64,000 nucleotides of DNA from an uncultured Alphaproteobacteria bacterium (GTDB lineage Bacteria > Pseudomonadota > Alphaproteobacteria > HIMB59): positions 186,001 through 250,000 of the forward strand of contig CACCLU010000001.1 of the NCBI GenBank assembly GCA_902546975.1. The letters run 5' to 3'. Under the pieces are notes generated by a model. The model had not been told where the DNA came from and searched no databases. It was given only the letters and a program-made list of their open reading frames with translations. The position numbers and the translations under genes are program-made. How positions within the stretch are numbered: position 1 is the first letter of the stretch; each line of letters begins with the position of its first letter. This document shows positions 1-64,000 of the stretch, one piece after another.

Positions 1-129
1 GCTCTCGAAAAATCTCTTGGAGCCGATGCCTTACCTCAAATGAAAGATTTAGTAGCTAAAGAAATTGATACTATGGTGATGCAGTGCAACCAAATGTATA
101 AAAACTTCGTTAAAATAATTAATAATTAG
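1..129 (+). CDS. 3' end of an unrecognised gene (partial)
   Basis: The first 42 codons are open in frame 1 and end at TAG 127-129; the 5' part lies outside the window. The visible C-terminus is amphipathic and probably helical, with Met and Lys scattered through it and an Asn-Asn end. I do not recognise a family from this fragment. It is followed 20 nt later by the next gene on the same strand, so the two could share a transcript. Confidence 0.55.
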   Translation, partial: ALEKSLGADALPQMKDLVAKEIDTMVMQCNQMYKNFVKIINN

Positions 130-149
130 TTTTTTTTAACTTTATTTAG

Positions 150-1187
150 ATGCACAGAAGAGATTTTATAAAAAAGATTATACTTTTCTCATTATCCTTT
201 GTAATTCTAAAGACAAAAATAATGGCAAACACTCTCTTTAAACCTTTCAATCTAGTAGATGGAGTCTTTGTCAATAACTACGTTTCACATAAAAGCAGTT
301 TCAAAGATTTTTGGAAATGGAGGAGGGAGTCAAGTAAGCCAGAACCGATTGCATTTCCTATGGTTGAAAATGACCCTGAATACTTAAAATCCAATAAATC
401 TGAAAATACAATTACTTGGATTGGACATTCAACATTCTTACTACAAATTGATGGTATTAACATATTAACAGACCCCCATTTTACAAAAAGAGCATCACCT
501 CTGAGTTTTATGGGACCTTCAAGAACGACACCTCCTGGATTAAAAATTGAGGAATTACCATTTATTGACTTTGTTTTAATTTCTCATAATCACTATGATC
601 ATCTTGATTCAAAGACAATTCAACTTTTATTAAAAAAACAAAATGTAAATCAACCAAGATTTTTTGTGCCACTTAAATTAAAAGAAATTGTATCAAAATT
701 AGGTGCAAGAAATGTTATGGAACATGAATGGTGGCAAATGACTCAGTTCAAAAATTTAGAAATTCATTCTGTCCCAGTGCAACATTGGAGTAAAAGAACA
801 TTTAACGATACCAATAAAACACTTTGGTGTGGTTGGGTTGTTAAATCAAATAATTTTAAGTATTTTTTTGTAGGCGATACTGGATATTCAAAAGATTTTA
901 AGGATATTCAAAAAAAGTTTGGATCGTTTGACTTATCAACAATACCCATAGGGGCATATGCTCCAAGGTGGTTTATGAAAGACTCACATTGTAATGTGGA
1001 AGAGGCAATTCAAATTCATAGAGATGTCAATTCAAAAAAATCTATAGCAATGCATTGGGGAACTTTTCAACTTACTGATGAACCAATGGATGAGCCAATT
1101 AAATTACTTAAACAACTATCAAAAAAATTGAAATTAAATAAAGATGAGTTTTCTTATATGGCCCACGGTCAAACAAGAAAAATTTAA
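150..1187 (+). CDS. Metallo-beta-lactamase-fold hydrolase, NAPE-PLD/UlaG-like, Tat-type signal
   Basis: A 345-aa protein of the beta-lactamase_B_2 class. The N-terminus (HRRDFIKK at residues 2-9, then a hydrophobic stretch to about residue 25) fits a twin-arginine signal, so the enzyme is probably exported. The fold is marked by TWIGHSTFL near residue 90, the HxHxDH metal site in SHNHYDHLD near 148, a GDTGYS acid ligand near 247, and a final His in AMHWGTF near 305. The architecture matches bacterial homologues of N-acyl-phosphatidylethanolamine phospholipase D. Substrate cannot be told from sequence; a phospholipid or lactone phosphodiesterase is likely. It stands alone, about 100 nt before the MMPL operon. 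Confidence 0.85.
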   Translation: MHRRDFIKKIILFSLSFVILKTKIMANTLFKPFNLVDGVFVNNYVSHKSSFKDFWKWRRESSKPEPIAFPMVENDPEYLKSNKSENTITWIGHSTFLLQIDGINILTDPHFTKRASPLSFMGPSRTTPPGLKIEELPFIDFVLISHNHYDHLDSKTIQLLLKKQNVNQPRFFVPLKLKEIVSKLGARNVMEHEWWQMTQFKNLEIHSVPVQHWSKRTFNDTNKTLWCGWVVKSNNFKYFFVGDTGYSKDFKDIQKKFGSFDLSTIPIGAYAPRWFMKDSHCNVEEAIQIHRDVNSKKSIAMHWGTFQLTDEPMDEPIKLLKQLSKKLKLNKDEFSYMAHGQTRKI

Positions 1188-1287
1188 TTGATTTATTAAT
1201 TTCGTGCATAAAGCTAATGATATAAAAGAATAAATAAATTGATCTTTTTTTAATGTAATTTTCATAAAAGTTATGTACCTATTCGAA

Positions 1288-3594
1288 ATGAGTAATTTTT
1301 TCCCCAAACTTGCAGAGTTAGTTATTAAAAGAAGAATTTTTTTTATACTAATTGGTTTTGTAATAGCTTTTGTCCTAATGGCAGGAGCCCCCAATATTAA
1401 ATTTGATACTGACGCCAGAGTTTTTTTTGACGAAAACAATCCTGACAGAATAGCATTAGAAAACTTTGAAGGGGAGTACTCAAAAGATGATAATCTGGCT
1501 TTTGTTATATCTCCTAAAAATGGCGATATTTTTACACCTAAAAATCTAAATGCTATTGGTATACTTACTGAAAAAGCATGGTTATTGCCTTATGTTCGGA
1601 CAGTTTACTCATTAACTAATTACCAAAATAGCTATGCAGACGGCGATAGTCTTATCGTTGAGGATTTAATAACAGACATTGAAAACATTTCAGAAGAGGA
1701 TGCTAATTATGCTGAAGAAGTTGCTAATTCTCGAATTGAATTGAAAAATGCATTTATCAATTCTGATAACTCAATTTCCCAAGTAAATATTTTATTTCGT
1801 TTACCAGGCAAGGATGCAATTATTGAAATTCCTTATGTCATGAATGAAGTAGAAATTCTTAAAAAAGAATTTGAGAGTCAATTTCCTGAGATTGAGCTTA
1901 GAATGGTTGGGTTTGTTCCTTTAAATAATCAATACAGTGTCTCAGGTCAAGACGATACGGCTAAGTTAACTCCAATGATGATCTTAGTTACACTAATTGC
2001 AGTTGCTATAATCCTTAGGACTATTTTTGGCGTAGGGTTAATTTTTATTATTATAGTATTATGTGCTGGCTCATCTGTTGGAGCCTTGGGTTGGTCTGGC
2101 ACAAACATTAATAATGCAACTGTTGTTGCACCTTTAATGGTAATGACGCTTGCCGTTGCGAGCGCAGTTCACATCCTCTCCTCTGTCAGGCAAACAATGA
2201 CCATTACCCCTGACAGAAATGAATGGGTTAGAAGAGCTATAGTGGATCACGGTCCAGCGATTACCGTTGCTTGTTTAACAACAGCTATTGGATTTTTATC
2301 TTTAAATTTTTCTATCTCACCTCCCTTTCGACAATTAGGTAATATCGTATTCGTCGGAGTAATTGCAGCTTTGTTTTATACACTTACAATGTTACCTGCA
2401 CTTATTAGTTTGTTGCCTTTAAAAAAACAAAATCAGAAAGCCACAATGGACAAAAGTATGAGCTTTCTGGCAGAATTTGTAATAAGAAGAAAGAACTCAT
2501 TACTAGCTTTTACCGCAGCATTAATAGCAATTCTAGTTTTTGGAATATCAAAAATTTCTCTAGAGGATGATTTTCTTAGATATTTTGGGCCAGAGTATGA
2601 ACTCAGACAATCAATAGATTATTACGAAGATAATTTTGCAGGTTTAAATGCATTAGAGTATTCAGTTAATTCTGGTAAAGAAAATGGGGTTAATGATCCT
2701 GAATATTTAATGAAGGTTGAATCACTTGTGAATTTCTTAAGGAGTCAGCCAAATATTTCAAGCGTGAGATCCTATACAGATGTTGTGAAACGACTAAATC
2801 AAAACTTTAATGAGGATGACGAGAGTTTTTATAAAGTACCTAACTCAGAGCTTGAAGCAGCACAATACCTATTTCTATATGAGTTATCTTTAGGTTACGG
2901 ATTAGATTTAACAGATCAAATAAATGTCGATAAATCTGCATTAAGAGTGACGGCTAATGTGTCAAAAACTACTACCAAAGGTTTCCTTGAGCTAGATAAA
3001 AAAGTCCAAAGCTGGTTTGATGAAAACGCACCTGAACTTAGTACCAAATCTACGGGCACTTCGCAGGTCTTCTCCAAGATATCTTCTCGAGATGTTCCAG
3101 CCATGTTGAAAGGTACTGGTTTAGCATTGATAGGTATCTCCTTTATAATATTACTAGTGATTAGAAATGTAAAATATGGATTAATGAGTCTGATACCTAA
3201 TTTACTTCCAGCAGCAATGGCTTTTGGTTTATGGGGTTACTTTACAGGCTCCGTAACTCTTGCTGTCTCAATTGTTGTGGCGATGACTTTAGGCATTGTT
3301 GTCGATGACTCTGTTCATTTTATGCTAAAGTATGCTAAAGCTAGAAAGGAAGGAAAATCCCCTGAAGATAGTGTTAGACAAGCATTCGAAAAAGTAGGTA
3401 TGGCATTAACAACAACTACTATAGGTCTTTTTTTAGGCTTCTGCGTCTTGGCGCAATCAGGTTTTGCTGTGAATAAAGATATGGCCCAGTTAACAGCAAT
3501 TACTGTTGTATTTGCCTTAGTAGTTGATTATTTACTTTTACCTCCCGTATTGATCTGGATCGATAACTTTAAATTAAAAAGGAAAACAACATGA
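1288..3594 (+). CDS. RND-superfamily exporter of the MMPL type
   Basis: An inner-membrane RND/MMPL exporter of about 768 aa. The layout is the family's: one N-terminal membrane helix, a periplasmic domain (about residues 40-220), a helix bundle (about 230-380), then a second copy of helix, periplasmic domain and bundle from about 400. The FDTDARVFF segment just after the first helix and the GIVVDDSVHF motif in the second bundle are typical. I prefer the ATG at 1288 (MSNFFPK), although an in-frame ATG lies at 1273. The stop overlaps the next start by 4 nt (ATGA). With the next two genes it forms a widespread trio thought to move a lipid or hopanoid-like molecule to the outer membrane; the cargo is unknown. 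Confidence 0.88.
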   Translation: MSNFFPKLAELVIKRRIFFILIGFVIAFVLMAGAPNIKFDTDARVFFDENNPDRIALENFEGEYSKDDNLAFVISPKNGDIFTPKNLNAIGILTEKAWLLPYVRTVYSLTNYQNSYADGDSLIVEDLITDIENISEEDANYAEEVANSRIELKNAFINSDNSISQVNILFRLPGKDAIIEIPYVMNEVEILKKEFESQFPEIELRMVGFVPLNNQYSVSGQDDTAKLTPMMILVTLIAVAIILRTIFGVGLIFIIIVLCAGSSVGALGWSGTNINNATVVAPLMVMTLAVASAVHILSSVRQTMTITPDRNEWVRRAIVDHGPAITVACLTTAIGFLSLNFSISPPFRQLGNIVFVGVIAALFYTLTMLPALISLLPLKKQNQKATMDKSMSFLAEFVIRRKNSLLAFTAALIAILVFGISKISLEDDFLRYFGPEYELRQSIDYYEDNFAGLNALEYSVNSGKENGVNDPEYLMKVESLVNFLRSQPNISSVRSYTDVVKRLNQNFNEDDESFYKVPNSELEAAQYLFLYELSLGYGLDLTDQINVDKSALRVTANVSKTTTKGFLELDKKVQSWFDENAPELSTKSTGTSQVFSKISSRDVPAMLKGTGLALIGISFIILLVIRNVKYGLMSLIPNLLPAAMAFGLWGYFTGSVTLAVSIVVAMTLGIVVDDSVHFMLKYAKARKEGKSPEDSVRQAFEKVGMALTTTTIGLFLGFCVLAQSGFAVNKDMAQLTAITVVFALVVDYLLLPPVLIWIDNFKLKRKTT

Positions 3595-4397
3595 AAATAT
3601 TTATTATAACTCTGACTTCAATTTTGACTCTTTTCTGTAGTCAAATTTTTGCTCAGTCCGCAGAAGAAAAAGGATTAGAGATTATTGAAAAAAGTATTGC
3701 TTTAGATAACGGTTTTGTCGACAGCACTGTTGTTGGAAAAATGATACTAAAAGATAAATCAGGCAATGAAAGTGTTAGAAGTTTTAAAAATTTTATATTT
3801 GAAGAGCTTGATGAAACTTTAGGAGATAAAAGTATTATTGTTTTTACTGAGCCAAGAGATGTCAAAGGAACATCTTTATTAACTCATGCCAATATTGAAC
3901 CAAAAGATGACGATCAATGGCTTTATCTTCCAGCTCTAAAAAGAGTAAAAAGAATATCCTCATCTAATAGGACTGGAAAATTTGTATCATCGGAATTTTC
4001 ATACGAAGATTTATCAACAGATGAGCCTGAAGATTATAATTTTTTATGGCTAGAGGATATAAATTGTCCAGCTGACCCTAGTTTGCAATGTCATGTCATT
4101 GAAGCCACACCAAAAAATAAAAAATCAGGTTACTCCAAAAGAGTAATTTATATTGATGTAAGTGAACTACGATACCAAACTGTGAAATTTCATAACAGAC
4201 GTGGTGACCTCGAAAAAGAACTAAATTTTAAAAGTTATCAGAAATATTTAGATAAGTTTTGGAGAGCAGATTTATTAGAAATGAAGAACTTGCAAACAGG
4301 TAAATCAACTAACATTACCTGGGAAAATTATGAATTTCAAACAAACTTGTCAATTAACGATTTTAACCCAGAAAAATTAGCCAAAATGGCTAGATGA
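3591..4397 (+). CDS. Outer-membrane lipoprotein-sorting (LolA-like) protein
   Basis: A 268-aa periplasmic protein with a cleavable signal peptide (hydrophobic to about residue 20, then FAQSAEE). The segment reading WLYLPALKRVKRIS near residue 105, followed by SSEFSYEDL, is characteristic of the LolA-like family that is encoded beside MMPL exporters. It probably carries a lipophilic substrate across the periplasm between the exporter and the outer-membrane protein. It overlaps both neighbours by 4 nt, so the three genes are translationally coupled. The classical LolA of lipoprotein sorting is a different gene; this is a relative, so no symbol is given. Confidence 0.82.
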   Translation: MKIFIITLTSILTLFCSQIFAQSAEEKGLEIIEKSIALDNGFVDSTVVGKMILKDKSGNESVRSFKNFIFEELDETLGDKSIIVFTEPRDVKGTSLLTHANIEPKDDDQWLYLPALKRVKRISSSNRTGKFVSSEFSYEDLSTDEPEDYNFLWLEDINCPADPSLQCHVIEATPKNKKSGYSKRVIYIDVSELRYQTVKFHNRRGDLEKELNFKSYQKYLDKFWRADLLEMKNLQTGKSTNITWENYEFQTNLSINDFNPEKLAKMAR

Positions 4398-5578
4398 CAA
4401 ATTTTTTTTTAATTTTATTAAATCTTCTACTTATTAGTTCTTATTCAAAAGCTGAGTTTTATTCCGAACACTATGGCGAAATAGAAGTAAGCTCTTCTAT
4501 ATTTTTAGAAGACATTGAAGGAGATAATAGAAAAAATTTTTTAAATTCAACAAATGTTGAGTATAACTATTTTTTTGAAAAAGATAATTTAACTGGGAAG
4601 CTTAAAATGAATATTAAAGACTCTTATCCAGGATCAGCACAAAATCTAGATTTTAACGAAGCTTATTTAGATTACGCTTTTGAAAATACCAATATTCTTG
4701 CTGGTAACAATATTGTTTTTTGGGGTAAAAATGAATTTTACAACCCCGTAGATATTATCAATTCCAAAGATTATTCTCTTGGTCTAGCATCTGGAAAAAA
4801 GATAGGACAAACAATGTTCAACATCAAAAGATATTTTTCTTCAAGTGAGCTAGATTTTTATATTCTTCCGTCTAATACAAATATTTATCCCAAATCGCAG
4901 GTTCGCTCACAACAAACTTTTAATATTAAATCCAAAAATAATTACTCTAAAGGAGCAAAAAAAGAAAATTTAGGCTTTGGACTTCGTTGGTCTGGATATA
5001 TTGATGAATACGATTATGGTTTAACTTTCTATAAAGGAAATACAAAAGACCCAGCATTAATTGTTTCATCAAATCAATTAGTTCCTAATTACTCAGAGAT
5101 AACTCAAATTGGAATTGAGTTGCAAGCCACTCAGGGAGATTTTTTACATAAGGGAGAATTTATAAATCGAGGTAATCAGTACAATTTAGATGGAAATATT
5201 GAAGATTATTATGGATTTATTGTAGGTACTGAGCACACCCTGTATGGATTATTTGAAAAAAATTGGGACCTATCAAATATCATAGAGTACACTTATGACT
5301 CAAGAGGATCTAAATCTCATCACAGTAATCAAAATGATTTATTTTATGGAGCAAGGTTAATCTTAAATGATATCGATGACACACAATATTTTATTTCTTT
5401 ACAAAATGATATTGATAAAAACACCAGGGCTATGACTTTTAATTATGAGAGTAGATTTTTTTCTCAGTTTAAAGGGGGCATAGATATGTATGTACCAATA
5501 AATCTTGAGGATGATTACCATCAATCTTCATTTAAAGATGAGGTAAATTTTAAAATTTATACAAGCTATGCTTTTTAA
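4394..5578 (+). CDS. Outer-membrane beta-barrel protein of the MMPL operon (DUF1302-like)
   Basis: A 394-aa protein with a signal peptide ending near AEFYSEHYG. The rest alternates polar and aromatic residues in the manner of an outer-membrane barrel, with repeated short strands such as LAGNNIVFWGKNEFYNP and NFKIYTSYAF at the very C-terminus (terminal Phe, as in barrel proteins). Third-position genes in MMPL/LolA-like operons are usually DUF1302-type porin-like proteins; this one fits in position, size and pattern. The family assignment rests on context more than on a motif. Confidence 0.65.
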   Translation: MTNFFLILLNLLLISSYSKAEFYSEHYGEIEVSSSIFLEDIEGDNRKNFLNSTNVEYNYFFEKDNLTGKLKMNIKDSYPGSAQNLDFNEAYLDYAFENTNILAGNNIVFWGKNEFYNPVDIINSKDYSLGLASGKKIGQTMFNIKRYFSSSELDFYILPSNTNIYPKSQVRSQQTFNIKSKNNYSKGAKKENLGFGLRWSGYIDEYDYGLTFYKGNTKDPALIVSSNQLVPNYSEITQIGIELQATQGDFLHKGEFINRGNQYNLDGNIEDYYGFIVGTEHTLYGLFEKNWDLSNIIEYTYDSRGSKSHHSNQNDLFYGARLILNDIDDTQYFISLQNDIDKNTRAMTFNYESRFFSQFKGGIDMYVPINLEDDYHQSSFKDEVNFKIYTSYAF

Positions 5579-5581
5579 ACT

Positions 5582-5761
5582 TTAGCGAATGAAATAATTA
5601 TAAAACTGATAGCCCAAAGATATCAAAATGATTATTAAAGCCCATATACTCAGATTACTAAGTAGTTGTTTGAAAGAGGAATTCGTTTCTAAGAAACGAG
5701 GACCAATTAAAATTAGTAAACAAACTAAATAGATAATTGGCATCAATATATCCGCTGTCAT
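5582..5761 (-). CDS. 59-aa two-helix membrane protein coupled to the ion-channel gene
   Basis: A short open frame not expected by chance: its ATG (5761-5759) overlaps the channel stop as TAATG, the classical re-initiation arrangement. The product has two hydrophobic helices (about residues 5-20 and 40-55) joined by a short polar loop. The pattern resembles the N-terminal membrane hairpin that precedes the protease domain in alphaproteobacterial retropepsin-like proteins, but no protease domain follows. It could be an auxiliary subunit of the channel or a remnant. Function unknown; the coding call rests on overlap and hydrophobicity. Confidence 0.6.
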   Translation of the reverse strand: MTADILMPIIYLVCLLILIGPRFLETNSSFKQLLSNLSIWALIIILISLGYQFYNYFIR

Positions 5762-6549
5762 TATTGGTCTCTTTTTAACTTATCTAGGTTAATTTCTTCT
5801 GAAAATTGTTCGTTTAACTTTTCAACATTATTTCTTAGTTTCATATTAGCAACATCCTCTTTCTTATCATTCTGATTAACAACAACATCAACTAAAATTG
5901 CAATTAAGAGATTTAACATTGTAATAGCACAAACAATTATGAAGCTAAAAAAATAAATCCATGCCCACCAATGCACGTCTTGAAGGGGAAGCATAACCTG
6001 CTCCCATGATGAAAGGGTTAAAACTTGAAATAAAGTGATCATCGAAACTCCCACATCAGACCATCGAGAAGGTATATTATCAGAAAAGACTATTGAGCCA
6101 ATCGTGGCGTAAATGTAGAGAATAATAAATAACAACAAACTTACATAAAAAACTCTTTTTAGAGATCCGATCAAAGACTCAATTATTAATTTTAGCTCAG
6201 GTATAATTGAAATTACTCTTAAAACTCTAAATACTCTTAATAATCTAAATAATAAAAAACTAGAGTTATTAGGTATTGGTATTAAGGAAACTAATACAAT
6301 GATAGTATCAAAAATATTCCAACCATTTTTTAAAAAATTTGATTTTTTAGGCTCACCAATAAAACGAATTGTAATTTCTATAACGAAAAATATGGTTATC
6401 AAATAATCTAGATATTTAATAAGTATTCTTGAAATTTCACCTAATTCGTATGTATTTAGACCAATCGTAAATGCATTAAAAATGATTATCAATAAAACTG
6501 TGTATTGAAATACTTTACTTTCCCTGATTTTAAAAAAAGTTTTTTTCAT
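5761..6549 (-). CDS. Voltage-gated cation channel, bacterial NaV (NaChBac) type
   Basis: A 262-aa one-repeat channel of the ion_trans family, working as an inner-membrane tetramer. Four S1-S4 helices are followed by a pore. S4 carries arginines at every third position (FRLLRVFRVLRV, near residues 103-114). The pore segment FQVLTLSSWEQ (near 178) aligns with the selectivity filter of NaChBac, which reads TLESWAS. Here the key Glu is Ser and a Glu appears just after the Trp. S6 (MLNLLIAILVDVVV) is followed by a charged C-terminal helix like the coiled coil of the family. The sequence supports the fold strongly; ion selectivity is uncertain because of the filter change. Confidence 0.9.
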   Translation of the reverse strand: MKKTFFKIRESKVFQYTVLLIIIFNAFTIGLNTYELGEISRILIKYLDYLITIFFVIEITIRFIGEPKKSNFLKNGWNIFDTIIVLVSLIPIPNNSSFLLFRLLRVFRVLRVISIIPELKLIIESLIGSLKRVFYVSLLLFIILYIYATIGSIVFSDNIPSRWSDVGVSMITLFQVLTLSSWEQVMLPLQDVHWWAWIYFFSFIIVCAITMLNLLIAILVDVVVNQNDKKEDVANMKLRNNVEKLNEQFSEEINLDKLKRDQ

Positions 6550-6588
6550 TAGTTGTATAATTCACATTATTTATCTAGAGTTATAAAG

Positions 6589-7008
6589 ATGCATATTCAA
6601 GTAAAATTATTAATTTTTACAACTGGATGGATGGTGTTCAGAGCAGTTGGCTCTGGTCTTTTTCTTACACTCGGAGCTATAGGAAGTGAACGTGCAGCTT
6701 CATCTGATTGGACTATAGCTTTTCTTGGCGATTTCGTGATAGGCACTACTGCATTATTTCTTGCTTATAGGATATGGAAAAAGCCATCAGCTTTACTTTG
6801 GGGAATTTTGCTAGCTTGGAATGCGGTTGGGATTTTTGATTTATTTGGAGCATTATCACACTCTTTTTCAGCACCTTTCTCGCCTTTTCCAGAGATTGGC
6901 ATTAATGAAATGAGCATAAGAACGATTTTAAGTTTAAACACATTAATACAATTTATCGCTCTTTTATTAATGTTTCGACCACAAGTAAAAGCCTATTTTA
7001 GAGTTTAA
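6589..7008 (+). CDS. Hypothetical four-helix membrane protein
   Basis: A 139-aa protein from the ATG at 6589; the frame is also open from a TTG at 6553. Four hydrophobic segments are visible (about residues 5-28, 40-60, 65-88 and 108-130), with a charged end. I do not recognise the family. It is divergent from the ion-channel gene, with only about 40 nt between the two starts, and lies just before the tRNA-Arg fragment that marks the left edge of a possible integration scar. Confidence 0.6.
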   Translation: MHIQVKLLIFTTGWMVFRAVGSGLFLTLGAIGSERAASSDWTIAFLGDFVIGTTALFLAYRIWKKPSALLWGILLAWNAVGIFDLFGALSHSFSAPFSPFPEIGINEMSIRTILSLNTLIQFIALLLMFRPQVKAYFRV

Positions 7009-7033
7009 AAAGAGTATATAAATCAAGCTAATA

Positions 7034-7074
7034 GTTCTGAGGTGAAACGGGGATGTCACACTTGACTACTGGAT
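7034..7074 (+). pseudogene. Displaced 5' half of tRNA-Arg (possible attL)
   Basis: Bases 7034-7074 repeat bases 8487-8524 of the intact tRNA-Arg: the end of the acceptor strand, D arm, anticodon 5' strand and anticodon loop. Differences are one substitution at 7040, a GG insertion at 7051-7052, one substitution at 7055 and one T inserted at 7070. Similarity ends just after the anticodon loop; no T arm or 3' acceptor follows. The D-stem pairs GTGA/TCAC are kept. A half-tRNA left at one edge, with an integrase remnant and intact tRNA at the other, is what an integration with crossover in the anticodon loop would leave. Confidence 0.8.
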
Positions 7075-7171
7075 ATCCAACGTCTCTTTAATTCATTTGT
7101 CATCAATACTATTCTCAAAGCCTTAACTATATCTAATCAATGTTGACCGTAATAAAGATATAGCTAAAAAT

Positions 7172-7609
7172 TTAATTTTTAGGAGAGGTTGTAAACTTTA
7201 TACCCTCAGCACCAATGCCAACTATCAATGCTTTGAGTGTTATGTCACCTAAATTTTTTCCGTAATGAGCATTTTTACTATCCTCTATATATGCTTTACC
7301 AGGTTTGTAAGTAGTAACTGTTCCGTCTTCCCAAGTATATGTCATTTCTCCTTCCATAATGTAAATATAAACGGGGTAAGAATGAACATGGTTCGGAGTA
7401 ACACCACCAGGAGGCACCTCAACTATAAATGACACTATTTCAGCGTTTCCATCAGGATAATATATTTCATTTCCTAATATTGTAGTTGCAGATTTTAGAA
7501 CAGGGGAAATTTTAGTTTTGAGATGTTCCTCAGAATATAAAAATCCAAAACTAAATAGAAAAATTGAAAAAAGAAATATAAACCTAAATTTTTTAGTATA
7601 AATATACAT
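7172..7609 (-). CDS. Exported cupin-domain protein
   Basis: A 145-aa protein with a signal peptide (hydrophobic to about residue 26) and one cupin barrel. The first cupin motif reads GGVTPNHVHSYPVYIYIMEG (near 73-92): both His ligands are present, but the usual Glu four residues after the second His is Val. The second motif (KPGKAYIEDSKNAHYGKN) keeps its His. Small periplasmic cupins like this are often found in marine bacteria without known substrate. It lies inside the segment bounded by the two tRNA-Arg copies, so it may be cargo. Role unknown. Confidence 0.8.
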   Translation of the reverse strand: MYIYTKKFRFIFLFSIFLFSFGFLYSEEHLKTKISPVLKSATTILGNEIYYPDGNAEIVSFIVEVPPGGVTPNHVHSYPVYIYIMEGEMTYTWEDGTVTTYKPGKAYIEDSKNAHYGKNLGDITLKALIVGIGAEGIKFTTSPKN

Positions 7610-7745
7610 ATAAACTTTTATAACATCTAAAAAAATATTATTTATTGCAAATGAGTAATATATATATTTAAAAAAAGAAATAATACTCTTAACAAGTAAT
7701 TATTATAATCATTTATTTTATAAATTTTAGAAAAGGAGATTAACA

Positions 7746-8150
7746 ATGCTTGGTGATAAAATTGGAACAATGACATTACAGGAAACTAATAAGCCAATGG
7801 ACTCTGGTAAATATGGTTTACCTGCTATGGACATTACTGCTGAAGGGAGCGGAACGATGCTAGGTCATGATGTTCAGTCTATGGGCGCATTTACAGCCGA
7901 AATGAGACCAGATGGTTCATGGGCAGGAAATGCCTATGCTGGGGTTGTAATGTGTGCAGAAGGTGTCGCCACATATAAAGCTACGGGTGTCGGAAACCAG
8001 AGGAAAGATGGAGGCACTTCTTTTAGAGGCGGCGCTATATTCGAAACCACATCTGAAGCGTTATCTGAACTGAATGGTAAATTTTACGCATTTACTTACG
8101 AAGCCGATGCAGATGGCAAAGCAGTTTGGGAACTTTACCCTTTTAACTAG
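7746..8150 (+). CDS. Conserved-type hypothetical protein (134 aa), probable cytosolic beta barrel
   Basis: The start is set by a near-perfect Shine-Dalgarno (AAAAGGAG, 7731-7738) 7 nt before ATG, stronger than at most genes here. The product has no signal peptide or membrane helix. It is rich in Gly, Met and Thr and alternates short strands (for example GAFTAEMRPDG, GVVMCAEGVATY, TSFRGGAIFETTSE), suggesting an antiparallel barrel. It recalls a family of short proteins of unknown function seen in actinobacteria and marine bacteria, but I cannot name it. Two hairpins follow the stop directly. It lies between the tRNA-Arg copies. Confidence 0.75.
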   Translation: MLGDKIGTMTLQETNKPMDSGKYGLPAMDITAEGSGTMLGHDVQSMGAFTAEMRPDGSWAGNAYAGVVMCAEGVATYKATGVGNQRKDGGTSFRGGAIFETTSEALSELNGKFYAFTYEADADGKAVWELYPFN

Positions 8151-8173
8151 AGGTTTGAAGATTTCACACCTCT
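8149..8173 (+). terminator. Hairpin at the stop codon of the 134-aa gene
   Basis: AGAGGT (8149-8154) pairs with ACCTCT (8168-8173); after one mismatch TGAA (8156-8159) pairs with TTCA (8163-8166), leaving a GAT loop. The stem starts inside the TAG stop codon. There is no T tract, so this may protect the mRNA 3' end rather than terminate. Confidence 0.45.
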
Positions 8174-8183
8174 GCACTACTAA

Positions 8184-8217
8184 GGGGGGAGGAAACACAA
8201 CGTTGTTCCCTCCCCCC
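8184..8217 (+). terminator. G/C-rich hairpin downstream of the 134-aa gene
   Basis: GGGGGGAGG (8184-8192) pairs with CCTCCCCCC (8209-8217), and after one mismatch AACA (8194-8197) pairs with TGTT (8204-8207). Nine consecutive strong pairs are exceptional in this AT-rich sequence. No T run follows on either strand, so intrinsic termination is uncertain. It also marks the point where similarity to an integrase N-terminus on the other strand stops, so it could be an element end. Confidence 0.5.
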
Positions 8218-8231
8218 GACAAACAACCTCT

Positions 8232-8390
8232 ACTGATTAATCCCTTTTGTTCGCTAATGTAAGCCCTTGCTTCCCGCATATATTGAAAAGCTCGGGAATA
8301 TCTTTGTCCCTTCATGTTCACCTATGCTTGAAATAAGACATAGCGATTGCCCTTTACATCTTTCATCTTTCGTCTAGTTATTGTTCCCAT
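8232..8390 (-). pseudogene. Remnant of a tyrosine recombinase (integrase) N-terminus
   Basis: The ATG at 8390 has a good Shine-Dalgarno (AAGAAGGGA, complement of 8395-8403). The product begins MGTITRRKMKDVKGNRYVLF, the pattern of the N-terminal arm-binding domain of phage-type integrases (a 'GTI.kRk..dG...Y.aqV..kG' start). A TAG at 8324-8322 interrupts it where such proteins often have Gln; the same frame then continues with VNMKGQRYSRAFQYMREARA and SEQKGLIS, which again fits the family. Nothing of the catalytic domain remains. It lies 95 nt from tRNA-Arg and points away from it, the usual pairing of integrase and tRNA target. Confidence 0.6.
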
Positions 8391-8485
8391 AATATCCCTT
8401 CTTCATTCGTTGCCCGTAATGGCTCCGTAATGAGTTTCGTAGGATTAAGTACAATGATTGATTTATGGTGATATACTTTGATTAA

Positions 8486-8560
8486 GGTTCTGTGGTGAAA
8501 CGGATATCACACTTGACTACGGATCAAGAATTCAGGGTTCGAATCCTTGCAGAACCGCCA
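8486..8560 (+). tRNA. tRNA-Arg(ACG)
   Basis: A full cloverleaf: acceptor GGTTCTG (8486-8492) with CAGAACC (8550-8556); D stem GTGA/TCAC (8495-8498, 8507-8510); anticodon stem CTTGA/TCAAG (8512-8516, 8524-8528) with loop CTACGGA, so the anticodon is ACG (8519-8521), presumably read as inosine; T stem CAGGG/CCTTG (8533-8537, 8545-8549, one G-U) with loop TTCGAAT. Discriminator G 8557 and an encoded CCA (8558-8560). Its 5' half is duplicated at 7034-7074. The convergent panC ends 2 nt after it. Confidence 0.95.
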
Positions 8561-8562
8561 AT

Positions 8563-9393
8563 TTAAACTTTTAAATTATCAATTAATCTAACTTTACCTT
8601 TGTAAATTGCATAAAAAAGTCTGGCTTGAGATAAAGTACCCACAAAACTTAAGTCAGTATCATTTCTGAATTCAAAATAATCAAGTTTATCAATATCTTG
8701 TGATTTCATAAAATCATTTGCTTTTTCGTTAGCTGTTTCAATGTCTAAAGATCCTTCAAGAGAGCCTATAAAATTTTTAACTTTTTTATGAAAATCTACA
8801 AAATCTTGAGTTTGCTTTTTACTTAGTTTTTCATTTCTTGATGAATAAGCTATTCCCTCTTCGTGTCTTTGTGTTGGGACAGAAACTAAGTCTAAAGATT
8901 TGTATTTTTCTTCAATAAATTTCTCTATGATCTTTAGTTGCTGATAATCTTTTTCGCCAAAATAAACTTTATTACTTTTTATAATTGAAAAAAATTTATC
9001 AAGAACAGTGATAACACCATCAAAGTGTCCTCTTCTAAATTTATCACAAAGAATATCTTTAAAATTTTTATTATTCAGTAGTGTTTGATCATTTTTAAAT
9101 ATTTCTTCAGATGAGGGTTCAAATAGTATGTCTACTTCGTTGTCTATGCAGAAATCATAGTCAAAACCTTTATTTCTTGGATAGGTTTCAAAATCCTCTT
9201 TACTACTAAATTGTTTTTCATTAACAAAAATACTGACAATAGTTTTGTGATTACCTTTTTTTGATTGCTTGATTAATTCACCATGTCCTTTGTGAAGAGC
9301 TCCCATTGTTGGCACATAACCAATTGAATATTTTCGATTTTGATAAGCGCTCAAATAGGACTGCAAATTAGAAATATCTTTAATTATCAGCAT
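8563..9393 (-). CDS. panC: Pantoate--beta-alanine ligase
   Basis: A 276-aa cytosolic enzyme joining pantoate and beta-alanine with ATP, the last step of pantothenate synthesis. The nucleotidyltransferase start GYVPTMGALHKGHGELI (near residue 24) holds the HxGH signature. GRRGH-type residues appear as FRRGHFDGVITVL, and KVYFGEKDYQQL and the KMSKS-like segment SSRNEKLSKK follow in the expected order. Length is normal. No panB is adjacent. The gene converges on tRNA-Arg, with only 2 nt between them. Confidence 0.95.
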   Translation of the reverse strand: MLIIKDISNLQSYLSAYQNRKYSIGYVPTMGALHKGHGELIKQSKKGNHKTIVSIFVNEKQFSSKEDFETYPRNKGFDYDFCIDNEVDILFEPSSEEIFKNDQTLLNNKNFKDILCDKFRRGHFDGVITVLDKFFSIIKSNKVYFGEKDYQQLKIIEKFIEEKYKSLDLVSVPTQRHEEGIAYSSRNEKLSKKQTQDFVDFHKKVKNFIGSLEGSLDIETANEKANDFMKSQDIDKLDYFEFRNDTDLSFVGTLSQARLFYAIYKGKVRLIDNLKV

Positions 9394-9409
9394 AATTTGT
9401 TTTTATTTA

Positions 9410-9457
9410 TTGACTTAATATCAATAATTGTTAAATGTAGGAACCTATTTTTTAGGT
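9410..9457 (+). promoter_or_regulatory. Probable rpmH promoter and leader hairpin
   Basis: TTGACT (9410-9415) resembles a -35 box, with an AT-rich TTAAAT/TAAATG 15-16 nt downstream. Just before the rpmH start, ACCTA (9443-9447) can pair with TAGGT (9453-9457), which holds the AGG of the presumed ribosome-binding site, so the hairpin could sequester it. Short stem; treat as tentative. Confidence 0.35.
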
Positions 9458-9466
9458 GTAATAATA

Positions 9467-9601
9467 ATGAAAAGAACATATCAACCCAGCCAATTAGTTA
9501 GAAAAAGAAGACACGGTTTTCGCTCTAGAATGGCAACTGTTGGCGGTCGTAAAGTTATTAATGCAAGAAGAGCTAAAGGTCGATCAAGACTATCAGCCTA
9601 A
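9467..9601 (+). CDS. rpmH: Ribosomal protein bL34
   Basis: A 44-aa protein starting [20 protein letters not shown], the canonical bL34 sequence, with the conserved NARRAKGR segment near the end. It is a very basic component of the 50S subunit. It begins the rpmH-rnpA-yidD-yidC-engB series. It is separated from rnpA by 3 nt. Confidence 0.97.
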
Positions 9602-9604
9602 TTA

Positions 9605-9934
9605 TTGAGACTCCCAACTCTAAAAAAATCATCCGAATTTTCTCAAATTAGAAATAAAGGTCACTACTTTAAAAGTTCTTCTTTTAATGGTTATATTCTC
9701 CATGATGCTAATTTAGAGTCTTTTCTAGTTGGTATCATTGCTAGTAAAAAGCTTGGAAATGCCGTTGAAAGGAATAGAGCTAAAAGAAGAACCAGAGAAG
9801 CAATTCGTACGAGCAGTCTTATAAATACATTAAATCAAGTTAAATTTGTGTTAATACTAAAAAAAACAGTTTTGAAAGTACCTTTTATTGATTTAAAACA
9901 AGATATTGAAAAATTCATATCAAATGAAAAATAA
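9605..9934 (+). CDS. rnpA: Ribonuclease P protein component
   Basis: A 109-aa basic protein that binds the catalytic RNase P RNA to process tRNA 5' ends. The signature is KKLGNAVERNRAKRRTREAIR (residues 50-70), the RNR region that contacts RNA. The start is a TTG 3 nt after rpmH, an arrangement that couples the two. It overlaps yidD by 11 nt. The RNA subunit is not in this window. Confidence 0.94.
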   Translation: MRLPTLKKSSEFSQIRNKGHYFKSSSFNGYILHDANLESFLVGIIASKKLGNAVERNRAKRRTREAIRTSSLINTLNQVKFVLILKKTVLKVPFIDLKQDIEKFISNEK

Positions 9935-10160
9935 TATTAAAAAACTCTGGAAAATAATTTTTATTACTCCTATAAAAATCTATCAGTTATTCATATCACC
10001 TATGTTGCCCAACACTTGTAGACATCTTCCAACATGCTCGCAATATACAATTGAAGCCATTCAAGAATTTGGTGTTTTAAAAGGGATAACAAAAGGGACT
10101 CTTCGAATTCTAAAATGTAATCCCTTGGGTTCATCGGGTTACGATCCTGTAAGAAAATAA
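9924..10160 (+). CDS. yidD: Membrane protein insertion efficiency factor YidD
   Basis: A 78-aa protein using the ATG at 9924; an upstream TTG at 9906 would add six residues. The family motif is complete: YQLFISPMLPNTCRHLPTCS, then EAIQEFG, GTLRILKCNPLGSSGYDPV. YidD is an amphipathic inner-face membrane protein that aids YidC-dependent insertion, and it sits directly between rnpA and yidC, as usual. Confidence 0.94.
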   Translation: MKNNIKKLWKIIFITPIKIYQLFISPMLPNTCRHLPTCSQYTIEAIQEFGVLKGITKGTLRILKCNPLGSSGYDPVRK

Positions 10161-10161
10161 T

Positions 10162-11850
10162 ATGGAAAATCAAAAAAACTTATTTTTAGCAATTATTATT
10201 TCCATGGCAATCATTTTTGGTTTTCAATTACTAGTGCCTCAACCTGAGAGAACACCAATTACTGAAGAACAAACAAATAGTGAAAGCCTAGTTGATCTCA
10301 GTATTCAAAAATCTTCAACTACTGTTTTAGCTGAGAGGAATGAAGTAATAAATGAAACAGGAAGAGTAAACTTTGATAATTCAAAGATTAAAGGTTCTAT
10401 TAATTTAAATGGTGGGCTAATTGATGATTTAATCTTGGAAGAATTTAGAGAAACTCTAGATCCAACTTCTGACTTAATTGAATTTTTAAACCCCTTAGGA
10501 TCTGATAATGCTTATTATTTAGATACTGGATGGGTAAGTTCCGATAGTACAATAGAGTTGCCTGATAGTTCTAGTATTTGGAGTGCTGATAAAAACTCTA
10601 TAGGTATTAATGATCCTGTAAAGCTCACTTGGACAAGTGATCAGAATATTACTTTTGAGAAAATAATTTCTCTTGATGAAGACTATTTGTTTAGTGTCGA
10701 TCAAAGAGTAATTAATAATTCTGGGCTTTCTTTTGATCTCTATCCATATGGTTTATCGAAAAGACAGGGTATTCCTGAAATGCAAAATTTTTTTATTTTA
10801 CATGAAGGACCTCTGTCAATAACTGACAGTGTTTTGAAAGAATATGACTACGATGATTTAAAAGACGATAAAAAGATTAAACATCCCTCTATAGGTGGGT
10901 GGATCGGAATGACAGATAAATATTGGCAAACAGCAATCATTCCTAATCAAAACGAACCCGTTCAACAGACATATAGTTATAGCTTTGTTGACAACGTAGA
11001 TAACTTTCAAACAGATATTGTTGGGCAAAAAATTGCTGTTTCAAACAATGCAAGCATTTCACATAATTTTATGATTTTCGCTGGACCTAAAATTGTAAAA
11101 GTTATCGATAAATATATGGAAGAATATGGCGTTCAAGAGTTTGATCGTTCAGTGGACTTTGGTTGGTTTTATTTTTTAACTAAGCCAATCTTTCATACAT
11201 TAGAATTTATATTTGGATATGTTGGAAATTTTGGTTGGTCAATTATCATATTTACAATTCTAATGAGAATTTGTTTTTTTCCTCTTGCACAACAATCCTT
11301 TAAATCAATGGCCAAAATGAAAAAACTTGCTCCTGAAATGCAAAGACTAAAAGAGCAATATGGAGATGATAGAGCTGGAATGCAAAAAGAAATGATGGCT
11401 TTGTATAAGAAAGAGAAGGCAAACCCTATTGCTGGGTGTTTACCAATTCTTTTACAAATACCAGTATTTTTTGCACTATATAAAGTTTTATTTGTAACTA
11501 TAGAGATGAGGCATGCTCCTTTTATAGGATGGATACACGATTTATCTGCCCCAGATCCTGCAGGAATATTGGTGCTCTTTGGATTTGTAGATTGGAATGT
11601 TCCGGGTATATTACAAATTCTAAATGTTGGTATTTGGCCAATTTTAATGGGTATCTCTATGTATATTCAATTTAAACTAAACCCTGCTCCAGTAGACAAG
11701 ATGCAAGCAAAAATTTTTGGTTTATTACCAATCGTATTTACTTTTATTTTAGGTGGCTTTGCGGCAGGTCTAGTTATTTATTGGACAACAAATAATGTTT
11801 TATCAATGGCCCAACAATACATCATACAAAGAAAAATTATGAAGAGTTAA
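10162..11850 (+). CDS. yidC: Membrane protein insertase YidC
   Basis: A 562-aa Oxa1/YidC-family insertase of Gram-negative type: an N-terminal anchor (residues 5-22), a large periplasmic beta domain (about 60-330), then five conserved helices from about residue 345. The cytoplasmic loop with KSMAKMKKLAPEMQRLKEQY and the segment NPIAGCLPILLQIPVFFALY are typical, and the C-terminal helix reads LVIYWTTNNVLSMAQQ. It inserts membrane proteins with or without SecYEG. It starts 1 nt after yidD and abuts engB. Confidence 0.96.
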   Translation: MENQKNLFLAIIISMAIIFGFQLLVPQPERTPITEEQTNSESLVDLSIQKSSTTVLAERNEVINETGRVNFDNSKIKGSINLNGGLIDDLILEEFRETLDPTSDLIEFLNPLGSDNAYYLDTGWVSSDSTIELPDSSSIWSADKNSIGINDPVKLTWTSDQNITFEKIISLDEDYLFSVDQRVINNSGLSFDLYPYGLSKRQGIPEMQNFFILHEGPLSITDSVLKEYDYDDLKDDKKIKHPSIGGWIGMTDKYWQTAIIPNQNEPVQQTYSYSFVDNVDNFQTDIVGQKIAVSNNASISHNFMIFAGPKIVKVIDKYMEEYGVQEFDRSVDFGWFYFLTKPIFHTLEFIFGYVGNFGWSIIIFTILMRICFFPLAQQSFKSMAKMKKLAPEMQRLKEQYGDDRAGMQKEMMALYKKEKANPIAGCLPILLQIPVFFALYKVLFVTIEMRHAPFIGWIHDLSAPDPAGILVLFGFVDWNVPGILQILNVGIWPILMGISMYIQFKLNPAPVDKMQAKIFGLLPIVFTFILGGFAAGLVIYWTTNNVLSMAQQYIIQRKIMKS

Positions 11851-12425
11851 TGAGCCTTGTCTCAAATTACTTTAAAAAACAAACTACGTTTTTACTAAGC
11901 GCAACACAACCTCGTCAATATCCTAACGTAAGCTTTCCTGAAATAGCTTTTATTGGCAGATCTAATGTTGGAAAATCAAGTCTAATTAATGCAATTTTTA
12001 TGAAAAAACTGGCGCATATCTCTAATACACCAGGTAAAACAAGACAAATTAATTTTTTTAATCATGGGGACTCAATGATGGTTGTTGATCTTCCTGGGTA
12101 TGGATTTGCAAAAATATCTCAAAAGGAGGCATTTCAAATATCAGATCTTGTCTCTCAATATTTAACATCTCGTGAAAATTTAAAGAAAATATTTGTATTA
12201 ATTGATAATTCATTGGGGCCAAAAAAAATAGACATAGAGATGATTGACTCGATGAAACAAATAAAACAAAAAATTATTATTTGCTACACGAAAAGTGACA
12301 AAAAAATAAAAGAAAAGTCTGCTTTTTTAGACAATTTAAATACTGAATTTGAAAACTACATTGTAAGCTCAAAAACAAACGAAAACATATTTGAAATTCA
12401 AAAAAAAATTTTTGAATTTTTATAA
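11850..12425 (+). CDS. engB: Ribosome-biogenesis GTPase EngB (YihA/YsxC)
   Basis: A 191-aa TrmE-Era-EngA-EngB class GTPase. G1 is GRSNVGKSS (near residue 33), G2 contains NTPGKTRQINF, G3 is DLPGYGFA (near 75), and the G4 region reads CYTKSDK (near 147), with G5 VSSKT. It acts in assembly of the large ribosomal subunit. The start overlaps the last base of the yidC stop codon. Confidence 0.94.
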   Translation: MSLVSNYFKKQTTFLLSATQPRQYPNVSFPEIAFIGRSNVGKSSLINAIFMKKLAHISNTPGKTRQINFFNHGDSMMVVDLPGYGFAKISQKEAFQISDLVSQYLTSRENLKKIFVLIDNSLGPKKIDIEMIDSMKQIKQKIIICYTKSDKKIKEKSAFLDNLNTEFENYIVSSKTNENIFEIQKKIFEFL

Positions 12426-12468
12426 ATCTTCTTGGCTTTTATATAATAAACATTAGTTTAAAACGCTT

Positions 12469-13152
12469 ATGAACGATATAACAAATTGGGTTTTTGACTT
12501 AGACAATACACTTTATAAAGCGGAGTGTGGTTTATTTGATAAAGTACACATACTTATGGGTAAGTTTATTGAGGAAAAATTAAATTTAGCCTCTGGGGAT
12601 GCACAAGCGCTGAGGTCCAAATATTATCACCAATATGGAACAACACTCAGGGGTCTTATGATTGAACATCAAGTAAATCCTGATGAATATTTGGACTACG
12701 TACATCAAATTAATTATGAGGTAGTTCAACCAAACATTCATCTTGCGGAAATATTAAAAAGCTTAAATGGAAAAAAATATATTTTTACAAACGCTAATTT
12801 TGAACATGTAGAAAAAGTTATAGAAAAACTTCAAATGACTAATATTTTTGATGGATGTTTTGATATTTCTGAAAGTGACTATATGCCAAAACCTCACAAA
12901 GAAGTTTACGACTCATTCCAAAATAAATTCAATTTAGACAATAGTTCAACAGCTATGTTTGAGGATCTTCATATTAATTTGAAAGAGCCACATAAAATGG
13001 GTTGGCAGACAGTTTGGGTAACGAATAACCTTGAATACAACCTAAATAAAGATGTGAATCAACAAGAAGATATCCAAAAAATTATTGATGAAAAAGGTTA
13101 CATATCACATGTTACTGATGATTTGGAAAATTTCTTAAAAAACGTGATATAA
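12469..13152 (+). CDS. HAD-family pyrimidine 5'-nucleotidase-like protein
   Basis: A 227-aa haloacid-dehalogenase hydrolase. Motif I is FDLDNTLY (residues 8-15), motif II FTNAN (near 104), the Lys KPHKEVY near 144 and the acidic motif [11 protein letters not shown] near 163. This matches the pyrimidine 5'-nucleotidase family (SDT1-like) that commonly precedes dapD in alphaproteobacteria. It probably dephosphorylates UMP/CMP or removes damaged nucleotides. It is 7 nt upstream of dapD, so likely the same transcript. Confidence 0.85.
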
Positions 13153-13159
13153 AAGTATT

Positions 13160-13990
13160 ATGGGCCATCAAGATATAATTGAAAAATTATGGGATCAAAG
13201 AGATCAGATAAATTTTATTGAGGATAATGAAGCAAAAAAAAGTGTAGAGAGTGTCCTTAACTTATTGGATGAGGGAAAGCTTCGAGTATGTGAAAAAAAA
13301 GAAAATGATTGGCATGTAAATCAATGGCTTAAAAAAGCAATTCTTTTAAGTTTTAGAATTCAAGATATGGAAATAATAACTGGCGGTCCGAGTGTAAAAG
13401 ACGGGTCTACTTCGTGGTGGGATAAAGTTCCCTCAAAATTCCAAGATTGGAAATCAGAAAATTTTCAATCAGCTGGTTTTAGAGCTGTTCCTAACTGTGT
13501 TGTAAGAAGATCAGCATTTATTGCAAAAAGTGCAGTGCTTATGCCTTGCTTTGTTAATTTGGGTGCATATGTAGATGAAGGAACTATGGTTGATACTTGG
13601 GCCACAGTGGGTTCTTGTGCTCAAGTTGGGAAAAACTGTCATATCTCAGGGGGCGCAGGCATAGGAGGAGTATTAGAGCCATTACAGGCAAACCCAGTCA
13701 TAATAGAGGACAACTGTTTTATTGGTGCAAGATCAGAAGTTGCGGAAGGTGTAATAGTTGGAGAAGGATCAGTATTATCGATGGGAGTATTTATAGGTGC
13801 TTCAACAAAAATTTATAATCGTGAAACTAAAGAAATTTATATGGGAAAAGTTCCTCCATATTCTGTTGTTGTTCCGGGTAGTCTTCCAAGCTCTAAAGGA
13901 GATGCATCATTGTACTGTGTTGTGATTGTAAAAACGGTTGATGAAAAAACTCGTTCAAAAACCTCCGTTAATGAATTATTAAGAGATTAA
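13160..13990 (+). CDS. dapD: Tetrahydrodipicolinate N-succinyltransferase
   Basis: A 276-aa left-handed beta-helix acyltransferase that puts succinyl from succinyl-CoA on tetrahydrodipicolinate in the lysine/meso-diaminopimelate route. An N-terminal helical domain is followed by hexapeptide repeats from about residue 115 ([50 protein letters not shown]). The GGVLEP loop is diagnostic of DapD. It is followed after 1 nt by dapE, the next but one step. Confidence 0.96.
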
Positions 13991-13991
13991 A

Positions 13992-15155
13992 ATGTTAGAC
14001 ACAATAGAGCTATCAAAAAAATTAATATCTTTTGACTCTGTTACACCAGCAAAACAAGATATTTTTGATTTCTTAATTGAAACATTTGAAGAAAATGGTT
14101 TTAGAACAAAACAACTAAACTTCGATGGAGATGGGAGTTACGAAGTAATTAATGTCATGGCTACGTATGGTCCAATTAATACAAATGGAAAACATTTTAA
14201 TTTTTTATGTCATGTTGATGTAGTGCCTCCTGGTAACTTAGAGGATTGGGACACTCCACCTTTTGAACCAACCATTAAAGATGGGTATCTTTATGGTCGT
14301 GGATCAGAGGATATGAAAGGGTGTACGGCAGCTAGCATGGTAAGTGTCTTTAAATTCATTAAGGAAAATAGAGATTTTAATGGCACAATAAGTTTTATCA
14401 TAACTGGAGATGAAGAAGCAGACTCCGTAAATGGTGTAAAGAAAGTCGTAAAATGGTTGAAAGAAAATAATATAAGAATAGACGGGTCAATAGCCACTGA
14501 GTCATCCTCTGAGAAAATAATCGGTGATCAGATCAAAGTTGGAAGAAAAGGAGCTGTGGATGTTCAAGTTGAAATTATTGGAAGGCAGGGGCATGCTGCG
14601 TATCCTCAGCTAGCTCAAAACCCTCTACATTGTTTGTCTAAGGTTATCTCATTTTTTGATGATCAAAAACTTGATGATGGTGCTGAATACTTTGAACCAT
14701 CTACTCTGCAATTTACTCAGATCAATTTAAATAACAAGGCAAAGAATGTAATACCTGAAAAATTGATTACTGTTGGTGATATGCGCTTTAATGACAACTG
14801 GGATCAAGAAAAAATACAAAACTATTTTGATGAACACTTGACTAAGATTTGCTCTGAAAATAATTGTACGTATAAATTGAAATTAACTTTTAGAGGTATG
14901 CCTTTCCAATCTTTTGATAATCCATTTACAAAACATTGTATTAAAGCAATTAAAGATGTTACGGGATTAGAAGCTAGTCAAGATACTGGAGGTGGAACAT
15001 CAGATGCTAGATTTATGCAAGAGGTCTGTCCTGTCTTCGAATTTGGAACGATTAACAAAACCCTGCACAAAGTTAATGAGTGTGTTTCTATAGAGGATCT
15101 GAAAACGACTGAACAAATTTACTATAAAACTTTAGAAAACTTTTTTGATAATTGA
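13992..15155 (+). CDS. dapE: Succinyl-diaminopimelate desuccinylase
   Basis: A 387-aa M20 metallopeptidase that releases succinate from N-succinyl-LL-diaminopimelate. The first metal motif is FLCHVDVVPPG (near residue 73), the bridging Asp comes in GRGSEDMKGC (near 101), catalytic Glu in ITGDEEADS (near 137), and the third metal site in TGGGTSDARF (near 335). The dimerisation domain occupies about residues 180-290. Its stop overlaps the TTG start of the peroxiredoxin gene. Confidence 0.95.
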   Translation: MLDTIELSKKLISFDSVTPAKQDIFDFLIETFEENGFRTKQLNFDGDGSYEVINVMATYGPINTNGKHFNFLCHVDVVPPGNLEDWDTPPFEPTIKDGYLYGRGSEDMKGCTAASMVSVFKFIKENRDFNGTISFIITGDEEADSVNGVKKVVKWLKENNIRIDGSIATESSSEKIIGDQIKVGRKGAVDVQVEIIGRQGHAAYPQLAQNPLHCLSKVISFFDDQKLDDGAEYFEPSTLQFTQINLNNKAKNVIPEKLITVGDMRFNDNWDQEKIQNYFDEHLTKICSENNCTYKLKLTFRGMPFQSFDNPFTKHCIKAIKDVTGLEASQDTGGGTSDARFMQEVCPVFEFGTINKTLHKVNECVSIEDLKTTEQIYYKTLENFFDN

Positions 15156-15628
15156 AAGAAGGAGATTTAATTCCTGATATTACTTTAAGATCTGTTTCGG
15201 CAGATGGTACAAAAAATTTTGGATTACACGACAACTTCAAATTTAAAAGGGTAATGGTAATTTGTGTCCCAGGAGCATTCACTTCAACATGTCACATACA
15301 ACATCTTCCTCCATTTATTAAAGGTGCAAAAAAGTTGATGTCTAAAAAGCAAATTGATCAAATTTGTTGCATGACCACTAATGATCCTTACGTGCTTGAT
15401 TTGTGGAGGAAGGAGTTAGGTGAATCAGCAATTTTATTTTTATCAGATGGAAATAATGAATTTTTATTATCTTCTCAATTAATAAGAAATCATGAAAAAA
15501 GCTTTATGGGTCAAAGACTTATTCGGTCAATTATCCTAATAAATAATCTTAAAGTTGAAAAATTAATTTGTGATAATCCAGGCGAGTTAAAAGAAACAAG
15601 CTATGAGGCTATTTTAGATAGCATTTAA
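15152..15628 (+). CDS. Peroxiredoxin, Prx5 type
   Basis: A 158-aa thiol peroxidase of the Prx5/AhpE-like group. The peroxidatic Cys lies in VPGAFTSTCHIQHLP (near residue 43); in most relatives the residue before Cys is Thr as well, and the Thr of the TxxC motif is kept. The start is a TTG overlapping the dapE stop (TTGA). It ends by running 15 nt into the convergent glycosyltransferase gene. It removes H2O2 or organic peroxides with thiol reductants. Confidence 0.88.
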   Translation: MKEGDLIPDITLRSVSADGTKNFGLHDNFKFKRVMVICVPGAFTSTCHIQHLPPFIKGAKKLMSKKQIDQICCMTTNDPYVLDLWRKELGESAILFLSDGNNEFLLSSQLIRNHEKSFMGQRLIRSIILINNLKVEKLICDNPGELKETSYEAILDSI

Positions 15629-16663
15629 ATACTCTTTTATTTTTTTATTTGACTCAAAATTATTAGCAAATACATAACTTTTTTTACTATAACTTTTATA
15701 CTTTTTAAAAATATCGATAATTGCTTTGACAAGTTGCTTGGGGTTATTTTCTTTTACAATTAAACCATTGTTACCTATTGACTCTGGAGTTCCTCCACTA
15801 TTACTGACTATGCAAGGTAGCCCATAAGAAGCTGCTTCAACATTAGATATTCCAAAACCCTCAATACTTTCAGGTGTGGTTATAGTTGGCATTATATGAA
15901 CAGAAGAATTCTTAAAAATTTTTTCACTTGAGACATCGTGGTGTATGAAATCTACCTGCTTTTGTAGTGAAAATTTCAAAACTAAATCCTTTAATCTTGA
16001 TAATTCTGGCCCATCTCCAAGAATTGCATATTTAAGTGAAATCTTATAATCATTTCTGAGTATAAACATTGCTTCAAATACTAAATGGTGCCCCTTTCTA
16101 TATTCAAGTCTAGCAATAGTACATAAATCGTATTTTTTTTTATTGTTTATATTTTGTGGAATTTTTTTAATAAAAGCTGGATATATTACTTTATTATTAA
16201 TTTTTTTCAAAATTTTAAAATTTTTAAATGTTTTATTTCTAGTAAATTGAGAATTATAAATAATCAAATCTGCTTTGTTTAAAGAATTTACAATTCTATT
16301 TTTATCACTTAGTTTTAATATTTCATTTCCATGAGCTAAACAAATTTTACTAATATCTGTAGTATTATTAAATAGCTCTAAAGATTTCCAACTATCAAAA
16401 AAAATAATATCAATTTTATTTTTTTTTAAAAAGTTCTGAGCGAAACTTAATTTAATTCTTTTTCTAAGAAACTTAATTTGATCAAATCTTTGGATATCAA
16501 ACTTACATTTATTGTCAAAATCTGAGGAGGAGAGTTTAGATCCATCAGAGAGAACTGTTACTTTATTTTGCGTATTAAATGCATGTTGAGCTATATTTGT
16601 CATTACAGACTCAATACCGCCTACTTTTGGAGCAAAACATTGTGTGTAAATAAGAATATTAAT
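15614..16663 (-). CDS. Glycosyltransferase family 4, apparent ATT start
   Basis: A GT-B retaining glycosyltransferase. The C-terminal domain has LARLEYRKGHHL-like donor-site elements (TIARLEYRKGHH), GDGPELSRL and the closing motif SIEGFGISNVEAASYGLPCI with its E-x7-E pair. The first in-frame ATG (16603) would remove the first strand. Upstream the frame stays open for 20 more codons reading ILIYTQCFAPKVGGIE, the usual GT4 beginning with its glycine loop. No ATG, GTG or TTG lies there, but an ATT at 16663-16661 sits 7 nt after a perfect Shine-Dalgarno. I therefore place the start at ATT (349 aa). It probably decorates a surface glycan or lipid. Confidence 0.8.
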   Translation of the reverse strand: MNILIYTQCFAPKVGGIESVMTNIAQHAFNTQNKVTVLSDGSKLSSSDFDNKCKFDIQRFDQIKFLRKRIKLSFAQNFLKKNKIDIIFFDSWKSLELFNNTTDISKICLAHGNEILKLSDKNRIVNSLNKADLIIYNSQFTRNKTFKNFKILKKINNKVIYPAFIKKIPQNINNKKKYDLCTIARLEYRKGHHLVFEAMFILRNDYKISLKYAILGDGPELSRLKDLVLKFSLQKQVDFIHHDVSSEKIFKNSSVHIMPTITTPESIEGFGISNVEAASYGLPCIVSNSGGTPESIGNNGLIVKENNPKQLVKAIIDIFKKYKSYSKKSYVFANNFESNKKIKEYLNAI

Positions 16664-17396
16664 AAGATATCTCCTTTAAAATCAAGCCTTTTGAAGGGAC
16701 CGTTGGTCCTGCTAAGCTTCTATCCTTAGCTTCAATTAATTCACTTATCCAATTAGTATTTTTATTTTTTAATCCAACTTCTAATAAAGATCCAACCATT
16801 ATTCTAATCTGTTGATAAAGGAAGGACTGCGCCTTGAATACAAAAATAATTTTATTACCTTTAATATCAATTGATGCCTCATCAATAGTTCTAAGCGGTT
16901 TGTTGGCTTGACAACCATGTGCTCTAAACGAAGAAAAATCATGTTTACCAATAAACAGTTTAATTGCATCTTGCATTGCCTCTAAATCTAAAGGTTGACG
17001 GATGTGTATACTAAAATCATCCTCAATAACTGACGGGGCTAGACTATTAAAAACTTGATAATTATAAATTTTATTTTTAGCAGTAAAACGAGCATTAAAT
17101 TCATTATCAACACTTTCAACTTTAGTAATTCTTATCTTTTCAGTCCCGAGGTGAAAATTAATTCCACTTAGAATTTGATAGTCATCGAATTTTTTTTCTA
17201 AATCAAAATTGGCACATTGTCCAATAGCGTGAACACCAGCATCTGTTCTTCCAGCACCTTGAATAGTTTTTTTTTCACCAGAGAATTTAAATATTGCTTT
17301 TTCTATTTCACCTTGCACAGTTTTTTCATTTTTTTGATATTGCCAACCACAATAAGGTAAACCATGATATTCAATTGTAAGTTTTATATTAGTCAT
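16659..17396 (-). CDS. truA: tRNA pseudouridine(38-40) synthase
   Basis: A 245-aa enzyme making pseudouridine in the anticodon arm. The catalytic Asp is in GAGRTDAGVHAIGQ (near residue 50). The start has the family pattern IEYHGLPYCGWQYQ and the second half HDFSSFRAHGC. The end reads GLILKEISY, similar to other TruA proteins. It overlaps fmt by 8 nt, and its stop overlaps the proposed glycosyltransferase start. Confidence 0.95.
   Translation of the reverse strand: MTNIKLTIEYHGLPYCGWQYQKNEKTVQGEIEKAIFKFSGEKKTIQGAGRTDAGVHAIGQCANFDLEKKFDDYQILSGINFHLGTEKIRITKVESVDNEFNARFTAKNKIYNYQVFNSLAPSVIEDDFSIHIRQPLDLEAMQDAIKLFIGKHDFSSFRAHGCQANKPLRTIDEASIDIKGNKIIFVFKAQSFLYQQIRIMVGSLLEVGLKNKNTNWISELIEAKDRSLAGPTVPSKGLILKEISY
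16664..16677 (-). promoter_or_regulatory. Shine-Dalgarno that points to an ATT start
   Basis: On the minus strand AAAGGAG (16677-16671) lies within the end of truA, 7 nt before the ATT at 16663-16661. An in-frame TAA at 16678-16676 limits the glycosyltransferase frame on the upstream side, so the start must be inside this interval or at the ATG 60 nt further on. Confidence 0.6.
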
Positions 17397-18318
17397 TATC
17401 GATTATTGCATTTAATTGAAATTGATTATTCCCTAAAACAAATTCTTTAATTTTTAATGGCTTCTTTCCTTCAGCTTGAATTTCTAAAATATCTAGACTG
17501 TTATTTTTACATGCTATAGTTAGAGGTAAATTTATAATCTTTCCCTTTTCATCTTGTAAGTTAGATATTTTAGCTTTTAAAATTTTAAATCTCTGACCCT
17601 TATATTTAAACCACATTGCTGGTGATGGGTAAAAAGCTCTTATTTTTTTTTCAATTATACTTGCAGATAGTCCCCAATCTACTTGTGTTTCAAATTTGTT
17701 TATTTTTTTCGCATATGTAGATTGAGAATGATCTTGTTCTTTTAATTGGATTTGACCCAAAAAATATTTTTTTAATGTGTTATATAACAATGAGCAAGAA
17801 TCATGACTTATTTGATCAATTAATTGTTTACCATCAGTTAGTTCATTAATTTCTATTTTCTGCTGGACTAAAATTTGACCTTCATCAATTTTATCGTTCA
17901 TTTTTATAATGGTAATACCTGTCTCTTTATCATTATTTTCAATGGCTCTTTGAACAGGTGCTGCTCCTCTCCATCTTGGTAGAAGCGAGGCATGTATATT
18001 TATAAACCCATTTAAAGGAGTGTTTAACCAATTCATTGGGACTATTTTCCCATAAGCAAAAAGGATGGCGACATCAGGCTTTAATGATTGAAACTCTTTC
18101 AAAGATGTATCATCAAGTATTTTGGGAGTAAAAACAGGTAGAAGTTGACTTTCTGCCCATTGTTGAACAGGTGTGTTATATTTTTTTTGTCCTCTAAATT
18201 TTTTTTTTGGCTCTTGTGTATAAATTCCCACTATATCATATCCTCCAAGATAGAGGGTCTTTAGAGGAGGAAGAGAAAATTCTGGTGAGCCAAAATAAAC
18301 TACACGTTGTTTTTTCAT
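17389..18318 (-). CDS. fmt: Methionyl-tRNA formyltransferase
   Basis: A 309-aa enzyme that formylates initiator Met-tRNA with 10-formyltetrahydrofolate. The catalytic region has NIHASLLPRWRGAAPVQRAI (residues about 107-126), with the conserved Asn, His and later Asp (INDKIDEGQ, near 145). A C-terminal OB-like domain starts near residue 210. It follows def with no gap, the usual pair for N-terminal Met processing. Confidence 0.96.
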   Translation of the reverse strand: MKKQRVVYFGSPEFSLPPLKTLYLGGYDIVGIYTQEPKKKFRGQKKYNTPVQQWAESQLLPVFTPKILDDTSLKEFQSLKPDVAILFAYGKIVPMNWLNTPLNGFINIHASLLPRWRGAAPVQRAIENNDKETGITIIKMNDKIDEGQILVQQKIEINELTDGKQLIDQISHDSCSLLYNTLKKYFLGQIQLKEQDHSQSTYAKKINKFETQVDWGLSASIIEKKIRAFYPSPAMWFKYKGQRFKILKAKISNLQDEKGKIINLPLTIACKNNSLDILEIQAEGKKPLKIKEFVLGNNQFQLNAIIDND

Positions 18319-18831
18319 TTATATTATTTCTTTTTCTTTTTTATACTTTCTCATCTTTCTAATAATCACGTCTCTTTTTAAACGACTTAAATGGTCAACA
18401 AATAAAATACCGTTTAAGTGATCCAATTCATGTTGTATAATCCTCGACTCAAAGCCTGTAAATGCAGAGATTTTTTTTGAGTTGTCTTCATCAAGATACT
18501 CTATCTTAATTTTTTCAGGACGGTCTATTTCTGCAAAATGCTCTGGGAAGGATAAGCAACCCTCTTCATATGGCACTTTCTTTTCATGTAATGATATAAT
18601 TTTAGGATTTATCATTGTGATAGGTTTTTTTTCTTCATCTCTAGAGCCTGCATCAAGAATAAATATGCGAATATTTAAACCTATCTGAGGAGCAGCTAAA
18701 CCAACTCCATTTGCAGAATACATAATCTCATACATTTGTTTTATAAGTTCTCTATGATGATCATCCACCTGAGGTATAGATACACTTTCTTTTTTTAATA
18801 TGGGATCAGGTGCATAAATAAGCTTCAACAT
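18319..18831 (-). CDS. def: Peptide deformylase
   Basis: A 170-aa Fe/Zn hydrolase that removes the formyl group from nascent proteins. All three motifs are present: GVGLAAPQIG (residues 43-52), EGCLSFP (near 93) and QHELDHLNG (near 136), giving the Cys and two His metal ligands with the catalytic Glu. It heads the def-fmt-truA series. Confidence 0.96.
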   Translation of the reverse strand: MLKLIYAPDPILKKESVSIPQVDDHHRELIKQMYEIMYSANGVGLAAPQIGLNIRIFILDAGSRDEEKKPITMINPKIISLHEKKVPYEEGCLSFPEHFAEIDRPEKIKIEYLDEDNSKKISAFTGFESRIIQHELDHLNGILFVDHLSRLKRDVIIRKMRKYKKEKEII

Positions 18832-18902
18832 GGAATTTAATATAGTTTATACAGTTATCAGAGACAATAAATCAAACTTTTAGAGTATTACTTCTAGATA
18901 AA

Positions 18903-19499
18903 TCAGCTTAAGTTTTTGCGCGACTCTAAAGCTGCTCCTAAGGTATTATCGTCTAGATAATGAATTTCACTTCCTACAGGAACACCATATGCGAGTTGCG
19001 TAATTTTAATATTTTGATTTTCTAGTTTATCCTTTATTACTAAGGCTGTAGTTTGTCCCTCAATTGTTGCGCTCAATGCTAAAATAACTTCTTGTACTTG
19101 ATTATTTATAATTCTTTCTTTGAGTTTATTTAAATTTAAATCCTGTTCTGTAAAATTTTTTGAGGCTGATAAAAGACCGCCAATTACATGATAAAGACCT
19201 TTATGATATCCAGATCTTTCAAATGCCCAAACATCAGCCATATCTTCAACGATGCATATTGTAGTTTTTGATCTATTTTCTGAAGAACAAATTTTACATG
19301 GAACAATAACATCTAATATTCCACAATTAGTGCATTTTTTTACCACAGAAGCCGTTTCCTTTATACTTTCTCCTAAAGGTAACATTAATTCTTGTTTATT
19401 TTTTATCAAATATAAAGCTATTCTTTGTGCTGAACGTTGGCCAATTCCAGGTAGCCTAGAAATTAAATTAATAAATTTTTGAAGTTCGTCTTGAGACAA
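18903..19499 (-). CDS. recR: Recombination mediator RecR
   Basis: A 198-aa protein of the RecFOR pathway that helps load RecA on gapped DNA. It shows the helix-hairpin-helix (LPGIGQRSAQRIALYLI, near residue 14), a four-Cys zinc finger (C-x2-C and C-x2-C in CTNCG and CKICS, residues 56-71) and a Toprim domain with VEDMADVWAFE. It lies 1 nt after ybaB, in the standard dnaX-ybaB-recR order. About 70 nt separate it from def with nothing obvious. Confidence 0.95.
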   Translation of the reverse strand: MSQDELQKFINLISRLPGIGQRSAQRIALYLIKNKQELMLPLGESIKETASVVKKCTNCGILDVIVPCKICSSENRSKTTICIVEDMADVWAFERSGYHKGLYHVIGGLLSASKNFTEQDLNLNKLKERIINNQVQEVILALSATIEGQTTALVIKDKLENQNIKITQLAYGVPVGSEIHYLDDNTLGAALESRKNLS

Positions 19500-19500
19500 T

Positions 19501-19827
19501 TTAAAAAGGCATCTTCATTCCTGGAGGCAATGGTAACCCACCAGTTATTTTTTTCATTTCTTCAGCTGACATTTCCTCGACTTTTTCTTTAGCTTGATTG
19601 AGTGCTGCTTTGATTAAATCCTCCAATACCTCTTTTTCATCAGAGGACAATAGTGATGGATCTATATCAATTGATTGAACAATTTGTTTACCATTCATTA
19701 TAACTTTAACCATTCCACCTCCGGACTCAGCCTCAACGGTTTTATTCTCAAGCTCCTTTTGCATTTCTTGCATTTTGGCCTGCATTTCTTGGACTTTTTT
19801 CATCATACCGCCCATATTACCCATCAT
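19501..19827 (-). CDS. YbaB/EbfC nucleoid-associated protein
   Basis: A small, Met- and Glu-rich DNA-binding protein of about 108 aa. It has the family's long N-terminal helix (KVQEMQAKMQEMQKEL) and the strand segment GGMVKVIMNGKQ. Several in-frame starts exist; ATG 19827 lies 6 nt after AGAGGTG inside the end of dnaX, and an earlier GTG is at 19836. The end GGLPLPPGMKMPF is characteristic. It overlaps dnaX and is coupled to it. Confidence 0.92.
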   Translation of the reverse strand: MMGNMGGMMKKVQEMQAKMQEMQKELENKTVEAESGGGMVKVIMNGKQIVQSIDIDPSLLSSDEKEVLEDLIKAALNQAKEKVEEMSAEEMKKITGGLPLPPGMKMPF

Positions 19828-21421
19828 TTCCATCACCTCTTTCTAATTCTTCAATATCTATAATCTTTGCATTAGGGAATTTAGCAAGAACTTTTTTAAA
19901 TTCATCAGTCTTCATCTCCTGGTCAATTAATTCTTTTTTATAGAGAGACTTAATTGTCTCTAAAGTTGTTATTTCTGTTTTAAGTTTCATTTCGATTTTG
20001 TAATCATTTTCCAAATTTTTGTATAATTCTTCACTTCCGTTGAAATTTTTATCAGACACATTTAATCGTAATATTTTATTTTTCTCTGAAAAATCAATAA
20101 TTTCAACATTTTCAATAATAATTCCTGCCATGAGAGGTGAGAAATTTTTTCCATAAAATTGAAAAAATTTCTGATGAATATCAATTTTTTCTTTTAAAGA
20201 AATTGGTGATACTTGTTCAACTTTGTTTTGAATTACTTGATCAATATTAGGAGAGGATTGAATTGTATTCTGATTTATTTCAGACTTTTTTTTTTCTACT
20301 AGGTCTGTTAACTGATTATCATTTAACAAAAAAGCACACCTAAGCATTACCATTTCTAGGGTTGAATGAGGTTGAGGTGAGATTTTAATTTCATCATAGC
20401 CCTTCATTAAACTTTGCCAAAAAATATTTAATTTGCCACTATCGAATTGGATGACATAGGATGCAAAATTTTTATCTTCTTCAGTTAAAAATTCATCCTT
20501 AATAAGTTCTTGGTTTATTTTTAATTTGCATGACCAATTTATTATATTCATCATATCTTCAATAATTTTTGAGGTCTCTGAACCTCTTTGATACATATCG
20601 TCAAGCATAGAAATTAGCTTTGATAAATTATTATCTAATATATATTTTGATAACTCATACAAATCACCTTGCCTTGCAAAACCTAGCATATTAACAATTT
20701 CTTCAACTTGAATTTCTTTTTGTGATTTAAATACATTGGCTTGATCTAATATACTTAAGGAGTCCCTTACTGAACCATCACTAGCTTTAACTATTAAATT
20801 TAATGCCTCATTAGAAATTGTTATATCCTCTTTTTTAGCAATTCTTTTAAGAAAATCAGATAGAGTCTTCTTCTCAACTCGTCTTAATTCGAACCTTTGA
20901 CATCTTGAGAGAATGGTAATAGGCACTTTAGAAATCTCAGTTGTTGCAAATATAAATTTCGAGTGAGGAGGAGGTTCTTCCAAAGTTTTAAGAAGGGCAT
21001 TAAATGCACTTTTCGATAGCATATGCACCTCATCGACTATATAGACTTTATATTTTCCTAGAACAGGATTATATTTTACGTTTTCTATAATCTCTCTTGC
21101 ATTTTCAACACTTGTATTAGATGCAGCATCAATTTCTATAACATCTGGGTGTCTATCTTCAGTGATGGCTTTTGCTTGTTCACAACTGATTAAATCAGGA
21201 TTATTATTTTTATCAAAAACTGTACAGTTCAACATTTTTGCAACAATTCTTGCTGTTGTTGTTTTGCCTACTCCACGTATACCTGTGAAAATATATGCAT
21301 TAGGGATTTTATTTTGCTCTATTGATTTTTGAATAGTTTCAACTAAATACTCTTGACCAATTAGATCTTGGAAATTTAAAGGTCTATATTTTAATGCAAG
21401 AATATTCGATTGATGTTTCAT
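19817..21421 (-). CDS. dnaX: DNA polymerase III subunits gamma/tau
   Basis: A 534-aa clamp-loader ATPase. Walker A GIRGVGKTTTAR (near residue 47), Walker B VDEVHMLS (near 128), sensor 1 FATTE, SRC arginine finger in LSRCQRFELRR (near 170). The zinc module is reduced: only two of the usual four Cys are in the segment between Walker A and EDRHPDV, as in a number of alphaproteobacteria. Domain III runs to about 370 and is followed at codon 376 by an A10 run holding the heptamer A AAA AAG in frame; the -1 frame gives GTC and then TGA, so a 380-aa gamma form is predicted beside the full tau. The tau-specific tail is short, about 155 aa. Confidence 0.95.
   Translation of the reverse strand: MKHQSNILALKYRPLNFQDLIGQEYLVETIQKSIEQNKIPNAYIFTGIRGVGKTTTARIVAKMLNCTVFDKNNNPDLISCEQAKAITEDRHPDVIEIDAASNTSVENAREIIENVKYNPVLGKYKVYIVDEVHMLSKSAFNALLKTLEEPPPHSKFIFATTEISKVPITILSRCQRFELRRVEKKTLSDFLKRIAKKEDITISNEALNLIVKASDGSVRDSLSILDQANVFKSQKEIQVEEIVNMLGFARQGDLYELSKYILDNNLSKLISMLDDMYQRGSETSKIIEDMMNIINWSCKLKINQELIKDEFLTEEDKNFASYVIQFDSGKLNIFWQSLMKGYDEIKISPQPHSTLEMVMLRCAFLLNDNQLTDLVEKKKSEINQNTIQSSPNIDQVIQNKVEQVSPISLKEKIDIHQKFFQFYGKNFSPLMAGIIIENVEIIDFSEKNKILRLNVSDKNFNGSEELYKNLENDYKIEMKLKTEITTLETIKSLYKKELIDQEMKTDEFKKVLAKFPNAKIIDIEELERGDGNDG
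20286..20296 (-). promoter_or_regulatory. dnaX slippery site (A10 run with A AAA AAG)
   Basis: On the coding strand GAA AAA AAA AAG (codons 376-379) contains A AAA AAG in the same phase as the Escherichia coli dnaX frameshift heptamer. After a -1 slip the next codons are GTC and TGA, so a product of 380 aa is closed at once. After a +1 slip (AGT CTG AAA TAA) the frame also closes quickly. The ten-base run would permit transcript slippage too, as known for Thermus dnaX. Confidence 0.6.
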
Positions 21422-21433
21422 AACGGACTCAAA

Positions 21434-21522
21434 GGAGAATTACACGACCCAACCCCTTATGTTACGGCTGCTTTCTTTCGAACCTGACCGGATTGGCATA
21501 AAAAGTTGCCCATGTAATTCTC
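21434..21522 (-). ncRNA. ffs: Signal recognition particle RNA (4.5S, small type)
   Basis: The minus strand folds into one long hairpin: GAGAATTACA (21522-21513) pairs with TGTAATTCTC (21444-21435). The apical part GGTCAGGTTCGAAAGAAAGC (complement of about 21471-21490) is the SRP domain IV, with the symmetric and asymmetric loops that bind Ffh. The tetraloop is GAAA, of GNRA type, where many bacteria have GGAA. Position just upstream of dnaX on the same strand is the usual one in alphaproteobacteria. It contains no open frame. Confidence 0.92.
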
Positions 21523-21559
21523 AAATTATCTTATAACAGTATTAAATAGAAATATGAAG

Positions 21560-22399
21560 TTATTGTCTTACTCTATATGGAGATTTTTCAAAAACTCCTA
21601 ATTTTCTAACCTTTGAACAATAATGATACATATCGTCAAGGGCAAATTTAGTGTTTTGTTGTTCAGGATGTCCTTCAATTTCACAATAAAATTGTGTAAT
21701 TACGAAATCTGCTCCATAATTGTAACTTTCGAGTTTGATCATATTAACATTATTAGTCGCAAATCCCCCCATTACTTTAAATAAAGATCCTGGTGTATTT
21801 TTAACTGAAAATAAAAAGGATGATATGTATGTTTTAGTTTCATCAAATTCTAAATTTTCGTTTTTAGACATTATATAAAACCTTGTGATGTTGTTCACAG
21901 AGTTTGCGAAATTATCATCAATAACTTTTAATCCATAGATTTTTCCCGCCAAACTAGAAGCAATAGCAGCTGTATCTGTTATTTTCTCATCTTGGATTTT
22001 TTTTGCTGAACCTGCTGTATCAGCTCCGATCAAAATTTCTAAATCTAATTTTTGAATTTTATCGCTACATTGTGCTAAGGCCTGTTCATGACTGATAATA
22101 TTATTGATATTTTCAATTTTACTGTCTGGATGAATTAAAAGCTTGTGTTCAACTTTTTGAAAGTGTTCAAAGTTAATATGCAAATTAGATTTTGGTATCA
22201 ATCGATGAATATCAGCTACTCTGCCTGCAGCAGAGTTCTCAATGGGTATCATTGCATAATCAACATTTCCAGTTTCAGCCTCGTTTAAAGCAATCTCGAA
22301 TGTTTTACAGGGTAACGGTTCTGCTCCAGGAAAGAACTCTTTTACTGCAAGATGACTGTATGCTCCTTCGACTCCCTGAAAAGATATTTTTTTATTCAT
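21560..22399 (-). CDS. pheA: Prephenate dehydratase
   Basis: A 279-aa monofunctional enzyme converting prephenate to phenylpyruvate. The catalytic part begins FQGVEGAYSHLAVKEFF, contains PIENSAAGRV (near 56) and the NITRFYIMSK segment (near 169) with the catalytic TRF. A C-terminal ACT domain (from about 190, NTPGSLFKVMGGFATNNVNM) senses phenylalanine. No chorismate mutase domain. The start overlaps the kdsB stop by 4 nt. Confidence 0.94.
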   Translation of the reverse strand: MNKKISFQGVEGAYSHLAVKEFFPGAEPLPCKTFEIALNEAETGNVDYAMIPIENSAAGRVADIHRLIPKSNLHINFEHFQKVEHKLLIHPDSKIENINNIISHEQALAQCSDKIQKLDLEILIGADTAGSAKKIQDEKITDTAAIASSLAGKIYGLKVIDDNFANSVNNITRFYIMSKNENLEFDETKTYISSFLFSVKNTPGSLFKVMGGFATNNVNMIKLESYNYGADFVITQFYCEIEGHPEQQNTKFALDDMYHYCSKVRKLGVFEKSPYRVRQ

Positions 22400-23112
22400 T
22401 TTTCATAAATTAATCGATTTACTCTATCTAAATCTTCTTGTGTATCAACTCCCAAAATCTCTTCTTTAATTACTGAAATTCCAATTTTATCTGTTTCAAT
22501 AACTCGAAGTTGTTCGAGTTTCTCACTAAGCTCTCTTTGAGTAGGTGATAAAGAGATAAAATTTGACAAAAAATCCTGATGATAGCCATAAATACCGATG
22601 TGATGAAAAATATTTTTATTAACGTTTTGTTTATCTTGTAATGTTCTAGAAAAATCTAAAGCACAATTATTTTCATCAATTAAGACTTTTACTTTAGAAC
22701 TATCATTAGCTTCATTTAAGTTTACAAATGGACAAGCTAAAGTGCTCATTTGAAACTTTAGAAGTCTCTCTTTTAATACATTAATGTGGTTATCTTTAAT
22801 AAATGGCATGTCACCTTGAACATTAATTACATATTTAAAATTTATTGTATCCTCAAGTTTTTTTAATGCCTCTCCAATACGGTCACTTCCTGATGGATGA
22901 TTAGGATCTGTCATAACGTACTTGAGATCCATCTTTTCACAGTAATCTTTTACCTCTTGATCACAAATAGCTAAAATTACATTTTCTGTAAAATCTATTA
23001 CACGATTATAAACGTGATGCAGCATTGGTAACTCACCAATTTTTGCAAATGGCTTATTTGGGAATCTAGATGCCTTTAATCTTATTGGTATTATAACTAG
23101 CGTATCATTCAT
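22396..23112 (-). CDS. kdsB: 3-deoxy-manno-octulosonate cytidylyltransferase
   Basis: A 238-aa nucleotidyltransferase that activates KDO with CTP for lipopolysaccharide. The start is IIPIRLKASRFPNKPFAKI (close to the family PARxxSxRLPxKPL), followed by TDPNHPSGSDRIGEAL and NVQGDMPFI, and GIYGYHQDFL near 173. Its presence argues for an LPS-containing outer membrane. It is divergent from the cytochrome c gene, with 60 nt between starts; this kdsB-cytochrome-pheA group is typical of alphaproteobacteria. Confidence 0.95.
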   Translation of the reverse strand: MNDTLVIIPIRLKASRFPNKPFAKIGELPMLHHVYNRVIDFTENVILAICDQEVKDYCEKMDLKYVMTDPNHPSGSDRIGEALKKLEDTINFKYVINVQGDMPFIKDNHINVLKERLLKFQMSTLACPFVNLNEANDSSKVKVLIDENNCALDFSRTLQDKQNVNKNIFHHIGIYGYHQDFLSNFISLSPTQRELSEKLEQLRVIETDKIGISVIKEEILGVDTQEDLDRVNRLIYEK

Positions 23113-23172
23113 TAATGCGACAAAAATCCGTTTTAAGTGGTATATTTTTAAACATAGACTTCTCTTTCTAAT

Positions 23173-23691
23173 ATGGAAACTAATAAAATTCTAGGTGCAA
23201 TAATACTTGCCTTACTTCTTGCTGCTGTATTCTCAAAGGTTGCTGATATGGCGATACACCCCGAGTTTCCAGATGAACTTGCATACAAAATTGAAGTGCC
23301 TGAAGGTGGTGTTACAACCTCTATAAGTGAAGATGTGGATATTTTTGCTGTTTTACCAGACATTACACCTATGCTGGCATCAGCTAGTGTGGAAAATGGT
23401 GAAAAGATTTTTAAAAAATGTGCATCTTGCCATACTCATGTTAAAGGCGGTGAAAATAAAACTGGCCCTGCGATGTGGGGTATAGTCAATAGAGAAAAAG
23501 GATCAGCAGAGGGCTTCGCATATTCTGGAGCACTTGCAGCATTTGGTGGTGATTGGAATGTGGAAGAACTTAACAAATTTCTATTAAAGCCAAAAAAATA
23601 TATTGCTGGCACAAAAATGAATTACAACGGTATTAAAAAAGACCAAGATAGGGCTGATTTAATAAAGTGGTTAAGCTCTCTTAGCAATTAG
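23173..23691 (+). CDS. Membrane-anchored cytochrome c, CycM type
   Basis: A 172-aa protein with an uncleaved N-terminal helix (residues 6-25) and a class I cytochrome c domain. The haem site is KCASCHTHVKGG (near residue 82), the mid motif KTGPAMWGIVNR, and the axial Met is in GTKMNYNG (near 150). CycM-type cytochromes carry electrons from the bc1 complex to the terminal oxidase. The divergent kdsB neighbour supports the assignment. Confidence 0.92.
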   Translation: METNKILGAIILALLLAAVFSKVADMAIHPEFPDELAYKIEVPEGGVTTSISEDVDIFAVLPDITPMLASASVENGEKIFKKCASCHTHVKGGENKTGPAMWGIVNREKGSAEGFAYSGALAAFGGDWNVEELNKFLLKPKKYIAGTKMNYNGIKKDQDRADLIKWLSSLSN

Positions 23692-23729
23692 AGTTTAATT
23701 AATTATTTTTTAGAATAACATAATCATTT

Positions 23730-25265
23730 ATGAGTTCGGTTTCAGTAGATTCGAATAAACTAAAATCCTTAATTGGTGCTTACTATGACAGAAGAATGTT
23801 ACGTATTCTTTTGTTAGGTATCATAAGTGGATTTCCCTGGGTTCTTATTGCTAGCGCTTTGTCTTTGTGGCTAAAAGAAGAAGGGCTTAGCAGAAGTACA
23901 ATAGGATGGGCAGGATTAATATTTGGTGTTTATGCCATAAATTTTTTATGGGCACCTGTCATTGATAGAATTCGCATACCTTTTTTAACAAATAAGATAG
24001 GACACAGAAAATCAATCATTATACTTATGCAATCAATAATTCTTGTATGCTTGTTAATTTGGAGTGTATTGGATCCTAGCCAAAATTTAGCACTTATAAT
24101 TGGAGTTGGTCTTGCAATAGCTATATCATCTGCCACACAAGATATAACTATTGATGCTCTCAGAATTGAACAAATAAAAAAAGAAGAGACAGCAAGTATG
24201 GCTGCAGGTGCAGCCATGGCAGTTGTAGGATGGTGGACTGGTTATAAGTTAGGTGGTTATATTTGTCTTGAGATTGCTGAGAAATTAGAAATTTCAGGCA
24301 TAGAAAATTATTGGCAAGTAACATTTATATTTTTAATGGCCATTATAGTTTTAAGTAATATTGGATTGAATTTAATACCTGAAAGTAACAAAGAAAGATT
24401 CCAAAAAATTATAGAAACAGATAATACTAATGCTAGTTATGAAAGTATGATTAATGCTAGTGTTTTATTTTTTGCAGTTGGTGGTTTCTGTTGGTGGCTT
24501 GGTCAAGTCTCAGATAGAACATGGTTTACGAATGGTGGCCTAATTTTTATTTTAATATCAATCCTTTTTTTTATCGCCTCATACGATGTGAAACAGTTTG
24601 GAAAAGATTTTTTTGTTTCGAAAATATTCATTTATTTAAATAACACAGTTGCCAATCCATTGAGTAGTTTTTTCAACAACAATGGGGTAAAAATAAGCTT
24701 ATCAATATTAGCCTTTGTATTTTTGTTTAAGATAGGGGAAGCCTTTTTGGGAAGGATGAGTTTAGTTTTTTATAAAGAAATTGGTTTTTCTAAGGGGGAT
24801 ATAGCTATCTATTCAAAAGCACTTGGTTGGATTACTACCATTGTTTTTACTCTTATTGGCGGAGCAATTGCAATGCGATCTGGGATAATAAAAACTCTTA
24901 TAATTGCAGGAATTGCAATGTCTGCAACAAATATACTATTTTCTCTTCTGGCGTGGGTAGGTCCATCGAAAGTTCTTTTTGCGTTTGCAGTTATTATTGA
25001 TGATCTTGCAGCTGCTTTTGCAACTGTTGCATTTGTAACATTTATATCTCTTCTAGTTGATCGTAGTTTTACTGCTACGCAATATGCCTTGTTAGCCTCA
25101 GTTGGAACTGCAGGAAGGACATTATTAGCCTCGTCTTCTGGCGCAATGGTTGATGGGCTGGGAGGTGATTGGGGTTTATTCTTTATGATTACTGCTGTGA
25201 TGGTAATACCATCGTTAATTTGTTTATTATTAATTAAAAATAAAATTAACTTAAATAAACAATAA
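23730..25265 (+). CDS. MFS permease, AmpG (muropeptide) type
   Basis: A 511-aa major facilitator protein with about 12-14 hydrophobic segments. The first part GIISGFPWVLIASALSLWL followed by LIFGVYAINFLWAPVIDR matches the AmpG group, as does the SSATQDITIDALRIE stretch near residue 133. AmpG imports anhydro-muropeptides for wall recycling. The match is by pattern; a different substrate is possible. It follows the cytochrome gene by 38 nt. Confidence 0.8.
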   Translation: MSSVSVDSNKLKSLIGAYYDRRMLRILLLGIISGFPWVLIASALSLWLKEEGLSRSTIGWAGLIFGVYAINFLWAPVIDRIRIPFLTNKIGHRKSIIILMQSIILVCLLIWSVLDPSQNLALIIGVGLAIAISSATQDITIDALRIEQIKKEETASMAAGAAMAVVGWWTGYKLGGYICLEIAEKLEISGIENYWQVTFIFLMAIIVLSNIGLNLIPESNKERFQKIIETDNTNASYESMINASVLFFAVGGFCWWLGQVSDRTWFTNGGLIFILISILFFIASYDVKQFGKDFFVSKIFIYLNNTVANPLSSFFNNNGVKISLSILAFVFLFKIGEAFLGRMSLVFYKEIGFSKGDIAIYSKALGWITTIVFTLIGGAIAMRSGIIKTLIIAGIAMSATNILFSLLAWVGPSKVLFAFAVIIDDLAAAFATVAFVTFISLLVDRSFTATQYALLASVGTAGRTLLASSSGAMVDGLGGDWGLFFMITAVMVIPSLICLLLIKNKINLNKQ

Positions 25266-25271
25266 ATATTT

Positions 25272-25775
25272 TTAGTTAATTGCTACAGAAGATAATTTTT
25301 TATAACCTGCAGTAAAACCGCTCAAAGAATATGTTATTGTTGCTTCTCGATTGTCGAGGAATAAAACTTTTATCGATACTTGATTGCCTGATTTGAAAAA
25401 ATTTACGAAATTTTCTCCAATTATCTCTGCAACAAAACATGCGCTTTGATTACAATAAGCATAATTAAGGTCAATAGGATTTTCATCATCAATTTGAAAT
25501 TTAATTGGACTTTTTAAATTTACCGCATGAGGAAAAGCTATTTGCATTTGGGTTAATTTTTCTGGATTTATAGTTATAGATAAATAGCTGACAACTTCAT
25601 TTGTATTGGAGTCGATTACAAATTCTCTTAAATCACAAATTTTTTGATTTTGCTCGGAAACACAAGTGTATTGCCAAGCCTCGAATTTTTCTTGCTCCAA
25701 AATATGACTGTCTGCCAAAAGAGTGCTTATAAAAAAAAAGAAAAAAAAATTTAATTTAGATAAAAAAGAAAACAT
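25272..25775 (-). CDS. Invasion-associated locus B (IalB) family protein
   Basis: A 167-aa periplasmic protein: signal peptide with a poly-Phe core to about residue 21, then the IalB pattern FEAWQYTCVSEQNQKICDL with two Cys, a Pro-rich middle (FPHAVNLKSPIKF), YCNQSACFVAEI with two more Cys, and the final LSGFTAGYKKL. The four Cys probably form two disulphides. The family is common in alphaproteobacteria, including free-living ones; its role is unclear. Convergent with the MFS gene, 6 nt apart. Confidence 0.88.
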   Translation of the reverse strand: MFSFLSKLNFFFFFFISTLLADSHILEQEKFEAWQYTCVSEQNQKICDLREFVIDSNTNEVVSYLSITINPEKLTQMQIAFPHAVNLKSPIKFQIDDENPIDLNYAYCNQSACFVAEIIGENFVNFFKSGNQVSIKVLFLDNREATITYSLSGFTAGYKKLSSVAIN

Positions 25776-25805
25776 TAATTTAATCTACATCAATCAGAGA
25801 AATTG

Positions 25806-26849
25806 TTAATTTTTTAATTTTATTTGGATAATCTCATTATTAGATCCTATTCTTATCTTTGGGCCCCATGTTGCTGAACCAGAACTAACATATAAATAAT
25901 TATTCATTCTTTTATAAAGTCCATAATTTTGAGGAAATTTAAGTTTTACAATAAAATTGAAAGGAAAGATCTGCCCATTATGTGTGTGGCCAGAAAGCAT
26001 TAAATTAGCTTTAGTTGAAACTTTATCCCAAATCGAGGGTTTATGCACAATTAACAGATTGAATAAGTCTTTTTGAAAAAAATTTTCAAAATTAGAAATT
26101 TTTGATTTATCACTTATGTTGTCAGAGAGCCCAATTAAATTAATTCCATTTATTTTTAAAGACTCATTGTTTAGTGTTTGTATTCCAACATTATCAAGAT
26201 CATCAAGATGTTTTTTTGAGTTTTTAATATAATACTCATGATTGCCAGTAACAAAATAGATAGGTTTGTTAATTTTTTTAAACTCTCTAAGATCTTCGAT
26301 TTTAAAAGAACTACTATCAATTAAATCACCACCAATAATTAAAAAAGACGGATCTAATTTAATGATTTCAGATACAATTTTTTTAAGTGAAGATGGATGA
26401 TTTGAACCTATATGGACATCACTGATAAAAACAAATTTAAAACTTTTGTCTACTAGTTCTGAATTTAATGAGAGTTTTTTTATTTTAATCTTTTTTGAAT
26501 TAATATACCCGTAAATGATAGTAGGGATTTGAATGATAAAGAAAAAAATTGCTAAATTGTAACTACTTATAATCTTAAAATATTCAAAAGCGATTAGAGG
26601 TAATATTAAGAAAAAAGATACTGTGCCTATACCAAATCCCTCATAAACAAAAATTTTTATAAATTTATTTGTGCTTTTTGATCTAAAATAATAAAGACAT
26701 AGAGAAAATACCAAAGTAGTAGTTATAAAGACCTCTAATAATGATGTTGGATTACCTAGCCAAGTAGATAAAACATCAAATGGAAATATAAAAATTAAAT
26801 ACGAAATGAAGTAAAGAGTGATGATAGATAACATTACCCTAACTTTCAT
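25806..26849 (-). CDS. Membrane-bound metallophosphoesterase (YkuE/YaeI-like)
   Basis: About four membrane helices (residues 3-125) are followed by a calcineurin-type phosphoesterase: ISDVHIGSNHP (first Asp and His), IIGGDLIDSS, VTGNHEYY, VHKPS and LSGHTHNGQ, in the right order with all metal ligands. Relatives hydrolyse UDP-sugars or phospholipids at the membrane. I use the ATG at 26849, 11 nt inside the end of the DMT gene; an earlier ATG is at 26888. Confidence 0.85.
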   Translation of the reverse strand: MKVRVMLSIITLYFISYLIFIFPFDVLSTWLGNPTSLLEVFITTTLVFSLCLYYFRSKSTNKFIKIFVYEGFGIGTVSFFLILPLIAFEYFKIISSYNLAIFFFIIQIPTIIYGYINSKKIKIKKLSLNSELVDKSFKFVFISDVHIGSNHPSSLKKIVSEIIKLDPSFLIIGGDLIDSSSFKIEDLREFKKINKPIYFVTGNHEYYIKNSKKHLDDLDNVGIQTLNNESLKINGINLIGLSDNISDKSKISNFENFFQKDLFNLLIVHKPSIWDKVSTKANLMLSGHTHNGQIFPFNFIVKLKFPQNYGLYKRMNNYLYVSSGSATWGPKIRIGSNNEIIQIKLKN

Positions 26850-27711
26850 TTTTGCTTTTATCGAAGAAAAAAAGAAGGAGACCCGCAAGTATAACTATAA
26901 GTATTCCAAAATAATTATATATGGAGGGTAATTGACTAAAAATAATCCAGCCTAAAAATACACCATAAATAATTTGAAAATAACTTGTTAGACCAAATAC
27001 TGTAGAAGGTAGTGTTCTTGAACCATAAATTACAGCGCTAACACCAAGTCCCGCAAAAAGACCGCCTAAAATGGATAAAGACAGATCATTAAATGTCATT
27101 ATTACAAACTGGAATTTTGTTGTGAAAAAAAAGATTACAACACTTACGGCCATGCTAAAAAAAGCTGCGGGATATGAAGATGTTAGATAATTATATTTCC
27201 GCGTAATTAAGTGGGTAACTGCAATACAAAAGGCACCAATAAATACATACAAAACTCCTTGAATAGATACAGTGCTAGAGCCGAAGGGTTCTGCTGAGAT
27301 CAGTACTCCAAAAAAACCCATTAGTATTGCCATCACTCTTATAATGTTTATATCATCGCTCAAAAAAAAATGAGACATTACTAAAAGCATTAAAGGCGAA
27401 GTAAATAAAACAGGATAAACAATTGAAAGAGGTAGAAGCAGCACTCCTTTTAAGACACAAAGAAATCCTATTGTATGCACTATTCCCCTTATAATCTGAA
27501 AAGTGTAATTTTGATTTTGATAAAATTTAAAGCCGTGATTTTTAAATATGAAATAAGCTAAGGGTATTAAAGAAAACAATGCATTATAAAATAATAATTG
27601 CAAAATAGGATATCTGTCACCTAGAATTTTAATTACAGAGTCCATTGAAACTAGTAACACAAATCCAATTAAAGATACAAAAAAAGGTATTATAAAAACT
27701 CTATTAATCAT
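26839..27711 (-). CDS. DMT-superfamily permease (EamA type)
   Basis: A 290-aa protein with ten hydrophobic helices in two halves, as in EamA-type drug/metabolite transporters. The first half includes NALFSLIPLAYFI and the helix FQIIRGIVHTIGFLCVLKG; the second includes GLGVSAVIYGSRTLPSTVFGLTSYFQIIYGVFLGWI, the typical EamA end. The substrate is unknown. It is coupled to the phosphoesterase gene by overlap. Confidence 0.88.
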   Translation of the reverse strand: MINRVFIIPFFVSLIGFVLLVSMDSVIKILGDRYPILQLLFYNALFSLIPLAYFIFKNHGFKFYQNQNYTFQIIRGIVHTIGFLCVLKGVLLLPLSIVYPVLFTSPLMLLVMSHFFLSDDINIIRVMAILMGFFGVLISAEPFGSSTVSIQGVLYVFIGAFCIAVTHLITRKYNYLTSSYPAAFFSMAVSVVIFFFTTKFQFVIMTFNDLSLSILGGLFAGLGVSAVIYGSRTLPSTVFGLTSYFQIIYGVFLGWIIFSQLPSIYNYFGILIVILAGLLLFFFDKSKNES

Positions 27712-27730
27712 TTAAGAAAAATTAAGATCA

Positions 27731-28117
27731 TTATTTTTTTAGAGAAACACACTTTAATTCATACGACCAGTTTTTGTCGAATTCTTTGTATGATATTGAA
27801 AAATCTAAATCCAAAGTACTGTTAATTGATAAAATAGAAATATAGTCTTCAGTCTCATAATTAAAAACGAAATTGGGGTAATTTTCGATAAGCTCATATT
27901 TTTTCTCATCAAAACTACTATAAATATAAATTTTATCTTTTAAGTTTTCTTCTTTTAATAAATCTAATTGTGTACCAGAAACTTTTTGCTTACAGTCAAA
28001 ATACTTGAGCGCATTGATACTCTTATCACAAATACAGGCGAGAGAAAATTTATCTAATAAATCCGCATAAGTTAAATTTGGCAGTATTATAAAGAAAATA
28101 ATGATAAGGTTTTTCAT
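27731..28117 (-). CDS. Secreted hypothetical protein (128 aa)
   Basis: A signal peptide (hydrophobic residues 3-17, then TYADLL) is followed by a small domain with four Cys (CICDKS and DCKQ near the start and KCVSL near the end). Strand-rich acidic middle part. I do not recognise a family. It precedes the DMT gene by 19 nt on the same strand, so may share its transcript. Confidence 0.6.
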   Translation of the reverse strand: MKNLIIIFFIILPNLTYADLLDKFSLACICDKSINALKYFDCKQKVSGTQLDLLKEENLKDKIYIYSSFDEKKYELIENYPNFVFNYETEDYISILSINSTLDLDFSISYKEFDKNWSYELKCVSLKK

Positions 28118-28135
28118 ATTGGGTACTTATATATC

Positions 28136-28240
28136 ATGATGAATAAACAATTAATTACTATTATCATTTTTTGTGGGATAGGGTTTGCAGTCATAAGAAT
28201 TTTACTAGAAACATTTTTTCCTGGTGGAATTTCACTTTGA
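28136..28240 (+). CDS. 34-aa single-helix membrane peptide
   Basis: ATG-ATG at 28136/28139 opens a short frame that encodes one hydrophobic helix (ITIIIFCGIGFAVIRILLE) and a short tail ending GGISL. The stop TGA overlaps the TTG start of the next frame (TTGA), the coupling seen throughout this genome. Coding status is likely but not proven. No family recognised. Confidence 0.5.
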   Translation: MMNKQLITIIIFCGIGFAVIRILLETFFPGGISL

Positions 28241-28464
28241 ATGAAGATAATAGAAAAAAAATTTGGAATAAAGTTCAGTTAATCGGCGACGAAATTCAAT
28301 CACTTTTGAAGCCCTCGCCTTTTCATCCAAGGGGGAGAAACGCATATGCACATATCGCACTTAGCATTAAAAATAAGTATGGTTGCAGCTACAAAGATAT
28401 TCCTGATGGTCAATATGAAGAGGTCATTTTGTTTTTAGAGAATTTGAGAAAGAATCCTAACTAA
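28237..28464 (+). CDS. 75-aa hypothetical protein, TTG start
   Basis: From the TTG at 28237 the product is 75 aa; the frame is open further upstream, but that part codes for unlike residues and covers the 34-aa peptide. It is helical at both ends with a central HPRGRNAYAHIALSIK and then KYGCSYKDIPD. The conserved look of the middle suggests a nucleic-acid or protein-binding helix pair, but I cannot name a family. Together with the peptide before it and the SprT-like gene after it, it forms a run of small plus-strand genes. Confidence 0.6.
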   Translation: MNEDNRKKIWNKVQLIGDEIQSLLKPSPFHPRGRNAYAHIALSIKNKYGCSYKDIPDGQYEEVILFLENLRKNPN

Positions 28465-28511
28465 ATTTTCTTGATTTTTTTCTGATAAACTTTATTTGTA
28501 AATTGAAATTC

Positions 28512-28910
28512 ATGCCTAGAACAAAAAGCTTAGCAGCGCTCATAGAGCATTATGGTGAAGAAAGAATATATAATCCAAAAGCAAATAAAGTGCCTGCTAT
28601 TTATAAAATATTAAATAGGCATATCTTCAATAATCGACTCAAAAATCCAAAGATTACGATACGAAGAATGCATGGAGCTCTAGGTCTATTTGAATTTAAT
28701 CCTTACGCTACAAAATTTTGTTACAAAATAACTATTCATAATAAATTTAAAAATTTTAGAGAATTCGTAGAAATCCTTGGTCATGAAATGGTTCATTACT
28801 ATCAAAAGCTAATTTTAAAACAAAATTCTGCCAAACATAATAAGGAATTCTATAGTTTCAAAAACAAATTTAAAAAGTTAGGGCTTAATTTAAAAAGGGT
28901 TTATAGATAA
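28512..28910 (+). CDS. SprT-like zinc metalloprotease-domain protein
   Basis: A 132-aa protein with the zincin motif GHEMVHYYQ (HExxH near residue 95), an upstream strand region with ITIRRMHGALGLFEFNP, and a basic C-terminal end. The length and motif position match compact SprT-like (M78/SprT-type) domains. It could be a DNA-associated protease or a structural relative; the zinc-ribbon seen in full SprT is missing. The start is the ATG at 28512; an in-frame TTG lies at 28503. Confidence 0.75.
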   Translation: MPRTKSLAALIEHYGEERIYNPKANKVPAIYKILNRHIFNNRLKNPKITIRRMHGALGLFEFNPYATKFCYKITIHNKFKNFREFVEILGHEMVHYYQKLILKQNSAKHNKEFYSFKNKFKKLGLNLKRVYR

Positions 28911-28912
28911 TT

Positions 28913-30943
28913 TTACCTAAACGAAGACTCTAAATTTCCACCATCTACAGTTATTACACTTGCAGTCGACTTGTAAGACAAAGCCAAATGATAAAAAGCA
29001 TCGGCTACATCGATTGCTTTAACTTCCTGTTTTAATAGGTTTCCAGACATATATTGCTTAGTAGTTAAACCTCTTGCTTTAGATCTCTTTGTAATCATAT
29101 CATCGGTCATCAAGCCACTTCTAATCCTATCAGCATTAACTCCATTAAAACGAATTCCATAATCACTGTACTCAGTTACATATTGTTTCATTAAAAATAA
29201 TAGAGCAGCTTTTGTAAGACCATAGGCAGCATAATTTTTTCCAGGATTTACAGCTTGTTTAGAAATATTAAACAAAACAACTCCACGGGTTTTTTGCCTT
29301 TTCATTATCTCAACTCCGTGTTTAACAAAATAGTGATGTGCAAAAAGGTTAAGATCAAAACTTTTATCAAATTGTTGCTTTGTGAGTTTTTCCAAAGACT
29401 CAACAGTAGCAAACCCTGCATTAGAAATAAGAATATCTACACCGCCATAAATAGTGGATATTTGTTTAAATACATCCCTGACTTTGTCTTCATTTGTGAT
29501 ATCACATTTTATATAACTCATCCCAGTTATATCCTGTTTGATATTTTCAGGGTTGACAATATCAATAATGATTACATCTGCTCCTTCTGCTTTAAATTTT
29601 TGTGCTGTGACATAACCGATACCCCCAAGGCCGCCTGTAACAACTGCTACCTGTCCTTTAAGTTTTTGAGATGAATTTTTAATTTTTGCAAGCTCAAGGG
29701 GCCAATATTCCATTCTAAAAATTTCTTTTTCAGGTATAGAGTTAAAATTTCCAAACTTAGCAGCCTGTAAAATTACTGAGAGAGAATTCAAACCTACATC
29801 CATTGCTATTTTGGCATCTTTAAATGTTGGCCCTGTGGAAAAAATGCCAATACCTTTTACTAAAATTAATCTTGGATAGGGGTCTAACATTGAGGCACTA
29901 GAGTTATATTTATGATTACGTTTAAAGTATTTTTTATAATTCTCTTTAAAATTTTCAATAGATTGAATTATGATTTTTTCTAGATTATTAGATTTTTCTT
30001 TTGATAAATCGATAATTAATGGCTTCGATTTAATCCTTATAACATGATCAGGTGTGACTGGTCCCTCATTTGTAAACTTTTTTAAGTTAGGATGCGAGAA
30101 TAATTCGTCAAAGAATTTTGGTTTATTAAAATGCACAACCTTTCTTTCAAAATCATCACCACGTTTATTGGCTATTTGTTGCCTTATCAGATTTGAAACT
30201 TCTGAAATACTAATTTTTTTTTCAACGTATTTGCTAACCCTAATACGCTTAGATTTTTTTGTGAGCTCTTTTTCAGCCTTAGTTATATATTCAATCATTC
30301 TTTCGTAACTCTCTTTTGCATTATTCGCAAAAGTAAAAATTCCATGATTTAAAAGAATTAATCCTTTTACATTTGGATTTTTATCAAATACCTCAGAGGC
30401 TTTTTTTGCTAATTCAAAACCAGGCATAATGTATGGAACGATACCCATTTCATCACCAAATACATGTTTACATATTTTTTCTGGATTAGGTTGATCAATA
30501 AGTGAGAGAATTGCATTAGAGTGGGAGTGATCAACAAATTTGTGAGGGAGGAACGCGTGTAAAAGAGTTTCTACAGAGGCATTTGGGAAAGAAGTATCAA
30601 GCATATATTTACGCTGATAATTTACCATTTGAAAATCATCCAACTCAATGAGTTTTCTCATATTAAGAAGATTTTTCATTTCTAAAGCTGGGAAACCATC
30701 CTCCTCAATATTACCCATATCTTTCCCACTACCTTTTACATAAATAATTTCCTCATTTTTATCTAGAAGTGTATCTAATGACGATTTCACCGAAGTATTC
30801 CCTCCTCCATGAAGAACAACGGTAGGATCATTTCCCAAAAGTTGTGTTGTATAAATGCGTAGTGCTAAGTCTTTAGAAACACCTCTTTTTGCATATTTTT
30901 TTATGTAAGATTTTGCTTCGTTTTCTTTATATTTACTTTTCAT
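28913..30943 (-). CDS. Bifunctional class II aldolase / short-chain dehydrogenase
   Basis: A 676-aa fusion. The N-terminal part (to about 410) is a class II aldolase: GGGNTSVK near 47, the His pair in VDHSHSNAI near 138 and the third His in LNHGIFTF near 202. The C-terminal part (from about 428) is an SDR: VVTGGLGGIGYVTAQKF, SNAGFATVE and the Tyr in YAAYGLTKAAL. Rhizobial rhamnose clusters hold this fusion, as rhamnulose-1-phosphate aldolase with lactaldehyde dehydrogenase. So it probably cleaves a ketose-1-phosphate to dihydroxyacetone phosphate and an aldehyde that its SDR half oxidises. It ends the operon that begins with the sugar-binding protein. Confidence 0.87.
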   Translation of the reverse strand: MKSKYKENEAKSYIKKYAKRGVSKDLALRIYTTQLLGNDPTVVLHGGGNTSVKSSLDTLLDKNEEIIYVKGSGKDMGNIEEDGFPALEMKNLLNMRKLIELDDFQMVNYQRKYMLDTSFPNASVETLLHAFLPHKFVDHSHSNAILSLIDQPNPEKICKHVFGDEMGIVPYIMPGFELAKKASEVFDKNPNVKGLILLNHGIFTFANNAKESYERMIEYITKAEKELTKKSKRIRVSKYVEKKISISEVSNLIRQQIANKRGDDFERKVVHFNKPKFFDELFSHPNLKKFTNEGPVTPDHVIRIKSKPLIIDLSKEKSNNLEKIIIQSIENFKENYKKYFKRNHKYNSSASMLDPYPRLILVKGIGIFSTGPTFKDAKIAMDVGLNSLSVILQAAKFGNFNSIPEKEIFRMEYWPLELAKIKNSSQKLKGQVAVVTGGLGGIGYVTAQKFKAEGADVIIIDIVNPENIKQDITGMSYIKCDITNEDKVRDVFKQISTIYGGVDILISNAGFATVESLEKLTKQQFDKSFDLNLFAHHYFVKHGVEIMKRQKTRGVVLFNISKQAVNPGKNYAAYGLTKAALLFLMKQYVTEYSDYGIRFNGVNADRIRSGLMTDDMITKRSKARGLTTKQYMSGNLLKQEVKAIDVADAFYHLALSYKSTASVITVDGGNLESSFR

Positions 30944-30962
30944 TGAATTAGCTGAGTATAAA

Positions 30963-32021
30963 TTAATCTATTCTTTTGGTTGATGAATGATCAAATAGAT
31001 GTGCTTTTTCAATGTTGATTGAAAGAGGAATGACATCACCATTTTTAATTGTGGTACGTCCACCATTTTGAACTACTCTGAATTCGTTATCATCTAACAT
31101 TGCTATTATATGAGTCTCTGAACCAGTTGTTTCAACTAAAACTACCTCTGCTTTGATATTTGAGCTTGGATCTATGCTCACGTCAGTAGGTCTTATGCCA
31201 TAAACTACATTTTGATTATTTGTTACATTTTTTTTTGAGTGAGGTAAGTTCTGTGACTTTAATTTAATACTACCCTTATCTGTTACAACTCCCTCAAGTA
31301 GATTAATTGCAGGAGTGCCAATAAAATCGGCAACAAATAAATTATTTGGTTTTTCATAAATTTCATTTGGAGTTGCTATTTGTTCAATAATACCATTGTT
31401 CATAATCACTATCTCGTCAGCCATAGTCATAGCCTCAATTTGATCATGAGTTACATAAATAGTGGTAGCATTTTGTTGATTATGTAATTTTCTAATTTCT
31501 AATCTCATATGAGCTCTTAATTTTGCATCAAGATTTGACAAAGGCTCATCGAACAAAAATACCTTCGGGTCTCTTACTAATGCTCTACCCATAGCTACCC
31601 TTTGCCTTTGTCCACCTGACAGCTCTTTTGGTGTTCTGTTCAAAAAATCTGTTAAATTTAATACAGAAGCAGCCCACTCAACTTTTTCTTTTATCTCATG
31701 GCTAGCCATTTTTCTGATCTGTAAACTGAATGCAATATTATCAAAGACATTCATTTGAGGGTACAAAGCGTAGTTTTGAAAAACCATTGCTATATCTCTA
31801 TCTCTTGGGTGGATATTATTAATAATGTCTCCTCCTATTGAAATTTCCCCACTAGAAATAGTTTCTAATCCAGCGGTCATTCTCAATAAAGTAGTCTTTC
31901 CACATCCTGAAGGGCCAAGTAAAACAACAAATTTTTGATTACCAATATTTAGATTTATATCTTTTAGTACCTCCACAGAACCAAAGTTTTTTTTAATATT
32001 TATATATTCTACTTCAGACAT
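30963..32021 (-). CDS. Sugar ABC transporter ATP-binding protein (MalK/UgpC type)
   Basis: A 352-aa ATPase: Walker A GPSGCGKTT (residues 37-45), Q-loop FQNYALYPQM, signature LSGGQRQRVAMGRA (near 135), Walker B VFLFDEPLSNLD, H-loop THDQIEAM. A C-terminal TOBE/regulatory domain (from about 245) is present, as in carbohydrate importers of the CUT1 class. It overlaps the dehydrogenase gene by 8 nt and surely serves the binding protein and permeases nearby. Confidence 0.93.
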   Translation of the reverse strand: MSEVEYINIKKNFGSVEVLKDINLNIGNQKFVVLLGPSGCGKTTLLRMTAGLETISSGEISIGGDIINNIHPRDRDIAMVFQNYALYPQMNVFDNIAFSLQIRKMASHEIKEKVEWAASVLNLTDFLNRTPKELSGGQRQRVAMGRALVRDPKVFLFDEPLSNLDAKLRAHMRLEIRKLHNQQNATTIYVTHDQIEAMTMADEIVIMNNGIIEQIATPNEIYEKPNNLFVADFIGTPAINLLEGVVTDKGSIKLKSQNLPHSKKNVTNNQNVVYGIRPTDVSIDPSSNIKAEVVLVETTGSETHIIAMLDDNEFRVVQNGGRTTIKNGDVIPLSINIEKAHLFDHSSTKRID

Positions 32022-33315
32022 TTATTAATCCATCTAGTTGATTGCTATCCCCGGCTAAATCAAGAATAGTGTATCGATCTCTTATGAACCTAGCATATCT
32101 TAGAGCATCTTTATAAAAATTACTATCAAGTTTAGCATCTTCGGGAGTTCTTAATGCGCCGCACTCTCCCATAGAATTCCAAATAATGTCAAAGTCTAAC
32201 ATTTTCTCTCTTAGGGGTTGAACAAATTCGATCCAGTTCTTGTGAAAAAAATTATTTATCATCTCTGCTCTCTTTTCATCGAATATTTTTGTCTTCATTG
32301 CATCGTGAATTGTGTCTAACATTTGATGACCAAGTTTTTGAATGATTTCTTGCTCTGGTATTTGAGTAGGTTTTATTATTGGTGGTGTATCTTTATTTAG
32401 AATAGAATTTTGGATTTTTGAAATACTAATAGTTGCAATTCCCACTTGTTCTCCATGAGACGTTCCAGGATGGTTATCTTTTGCAAACATATCTATGTAA
32501 TGAGAAATGCCATGTTCACCCATACTTCCCACATGAGTTGTCTGTGTAAATGAAGTACCCAATCCCATTATTGCAGAGATACGTGTTAGTAAAGCAAGGG
32601 CTTCTATATCTCCTTTTGCAATTAATGAAGCGCTTTCAATCATATCTTTCTCATATAAAGCTAAAAGAGAATACGGTGCTGTTTGATAATCAGTCTTTAA
32701 AATTTTATGAGACATCAACCAATCAACCTGTGCAGTTGTTCGACAAATTACATCTGCAAAAGCAGCAGCAGTAAGTCTTTTGGGACACATACTGAGAACT
32801 TCCAAATCAAAGAAAACACCTTGTGCATAATGCGCAACCAATGATTTTTTGATCCCATCAAAAGATATAGAGGCTGTGCCTGTTGTGTAAGCATTCATAG
32901 GAGTAGTCGCAAAGACAGAATATGATTTTTTTTCAAGAAAAGTTGCATACTTTATACTATCGCTGACTGTTCCTGACCCTACAGCAATAACTCCATCGTA
33001 ATCTTTTATTTTTTTTCTTAAAAATTCTACACCTTCAATACTTGATGATGGGCTCTCCCATATATACTCATCTGCTTTTACTTTACCTTGAAGATTTTTA
33101 TAAATTCTTGAACCAAGGGCTTTGTGTGTAAATTGATCACTTACAACAAGAAGATTTTGGTTTGGATGTAATTGAGAAATCAATAATGACTCTTTACCGT
33201 CTAAGCTTTTATCTATTTCAATTTTTTTAATTGGGATGCCGTATTTCCTTTTATCTTCAGGGTTAACCCATTTGCCTGCAATTAAATCTTTTATTACGCC
33301 ATTATAATCTGTCAT
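32014..33315 (-). CDS. Iron-containing alcohol dehydrogenase, sn-glycerol-1-phosphate dehydrogenase-like (AraM/EgsA)
   Basis: A 433-aa protein of the G1PDH/AraM branch. The nucleotide loop is IAVGSGTVSDSIKY (near residue 112); metal ligands are the Asp of AAFADVICR and the His of GEHGISHY and SHGEQVG, as in the family. These enzymes interconvert dihydroxyacetone phosphate and sn-glycerol-1-phosphate, although bacterial members in sugar clusters may use another phospho-sugar or polyol. It lies between a kinase and the ABC ATPase, overlapping each. Confidence 0.82.
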   Translation of the reverse strand: MTDYNGVIKDLIAGKWVNPEDKRKYGIPIKKIEIDKSLDGKESLLISQLHPNQNLLVVSDQFTHKALGSRIYKNLQGKVKADEYIWESPSSSIEGVEFLRKKIKDYDGVIAVGSGTVSDSIKYATFLEKKSYSVFATTPMNAYTTGTASISFDGIKKSLVAHYAQGVFFDLEVLSMCPKRLTAAAFADVICRTTAQVDWLMSHKILKTDYQTAPYSLLALYEKDMIESASLIAKGDIEALALLTRISAIMGLGTSFTQTTHVGSMGEHGISHYIDMFAKDNHPGTSHGEQVGIATISISKIQNSILNKDTPPIIKPTQIPEQEIIQKLGHQMLDTIHDAMKTKIFDEKRAEMINNFFHKNWIEFVQPLREKMLDFDIIWNSMGECGALRTPEDAKLDSNFYKDALRYARFIRDRYTILDLAGDSNQLDGLINV

Positions 33316-34832
33316 GATTTATATTTTTCAGTAAATTGAACAAGAGATTTATTAATTGATTTATTTGAGTCATAAACATTTTGGTAAATATTAATTAAAT
33401 CTTGATATTTTGATTTGTTATCTAAGTTAGGTTCGATAAGTCGAGTTTTTCCTGACATATTTTCTGCGGACTCTTTTATACTGCTATACCAACCTGCCCC
33501 ATAAGCAGCTATCATACCAGCGCCCAATGATGATGCTTCTACAGTGTCTGCAATAAGAACATTCTTTCCAGATGCATCAGCCAACATTTGCACCCATGCA
33601 GGACTATTCGCCCCTCCTCCTATCGCTAGATATTCTTTTACATTTATACCTGTTTCTTTTTCGATATTTTGAGTTCTAAAAACGGAGTCTAGGGTCAATC
33701 CTTCTAATATCGATCTATAAACATGATAGGGAGTGTGACTTATACTTAAACCAACTATAATCCCTCTTGCATATGAATCCCAATAAGGATCCATTACTCC
33801 ACCAGTGTATGGTTGTAAAATCAATCCATCACTTCCAATTGGTATTTTATTAATTTGTTCTTCTAAGTTTTTAAAAAAATTTGGATCTTTCCTATCACCA
33901 TGTATAAATTGGTCGACATACCAGTTGACTAATAAAGCTCCTGACAATAATACATTTTCCATTATAAAACCTTCTCCGTGTGCAGCAATTTCTGTTCTCC
34001 AATTTTTTGAAATTTTATAGTCCTTTGACCAAACTCCAGAAACGACAGCTGTTCCAAGATTGATATATGCTCTATCTGATTTTGTACAATTTGTGCCAAG
34101 ACCAGCGAGTTGTCCATCACCCCCTGCAGCAAATATACTTAAACCTTCTTTTAAACCAGTTTGGTGAGATGCATCCTTTGAAACTTTGCCTATGCAGGTT
34201 CCTGGTTTGAACGATTTAGGAAGTCTTGATTCATCAATATTCAAATGTTCCAATATATCTTTGGACCAACATTTATTGACAACATCAAACATTCCATGAG
34301 GATCCGAACTTATCCAACCGGTGTTAAATTCCCCTGATAATCTATGAACTAAAAAAGCTTGAACATCTGCAAAACAAGCAACTTCATCAAATATTTTTTT
34401 TTCATTTTTCTTAAGCCAATAAACTCTATAAAGACATGGACATGGATCTTTTGGACGTCCTGTAATTTTGTGAATTTGGCCTTCACCCATTATAGAATTC
34501 AACTCTTCTACTTCCTCTACAGATCTTTTGTCCATCCAAACTGTGGCTGGGTAAACTGCTTTCCCTGACTTGTCTAATTTTGCTAAAGTTTCACGTTGAT
34601 TGGATATGGCTAGTCCTTCAACTTTAGTTATATCTATTTTTTTAGCTAATTCACTGCATGATACGCAAAAAGCTTTCCACCAATCCTCGACATCCTGTTC
34701 AAATTTTTCAAGGCTTGGGTTGTTTAAAGGAATATCACATCTGCCCTCAGCGATCGCATTACCTTTATCATCCCATGCAATTACTTTTGTTGATTGTGTA
34801 GAACTGTCGACGCCAATAACTAGACGTGTCAT
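33312..34832 (-). CDS. FGGY-family carbohydrate kinase (xylulokinase-like)
   Basis: A 506-aa two-domain sugar kinase. The phosphate-binding loop GVDSSTQSTKVIAWD opens the protein, ISNQRETLAKLDKSG and VWMDKRS follow (near 77-102), and the second half contains GGDGQLAGLGTN and the FGGY signature region YLAIGGGANSPAWVQMLAD (near 400). It probably phosphorylates an imported keto-sugar or polyol. It abuts the SDR start and overlaps the dehydrogenase start by 4 nt (ATGA). It is only distantly like the second FGGY kinase at 43119. Confidence 0.88.
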   Translation of the reverse strand: MTRLVIGVDSSTQSTKVIAWDDKGNAIAEGRCDIPLNNPSLEKFEQDVEDWWKAFCVSCSELAKKIDITKVEGLAISNQRETLAKLDKSGKAVYPATVWMDKRSVEEVEELNSIMGEGQIHKITGRPKDPCPCLYRVYWLKKNEKKIFDEVACFADVQAFLVHRLSGEFNTGWISSDPHGMFDVVNKCWSKDILEHLNIDESRLPKSFKPGTCIGKVSKDASHQTGLKEGLSIFAAGGDGQLAGLGTNCTKSDRAYINLGTAVVSGVWSKDYKISKNWRTEIAAHGEGFIMENVLLSGALLVNWYVDQFIHGDRKDPNFFKNLEEQINKIPIGSDGLILQPYTGGVMDPYWDSYARGIIVGLSISHTPYHVYRSILEGLTLDSVFRTQNIEKETGINVKEYLAIGGGANSPAWVQMLADASGKNVLIADTVEASSLGAGMIAAYGAGWYSSIKESAENMSGKTRLIEPNLDNKSKYQDLINIYQNVYDSNKSINKSLVQFTEKYKS

Positions 34833-35555
34833 TTAGTAATCTTGTTTTGTTGGTGTCACTACCACTTCTTGCATGATTACATTTTGTGGCATTTCATATG
34901 CAAAAAGTATCATTTTTGCAACATAATCTGGGGATATTCTTCCTCCAATTCTCTCGATATTTTTTTTATAAGCTTCTAAAGTGTTAGGGTCAGTAATTCC
35001 ATTTAAAACTTCTGCTTCAATATTTCCAGGTGACATTACTATCACTCTAACATTATGCGGTGACAGATAACCTCTAATACTCTCTGATATTGCATGAACA
35101 AAAAATTTTGTCCCACAATAGACGGTATGGTCTTCATAAATTTTTCTTCCTGCTATTGAACTCATATTAACAATAGTACCACCTTTTCGGGCTTTCATAT
35201 CGCTCATCACAGCATAAATTCCATTCATTACACCTTTCGTGTTAACGTCAATCATTTCATCCCATTCAGATGGATCTTGAGTTCCAATTTCTGCAAGTCT
35301 GGCCACACCAGCATTGTTAAAAATCATGTCAGTTGGTCCATACTCTTTTTCAGCCTCACGTATAGCAGCTATAAGCGCCTCTCTATCTCGAACATCTACT
35401 TTTCTACACATTGAGTCTTCTAATTTAAACGACTCCATTATATCCAGCCTTCTTGCTATCAATAAAGTAGGGTACCCTGCTTTTGAAAATGCTTTTGCAG
35501 TCGCTGCACCTATACCACTACTTGCACCAGTTATAACTGCTAAAGGTTTTTTCAT
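34833..35555 (-). CDS. Short-chain dehydrogenase/reductase (YdfG-like)
   Basis: A 240-aa Rossmann enzyme: VITGASSGIGAATAKAF (cofactor loop), NNAGVARL, MSSIAGRKIYEDHTVYCGTKFF with the catalytic Ser-Tyr-Lys set. The Arg after the second strand (ARRLD) suggests NADP. The second half ends with VVVTPTKQDY as in YdfG-type reductases of hydroxy acids or aldehydes. First gene after the hairpin that follows the binding-protein gene. Confidence 0.88.
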   Translation of the reverse strand: MKKPLAVITGASSGIGAATAKAFSKAGYPTLLIARRLDIMESFKLEDSMCRKVDVRDREALIAAIREAEKEYGPTDMIFNNAGVARLAEIGTQDPSEWDEMIDVNTKGVMNGIYAVMSDMKARKGGTIVNMSSIAGRKIYEDHTVYCGTKFFVHAISESIRGYLSPHNVRVIVMSPGNIEAEVLNGITDPNTLEAYKKNIERIGGRISPDYVAKMILFAYEMPQNVIMQEVVVTPTKQDY

Positions 35556-35574
35556 ATTTTATCTAACACATCAT

Positions 35575-35602
35575 AACTAGGGTGGTTAAAACCACCCTAG
35601 TT
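35575..35602 (-). terminator. Hairpin between binding-protein gene and downstream operon
   Basis: ACTAGGGTGG pairs with CCACCCTAGT over ten bases within 35575-35602. It lies just after the solute-binding protein stop (minus strand) and before the SDR start. On the minus strand it is not followed by a T run, so partial termination or 3'-end protection is likely. The plus-strand reading does have a T run, but no gene there needs it. Confidence 0.55.
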
Positions 35603-35613
35603 AATTTTTTTAA

Positions 35614-37134
35614 TTAAACCCCAACAGTTTTGTTGAAGTTTTTAGCAATAGTGTCTAAACAATCTTTTGCTGATCCGTATTCTCCAGCAAAATACCTACC
35701 AAGCTCAATAGGTATCATGTTGCTTGACATGTCAGCCCATTCAGGAAGATCTGGTTCTGACCCCATATCATTAAAGATAGCATCTCTAACAACATCTAGG
35801 TGACGAGTTGTACCGTTACCGCTTCTATTATTAGCTTTAACTCTCTCATCGTCATAAACAGCTGATCTAGTTGGACCAGTACCACCACCAAGTGCGGTGA
35901 TATAGACTTGTGTTTCATAGCTAGTTGCCCATTGAGCAAATAACCAAGCTGCATCTTTATTTTTTGAATATTTAGAAACAGCTAGTGAAGATCCACCTTG
36001 GTGTGCAACACCTGGAATTTCACCATAACCACAGTCACTTGTTGATCTTAAAGGACTCGCAGGAGCAGGGCAGGCTGCAGCCATCATTTTCCCTTGAACA
36101 TTTGACTCATCAGAGTCCCACCATGGGAAGAATTCACCCCATGAGATTGTTTGAGCAGAACCACCTTGAAGGATATCCTGTCCTTGACCATCCCATGTCC
36201 AACTTGTAACACCCGAAGGCATATACTCTTTAAGTTTTGTCCAGTAATCCATACCTGCTAAACCGTTTGCATCATTACCTGCAAAACTTCCATCAGGATT
36301 GGTAATTGAACCACCGAAAGCCCAAGCAAACATAGTCCAGTCACACTCTAAGCTGTAGTGACCAGATTTCATTTGACCATTAGTTCCGTATATTGGTCTT
36401 CCGTCTGGATTTAAATGACCAAGTTTTGCTGCCTGTATTACTTGAGCATTACTCATATACTGATCAAATGTTGTTGGAACACTTAGTCCAAGCTCTTTGT
36501 AAACATCATCTCTGTACATCATAATAAAGACAGGAATGTCATAAGGAACACCAACCATAGTGCCGTCGTACATGGAAATACCATCTACAAGTGGTCCTAG
36601 GAAATCATCAAAGTTATAATTAGGCATAGCTAATGTAGGATTTGCTGCATAAAGCTCACGAGGATCTTCTGCATCACCTCTAAAGGCTGCCATCCAACTT
36701 TGATCTAGGTAATAAGTGTCGTAAGTTCCTAATCCAGAGGCAACGTCTAAAGTTAGTTTTTGTAAAACTTGCTCTAAAGGTAAAACCTCAATGTTAACTT
36801 TAATACCTGTTACTTCCTCAAAGAAAGGTTTTAAAGTTGTATTTATCGCATTAGAAGGAGGAGTTGACTCAGTTGCCAAAGATACTGTTTGGCCTCTGAA
36901 AGGTGATGATACATCTTTTAACCAATCCATCATATCCCCTCTCCATTCTATTCCATGAGAACCAGCATGAGCTTGAGGAATAAATTTTCTGCTCATAGTT
37001 CCCATTGTGCCCAAGCAACCAGCTCCTAGGCCAAGCATACCGGCATTTTTAAGAAAATCTCTTCTCTTCATATTACCGTTTACGTACTTGCCTACAATGT
37101 TTGCAAGGTGCATTTTTCTATACATATCGCGCAT
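35614..37134 (-). CDS. Sugar ABC transporter solute-binding protein, Tat-type signal
   Basis: A 506-aa periplasmic CUT1-type binding protein. The start is fixed at ATG 37134 by GGAGGGA 6 nt upstream, although the frame runs further. Residues 23-29 are KRRDFLK, a twin-arginine motif, then a Gly-rich hydrophobic helix and a cleavage site near QAHAG. The mature part begins GQTVSLATESTPPSNA and has lobes typical of polyol/sugar binders (EVLPLEQVLQKLTLD, YLDQSWMAAF). The nature of the sugar is not visible. It is the first gene of the minus operon and divergent from the permeases. Confidence 0.9.
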   Translation of the reverse strand: MRDMYRKMHLANIVGKYVNGNMKRRDFLKNAGMLGLGAGCLGTMGTMSRKFIPQAHAGSHGIEWRGDMMDWLKDVSSPFRGQTVSLATESTPPSNAINTTLKPFFEEVTGIKVNIEVLPLEQVLQKLTLDVASGLGTYDTYYLDQSWMAAFRGDAEDPRELYAANPTLAMPNYNFDDFLGPLVDGISMYDGTMVGVPYDIPVFIMMYRDDVYKELGLSVPTTFDQYMSNAQVIQAAKLGHLNPDGRPIYGTNGQMKSGHYSLECDWTMFAWAFGGSITNPDGSFAGNDANGLAGMDYWTKLKEYMPSGVTSWTWDGQGQDILQGGSAQTISWGEFFPWWDSDESNVQGKMMAAACPAPASPLRSTSDCGYGEIPGVAHQGGSSLAVSKYSKNKDAAWLFAQWATSYETQVYITALGGGTGPTRSAVYDDERVKANNRSGNGTTRHLDVVRDAIFNDMGSEPDLPEWADMSSNMIPIELGRYFAGEYGSAKDCLDTIAKNFNKTVGV

Positions 37135-37326
37135 ATGATATCCCTCCGATATAAAATTTTTGCATAAACAATGTTTCTTAGCAAGAGGCTTAATATAGTT
37201 ATACACAAAATATTATTTTATTATGTTGACTTCTTTTAATAATCTTTAGTTTCATTAAGAATTTCTAATAGAAAAATAGAGGTATTTTAAAATAAACTCT
37301 TTGAAATTTAAGTGTATAGTCTCACT

Positions 37327-38220
37327 ATGGCCGCTCAAAAGTCTTATTCTTTGCCAAGTTTTATGAATTCTGACAGTTCTCTGCCTTGGCTTTTGCCATT
37401 GATCACTATGCTGATAGTATTTGCAATTATACCTTTCTTTTACAATATTTACCTAAGCTTTCATGAGTTTGTCCCAGCTAAAAGGGCTCTACTTTTTGTG
37501 GGATGGGATAATTGGATAAGGCTATTCACTGATGGAGTGTTCTGGGGATCCTTAAAAGTGTCCTTATATTACACATTTATGTGTTTATTGATTCAACTAG
37601 TTTTGGGCATGGGAATTGCTCTACTAATTGACTCCGACGATCCTGGATTTGGAATTATAAGATCTATTTTAACTCTTACTTTAGTCATACCTCCAGCAAT
37701 TGCTGGCATGATATTCTTAATAATGGAGGATGCTAATTATGGTTTAATACCATGGCTCTTGAAATCAGTTGGGCTTATAGGTCCTGAGGATACAATTTTA
37801 GCAGATCCAACACTAGCCCTGTGGGGTGTAATGATAGTTGATATTTGGCAATGGACTCCCTTTATGGTTTTAATCTTAGTTGCTGGTTTAAGATCTTTAC
37901 CAAGTGAACCTTTTGAGTCAGCTGTCATAGATGGCGCAAGACCTTTTCAAGTGTTTAGAAGATTAACATTACCAATGCTTCACAAAGTTATTGCTGTAGC
38001 AATTTTGATAAGAGGAATAGATCTATGGAGGATGGTAGATTATGTATTTGTTTTAACATCAGGTGGGCCAGGTACAGCCACTTACACTTTAAGTTTATAT
38101 TCGTGGCAAAGGTTTACTTTTGTTCAATGGGGTTACGGAGCAACGATTAGTTTATTTTCTTTAATTGTTATTTTAATAGTTGGAAATGCATTTATTCATT
38201 TCGCAAAAGTAAAATGGTGA
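37327..38220 (+). CDS. Sugar ABC transporter permease (MalF type)
   Basis: An inner-membrane subunit of about 297 aa from the ATG at 37327 (a GTG at 37312 is the alternative). Six helices; the EAA loop that contacts the ATPase is ESAVIDGARPFQVFRRLTLP (near residue 198). N-terminal helix starts at LPWLLPLITMLIVF. It is the first of three permease genes and is followed by 4 nt. About 190 bp separate its start from the divergent binding-protein start; that region is AT-rich and must hold both promoters. Confidence 0.93.
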   Translation: MAAQKSYSLPSFMNSDSSLPWLLPLITMLIVFAIIPFFYNIYLSFHEFVPAKRALLFVGWDNWIRLFTDGVFWGSLKVSLYYTFMCLLIQLVLGMGIALLIDSDDPGFGIIRSILTLTLVIPPAIAGMIFLIMEDANYGLIPWLLKSVGLIGPEDTILADPTLALWGVMIVDIWQWTPFMVLILVAGLRSLPSEPFESAVIDGARPFQVFRRLTLPMLHKVIAVAILIRGIDLWRMVDYVFVLTSGGPGTATYTLSLYSWQRFTFVQWGYGATISLFSLIVILIVGNAFIHFAKVKW

Positions 38221-38224
38221 GGAA

Positions 38225-39091
38225 TTGAATAAAGTATTTAAACAAGTATTAGGTTGGTTTATTGCTGCGATATTTTTCTTTCCTATATATTTCTGGATTA
38301 CCGTATCTATTAAAAAGGATAAAGATATTTTTGCTCTACCTCCGAAATTATTTGATTTTGAAGTATCATTCGCTGCTTATGAAGAGGTGTTTGGTATTTC
38401 TCGCTTTCTCTACGTAGAGGATATGGGTGCTGTTCGACCTGGTGGTGGAGATTTTTATATGATGCCAAATCTTGTGGATAGCATCATTATTGCTTTAGGC
38501 TCTACAGGTATAGCAATGCTTATATCTATACTAGCAGCGTATTCTCTCTCAAGATTACCTATAAGGGGTCAACAGCATTTTATGGGATGGATTTTATCAA
38601 CAAGAATGATGCCCCCAGTTGCAGTAGCAATACCAATGTTTTTTATATACAAAAATATAGGCTTAATGGATACGCATCTAGGTATCATTATCATTCACGC
38701 GTTAATGAATCTCCCACTTGCTGTTTTATTGATGAAAAGCTTTTTTGATGACATTCCAAAGGACATAGATGAAGCTGCGTTACTAGATGGGGCTACTAGA
38801 TTTTTTGTATTTTGGAGATTAGTAGTTCCTCTAGCCATAGGTGGGATAGCGGCAACTGCTGTGCTTTGTTTTATATTTAGTTGGACAGAATTTATCTTTG
38901 TTCTAATGCTTACACAAACGGGTCTAAAAACAATACCTGTGGTTTCTACATCTTTTGTTACTTCTACTGGAACTGCATGGGATAACATGGCTGCATTAGG
39001 CACAGCCGCTATTATACCGGCATTTATTTTTATACTTTTAGTTCAAAGACATTTAGTAAGAGGACTGACTTTAGGCTCAGTAAAACAATAA
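38225..39091 (+). CDS. Sugar ABC transporter permease (MalG type), copy 1
   Basis: A 288-aa permease with TTG start right after AGGAA. Six helices; the EAA loop is DEAALLDGATRFFVFWRLVVP (near 178). The N-terminal periplasmic loop carries PPKLFDFEVSFAAYEEVFG and a Gly-rich insert (residues about 67-77). The C-terminus RHLVRGLTLGSVKQ is usual for MalG-type proteins. Paralogue of the next gene. Confidence 0.93.
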   Translation: MNKVFKQVLGWFIAAIFFFPIYFWITVSIKKDKDIFALPPKLFDFEVSFAAYEEVFGISRFLYVEDMGAVRPGGGDFYMMPNLVDSIIIALGSTGIAMLISILAAYSLSRLPIRGQQHFMGWILSTRMMPPVAVAIPMFFIYKNIGLMDTHLGIIIIHALMNLPLAVLLMKSFFDDIPKDIDEAALLDGATRFFVFWRLVVPLAIGGIAATAVLCFIFSWTEFIFVLMLTQTGLKTIPVVSTSFVTSTGTAWDNMAALGTAAIIPAFIFILLVQRHLVRGLTLGSVKQ

Positions 39092-39097
39092 GGTAGT

Positions 39098-39931
39098 TTG
39101 ATTAGAAAAATTCTAGCATTCTCTATTGCTTTAATTTTTATATTTCCAATATTTTTTTTAATTACATCCTCTTTTAAAAATAATATTGATCTTTTTTCAT
39201 TACCACCAAAATTATTCCTATTTGATATTGACTTTTCAGCGTATGAGAGAGTTTTTGGTTTTTCAAAATTACTAAAATTTGATCCTTCTTACAGTGAGTT
39301 ATATTTAACATCAAGAATATTAGATAGTTTGATTGTAGGAATTGGATCTTCATCCCTAACATTGATAATTGGAATTTATGCTGGTTACTATATTTCTAGA
39401 GCTAATTTCAAATATAAAAATTTATTAATTATGTCAATTCTTAGTGCAAGAATGATGCCATTAATATCAATTGCCATTCCACTATATTTTGTTTACGAAA
39501 AAATTAATCTCCTTGATACATATGTTGGTTTAATATTAATACATACATTTATAAATCTACCCCTAGCAGTTCTTTTATTAAAAAGTTTTTTTGACGAAGT
39601 ACCAAAACAAATTGATGAAAATGCTTTTATAGATGGTGCTAGTAAAATTAAAATTCTTCATAAATTAATTATACCATGTGCAAAAGGTGGGATAGCTGTC
39701 ACATTTATTTTATCTATAATATTCAGCTGGACAGAATTTATTTGCGCATTAATGATTGGGCAAATGAAAATTAAGACTATTCCGATTCAAGCCTCAATAA
39801 TGAAAACTATACCTAGTTGGGATATGATGGCTGCTTTTACAACAATCTCAATAATCCCACTATTTATTATGATTTTAATGGTTAGAAAACACTTTGTCAG
39901 GGGGTTGACTCTAGGAACTGTTAAAGAATAG
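39098..39931 (+). CDS. Sugar ABC transporter permease (MalG type), copy 2
   Basis: A 277-aa paralogue of the preceding permease, TTG start 6 nt after it. The two align from end to end (for example PPKLFLFDIDFSAYERVFGF and the end RKHFVRGLTLGTVKE), but this copy lacks the Gly-rich insert, has diverged substantially and its EAA loop begins DENAFIDGASKIKILHKL, with the first Ala replaced by Asn. Two MalG-type partners for one MalF suggest alternative complexes. Confidence 0.9.
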   Translation: MIRKILAFSIALIFIFPIFFLITSSFKNNIDLFSLPPKLFLFDIDFSAYERVFGFSKLLKFDPSYSELYLTSRILDSLIVGIGSSSLTLIIGIYAGYYISRANFKYKNLLIMSILSARMMPLISIAIPLYFVYEKINLLDTYVGLILIHTFINLPLAVLLLKSFFDEVPKQIDENAFIDGASKIKILHKLIIPCAKGGIAVTFILSIIFSWTEFICALMIGQMKIKTIPIQASIMKTIPSWDMMAAFTTISIIPLFIMILMVRKHFVRGLTLGTVKE

Positions 39932-39954
39932 TTTCTTAATACTTTATGAATTTC

Positions 39955-39981
39955 AAAGAAATGAAAAAAGTTTCATTCTTT
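39955..39981. terminator. AT-rich hairpin between converging permease and rpiB-type genes
   Basis: ATGAAA (39961-39966) pairs with TTTCAT (39971-39976), and after a one-base bulge AAAGA (39955-39959) pairs with TCTTT (39977-39981). It lies in the 114-nt convergent gap and could end both transcripts; all-A/T stems make it a weak call. Confidence 0.35.
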
Positions 39982-40045
39982 ATCCTTACCTTGAAAAGAT
40001 TTTAAAATTTTATTAAATAAAACTTTTGTAATTTTAAACTAAAAA

Positions 40046-40489
40046 CTAGCTATCTAACTGATTAATTTTATCAACTTTTTTTCCAGATCTCTCAGACTGA
40101 AAATTATTTTTCAACCAAATATCTGTATACATAATTGCATTGGGAGCACCTGTAATCAAAGCACCAAAGGTAATAATTTGAGCATTGTTACTTGCAATAG
40201 ATCTCTCTGCGGTGTATGCATCGTTCACACAAACCGCCCTCACACCTGAAAATTTATTAGCGACAATAGCCATTCCAGCACCAGTTCCACAAACTAGAAT
40301 TCCCCTCTCAAATTCACTATCTTGTACCTTTTTAGCTAATGTTTTACCAACGTCTGGATAATCTACTTGTGAGTCATCAGTGACCCCTACATCCATAACT
40401 TCAATACCTCTAGACTCTAGATGCTCTTTGATTTCATCTTTAAGATTTTTTCCTAAATGGTCTGCACCAATAACAATTTTTTTGAGCAT
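40046..40489 (-). CDS. rpiB: RpiB/LacAB-family sugar-phosphate isomerase
   Basis: A 147-aa isomerase that interconverts aldose and ketose phosphates. It starts VIGADHLGKNLKDEI, has the catalytic Cys in GILVCGTGAGMAIVANK (near 64), and SNNAQIITFGA (near 100). RpiB proteins act on ribose-5-phosphate, but members in polyol operons (for example EryI) serve tetrose phosphates. Its place as the last gene of a kinase/aldolase operon makes a dedicated substrate likely. Symbol is for the family, not the proven substrate. Confidence 0.87.
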   Translation of the reverse strand: MLKKIVIGADHLGKNLKDEIKEHLESRGIEVMDVGVTDDSQVDYPDVGKTLAKKVQDSEFERGILVCGTGAGMAIVANKFSGVRAVCVNDAYTAERSIASNNAQIITFGALITGAPNAIMYTDIWLKNNFQSERSGKKVDKINQLDS

Positions 40490-40495
40490 AATTAA

Positions 40496-41503
40496 TTATA
40501 TATTTAAATCATTCCAAGGTATATGCAGTTTTTCGTTTTGACAGATACATCTCACTAAACTATCCAAAATTGGAAGTTTGTTTTGTTTTACCAGTTTGTT
40601 AAATAGATGGTCTAATTCTCTAATGGTTTGTGCTCCTTCGACAGTTTCATCTTTTAATTCCTTAGACATGATGTCCTCATATGTTCTGTTCTTTGCTAAT
40701 AAATTACCTAAAAGACCGTTTCTTCCAGTTCCTGAAGTAACATGTAAGTCTCCAATCCCAGATAGCCCAAATACTGTTTCTTGAAGACCGCCTATTAATT
40801 TTACAAAATGGCTCATCTCATTAACACAGTGTGAAAATAATGCAGACTCAGGATTAAAGATTTTTTCTTCATTGGAGAAATACGTTTGTGAATAACCAAC
40901 AGCAATTGCGTATATGTTCTTGAGAGCTGCGCAAAGCTCTGAGCCTAATAAGTCAGTCTGTACATTTACTACATAATAATCATTTTTGAATATATTGGAT
41001 AAATTCTTAGCAATATCTAGATCAGGATTTACAAAACATATATTTGTTAAATTTTTTTTTGCTAGCTCAACTGCTTTACAAGGGCCAGTAACAGCGGTTA
41101 AAGTGAAATCTTGATTAATTTGTTTTTTAATTTTATTTGGGAAAATATCTAACTCTTCTTTTTCGTTAATATACAGACCTTTAGTAACGATAAGAAGGTG
41201 TTTATTCGTAATATTAAAATTTTCAATGAAGTCAATGAACCAATCAACACCTGATGAACTAATTCCAACGACAATGACTTCAGATTCATTAATGTCCTCT
41301 TGAGACATTTCATTAAATCGGATTGCTGACGTATTTGTTAATTTAATACCGAGTTTTGGGTGAGAAGAGTTTTTATTAATTGAGTTAATTATGTCCTCAT
41401 CAAAATTAGTTCCAACGAGTTTTGCTTCGTGACCGTTTGAAACTGCAGGAACAGTAATAGCTGTTCCCATAACGCCCGCACCTATAGATAATATTTTTGA
41501 CAT
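40496..41503 (-). CDS. GpsA-like NAD(P)-dependent glycerol-3-phosphate dehydrogenase
   Basis: A 335-aa protein with the Rossmann loop IGAGVMGTAITVPA, the substrate segment TGPCKAVELAKKN (in true GpsA usually SGPSFA), the catalytic Lys in CAALKNIYAIAVG (near 190), and the helix LSGIGDLHVTSGTGRNGLLG. The changed substrate motif suggests that the native substrate may not be glycerol-3-phosphate. It overlaps the SDR stop (TAATG) and precedes rpiB by 6 nt. Confidence 0.82.
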   Translation of the reverse strand: MSKILSIGAGVMGTAITVPAVSNGHEAKLVGTNFDEDIINSINKNSSHPKLGIKLTNTSAIRFNEMSQEDINESEVIVVGISSSGVDWFIDFIENFNITNKHLLIVTKGLYINEKEELDIFPNKIKKQINQDFTLTAVTGPCKAVELAKKNLTNICFVNPDLDIAKNLSNIFKNDYYVVNVQTDLLGSELCAALKNIYAIAVGYSQTYFSNEEKIFNPESALFSHCVNEMSHFVKLIGGLQETVFGLSGIGDLHVTSGTGRNGLLGNLLAKNRTYEDIMSKELKDETVEGAQTIRELDHLFNKLVKQNKLPILDSLVRCICQNEKLHIPWNDLNI

Positions 41504-42273
41504 TATGAAATGAATTGGCCTCCGTTTACCTCAAGTATTTGTCCTGTTATATAGCCACTCATTGTCTGTGAGGATAAAAAAATTATTGGCCCAACGCAGT
41601 CCTCTGCCGTACCAAGTCTTTTCATTGGTATTTTTAATCTTGTGGCTTCTAATTTTTCTGGTGAAGAATATTGTTCATGAAACTTTGTGGTAATTGTGCC
41701 AGGTGAAATAGCGTTTATTCTTATATTGTAGGGTGATAATTCTGAAACAAGCGATCTAGTAATTCCTGAAACAAAAGCTTTAGACGCAGCATATACACTC
41801 GACCCCGCACTGCCTCCTGTTCTTGCACTGATAGTTGATACGTTAATAATATTTCCATAATTCTGTTTTTTGAAAATTGTGCACGCACTTTTTGTAGCAA
41901 AATATGCTGATTTGGCATTGAGATCAAAAATTTTTAAAAAATCTTTTTCACTGATTGTTTCTAATTGATATCTTCCTACCATTGTTCCAGCATTATTAAC
42001 TAATATATCTAGACCATTTAAATAATTTATAGAGTTGTTCATAAAGTTATCTACTTGAGATAAATTTGTAAAATCAGATTTAAATATTTTAAAATTTTTG
42101 CTTTGAGATTTAGTTTTTATTCTAGCCTCAAGATCAGCAATTGATTTGTTACCATGAAAAATTACGTTAGCCCCCAAGTTTAAAAATTCTACGCCTGTCT
42201 CAAAACCTATACCCGTGCTTGAACCCGTAACAATAATCTTTTTGTTCTTAAATTCACTAAAATCTAAAGTCAT
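41503..42273 (-). CDS. Short-chain dehydrogenase/reductase (FabG-like)
   Basis: A 256-aa SDR: IVTGSSTGIGFETGVEF, NNAGTMVGRY, VSTISARTGG with Tyr-Lys in YAASKAFVSGI, and the closing YITGQILEVNGG. Classical SDR of the kind that oxidises polyols or reduces keto-sugars. It overlaps the HAD gene by 4 nt and GpsA-like gene by 1 nt. Not close in sequence to the SDR at 34833. Confidence 0.88.
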   Translation of the reverse strand: MTLDFSEFKNKKIIVTGSSTGIGFETGVEFLNLGANVIFHGNKSIADLEARIKTKSQSKNFKIFKSDFTNLSQVDNFMNNSINYLNGLDILVNNAGTMVGRYQLETISEKDFLKIFDLNAKSAYFATKSACTIFKKQNYGNIINVSTISARTGGSAGSSVYAASKAFVSGITRSLVSELSPYNIRINAISPGTITTKFHEQYSSPEKLEATRLKIPMKRLGTAEDCVGPIIFLSSQTMSGYITGQILEVNGGQFIS

Positions 42274-43118
42274 TTAAGTTTATCCATTATGTAGTCCGGC
42301 TTTCCAGTGATTTGGAAATCTGATTTTATATTATCAATTATATCGTTCGTTGGTATATTTTGCATAAATTCTTCTTTATGAATTCCAGAGGTGATCAATA
42401 ATGAGTCTATACCAAAGCTATTGGCGCCTGCAATATCATTAAATAGAGAGTCCCCTATCATCAAAGTTTTTGATTTGTTACTATTGGATAACTCTTGAAC
42501 ATAATGAAAGATTTCAATATTTGGTTTACCAATTATAAATGCTTGTCCACCCATTTTTTTGTACTTAACTGCAAGGTCTCCTGTTGAGGGATGAATATTT
42601 TCTCCAGAAACACCAAAAATATCAGGATTTGAGCACACTAGAGGTAACTTCATTTCTATAGCACTTGTATAAATTTCCTTAATTAAATGAGTTTTTTTAA
42701 GACCAGTAGTAGAGGTTAATAAAAGAAAATTAGTATTTTCTAAAGAATTCGTCTTTTCAAATGTTGTGTTTTGTAATAAGGGGTAATCTGTTCCAACCAC
42801 AAAATATTTATTTCCAATATTTTCAAAGGGACTCTTTTTAGATTTTAGATATTCTAAGCATACATCTCCTGATGTGATTAAATGAGATTTTAAAATATTT
42901 TTTGCGCCCATTTTTATCAAACGGTCAGTATTGTCTGAAGATTTTTTTCCTGAGTTACTAATTATATAAATTTTTTTATTAAGTGACTGTAAATATGAAA
43001 AGACTTGTTCTGCTTCATTAAAAATATTTATTCCATCATGAATAACCCCCCATTGATCAAAATAATAAGTATCGTAATGTTCTGAAATTTCTTTAAGAGA
43101 TAATAATTTTTTTACCAT
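42270..43118 (-). CDS. HAD class IIA phosphatase (TIGR01459-like)
   Basis: A 282-aa NagD-type hydrolase. Motif I is FDQWGVIHDG (residues 20-29), in which the second Asp of DxD is replaced by Trp as often seen in this subfamily. Motif II is ISNSGKKSSD, followed by the class IIA cap (about 80-190), the Lys in FIIGKPNIEIF, and GDSLFNDIAGAN (motif IV). It likely removes phosphate from a sugar or glycerol phosphate. Abuts the kinase stop. Confidence 0.83.
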   Translation of the reverse strand: MVKKLLSLKEISEHYDTYYFDQWGVIHDGINIFNEAEQVFSYLQSLNKKIYIISNSGKKSSDNTDRLIKMGAKNILKSHLITSGDVCLEYLKSKKSPFENIGNKYFVVGTDYPLLQNTTFEKTNSLENTNFLLLTSTTGLKKTHLIKEIYTSAIEMKLPLVCSNPDIFGVSGENIHPSTGDLAVKYKKMGGQAFIIGKPNIEIFHYVQELSNSNKSKTLMIGDSLFNDIAGANSFGIDSLLITSGIHKEEFMQNIPTNDIIDNIKSDFQITGKPDYIMDKLK

Positions 43119-44387
43119 TTAAAAAATATTACCTAACGCTAAAAGAGCAGATCCAAAAGAAGCATCATTTGATAAAGGCTTATTTAGCTTCACACCCAGT
43201 ATTTTTTTCCTAATTTCATTCCACTTTAAATTTTTTCCTCCACCTCCTATTGTGAAAATAGTTTTAGGATATTTACCACCAATCTCTAATATCTTTTCGT
43301 AGCTCAATTTTTCAACATTAGTGATACCCTCAAGCACAGCCTGAAAAAATTTTATCTCAGAATTAGGACGAGGTTCTAAAATTGGTAATTTGTTAGGATT
43401 ATTAAAAGGAAATCTTTCACCTTTTTGTGCCAGAGGATAGTAATTTAAATTCAATAAATTATTTGGGTCTATGTCTTTTGATAATTCCTCTATTCTATCT
43501 GAAAATAGTTCTTTTAGTATTTTTCCTCCAACATTGGAAGCTCCCCCAGCTAGCCAATTTTCGCCCAAACGATGACTGTAGATCCCAAATTCCTTATTAT
43601 AAATTGGCTTATTTGAAATAGCTTTTACAACCAGAGTTGTGCCAATTGAGGATACTGCTTCTCCAATATTTTTGGCTCCAGTCGCTAAAAATGCTGCGAT
43701 GCTATCAGTAGTGCCTGCTATAACCTTGGTTTTGTTACTAAAACCTAAATCAATAAGTTCGGTGTTTCTTAATTCGCCTATAGACTGTCCTGGTATTTTT
43801 ATATCTGGTAGGCTATTCATCTCAATAGGTAACTTATCAAACCATTTTGGCCAGGATCTTTCGATACAATCATAACCTAGTTTAAGAGCATTATTTTCAT
43901 CTGAATACATATAATCATCAATTATTTTACAAGCTATCCAATCTGCTTGATGAAGTATCCTGTATTTTTCTTTTTTAAGTTTGTTGATTAGTGATAATGC
44001 CCTTACTAATGCATTAGTAGAAGTGGATACAATTGGATGGTTATCAGATATACTCTCAACTAACTTAGACTCTTTTACAGCTGAAGCATCATTATACATT
44101 AAAGCATTATCCAAAGGGTTACCATAATGATCGGTTATAAGTATTGTACCGGATGTTCCATCGATTGATAATCTTTCAATTTTGTTTAATTCTATTTTAG
44201 TTTTTAAATATGTAAGATTTTTGATTAATGCATTCCACCATAAACTTGGATTTTGATAAACCAATGACCCCTTACTTATTGGGTCGTCAATAGAAACTGA
44301 AAAATTAATTAATTCTTTTTTATTTTTATCAATTATAGAAGTTCTGACACCAGTCGTACCAAAGTCAATTCCTAAATAAAATGACAT
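43119..44387 (-). CDS. FGGY-family carbohydrate kinase (short form)
   Basis: A 422-aa sugar kinase opening with YLGIDFGTTGVRTSIID. GTSGTILITDHYGNP and AGTTDSIAAFLATGA follow, and the closing adenosine motif is FTIGGGGKNLKWNEI (near 377). It is some 70-80 residues shorter than typical xylulokinases, mainly in the linker and C-terminus. Substrate unknown; neighbours suggest a ketose whose 1-phosphate is split by the adjacent aldolases. Its start overlaps the aldolase stop (TAATG). Confidence 0.86.
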   Translation of the reverse strand: MSFYLGIDFGTTGVRTSIIDKNKKELINFSVSIDDPISKGSLVYQNPSLWWNALIKNLTYLKTKIELNKIERLSIDGTSGTILITDHYGNPLDNALMYNDASAVKESKLVESISDNHPIVSTSTNALVRALSLINKLKKEKYRILHQADWIACKIIDDYMYSDENNALKLGYDCIERSWPKWFDKLPIEMNSLPDIKIPGQSIGELRNTELIDLGFSNKTKVIAGTTDSIAAFLATGAKNIGEAVSSIGTTLVVKAISNKPIYNKEFGIYSHRLGENWLAGGASNVGGKILKELFSDRIEELSKDIDPNNLLNLNYYPLAQKGERFPFNNPNKLPILEPRPNSEIKFFQAVLEGITNVEKLSYEKILEIGGKYPKTIFTIGGGGKNLKWNEIRKKILGVKLNKPLSNDASFGSALLALGNIF

Positions 44388-45415
44388 TAGTTTATTGATT
44401 GACGATATATCTCAATATCCCAATTCAATAATTCACTCTCTTGTTGACTTGATAGAAATTTTAAAGACTTTGATAAATCAATTCTTAGCAGAACTTCCAA
44501 AAAACAGTCGATCATTTCTTTTGCAGCTGGAATAGCTAAAGTGTTTTCAAAAAGACCTTTGTATTTTAAAATTAAATAAGGGGGGAGATTGATATTCTTT
44601 CTCTTTAGATTTTGAATAAATTCATTTGCTTCTTTCACTTCTAAAAATGTAGGTATGCCAGGGCCTAAAAAAATTACATGATCTGGATAAAATGATTTAG
44701 AGAAAAGTGAGAATAATTTCTCATTCTGTGTTGAGAATAATTTATATTTATCAGCATTTTTATGCATATAACCATCAATATTTGTAATCTCCTCAAAATA
44801 ATCGAAGGCTAATTTTTTATTTCTGATTAAGTCTAATTTTTTATGAATTTTTAAGAGCAATTTATAGGTATCCTCAATATCATCACCAGCAACTATCAAT
44901 CCATGATTTTCGAGAATTAATATGTTAGTTGAGGGTAAAATTAGTTTTTTTATTTCCATTGTTAAAGTAAAACCAGGTCGACAGTAAGGAATAAAGATAA
45001 AATCTTCGTCGAGATATTTTTTCAAATCAGACTCACTACTTTGTGAAATTGCATTTGCAATTGCTGTAGTAGAATGAACATGTAAAACATATTTATGCTT
45101 AATTAATGCATGAAATGAAGTTTCAGATGAAGGATGTAAATTATTTTTAGATATTATATCATCTATATAATTATCTTCTTTACCATTATTTATTTTTTCA
45201 GTAATGGAATTTAAATCAACCTCAACAAAAATATCTTTATCTAAAGAATTAATTAACCAAGTTCCAGATGCTTTAATAAGCATTCTTCCATCAGATTTAA
45301 TTGAAGTATTTCCTCCTGCTGCTTGTACTAAATGGCTATTTGAGCCAAGTTTGAAAGAAATATCTTTAAAAGATTTTAATTCTTCCCGAGAAAATGAGGG
45401 ATTAGTATTTACCAT
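44387..45415 (-). CDS. Class II aldolase-family protein (342 aa)
   Basis: Class II aldolase/adducin domain: AAGGNTSIKSDGRMLIKASG, ETSFHALIKHKYVLHVHSTTA with the His pair, and ILENHGLIVAG with the third zinc His. The C-terminal extension (PDHVIFLGPGIPTF) is shared with the aldolase half of the 676-aa fusion at 28913, so this is a stand-alone version of that domain without SDR. It overlaps the preceding aldolase gene by 14 nt. Confidence 0.84.
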   Translation of the reverse strand: MVNTNPSFSREELKSFKDISFKLGSNSHLVQAAGGNTSIKSDGRMLIKASGTWLINSLDKDIFVEVDLNSITEKINNGKEDNYIDDIISKNNLHPSSETSFHALIKHKYVLHVHSTTAIANAISQSSESDLKKYLDEDFIFIPYCRPGFTLTMEIKKLILPSTNILILENHGLIVAGDDIEDTYKLLLKIHKKLDLIRNKKLAFDYFEEITNIDGYMHKNADKYKLFSTQNEKLFSLFSKSFYPDHVIFLGPGIPTFLEVKEANEFIQNLKRKNINLPPYLILKYKGLFENTLAIPAAKEMIDCFLEVLLRIDLSKSLKFLSSQQESELLNWDIEIYRQSIN

Positions 45416-46043
45416 ACATTTTTATAGCCTCAATTATTTTTTTCATATGTTTTTTTTCGACCAATTGGGGTTTACCGTTTATTTTTGCAATAGTAATTTG
45501 CTTACATAAAATTTCAAATTCTTCAGTCAGAAACATTGCTTCATCTAAATTTTTACCACAAGTAATTGTACCATGATTTGCTAATAAACATGCCTTCCTC
45601 CCTTTAAGAGCTTTTAATGCTGCATCTGATAATTCCTGTGATCCTGGAACTGCAAAAGTAGAACATTTAATTGTGTCACCACCTAAAAAGGCAATCATAT
45701 AGTGATAGGCTTTAATATCCTTTCTCAGTACAGACATGCCTGTGCCATAAGCAGGATGATTGTGCACGACTGCATCAAATTCTTTTCTTTCTTTTAATAT
45801 ATCAAAATGAAATCTCCACTCACTTGAGGGCTTCCATATTCCATGAGGTTTAGTCTTAGAGTCTACAAAAACTATATCTTTGGCTTTCATGCCCTCATAG
45901 GAAATACCAGATGGGGTTATAAGCATCCCATCTTTCCATCGAACGCTGATGTTGCCCGCTTTACCTTGATTCAAACCCTTTTTTTCCATTAAAAGGCAAG
46001 CTTCTATTATCTGTTTTCTAATTTTTGTCTCATTTTTAGTCAT
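45402..46043 (-). CDS. Class II aldolase, FucA-like (L-fuculose-phosphate aldolase family)
   Basis: About 213 aa from the ATG at 46043, which is preceded by AGGA; an earlier ATG at 46079 is possible. The zinc aldolase motifs are complete: LNQGKAGNISVRW, VHNHPAYGTGM (first His pair), ACLLANHGTITCG (third His), with Glu in PSSEWRFHFDI. FucA-type enzymes cleave ketose-1-phosphates to dihydroxyacetone phosphate plus an aldehyde. First gene of the seven-gene minus operon. Confidence 0.87.
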   Translation of the reverse strand: MTKNETKIRKQIIEACLLMEKKGLNQGKAGNISVRWKDGMLITPSGISYEGMKAKDIVFVDSKTKPHGIWKPSSEWRFHFDILKERKEFDAVVHNHPAYGTGMSVLRKDIKAYHYMIAFLGGDTIKCSTFAVPGSQELSDAALKALKGRKACLLANHGTITCGKNLDEAMFLTEEFEILCKQITIAKINGKPQLVEKKHMKKIIEAIKMYGKY

Positions 46044-46124
46044 TTGAAAGATCCTATTCACATGTTGCTCAATATACAAGAACCTTAAATGACTACTTAA
46101 TAAAAGATTGAAATATTGATCGAT

Positions 46125-46165
46125 TTGTCAATAAATTTTTCAACTATTTTGATTAAAATTGACAA
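46125..46165. promoter_or_regulatory. Inverted repeat TTGTCAAT/ATTGACAA in the aldolase-glpD intergenic region
   Basis: TTGTCAAT (46125-46132) and ATTGACAA (46158-46165) are exact 8-bp inverted copies with centres 33 bp apart, about three helical turns. They lie between the divergent aldolase operon and glpD, so could be an operator for both. The surrounding 46044-46220 is AT-rich and shows no other clear structure or gene. Confidence 0.45.
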
Positions 46166-46220
46166 AAAAAAAATAGAAAATTTAAAAAAATTATTTTTTT
46201 TCCTTTAAGGTTAAGACACT

Positions 46221-47651
46221 TTGCAAGATTTATTAATTATTGGTGGTGGGATCAATGGAGTAGGAATCGCACGAGATGCGGCCGGAAGAGGTTTAAAAGT
46301 TACATTAATTGAAAAAGGAGATTTAGCTTCGAAAACTTCATCTTGGTCAACAAAATTAATACATGGTGGAATAAGATACTTAGAAAATTATGAATTTAGA
46401 TTAGTACGAGAGTCTTTAAAAGAGCGTGAGGTGATTAGAAAAATAGCACCCCATATTACCAAACCGATAAGATTTGTTTTACCCCATGTTCCAAGTCTGC
46501 GCCCTACATGGTTGATACGTTTAGGACTAATGCTATACGATTGGATGGGAGGTTTTATATCCTTTCCAAAATCAAAGGTGGTAAACTTAGGTACTGATTA
46601 TAATGAAAACCCTATTAAATCTAATTTCATAACTGGCTATGAATACTCAGACTTATTTGTTGATGATGCTAGGTTGGTTCTCTTAAATGCTCAAGATGCC
46701 ATAAGCAGAGGTGCTAAAATTTGCACTAATTCAAAAGTCCAAAAAGTTGTGAGAAAAAAAAATTATTGGGAAGTTTTTTTAAGTAATGGCGAGGTGTTGC
46801 AATCAAAAGTTATTATAAATGCTTCAGGTCCCTATGTTTTAGATGTGCTAAAAAATATTATTGGAATTGAATCTAAAAAGAAAATACGCCATGTGCAAGG
46901 GAGTCATATTATAACCGAGAAACTATATGTTGGTGAACAGGCTTATATACTACAGTTAAGTGATAAACGAATAATATTTTTAATACCCTATTTGGATAAA
47001 TTTACATTAATTGGAACAACAGATCATGAAGTTAAAACTTACGACAATCCTGAGATAACTGATATTGAAAAAAATTATCTTATTAAGTCCGTTAATAAAT
47101 TTATCAAAAAAGAAATTACTGAAGATGATATTATTTGGACGTATTCAGGTGTTAGGCCCTTGGTTGAAGACTTAAACGAAAATGCTTCGAAGATTACAAG
47201 AGACTATACATTTGAGATAGATGATAACGGTGCTCCGATACTTACAATTTTTGGTGGGAAACTTACTACTTACAGAAAATTATCAGAACATGCGTTAAAG
47301 AAAATTTCAAAATATATTAAGATTACTAATAAATCTTGGACTGGAAATGAGATATTACCTGGCGCAAAAGAGATTATAGATAAAAATTTTTTAATACCTG
47401 AAAAACTCTTAAAAAGATTGATGAAAACATATGGAGATAAAATAATTAATTTAAACCAATATTATAAGAGTTTTATGGATGGTGGGGAGCATATTTTTGA
47501 GGATCTTTATGAGTTCGAAATTAAATATCTCGTTCAAGAGGAAATGGCTAAAACTCCAGAAGATATTCTCTTTAGGAGGACTAAATTAGGAATAAAATTT
47601 CCAAAGGAAAAATTGGCAATTTTAGAAAATATTTTAAAAAAATATTTATAG
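46221..47651 (+). CDS. glpD: FAD-dependent glycerol-3-phosphate dehydrogenase
   Basis: A 476-aa membrane-associated flavoprotein oxidising sn-glycerol-3-phosphate to dihydroxyacetone phosphate and passing electrons to quinone. The FAD loop is LLIIGGGINGVGIARDAAGRG, with the family segment STKLIHGGIRYLE (near 45) and FGGKLTTYRKLSEHA (near 352). The start is a TTG at 46221 following AAGG. It precedes glpK by 27 nt. Confidence 0.93.
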   Translation: MQDLLIIGGGINGVGIARDAAGRGLKVTLIEKGDLASKTSSWSTKLIHGGIRYLENYEFRLVRESLKEREVIRKIAPHITKPIRFVLPHVPSLRPTWLIRLGLMLYDWMGGFISFPKSKVVNLGTDYNENPIKSNFITGYEYSDLFVDDARLVLLNAQDAISRGAKICTNSKVQKVVRKKNYWEVFLSNGEVLQSKVIINASGPYVLDVLKNIIGIESKKKIRHVQGSHIITEKLYVGEQAYILQLSDKRIIFLIPYLDKFTLIGTTDHEVKTYDNPEITDIEKNYLIKSVNKFIKKEITEDDIIWTYSGVRPLVEDLNENASKITRDYTFEIDDNGAPILTIFGGKLTTYRKLSEHALKKISKYIKITNKSWTGNEILPGAKEIIDKNFLIPEKLLKRLMKTYGDKIINLNQYYKSFMDGGEHIFEDLYEFEIKYLVQEEMAKTPEDILFRRTKLGIKFPKEKLAILENILKKYL

Positions 47652-47678
47652 AATCTTAATGTATAGTGCTTCAAATAG

Positions 47679-49169
47679 ATGAGAAAATACATTCTTTCAA
47701 TTGATCAAGGGACTACCTCAACTAGGTCTATAGTTTTCAATAATAAATTTGAAATAGTTTCCTTTGATCAGATAGAGTTAAAACAATATTTTCCTAAAGA
47801 TGGCTGCGTTGAACATGACCCTAAAGAGATTTTTGAAACAGTCCTAAAAACATCTAAAAATGCTATAAAAAAATCCAACATTAAACCAACAGATATATCT
47901 GCAATTGGTATAACAAATCAGAGAGAGACGACAGTGCTTTGGGACAAAGAGACAGGAGAACCTGTTTACAAAGCAATAGTATGGCAAGATCGAAGAACAG
48001 TAAATTACTGTAAAGAATTACAAAAAAAAGGTTATACAAAAAAAATTCAAAAAATTACTGGATTAGTGATTGACTCATATTTTTCAGCAACCAAAATAAA
48101 ATGGATTATTGACAATATAGAATCCTCTAAAAAACTTTTAAAAGAAAATAGGCTTTTATTTGGGACAATTGATACTTGGATTCTTTGGAAGTTAACTGAA
48201 GGCAGGTCACACTATACTGAGGCTACTAATGCATCTAGGACAATGCTGTATGATATAACTAAAAATTCATGGTCTAAAAGCTTATTAAAAATATTTAATA
48301 TACCAGCATCGATTTTACCCGTGGTTAAAGATAGTGTAGATGAATTTGGCTACACTAAGATTTTTGGCTCAAAAATTAAAATTGGGGGGATTGCTGGAGA
48401 TCAACAAGCAGCAACTATAGGACAGGCATGCTTTGAGCCAGGCTCTATAAAGTCAACATATGGTACTGGCTGTTTTATGATTATGAATATAGGAAAAAAT
48501 ATAAAGATATCTAAGAATAATTTGTTAACAACAATTGCCTACCGTATCGAAGGAAAAACTACATACGCTCTTGAGGGTTCAATTTTTATTGCGGGTGCAG
48601 CGATACAATGGCTTCGAGATTCATTAAAAGTGATTAGTAGTGCAGAAGAAACCGAGGATTTATATAAAAGTAATGACAAATCTCAACAAATCTACTTTGT
48701 GCCTGCATTTGTAGGATTAGGTGCACCTTATTGGGACGGTGAGGCAAGGGGAGCAATTTTTGGAATGACAAGAAATACTGGTGTTTCAGAACTTGTAAAA
48801 TCAGCAATAGATAGTGTTGCCTATCAAACGAAAGACTTGATTATTTCTATGGAAAAAGACAGTGGAATAAAAATCAATAAAATAAAGGTTGATGGTGGCA
48901 TGGTAAAAAATGAACAATTTCTTCAATTTCTCTCAAATATCTTATTATCAGAGTGTGATCGTCCTAAGATTACAGAAACCACTTCATTAGGAGCCGCGTA
49001 TTTAGCTGGACTATCTAGTGGAATGCTTGAAAACACGAAAGAAATTTCCAAAAAATGGCAAAGTCAAAAATTATTCAAACCAAAGTTACACAAAAAAGAA
49101 GTAAAATATCTTTACCAAGGTTGGTTAAAGGCAGTTAATAAAATAATTGTAAAAAAGAATAGAAAATAA
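47679..49169 (+). CDS. glpK: Glycerol kinase
   Basis: A 496-aa FGGY kinase with all GlpK hallmarks: YILSIDQGTTSTRSIVF, TNQRETTVLWDKETG, WQDRRT, GDQQAATIGQACF, STYGTGCF and GAPYWDGEARGAIFGMTRNT. It makes sn-glycerol-3-phosphate, the substrate of glpD just upstream. No glycerol facilitator gene is seen here. It is followed after 24 nt by the LysR gene. Confidence 0.96.
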   Translation: MRKYILSIDQGTTSTRSIVFNNKFEIVSFDQIELKQYFPKDGCVEHDPKEIFETVLKTSKNAIKKSNIKPTDISAIGITNQRETTVLWDKETGEPVYKAIVWQDRRTVNYCKELQKKGYTKKIQKITGLVIDSYFSATKIKWIIDNIESSKKLLKENRLLFGTIDTWILWKLTEGRSHYTEATNASRTMLYDITKNSWSKSLLKIFNIPASILPVVKDSVDEFGYTKIFGSKIKIGGIAGDQQAATIGQACFEPGSIKSTYGTGCFMIMNIGKNIKISKNNLLTTIAYRIEGKTTYALEGSIFIAGAAIQWLRDSLKVISSAEETEDLYKSNDKSQQIYFVPAFVGLGAPYWDGEARGAIFGMTRNTGVSELVKSAIDSVAYQTKDLIISMEKDSGIKINKIKVDGGMVKNEQFLQFLSNILLSECDRPKITETTSLGAAYLAGLSSGMLENTKEISKKWQSQKLFKPKLHKKEVKYLYQGWLKAVNKIIVKKNRK

Positions 49170-49193
49170 AAAAAATTTTGATATTTATGTTGT

Positions 49194-50084
49194 ATGCGCA
49201 TAAATATTGAGATTGGTGATATAGAAGCATTTATAGAATTAACCGAAACTAATTCATTTGCAAAAGCTGCAAATAATTTGAATTTATCTCAACCTGCTCT
49301 TTCAAGAAGAATTCAGAAATTAGAACATGAATTAGGCACTACTTTATTTGACAGAACTACAAGGAAAGTTCAATTGTCTTATTCTGGTAGAAACTTTTAT
49401 GACCGTGCCAGAGGAATTATAGAGGCTGTTAAAACAGCAACAAAAACTCTTAACGAAAAATACAACTTCCCCTCGATTATTAAAATTGGAGTAGTTCACT
49501 CAGCTCTAAGAAATATATTATTTTCGTCTTTAAAAAAATTCAAAGAAATTGAACCAAGATGCAAGGTTCAAATTATTGAAAGGTCATCCAATAATGTTGT
49601 TGATAGTGTTTTAGGGGGAGAATGTGACTTTGGTATTAATTTTACTGGCAAACAAGAACCTGGAATAAATTTTGAAAATTTATTTGTGGAAGATTACGTA
49701 GTAGTCTTTCCTAAAGGGGATAAGTTAGAAAAAAAAAGAAAAATAAAAATATCTGAAATCAAAGGTAGGAACTTTATTTCAATTTGGAAAGGCTCTGGGA
49801 GTAGAATTTACATTGAAAATGCGCTTGCCCTGCAAGATGAAGATATAGATTGGGCCTACGAAGTGAGACATATACCAACAGCGTTGAATATGGTTGAGCA
49901 AGGACTTGGTATAACTTTAGCCCCTAAGTTGGCTATTTCTAAAGATTATTCTTCTTTATCTTACAGGCCTTTAATTGATCCGTCTGTAACAAGAACAATA
50001 GGTTTGATAAAAAGATCTGGAAGGGATCTTAGTTATGACTCGCAAAAGTTATATGATCTTTTAAAAGAGAGATTTAAAAGATAA
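49194..50084 (+). CDS. LysR-family transcriptional regulator
   Basis: A 296-aa regulator. The N-terminal winged helix-turn-helix reads FIELTETNSFAKAANNLNLSQPALSRRIQKLE (residues 14-46, seen as two adjoining parts: helix then recognition helix), followed by a linker helix and a two-lobed effector domain from about 90. It lies in line with glpDK and may control them or the aldolase operon from the inverted repeat at 46125. The effector is unknown. Confidence 0.92.
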   Translation: MRINIEIGDIEAFIELTETNSFAKAANNLNLSQPALSRRIQKLEHELGTTLFDRTTRKVQLSYSGRNFYDRARGIIEAVKTATKTLNEKYNFPSIIKIGVVHSALRNILFSSLKKFKEIEPRCKVQIIERSSNNVVDSVLGGECDFGINFTGKQEPGINFENLFVEDYVVVFPKGDKLEKKRKIKISEIKGRNFISIWKGSGSRIYIENALALQDEDIDWAYEVRHIPTALNMVEQGLGITLAPKLAISKDYSSLSYRPLIDPSVTRTIGLIKRSGRDLSYDSQKLYDLLKERFKR

Positions 50085-50137
50085 TTAATTAGCATAATGC
50101 ATAAATAAATTCACTAATTAATGTTAATAATAAAACT

Positions 50138-52771
50138 ATGTTGTCAGTAGATAGTTTTAATACTCTAGATCAATTTTCAAATAATGGAAAACAATACAAT
50201 TTTTTTAATTTATCAAAATTAGAAGATAGTTTTCCCAAAATAAAAAATCTACCTAAATCCAAAAAAATACTTATTGAAAACTTGTTGAGATTAGAAGATG
50301 GGAAAGATATTAATAAAGATCTTATCGAAAATGTATTAGAAAATCCTGAAAAAAAACACGAAATATTTTTTCTTCCATCAAGAGTATTAATGCAAGACTT
50401 TACTGGAGTTCCTGCAGTTGCAGATTTAGCAGCTATGCGTGATGCTGTTTCAAAAAATGGAGGAGATCCATCAAAAGTTAATCCTATGTCGCAAGTTGAT
50501 TTAGTTATAGATCATTCTGTAATGGTTGATTATTTTGCAAGCCCAAATGCTTTCCAAAAAAATGTAGATATGGAATTTGGAAGAAATGCAGAGAGGTATG
50601 AATTTCTGAAATGGGGACAACAAGCTTTTAAAAATTTTAGAGTTATTCCTCCTGGCACGGGAATATGTCATCAAGTTAATTTAGAATATTTGGCACAAGT
50701 GGTGTGGAGCAGAGAAATTAATGAAAAAAATTTCTTATACCCTGACACTTTAGTTGGAACTGATAGCCATACAACAATGGTAAATGCTCTAGGAGTTCTA
50801 GGTTGGGGAGTAGGAGGGATTGAAGCTGAAGCTGCAATGCTTGGTCAATCTATTTCTATGCTGCTTCCTGAGGTTATTGGTTTTGAAGTATCAGGAAAAA
50901 TGAAAGAAGGTGTTACAGCAACAGATTTAGTTTTAACAATTGTTCAAATGCTACGAGAAAAAGGAGTTGTTGGAAAATTTATAGAATTTTATGGCGATGG
51001 CTTAAAAAATTTATCACTCGCTGACAGAGCAACTATTGCCAATATGGCACCAGAATATGGAGCAACTTGTGGTTTTTTTGCAGTTGATGAAGAGACTATC
51101 AAGTACTTGAAGTTGACATCTAGGGACTCCGATCTGATAAATACTGTTGAAAAATATAATAGAATTCAAGGTTTGTGGGCCGATGACACATGTAATTATA
51201 ATGATACCGTTCATTTACAACTAGAAAATGTTCAAGCATCATTAGCAGGGCCAAAAAGACCTCAAGATAGAATTAATTTAGAAAAAGTGAATTTAAACTT
51301 TAAAGAATTTTCAAAAAATAAACCCGTTGAAAAAGAAATTAAAAATCACAATTATAAAATGCAAGATGGTAACGTAGTAATAGCTGCTATTACTTCATGT
51401 ACTAATACCTCTAATCCAGATGTTTTAGTTGCAGCAGGCTTAGTCGCAAAAAAGGCTTGTGAATTAGGTCTACAAGTAAAACCTTGGGTTAAGACTTCTT
51501 TAGCACCTGGTTCAAAAGTTGTTACTGATTATTTGGATAAATCGGGTTTGAATAAATATTTAGACCAACTTGGTTTTCATCTAGTTGGTTATGGATGCAC
51601 TACATGTATAGGAAACTCAGGACCACTTGATAAAGATATTGCCGAGTGTATCTCAAAAAATGATTTAACAGTTGCTTCAGTACTTTCAGGTAATAGAAAT
51701 TTTGAAGGCAGAGTTAACCCACACGTTAAAGCTAATTATCTTGCCTCACCACCTTTAGTTGTAGCATATGCTTTAGCAGGGTCTGTACTTATTAATTTAA
51801 CAAGTGATCCCATTGGTATTGACACAGATGGTAATGAAGTATTTTTAAAAGATATCTGGCCAAGCAATAGCGAAATCCGAAATGCTGTTGAAAAAAATGT
51901 ATCGCCTGAAATGTTTAAAAAACAATACTCTAATGCTTTAGATGGGCCAAAAGAATGGCAAAAAATTAATACTTCTACGGGAGACCTGTATAATTGGAAT
52001 TCTTCATCAACTTACGTACAGAAACCTCCGTTTTTTGATAATCAATCAAATGATGACAAAGAGTTTAAGCCAATTGAGAATGCAAGACCTTTGTTACTTC
52101 TAGGCAATAGTGTTACTACAGATCACATTTCACCTGCAGGGGCTATTAAAGTTGATAGTCCTGCTGGCAACTACTTCATGGAACGGCAAATACGTCAAAA
52201 TGACTTTAATTCATATGGTGCTAGAAGGGGCAATCATGAAGTAATGGTAAGGGGTACTTTTGCCAATATAAGAATTAAAAACCAACTGCTATCAAACGTT
52301 GAGGGCGGATACTCAATTTTAGAACCTGATAAGAAAAAAATGAGCGTTTATGATGTTGCTATGGAGTATGCAAAAAGGTCTGAAAATGTTGTAGTTTTTG
52401 CAGGAGAAGAATACGGAACTGGATCATCGCGTGATTGGGCTGCAAAAGGCACGAAGTTATTAGGTATTAAGGCGGTTATTGCTGAAAGTTTTGAAAGAAT
52501 ACACCGATCAAATTTGGTTGGAATGGGAGTACTGCCTATACAACTTAAAAGTCACACGATAAATGATTTAAATATTCAATCGTCAGATTTGATAAATATA
52601 AAACTTACTGAAGACCTGAAGCCTTTACAAGAATTAGAAGTCATTATTCAAAGCAATGTGAGAAATATAAAAATAGATTGTATTTTAAGAATTGATACTA
52701 TCAATGAGCTACAATATTATAAAGCAGACGGCATATTAAATTTTGTTTTAAAAAATATTCTAAAAAATTAA
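50138..52771 (+). CDS. acnA: Aconitate hydratase A
   Basis: An 877-aa [4Fe-4S] enzyme interconverting citrate and isocitrate. The cluster Cys are in [10 protein letters not shown] (near 427) and [12 protein letters not shown] (near 490). [13 protein letters not shown] and [21 protein letters not shown] are in the first half, and the swivel domain has [16 protein letters not shown]. Its stop overlaps that of convergent sucB by 4 nt (TTAA shared), so the two transcripts must interlock. Confidence 0.97.
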
Positions 52772-53853
52772 ATAATTTTTGGATTTTCTAACAGTTCTTT
52801 CAGTCTAACTAAAAAAGTTACTGCTTGCTTACCATCAATTAATCTGTGGTCATAACTTAATGCAACATACATCATTGGTTTTATAACAATCTTCTTTTTT
52901 ACAGCGATAGGTCTATCAATTATTGAGTGCATACCTAATATAGCACTTTGAGGTGGGTTGATAATTGGGGTGCTCATCATAGAACCATATATTCCTCCAT
53001 TTGTAATTGAGAATGTTCCTCCTGATAAATCACTCATGGAAAGTTTATTTGAATTTGCTTTCTCAGATAATTCAATAATATACTTTTCAATTTCTGCATT
53101 TGATAAATCTCCAGCATTTCTAATTATTGGAACAACAAGCCCCTTTTCAGATCCAATTGCAATACCTATATCAAAGTAGTTTTTATAAATTATTTTATCT
53201 TCGTGAATTTCTGAATTAATCTCTGGTATTTCTTTTAAAACTTCTGTGCAGGCTTTAACAAAAAAAGACATAAAGCCAAGTTTCACACCATGTTTTTTTT
53301 GAAAACTTGATTGTTCTTTTTTTCTAAGAGACATAATTGCTGACATATCGACTTCGTTAAATGTTGTGAGAATGGCAGCTGTATTTTGAGCTTCTTTTAA
53401 CCTTCTGGCAATTGTTTGCCTTAATTTTGACATTGAGACAGTTTTTTCATTTAACGTAGAGTCATCTTTGTCGAAGTTTGGAAGATCAACTACCTTAGCT
53501 GGAGTTATTGTTTGATTTTCGCTAACTTTAGAGACATTTGATGGGTCGATTGTTTGTTTTTCTTCATTTATTTCTTCAATTTGACTTGTCTCTGGTTTGG
53601 GCTTTTGTTCGGTAGTCGTATTTTCTGATATTTCAGCAATAGATTGACCAACATTCACAGTAGATCCCTCTGGGGTTATTATCTTTGTTAATTTTCCAGA
53701 GGTTTGAGCAGGAATTTCAATTGTGATTTTCTCTGTTTCAATTTCAGCTAAATTGTCGCCAGACTCAAAGCTATCTCCCTCTTTGATCAACCAAGATGTA
53801 AGCGTGCCTTCAATGATTGACTCTCCAAGCTCAGGTACTGTTATGTTTTTCAT
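52768..53853 (-). CDS. sucB: Dihydrolipoyllysine succinyltransferase (E2 of 2-oxoglutarate dehydrogenase)
   Basis: A 361-aa E2. The lipoyl domain (1-75) has the Lys in [12 protein letters not shown], and the catalytic domain starts near 140 ([16 protein letters not shown]) and ends with the HxxxDG motif [13 protein letters not shown]. Between them is a Pro/Glu-rich linker of about 60 residues in which I find no peripheral subunit-binding domain (no SPAxRK...GtGkdGrit pattern). The protein is about 40 residues shorter than usual for that reason. It overlaps sucA by one base and acnA at the 3' end. Confidence 0.93.
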
Positions 53854-56702
53854 TACTCTTTCGGTAAGTTTTTAAATTTCATAAAACTGACACCACTTCT
53901 TTCTTTTATAACACGTTTTAGTGATGATTTAAGAGCTAATTCTTTGATTAGTTGCTGATTAGTACTATGTCTTTTTGATATGCCTGTAGCAGGAGCTGCT
54001 GCAGGGCGTCTTCCGACATAATGAACTTTTTTGTTTAAATTATTTTTTACTAAAACATGTCTAATACGACTTTTAACAAAACTCCATGCTCCCATATTTT
54101 TTGGCTCCTCTTGAACCCATAAAATCTCACTTTCTTTATGTTTTAATATAACCTCTCCTATGGCATCAAATGGAAATGGATAAATTTGTTCAATACGAAC
54201 TATTTTTACATCTTTAATATTATTCTTTGTTCTAAAATCATCTAATTCATAAAATATTTTTCCAGAGCAGAAAATTATCCTTTTTGGGTTTTTGATTTCA
54301 TCTTCAATAAGGCGATGAAAAGATGAGCGTCCAGTAAATTCACTTATAGAGGATACATTATTTGGGTGGCGCAGTGTGGATTTAGGAGTAAATACTATTA
54401 GTGGTTTTCTAAAATTTCTATGTATTTGCCTTCTCAAAGCATGAAAGTAGCTCGCAGGAGTGGTGCAGTTTACAATCTGAATGTTATCTTCTGCTGCCAT
54501 TTGAAGAAATCTCTCTATTCTTGCACTGGAGTGTTCAGGACCCATACCCTCATGACCATGAGGTAATAACATGACTAATCCACTCATTTGCATCCATTTT
54601 CTCTCACTTGAAGCAATAAACTGGTCAATAATAATTTGGGCACCGTTGGCAAAATCTCCAAATTGGGCCTCCCATAAAACCAAAGTATTTGGGTCTGCTA
54701 ATGAGTAACCATATTCAAAACCTAGGACACCTAATTCAGAGAGAAAACTATCAATTACTTCAAACTGTTTTTGATTTTTAGCAATGTGATTGAGTGGAAT
54801 ATATCTCTCTTCTGATTTTTGATCATAAAAAACTGAGTGTCTCTGACTGAAAGTTCCCCTTCCAGAATCTTGACCTGCAAGTCTCACTCTATATCCTTCC
54901 TTTAACAATGCTCCAAATGCTAAAGCCTCAGCAAAAGACCAGTCAATATTCTTTCCTGATTTTATTGAAGTTAATCGAGATTTATTAAATTTTTCTAATT
55001 TTGGATGAAGATTAAATCCTTTAGGTATTTGTGAAATTTTTGTGCCAATTTCCTTTAAGGATTTTTCTGACTCAGCTGTTCTACCTCTTCTAAGTGGATC
55101 TTTTGGTGCAAGACTTAATCCACTCCATTGTCCACCCATCCAAGATTTTGTTTTTAATTTATAGTTTTTTGCTTTTTCAAATTTCTTCTCGAGATCAGAC
55201 CATATTCTGTCTTTGATGAAGTCTACCTGTTTTGTATTTACTACTTCTTGGCTTATAAGTTTATCTGCATAAATACTGGCAACTGTTTTTTTCTTTTTTA
55301 TAGTTTGATACATCAATGGTTGAGTGAAAGAGGGCTCGTCACCCTCGTTATGTCCATGTTTTCTGTAACAAAACATATCGACAAGCGTATCTTTTTTGAA
55401 TGTGTTTCTAAATTCTGTTGCAGCTCTTGAGGCTAAAACAACAGCTTCTGGGTCATCTCCATTTACATGAAATATTGGGGATTGAACAATTTTTCCTATC
55501 TCTGAAGAGTAAGGTGCAGATCGGCTATATTGAGGACTAGTTGTAAATCCAATTTGATTATTAATAATAAAGTGAATTAGTCCACCAATTCTGTAGCCAT
55601 TTAATTGTGACATAGTAAAGGTTTCAGCAACAATACCCTGTCCAGCAATTGCTGCGTCTCCATGAATTAGTAGACCAGAAACTTTCGTATTATTTTTGTC
55701 TTGAATGATTGTTTGTTTAGCTCTTATTTTGCCGGCTACAACTGGATTTACCGCTTCTAAGTGAGAGGGATTAGCTGCCATACTCACATGAATAATCTTA
55801 CCTCCAAAACTTCTATCAGAGCTTGCACCTAAATGATATTTAACATCACCAGAGCCCTGATCACTGAGGGCATTCTCGCCTCCATGGATAAATTCTCCAA
55901 AAATTTGAACGTGAGGTTTTTTTACTATGTTAGCTAATATATTTAGTCTTCCTCTGTGGGCGCATGCAAAGGAAAAATCTTCTACACCATATTCTGAGGA
56001 TCTTTTTAAAATCTGTTCAAGCGCTGGTATTGTAGACTCAGCTCCTTCAAGTCCAAATCTTTTGGTACCTCTATACTTTGTATCTAGAAACTTTTCAAAA
56101 TATTCTGCTGTAATTAATCTCTCCAAGATTGTTCTTTTACCCTTAGGGGTTAATTGCATGTCTTTTTTTTCTTCTATTCTATCCTTCAGCCATTTGTACT
56201 CTTCGGCGGACTGAATATGTTTGTATTCAATTGCCAAGGTGCCAGAATAGATGCTTTGAAGTTTTTCAAAAACTTCACGTACAGTAGCTTTCTGAAATCC
56301 TAAATATCCAAATAGAAAAATTTTTCGATCATAATCTTTTTTTTGAAAACCATAATACTCGGGATCTAAACCTGATGGATTGTTCTTTGCCATTAAACCT
56401 AAAGGGTCAAGATCAGCTATAAGGTGCCCTATCTCTCTGTAAGCTCTTATCATCATTACAAGTCGAAGAGAGTCAGTAATTGCCTGATCAAGAGAAATCT
56501 GATTAAAATCAATATCTCTTGAAGTCTTTGACCAATTTATTTTTTGATAGTCAGCTAGAATAGAAATTTCCTCAGGAGCAAGAGCTTTAAAGAATTCATG
56601 CCAGCTCTTATCAACAAGACTTGGGTCTTTTATATAATCTCTATATATCGCTATTACTTGAGAGGCATTATTAGTTGTGAGAAATGAATTATAAGATCTC
56701 AT
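53853..56702 (-). CDS. sucA: 2-oxoglutarate dehydrogenase E1
   Basis: A 949-aa thiamine-diphosphate decarboxylase. Normal length. N-terminal E2-binding part (SWHEFFKAL), [34 protein letters not shown] with the TPP Asp, [10 protein letters not shown], and [15 protein letters not shown] (as [13 protein letters not shown]). C-terminal [19 protein letters not shown] and [11 protein letters not shown] are present. Its N-terminal extension is kept though SucB has lost the usual E3 site. About 50 nt separate it from mdh. Confidence 0.97.
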
Positions 56703-56753
56703 TAATAGGTTTATGTATACGCCTATCTAATAAAGATGTCATTTGATTTTTGA

Positions 56754-57698
56754 TCATAAAAGCTTATCAACAGCTGATACTAAACCCTGCACAGATTTGA
56801 CAGATTTTTTTAACATTAATTTCTCTTTGGCTGTAAGTTTTACCTCAATAATTTTTTCAATTCCTTTATTTCCAATAATTGTAGGTACTCCCATATACAT
56901 ATTTTTAAGGCCATATTGGCCATTGATATAAGCAGCACAAGGTAAAAGTTTTTTTTGATTTAATAAAAAAGCCTCTGCCATCTGAATTGCCGAACTAGCA
57001 GGTGCGTAGAAAGCTGAGCCATTTTTTAATAACTTCACGATTTCGCCACCGCCCATTCTTGTTCGATCGACTATTTTTTCAATTTTTGAATAAGGGAATT
57101 TTTTAAGCTTTATAAAATCGATTAAAGGGACACCTCCTATTGTTGTGTAATTAATTAGAGGGACCATGTCATCTCCATGGCCTCCCAATACAAATGTTTC
57201 AACATCATTCACGGATACCTTCAAAGCATCTGATAAAAAGTATTTCATTCGGGAGGAGTCCAATACTCCCGCCATGCCCACACACATATTTTTGGGTAGT
57301 TTGGAATATTTCTGGAGAACGTATACCATCGCATCTAGTGGGTTTGTAATACAAATAACAAATGCTTTAGGAGCATATTTTTTTATATCTAGTGCAATTT
57401 TTTTTATTATTTTTCCATTGATCTCAAGTAAATCATCTCTACTCATTCCAGGTTTACGGGGTAAACCAGCAGTTATGATGATAACGTCAGATCCCTTCAT
57501 TTTTGAAAAATCATTGGTACCTTCTATTGAAGCTGTAAAGCCTTCGACTGCTGATGATTGACTAAGGTCTAAAGCTTTTCCTTGGGGCATCCCGGTAACA
57601 ACATCAATAAGTGTTATATTACCGAGTTTTTTTAAAGCTAATAAATGTGCGAGTGTGCCTCCAATATTTCCAGCACCAATTAGTGATATTTTATTCAC
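56754..57698 (-). CDS. mdh: Malate dehydrogenase (LDH-like)
   Basis: A 314-aa NAD enzyme of the LDH-like MDH group: [31 protein letters not shown] with Arg pair for malate, [12 protein letters not shown], and the catalytic His in [11 protein letters not shown] (near 173). The start overlaps the sdhB stop by 4 nt. In this genome mdh is thus fused in transcription to the succinate dehydrogenase genes. Confidence 0.96.
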
Positions 57699-58498
57699 TT
57701 ATTATCCATTTTGGATATTTCATGTTTTATTTCAGCTATCGCTTTAGCTGGATTTAATCCTTTCGGACAAGAGTTCGTGCAATTCATAATCGAATGACAT
57801 CTATATAGTTTAAAACTATCATCTAATTCATTCAACCTTTCTTTTTTTTCTTCATCTCTACTATCTTGTATCCAGCGATTTGCTTGAAGCAATACAGCTG
57901 GTCCTAAATATTTATCCTCGTTCCACCAATAACTAGGACAAGAAGTGCTACATGAGAAACACATAACACATTCCCATTTACCATCTAATTTATCTCTGTC
58001 TTCGACTGACTGTAAGTTTTCACGTTTATTATTTGGAGACTTTTTATTTAACCATGGTTTTATAGATTTAAATTGTTCAAACGCTTTTTTTAAATCAACT
58101 ACTAAATCTTTTAAAACCTTCATATGAGGAAGAGGATAAATATTTATTTCATCTGAACACTCTTCTATATGTTTTTGACATGCAAGTGTATTTACTCCAT
58201 CTATGTTCATTGCACATGATCCACAAACACCCTCTCTACAAGATTTTCTAAAAGTTAAACTTGGATCAACTTCAGCTTTTATTTTATTTAATATATCTAG
58301 AACCATTGTTCCTGCTTTAGCTACATCAATTTCAAATCGATCGATTTGAGGAGGGGTATTTTCATCACCAGACCACCTATAAACATTTATAATTCGGATA
58401 TCATGATTTTGTTGAGATTGCTCATCAATGAGATCGACATTAGAATAAGATTTTCCTTTAACTGGAACTGAGTTTTTTGGAAGAGTAAGTTGTACCAT
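57695..58498 (-). CDS. sdhB: Succinate dehydrogenase iron-sulphur subunit
   Basis: A 267-aa protein carrying three clusters: [2Fe-2S] ligands in [13 protein letters not shown] and LACQKH, [4Fe-4S] in [16 protein letters not shown], and [3Fe-4S] in [17 protein letters not shown]. It starts 1 nt after sdhA stop and carries electrons from FAD to quinone. Confidence 0.97.
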
Positions 58499-60277
58499 TT
58501 AATAAACCCTTACTTGTGGTTGGATGACAGAGATTTGATTACTCAGTGTAGTCATTCTTACTGGTCTATGGGTGACTTTATAATCAGTGACATCCCCCCA
58601 AAAAAGAGTGTGTTTTAACCAATTTTCATCATCTCTGTCTGGAAAGTCCTCTCTAGCGTGAGCACCTCTACTTTCAGTTCTTTGCTCAGCAGAAACACCA
58701 ACACTTCCAGCAACCTGCATTAAATTATGTAGTTCTAAAGCTTCAACTAAATCTGTATTAAAAACATCAGACTGATCTTTAACTTTAATATGTTTTAAAT
58801 CTTGTGACATTGAGGCTAATTCATCATTGCCTAATTTCAAAGTTTCACTTTCTCTGTAAACACCAAATCTTTTTTGAACAGTCTTTTGCATCCTCTCTCT
58901 TAGCTCACCGACTGAAACATCTCCTTTGTTACTTTTAATGGACTCTAATCTCTCTATGATAGAATTTGTTTGCGACACAGATGGGGTTCTCAATGACTCT
59001 TTGGTATCAATAACTTGGCCGGCCTGAATTGCTGCGCCCCTTCCAAAAACTACGAGCTCAGCTAAAGCATTTGTTCCAAGTCGATTAGCTCCATGAACTG
59101 AAGCGCATGCAGCTTCTCCGATAGCCATCAGTCCCTCACAGACTTCTTCTGTATTAGAGTCACTTGGTTTCAAAACCTCTGCTTTAAAATTTGTAGGAAT
59201 TCCACCCATACAATAATGAACAGTTGGAATTACTGGGATTGGCTCTTTTGAAATATCTCTTCCACAAAAGGCTTTAACTGACTCAGAAATACCAGGTAAT
59301 CTTTTTGCAAGCATATCAGCATCAAGATGTTCCAAATGGAGATTTATATAATCTTTGTTAGGTCCGCATCCTCTACCTGCGCTAATCTCTTTACTTATGA
59401 ATCTTGATATAACATCTCTAGCAGCAAGATCTTTTGCATTCGGGGCATATTCTAACATAAACCTTGTGCCTTCGTTGTTCTTAAGAATACCTCCTTCACC
59501 TCTAGCTGCTTCTGAAATTAAAACACCCACACCATATATTCCTGTTGGATGGAATTGAATAAACTCCATATCAGATAGAGGAAGACCGGCTCTAAGCGCT
59601 ATGCCTGCTCCATCACCAGTGCAAATATGGGCGCTTGTTGAGGATTGAAAAATTCTTCCATAACCCCCAGTTGCGAGAATTGTCATTTTTGCAATAAAAC
59701 GATGCAATGATCCGTCCTCTATACTAATTGCTAAAAGACCACAAATTGTATCATTGTCATCTTTTAGTAAGTCTATAGCGAAATATTCGTTATAAAAATC
59801 AACGTCATTTTTGAGGCTTTGTTGATACAAAGTATGGAGTAATGCGTGGCCGGTCCTGTCAGCTGCAGCGCAAGCTCGGCTTGCTGGCTCGCCTTTACCA
59901 TTTTTTGTCATATGGCCACCAAAAGGTCTTTGATAAATCTTACCATCATCTGTTCTTGAAAATGGCATACCATAATGTTCAAGCTCGACAATTGAGTCGA
60001 CTGCATTTGAGCATAAATATTCAATACTGTCTTGATCGCCCAGCCAGTCTGAGCCTTTTACAGTGTCAAACATATGCCACTGCCAGCTGTCCTCACCCAT
60101 ATTAGCTAAGGCAGCTCCAATTCCACCTTGAGCCGCAACAGTATGACTTCTTGTAGGGTAAACTTTTGAGACACATGCAGTTTTAAGGCCTTGTTCAGAA
60201 CACCCCAAAGCTGCTCTCAAGCCCGCTCCACCAGCGCCTAATACAACTACATCTAATTTATGATCTGTATAATTCAT
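58499..60277 (-). CDS. sdhA: Succinate dehydrogenase flavoprotein subunit
   Basis: A 592-aa subunit from the ATG at 60277, one base after the sdhD stop. The covalent FAD His is in [14 protein letters not shown] (near 45); the FAD loop [15 protein letters not shown]; catalytic Arg in [13 protein letters not shown] and [18 protein letters not shown]; the C-terminal [16 protein letters not shown] is the usual end. The open frame extends 15 codons upstream, but those overlap sdhD and do not fit the family. Confidence 0.97.
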
Positions 60278-60278
60278 A

Positions 60279-60590
60279 TTAAAAAAATAACACCGGTAAA
60301 AAGAGGATAAAGGAAATACCAATAATTCCGTCTGTTATTAAAGAATAAAGTTTCATTTTATTTAATTGAAAATAATCCTCATAAACTTTGCCCAGTTGAA
60401 TTCTAATATGAAGCATTGATATGATAAAAAATATTAATAATAAAATTTTATTAGTGGAAGTAGATAATGAGATAACGAGAGAATTTACATCGGAGTAAGA
60501 ACTTAAAAAAAATAAAATAAACCAATAGCTAATAGGAATTAACGCTAGATATAAAATTCTTTCTATTTTCCACTTTTGAGAAGCTTTCAT
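60279..60590 (-). CDS. sdhD: Succinate dehydrogenase membrane anchor subunit
   Basis: About 103 aa with three helices. The start ATG 60590 overlaps the sdhC stop (TAATG); an upstream ATG at 60605 is less likely. [17 protein letters not shown] matches the family start and [16 protein letters not shown] near 66 holds the haem His and the quinone-site Tyr-Glu-Asp. Order sdhC-D-A-B is standard. Confidence 0.88.
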
Positions 60591-60955
60591 TAAAATATCA
60601 TCCAAGTAAAAATCAAAGTCATTATAATATTTGCTACTAGAATGAGATATGTCACTAAGTAGACATTTTTAAGATCCATTCCAATTGAAAATGACCATAA
60701 GAAATATTTAAAACCGTTTAACAAATGATGATTAAAGATAAAAAACCAAAAGACAAATATTAGCTTTATAGGTAGCAAGTTTATCAACAATGTTAATACT
60801 TGATTAAGTTGAGGAAGAAAATTTAAGCTTCCTAACCAAATTGCAAAAAAAGGCAAAGAAAAAGCAAATGCAATTACTCCTATCCTGCTGGAGATAGAAA
60901 ATACCATTGTTAAAAAAGGTCTATATATTTGCAAATGTGGTGATATTGGAGCCAT
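60590..60955 (-). CDS. sdhC: Succinate dehydrogenase cytochrome b556 subunit
   Basis: A 121-aa three-helix subunit. It begins with the family pattern PISPHLQIYRP and has the SSRIGVIAF segment with the quinone-site Ser-Arg. The haem His is in the FNHHLLNGFKYFLW segment; the Arg of the usual GIRH is Lys and the next His is Tyr. First gene of the sdhCDAB-mdh run; the 297-nt upstream region holds a palindrome and a structured RNA candidate. Confidence 0.92.
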   Translation of the reverse strand: MAPISPHLQIYRPFLTMVFSISSRIGVIAFAFSLPFFAIWLGSLNFLPQLNQVLTLLINLLPIKLIFVFWFFIFNHHLLNGFKYFLWSFSIGMDLKNVYLVTYLILVANIIMTLIFTWMIF

Positions 60956-61009
60956 AGAAAGGCAATATATTTAAAAATGTCTTATAGTAAAAAACTATTA
61001 TTTTATTAA

Positions 61010-61026
61010 TTCATGCGTTACATGAA
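61010..61026. promoter_or_regulatory. Palindrome TTCATG-N5-CATGAA upstream of sdhC
   Basis: Perfect 6-bp arms, 5-bp spacer, 17 bp in all, 55 bp upstream of the sdhC start. The size and symmetry fit an operator for a dimeric HTH repressor of GntR or LacI type. No cognate regulator is next to it. Confidence 0.45.
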
Positions 61027-61118
61027 TAAATTAAAGCTGTGGAAAAAATGTTAATCAAATTACCCATTCATTGAAATTAAGGTTCTGAAAATGCCCTATA
61101 TTCAATTAAAATCCTATC

Positions 61119-61202
61119 AGGTCGTGAACATTTTTGTTTAAATGTGCCGAATCTCACCCCGCATGAGAAAGCTTTATTCATATAAAGTTGGCACCACGAC
61201 CT
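61119..61202. ncRNA. Candidate multi-branched structured RNA between sdhC and dctQ
   Basis: Within 84 nt five pairings nest without conflict apart from one or two shared bases: P1 AGGTCGTG/CACGACCT (61119-61126, 61195-61202); P2 ACATTT/AAATGT (61128-61133, 61140-61145); P3 TGCC/GGCA (61145-61148, 61190-61193), stacked on P1; P4 TCTCA/TGAGA (61152-61156, 61164-61168) with loop CCCCGCA; P5 CTTTAT/ATAAAG (61172-61177, 61182-61187). All pairs are Watson-Crick, so strand cannot be told. It could be a leader of sdhC (start 164 nt away on the minus strand), of dctQ (51 nt away on the plus strand), or a free small RNA. I do not match it to a known riboswitch. Confidence 0.6.
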
Positions 61203-61252
61203 ATCAATATACTCTCTTTAATATGTTAATTGTCTATATATAATCTGCTGCT

Positions 61253-61780
61253 ATGTCTGCTTTGGCACAATTATCCAAATTTATTGATCGATTTAATACA
61301 ATCATAGGATATCTATGTGCTTTTTTTGTTTTCTCTATGGTTATAGTTGTATTCACTGTTGTCGTCTTAAGATATGGGTTCAATATTGGATTTATATGGA
61401 TGCAAGAAGTTTATGTTTGGCTTCATAGTTTTGTTTTTATGTTGGGTGCTGGTTTTACTTATTTAGCTAATGAACATGTCAGAATAGACGTCTTTTACCG
61501 AGAGGCATCAAAAAAATATAAAGCCACTGTTGATCTATTTGGAAATATTTTTTTACTTTTACCTTTTTTATATATTATTTGGAATTACAGCTATCCCTTT
61601 GTATATAGATCTTTTTTAATGGGGGAAGTTTCTAGAGAAGCGGGCGGTATGCCTGCTTTATATATTTTAAAAAGTGCAATACTATGGTTCTGTTTAGTTT
61701 TATTTCTTCAATTAGTCTCTAATGTAATTAAATCAATACTAACCCTTTCAAACTACCATTTGTCTGATAATAAATCATGA
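61253..61780 (+). CDS. dctQ: TRAP transporter small permease (DctQ)
   Basis: A 175-aa four-helix membrane protein: helices near 20-42, 55-75, 95-115 and 138-160; WMQEVYVWLHSFVFMLGAGFTY and NEHVRIDVFYRE are the typical DctQ signatures. A TATAAT at about 61238-61243 lies only 10 nt before the ATG, which suggests a very short or absent leader for at least one transcript. It overlaps dctM by 4 nt. Confidence 0.93.
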   Translation: MSALAQLSKFIDRFNTIIGYLCAFFVFSMVIVVFTVVVLRYGFNIGFIWMQEVYVWLHSFVFMLGAGFTYLANEHVRIDVFYREASKKYKATVDLFGNIFLLLPFLYIIWNYSYPFVYRSFLMGEVSREAGGMPALYILKSAILWFCLVLFLQLVSNVIKSILTLSNYHLSDNKS

Positions 61781-63153
61781 TTAGTCCTGAAATTTTAGCA
61801 ATTGTAATGTTTGTATCAACATTGGGATTATTACTTTTCGGTTTTCCCGTTGCTTTTACACTCGCTGGAACAGCTCTTCTGTTTGGATTTTTAGGGGATG
61901 CTCTGGAAATATTTAATTTCAGAATGCTAGGATTTTTTCCTCAACGCATTTTTGGAACAATGATTAATGAGCCCCTTGTGGCTGTGCCCCTATTCATTTT
62001 TATGGGAATAATGTTAGAAAAAACAAAAATTGCAGCCGGACTATTACATTCAATTGGTGAACTTTTTGGGACTACAAAAGGAGGTCTAGGTATTGGTGTT
62101 GTGATAGTAGGTATGTTACTTGCAGCATCAACAGGCATTGTTGGTGCAACAGTTGTTACAATGGGAATGTTATCTTTACCCTCAATGATGAAAGCTGGCT
62201 ATGATCAAAAAATAGCCACAGGCACAATTTGTGCTGCTGGAACATTGGGACAGATAATTCCACCTTCAATTGTTTTAGTTTTATTAGCAACAATTTTACA
62301 AGGCGCGAATGAAGAAGCAGCGATGTTAGTTGGTAATTTAGCTCCAGATCCGGTTACAGCAATTGATTTATTTGCTGGTGCTATTCTACCTGGATTGATG
62401 TTAGTAGTCTTATTTATAATTTTTATTTTCATATACGCTAGAATAAACCCATTAAGTTGTCCACCTGTTGAAACTACCAAGTCAAGAACTGAGATATACA
62501 TTGAAGCTGCTAAATCAGTCGTGCCTCCCATAACTCTTATTGTGCTAGTTTTAGGCTCAATTTTATTTGGAATAGCTACCCCCACAGAGTCTGCATCAGT
62601 TGGAGCTGTTGGAGCTGCGATAATTGCACTGTTAAAGGGTGAATTAAATTTCAAGAATATTAAAGAGACAGCTTTAGGAACTGTAAAACTTAGTTCATTT
62701 GTATTTGTAATTTTAATTGGTGCCTCAATGTTTTCTCTTGTGTTTCGTGGTTTTGGTGGTGATGAAATGATAGAGCATTTTCTTGGAACTCTACCTGGTG
62801 GGCTTTACGCAGCACTCATTTTAGTAATGATAGTAATTTTTCTATTAGGTTTTTTCCTAGACTATATCGAAATAATTTTCGTCATCGTTCCATTAGTTGG
62901 TCCAATATTAATTGCAAACGGGGCAGACCCATTATGGTTAGGTATTCTTATTTCACTGAATTTACAAACTAGTTTTTTAACACCTCCTTTTGGATTTTCT
63001 TTATTTTTTTTAAGAGGAGTGGCCCCAAGTAGCATTAAAACTAGAAACATGTACAGAGGAGTAATTCCCTTCATTGGAATTCAGGTATTAGCTATATTAA
63101 TTGTTGGTTTTTATCCTGAAATAGCAACCTGGTTGCCAAATAAAATGTTCTGA
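61777..63153 (+). CDS. dctM: TRAP transporter large permease (DctM)
   Basis: A 458-aa permease with about 12 helices. GFPVAFTLAGTALLFG near the start, PLFIFMGIMLEKTKIA, GIGVVIVGMLLAASTGIVGATV, the hinge GTICAAGTLGQIIPPSIVLVL (read in two adjoining parts) and LNLQTSFLTPPFGFSLFFLRG are all DctM signatures. It is the Na+-coupled channel subunit. The matching binding protein is encoded convergently after a terminator. Confidence 0.95.
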   Translation: MISPEILAIVMFVSTLGLLLFGFPVAFTLAGTALLFGFLGDALEIFNFRMLGFFPQRIFGTMINEPLVAVPLFIFMGIMLEKTKIAAGLLHSIGELFGTTKGGLGIGVVIVGMLLAASTGIVGATVVTMGMLSLPSMMKAGYDQKIATGTICAAGTLGQIIPPSIVLVLLATILQGANEEAAMLVGNLAPDPVTAIDLFAGAILPGLMLVVLFIIFIFIYARINPLSCPPVETTKSRTEIYIEAAKSVVPPITLIVLVLGSILFGIATPTESASVGAVGAAIIALLKGELNFKNIKETALGTVKLSSFVFVILIGASMFSLVFRGFGGDEMIEHFLGTLPGGLYAALILVMIVIFLLGFFLDYIEIIFVIVPLVGPILIANGADPLWLGILISLNLQTSFLTPPFGFSLFFLRGVAPSSIKTRNMYRGVIPFIGIQVLAILIVGFYPEIATWLPNKMF

Positions 63154-63160
63154 TAGATAG

Positions 63161-63189
63161 ATCATCCCCGAATAGGTATCGGGGATGAT
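63161..63189 (+). terminator. Terminator between dctM and dctP
   Basis: ATCATCCCCGA (63161-63171) pairs exactly with TCGGGGATGAT (63179-63189), loop ATAGGTA, followed on the plus strand by TTTAATTTT. A strong 11-bp stem; it ends dctQM and, from the other side, probably also the convergent dctP. Confidence 0.85.
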
Positions 63190-63202
63190 TTTAATTTTGA
63201 AT

Positions 63203-64000
63203 TTATGCTGATGGATAAGTAAATGGAAGGCTTCTTACTCTCATGTACTCTTTTTCAGATGTATTTGTCCATCTCAGAATTGATGATCTAAATTCAACAA
63301 TATGTGAGAAAAGAGCCTGAGAAACAGGGTCTTCCGCTGCTATTGAGCTACAAACCTCTCCTGCTCTTTGACCCAATGCATTCATAACTGGATCTGGCAA
63401 TTGTCTCATTTGAACACCATGCTCATTAATAAGTTTTTGATACGAACTATCGTTTGCAGCTTGGAACATAGATAGAACTTCCATGTTAACTGCCTTAGTT
63501 GCAATTGTGACTAGCTCTTTAGTTGCGTCATCAAGTTTTTCCCACTCAAACATATCTATTGAACAATCTAAGATAGTTGCTGGCTCATGCCATCCTGGGT
63601 TATAGTAATACTTAGCTGCTTGGTGTAATCCTTTACCTAAGTCAGCAGCAGGACCAATCCATTCTGTTGCATCAATCGCACCTGATGCAAGTGATGGAAG
63701 CACATCCGCTCCAGCCAAAAGAACTGTATTAGCGCCAAAAGATTTTAATACCTCTCCACCAAGACCAGGCATTCTGATTTTTAGACCTTCAAAGTCTGCT
63801 AGAGAATTAATTTCTTTATTAAACCAACCTCCCATCTGGTTACCAGTATTACCCATTGGAAGAAATTTTACACCGATAGCATTATAAGCTTTATCTGCTG
63901 CTTCAATTCCTCCACCATAGTAACACCATGCATTTTGTTCTTGAGCTGTTAAACCAAAAGGTAAAGCTGCAGAAAATGATGGTGCCATACTAATGTTTGT
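63203..64000 (-). CDS. dctP: TRAP transporter solute-binding protein, TakP-like (partial)
   Basis: The C-terminal 265 residues of a DctP-family periplasmic protein; the 5' part lies beyond the window. ALPFGLTAQEQNAWCYYGGG, LKIRMPGLGGEVLKSFGAN (with the substrate-binding Arg), GAIDATEWIGP and YYYNPGWHEPATILD match the TakP group, which binds pyruvate and other 2-oxo acids as a metal salt. It is convergent with dctQM, not upstream of it. The placement beside the TCA genes fits a 2-oxoacid importer. Confidence 0.9.
   Translation of the reverse strand, partial: TNISMAPSFSAALPFGLTAQEQNAWCYYGGGIEAADKAYNAIGVKFLPMGNTGNQMGGWFNKEINSLADFEGLKIRMPGLGGEVLKSFGANTVLLAGADVLPSLASGAIDATEWIGPAADLGKGLHQAAKYYYNPGWHEPATILDCSIDMFEWEKLDDATKELVTIATKAVNMEVLSMFQAANDSSYQKLINEHGVQMRQLPDPVMNALGQRAGEVCSSIAAEDPVSQALFSHIVEFRSSILRWTNTSEKEYMRVRSLPFTYPSA

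Follow-up and report, generated by a model that had tools for sequence, protein, structure and literature searches.

A genus-specific and apparently new structured RNA between sdhC and dctQ in HIMB59 bacteria

HIMB59 bacteria are streamlined ocean bacteria, and the window analysed here (a stretch of 64,000 nucleotides) holds a gap between two divergent genes that raises the question of whether a folded RNA is encoded there and, if so, whether it serves a neighbouring gene or acts on its own. On one side lies sdhC for the succinate dehydrogenase cytochrome b556 subunit (60590–60955, minus strand, TIGR02970 above cut-off), and on the other dctQ for the small permease of a TRAP transporter (61253–61780, plus strand, PF04290, E 4.9e-16), followed by dctM for the large permease (61777–63153, plus strand, TIGR00786 above cut-off) and by dctP for the solute-binding protein (63203–64000, minus strand, PF03480, cut by the window end). 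DctP is probably of the oxoacid-binding type, its best solved relatives being 4pet, 5cm6, 7ug8 (third-best, a ‘Ketoacid-binding protein’) and 2hzk/2hzl, which agrees with the oxoacid importer that an earlier note on this DNA had expected beside the RNA.

A conserved five-helix RNA in one genus

The plus strand at 61119–61202 encodes a small folded RNA of 84 nt, drawn from its fold and from the alignments A3 and A4 described below, and a check of the window's open reading frames revealed no plausible gene over it. Its fold energy is –27.5 kcal/mol (z –5.5, equalled by 0 of 200 shuffles); the minus strand folds well too (–26.9, z –3.9, 0 of 200 shuffles), and the mean z over 24 distinct homologues is –4.3 on the plus and –3.4 on the minus strand. 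P1 closes the structure around an outer and an inner three-way junction with two terminal hairpins. In the window's species P1 has 8 bp (61119–61126 with 61195–61202, arms AGGUCGUG and CACGACCU), while genus-wide it is a 5-bp helix, GGUCG/CGACC (61120–61124 with 61197–61201). P2 is a variable hairpin of the AACA/UGUU type (61127–61138, AACA 61127–61130 with TGTT 61135–61138), and its arm is longer in three genomes (G013, G015 and G023), giving an RNA of 129–133 nt. The inner junction is closed by P3, which has 5–7 bp across the genus (61144–61194, GTGCC 61144–61148 with GGCAC 61190–61194) and three pairs changed on both sides. It presents the P4 hairpin (61152–61168, UCUCA/UGAGA), nearly invariant in sequence, whose loop CCCCGCA (61157–61163) is a candidate recognition or pairing site, and the AU-rich P5 hairpin (61172–61187, CTTTA 61172–61176 with TAAAG 61183–61187), in which two pairs have changed on both sides. 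We rejected a small open reading frame beginning at the loop AUG, which is kept neither in frame nor in length (among the distinct versions listed it has 5 to 33 codons), and an alternative hairpin GGGGUG/CACCCC, which is visible by eye in some lineages and absent from the window's.

Covariation was scored on two alignments. In A4, a model-fitted alignment of 33 matches that is fitted to the structure (24 of them distinct, one of these, L027, a partial match), 7 of 26 pairs have changes on both sides (shuffles average 2.9, with 2 of 500 as high) and 94.0% of the cells pair, compared with 35 to 52% in slid controls. The slid controls gave 0 to 3 doubly changed pairs, although a slide by +1 still leaves 15 doubly changed cells where the unslid alignment has 18. 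The structure was drawn from A3, an alignment of 11 rows by sequence only. It has 5 doubly changed pairs, where shuffles average 1.9 and reach at least 5 in 4 of 500, and 95.1% of its cells pair, but it shows no excess of further pair types over shuffles (14 versus 13.4). RNAalifold, unaided, returned the same five helices with 7 of 30 pairs doubly changed and a small covariation term (–0.33). The double changes are located in P2, P3 and P5; neither A3 nor A4 has one in P1 or P4, both of which hardly vary, so that these two helices are supported by pairing rather than by covariation. Because a further alignment, A1, puts P5 of one subgroup in the wrong place, 11 selected rows served to build the covariance model R1. 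Together these data demonstrate that a conserved structured RNA is encoded here, beyond what chance would give.

The five-helix candidate of the earlier note is therefore real: it folds as described there, in a region without a gene, and recurs across the genus. Several details hold for the window's species more than for its relatives. A 7-bp core of the eight-base closing stem is kept in 8 of 24 distinct sequences, and the P2 of that note (ACAUUU/AAAUGU, judging from the bases it was said to share with P3) is present in the window and likewise kept in only 8 of 24. The possible switch between two folds that it had drawn from the overlap of P2 and P3 is not supported, as the shared bases survive in only 8 of 24 variants. 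Of the helices for which it had asked covariation as support (P1, P3 and P4), P3 alone displays it.

R1 matches 42 of the 162 genomes of the order, all 42 in one HIMB59-clade genus, where they make up 42 of 52 genomes with one match each; none of the 110 other genomes of the order matches. In a class-wide sample R1 matches 3 of 289 genomes, all three in the genus, and none of the other 286, which include at least one genome of the same order (G037). These genome searches used strict filters, under which weak matches are lost. Ten genus genomes have no match: eight lack a dctQ match, one has only a 30% paralogue, and in the last (G007) the contig begins 33 nt before dctQ, inside the locus. When 60 related genomes were searched at the DNA level, those of the same genus gave strong matches, with identities from 99 down to 74%, and the best match elsewhere was 23 bases at E 6.8e-4. 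An exact-pattern search matched 38 genome contigs and 0 viral contigs. Phage records gave no match, and a search for other copies in contig C1 from the genome of the window and in the genome G029 gave only two matches at E about 7.

Rfam 15 has no family over the RNA at gathering score, the only match below it being the MS2 hairpin on the minus strand (14.2 bits versus 40, E 0.66). In six homologous loci, with E up to 5 allowed, the RNA likewise drew no match. A known family of Rfam 15 was therefore rejected, and the earlier note, too, had found no class for it. Our search of the open-access literature found neither a description of this RNA nor any RNA regulator in HIMB59 bacteria, and the term HIMB59 is absent from the main text of PMC11109978, PMC8632094, PMC5069720 and PMC6429828. 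We conclude that this is a real, genus-specific structured RNA, apparently new with respect to Rfam and the literature searched.

The surroundings of the RNA are equally constant. The gene downstream is dctQ in 45 of 45 loci, and sdhC lies upstream in all but L087, which is at a contig edge. The RNA always stands directly before dctQ in the same orientation, with 48–51 nt to the ATG in the 34 loci counted. As a side observation, L045 and L097 (probably one genome) carry an sdhA-like sequence on the strand opposite to sdhC, an arrangement not shared by the remaining loci that match sdhA, reflecting either a rearrangement or an assembly error. In L095, dctP lies ∼950 bases further from dctM than in most loci, suggesting an insertion.

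Strand and promoters

The fold alone is compatible with either strand, and two observations assign the RNA to the plus (dctQ) strand. The wobble cells of A3 (11 rows) comprise 12 G-U against 4 A-C, the latter being wobbles on the minus strand only, and a –10 box, TAAAAT (61107–61112, plus strand), stands 7 nt upstream of G61120, the putative transcription start. Of 36 distinct loci, 33 have a TAnnnT-like box exactly 7 nt before the GGTC of P1 (0.045 per sequence expected by chance), although the loci are not independent, falling into 13 clusters at 80% identity of which one holds 16 of the 36; the three loci without the box at this exact distance are the long-arm loci. The upstream comparison dropped two of the 45 loci, L087 (no upstream sequence) and L039 (no CGACC), and L039 was also left out of both promoter-motif counts. 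Upstream of the box there is a weak –35-like CTGAAA (61085–61090), and a consensus scan found no excess of promoter-like sites around the locus (2 versus 3.8 in shuffles). It is thus well supported, by wobble pairs and motif conservation, that the RNA would be made from a plus-strand promoter of its own, with the opening base of the conserved P1 as its start.

A second promoter motif separates the RNA from dctQ. It spans 61216–61244 (plus strand) and consists of a –35-like CTTTAA (61216–61221, by eye), a 17-nt spacer and the –10 box TATAAT (61239–61244), followed after 8 nt by the ATG at 61253. Of 37 distinct loci, 34 carry the pattern TATA[AC]T-N8/9-ATG in this interval, 32 of them with 8 nt and two with 9 (chance 0.007 per sequence), and the three misses are again long-arm loci, which have TATAAT- or TATACT-like boxes at other distances. 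The consensus scan does not flag this promoter, and no Shine-Dalgarno sequence was seen before dctQ by eye in 32 loci. Since a –10 box usually lies 6–8 nt from the transcription start, a distance of 8–9 nt to the ATG would place the 5′ end of the dctQ mRNA at the start codon; we infer that it is leaderless, in which case the RNA lies outside it. The genome-wide signal of leaderless genes is weak, at 55 versus 48.7 expected from shuffles for distances of 5–10 nt, and at 11 versus 7.3 for TATAAT-like boxes 8 nt before starts. In G029 (loci L119–L189) such boxes are in excess 6 nt before starts (19 versus 7.7 in shuffles), hinting at some leaderless mRNAs in that genome.

A simple scan of 60900–61400 found 0 terminator-like sites, and with no intrinsic terminator seen the 3′ end of the RNA is a guess. 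The SRP RNA of the window (21430–21524, minus strand) resembles the new RNA here, its closing stem being followed by only a weak T stretch (by eye).

The P4 loop and its possible partners

None of the 20 rows of A2 departs from the element CUCACCCCGCAUG, and all 31 loci retrieved with the covariance model have CCCCGCA as their P4 loop, a count that leaves out G147, G148 and G159 (three of the 42 genomes with a match). Loci fetched by the exact pattern contain the loop by design, and their loop identity is no evidence. P4 and its loop are kept beyond the needs of pairing, which points to recognition by an mRNA, a protein or a ligand. To act on an mRNA it would have to do so independently of Hfq, as Hfq (PF17209, E up to 0.001) was found in 0 of 52 genus genomes, while 5 of 14 control genomes match, Caulobacter included.

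Among mRNAs, ftsZ is a lead. The loop matches the ftsZ ribosome-binding site GCGGGG, which is kept in 44 of the 44 genus genomes with ftsZ (40 as TGCGGGG and four as CGCGGGG). Of the 1399 genes of G029, ftsZ alone has GCGGGG immediately upstream of its start; by duplex energy it comes 10th of 1399, level with the gene after it. However, family f2, which is without the RNA, keeps an ftsZ site of its own, ACGGCGGAG, in 24 of 24 genomes, so that conservation of GCGGGG alone proves nothing. The ftsZ ribosome-binding site is in fact strict yet family-specific (f2 loci L250–L273 versus genus loci L220–L249 and L275–L288). The complement CTCCGCCGT has 36 sites in the 24 f2 genomes, 24 at ftsZ and 12 elsewhere; as the latter are found in 10 genomes only, there is no second site common to all f2 genomes. 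TCCGCCG was not found in the noncoding DNA of 400 kb of G037. Perfect 7-nt core complements near start codons are not enriched in general: 5 of 1418 genes have one, compared with an average of 6.8 when the core is shuffled, and 187 of 300 shuffles give at least as many. The genome-wide box, duplex-energy and complement counts all take as start the first ATG in frame, which is crude. A second TGCGGGG-ATG site ∼10 kb from ftsZ was discarded because in each of three loci examined it falls within a coding frame. A trans-acting RNA whose CCCCGCA pairs with the ftsZ site (U)GCGGGG, tying cell division to carbon supply in a clade without detected Hfq, is a specific idea that we nevertheless consider unlikely.

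Stand-alone RNA or leader, and related systems

We favour, at about an even chance, a stand-alone small RNA with its own promoter that acts in trans. Such an RNA would be transcribed on the plus strand from the first base of P1, would presumably end in the stretch just ahead of the dctQ promoter, and would be released as a separate species of ∼85–100 nt (∼130 in the long variant), its paired 5′ and 3′ ends protecting it. The dctQM genes would be transcribed apart, from their own promoter, as a leaderless mRNA, while the RNA would most likely act in trans, without Hfq, its C-rich and nearly invariant P4 loop, held out by the inner three-way junction, pairing with an mRNA or being gripped by a protein. 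This reading draws on the recurrence of the RNA across the genus, the double changes in P2, P3 and P5, the wobble cells, the –10 box at P1, the second promoter motif before dctQ and the lack of a terminator-like site, together with the failure to find Hfq in the genus, the invariant loop element and the precedent of EcpR1. Against it stand the lack of enrichment of core complements near starts, of an intrinsic terminator and of a promoter excess in the consensus scan, the weak support for leaderless genes, and the constant position and orientation before dctQ, which would also fit a cis element.

Such a cis element would be a dctQM leader and might represent a new class of oxoacid-sensing riboswitch; this is a serious though doubtful candidate. 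The transcript from 61120 would fold as an aptamer and control run-through into dctQ, perhaps via Rho, the second promoter providing basal expression. The near-constant spacing to dctQ fits this, as do an aptamer-like anatomy with a nearly invariant loop and a variable P2, the resemblance of dctP to a ketoacid binder, and the ten genus genomes without the RNA, of which nine have no visible dctQ orthologue either and one is truncated by a contig edge. However, the conserved promoter motif 8–9 nt before the ATG leaves no room for a leader, the usual expression platform is missing (neither a terminator-like site nor, in the 32 loci, a Shine-Dalgarno sequence before dctQ), and the RNA is known from a single gene context in a single genus; the metabolite-sensing leader proposed earlier is thus possible and not favoured. 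A protein-bound housekeeping RNA with no mRNA target, for example a regulator of RNA polymerase or the ribosome replacing 6S RNA, appears improbable. Its 5′ and 3′ ends are paired, as are those of 6S and SRP RNA, there is no excess of mRNA complements, and 6S RNA (RF00013) has 0 matches in the window's genome, though it is found in Caulobacter; but this absence rests on one genome, the anatomy is unlike that of 6S RNA, and both tmRNA and SRP RNA were recovered with the models specific to them. Least credible, and very improbable, is a minus-strand leader controlling sdhC. The good fold of the minus strand and the adjacency of sdhC in all loci except the one at a contig edge would suit it, but wobble cells and –10 box alike favour the dctQ strand, contrary to the regulation of sdhC suggested before, and the sdhC start is 164 nt away.

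Under either main reading the RNA matters. The core of this five-helix RNA is kept letter for letter in a genus with compact genomes, so strong selection is likely. As a leader it would add a new sensor RNA ahead of the genes for an oxoacid importer, and as a stand-alone RNA it would be a regulatory RNA at work in a clade without detectable Hfq; with a covariance model, a strand, a putative start and a candidate target in hand, both readings are directly testable.

Three sets of known RNAs invite comparison. The structured RNAs of Pelagibacter (the rpsB, rpsL and ffh motifs and SAM-V; PMC2704228, in part) also belong to a small-genome marine alphaproteobacterium, whereas they precede other genes, and TRAP, dctQ, dctP and sdhC are absent from the main text of that report. 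The candidate structured RNAs fcbT1-I and fcbT1-II lie upstream of a TRAP transporter gene (PMC6429828, in part); compared by description only, they are exceedingly simple and near the ribosome-binding site of fcbT1, in contrast to a five-helix RNA before a permease gene. The nearest precedent for its function is EcpR1, a trans-acting sRNA of Sinorhizobium and other Rhizobiales that is Hfq-independent and has a dominant form of 101 nt (PMC4414408, in part). Its strongly conserved GC-rich loop (UCCGCCGCAUCU) was shown to pair with the gcrA and dnaA mRNAs, and ftsZ is among its predicted targets; the ftsZ1 transcript fell on overexpression (log2 –1.33), and the fusion was not regulated (S7 Fig. 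legend, PMC4414408). EcpR1 is likewise alphaproteobacterial, and its loop shares CCGCAU with that of the HIMB59 RNA. According to the same source, EcpR1 lies downstream of divK-pleD and consists of two hairpins, with a terminator that is putatively Rho-independent, whereas the HIMB59 RNA has five helices closed by P1, no terminator seen, and a place beside dctQ.
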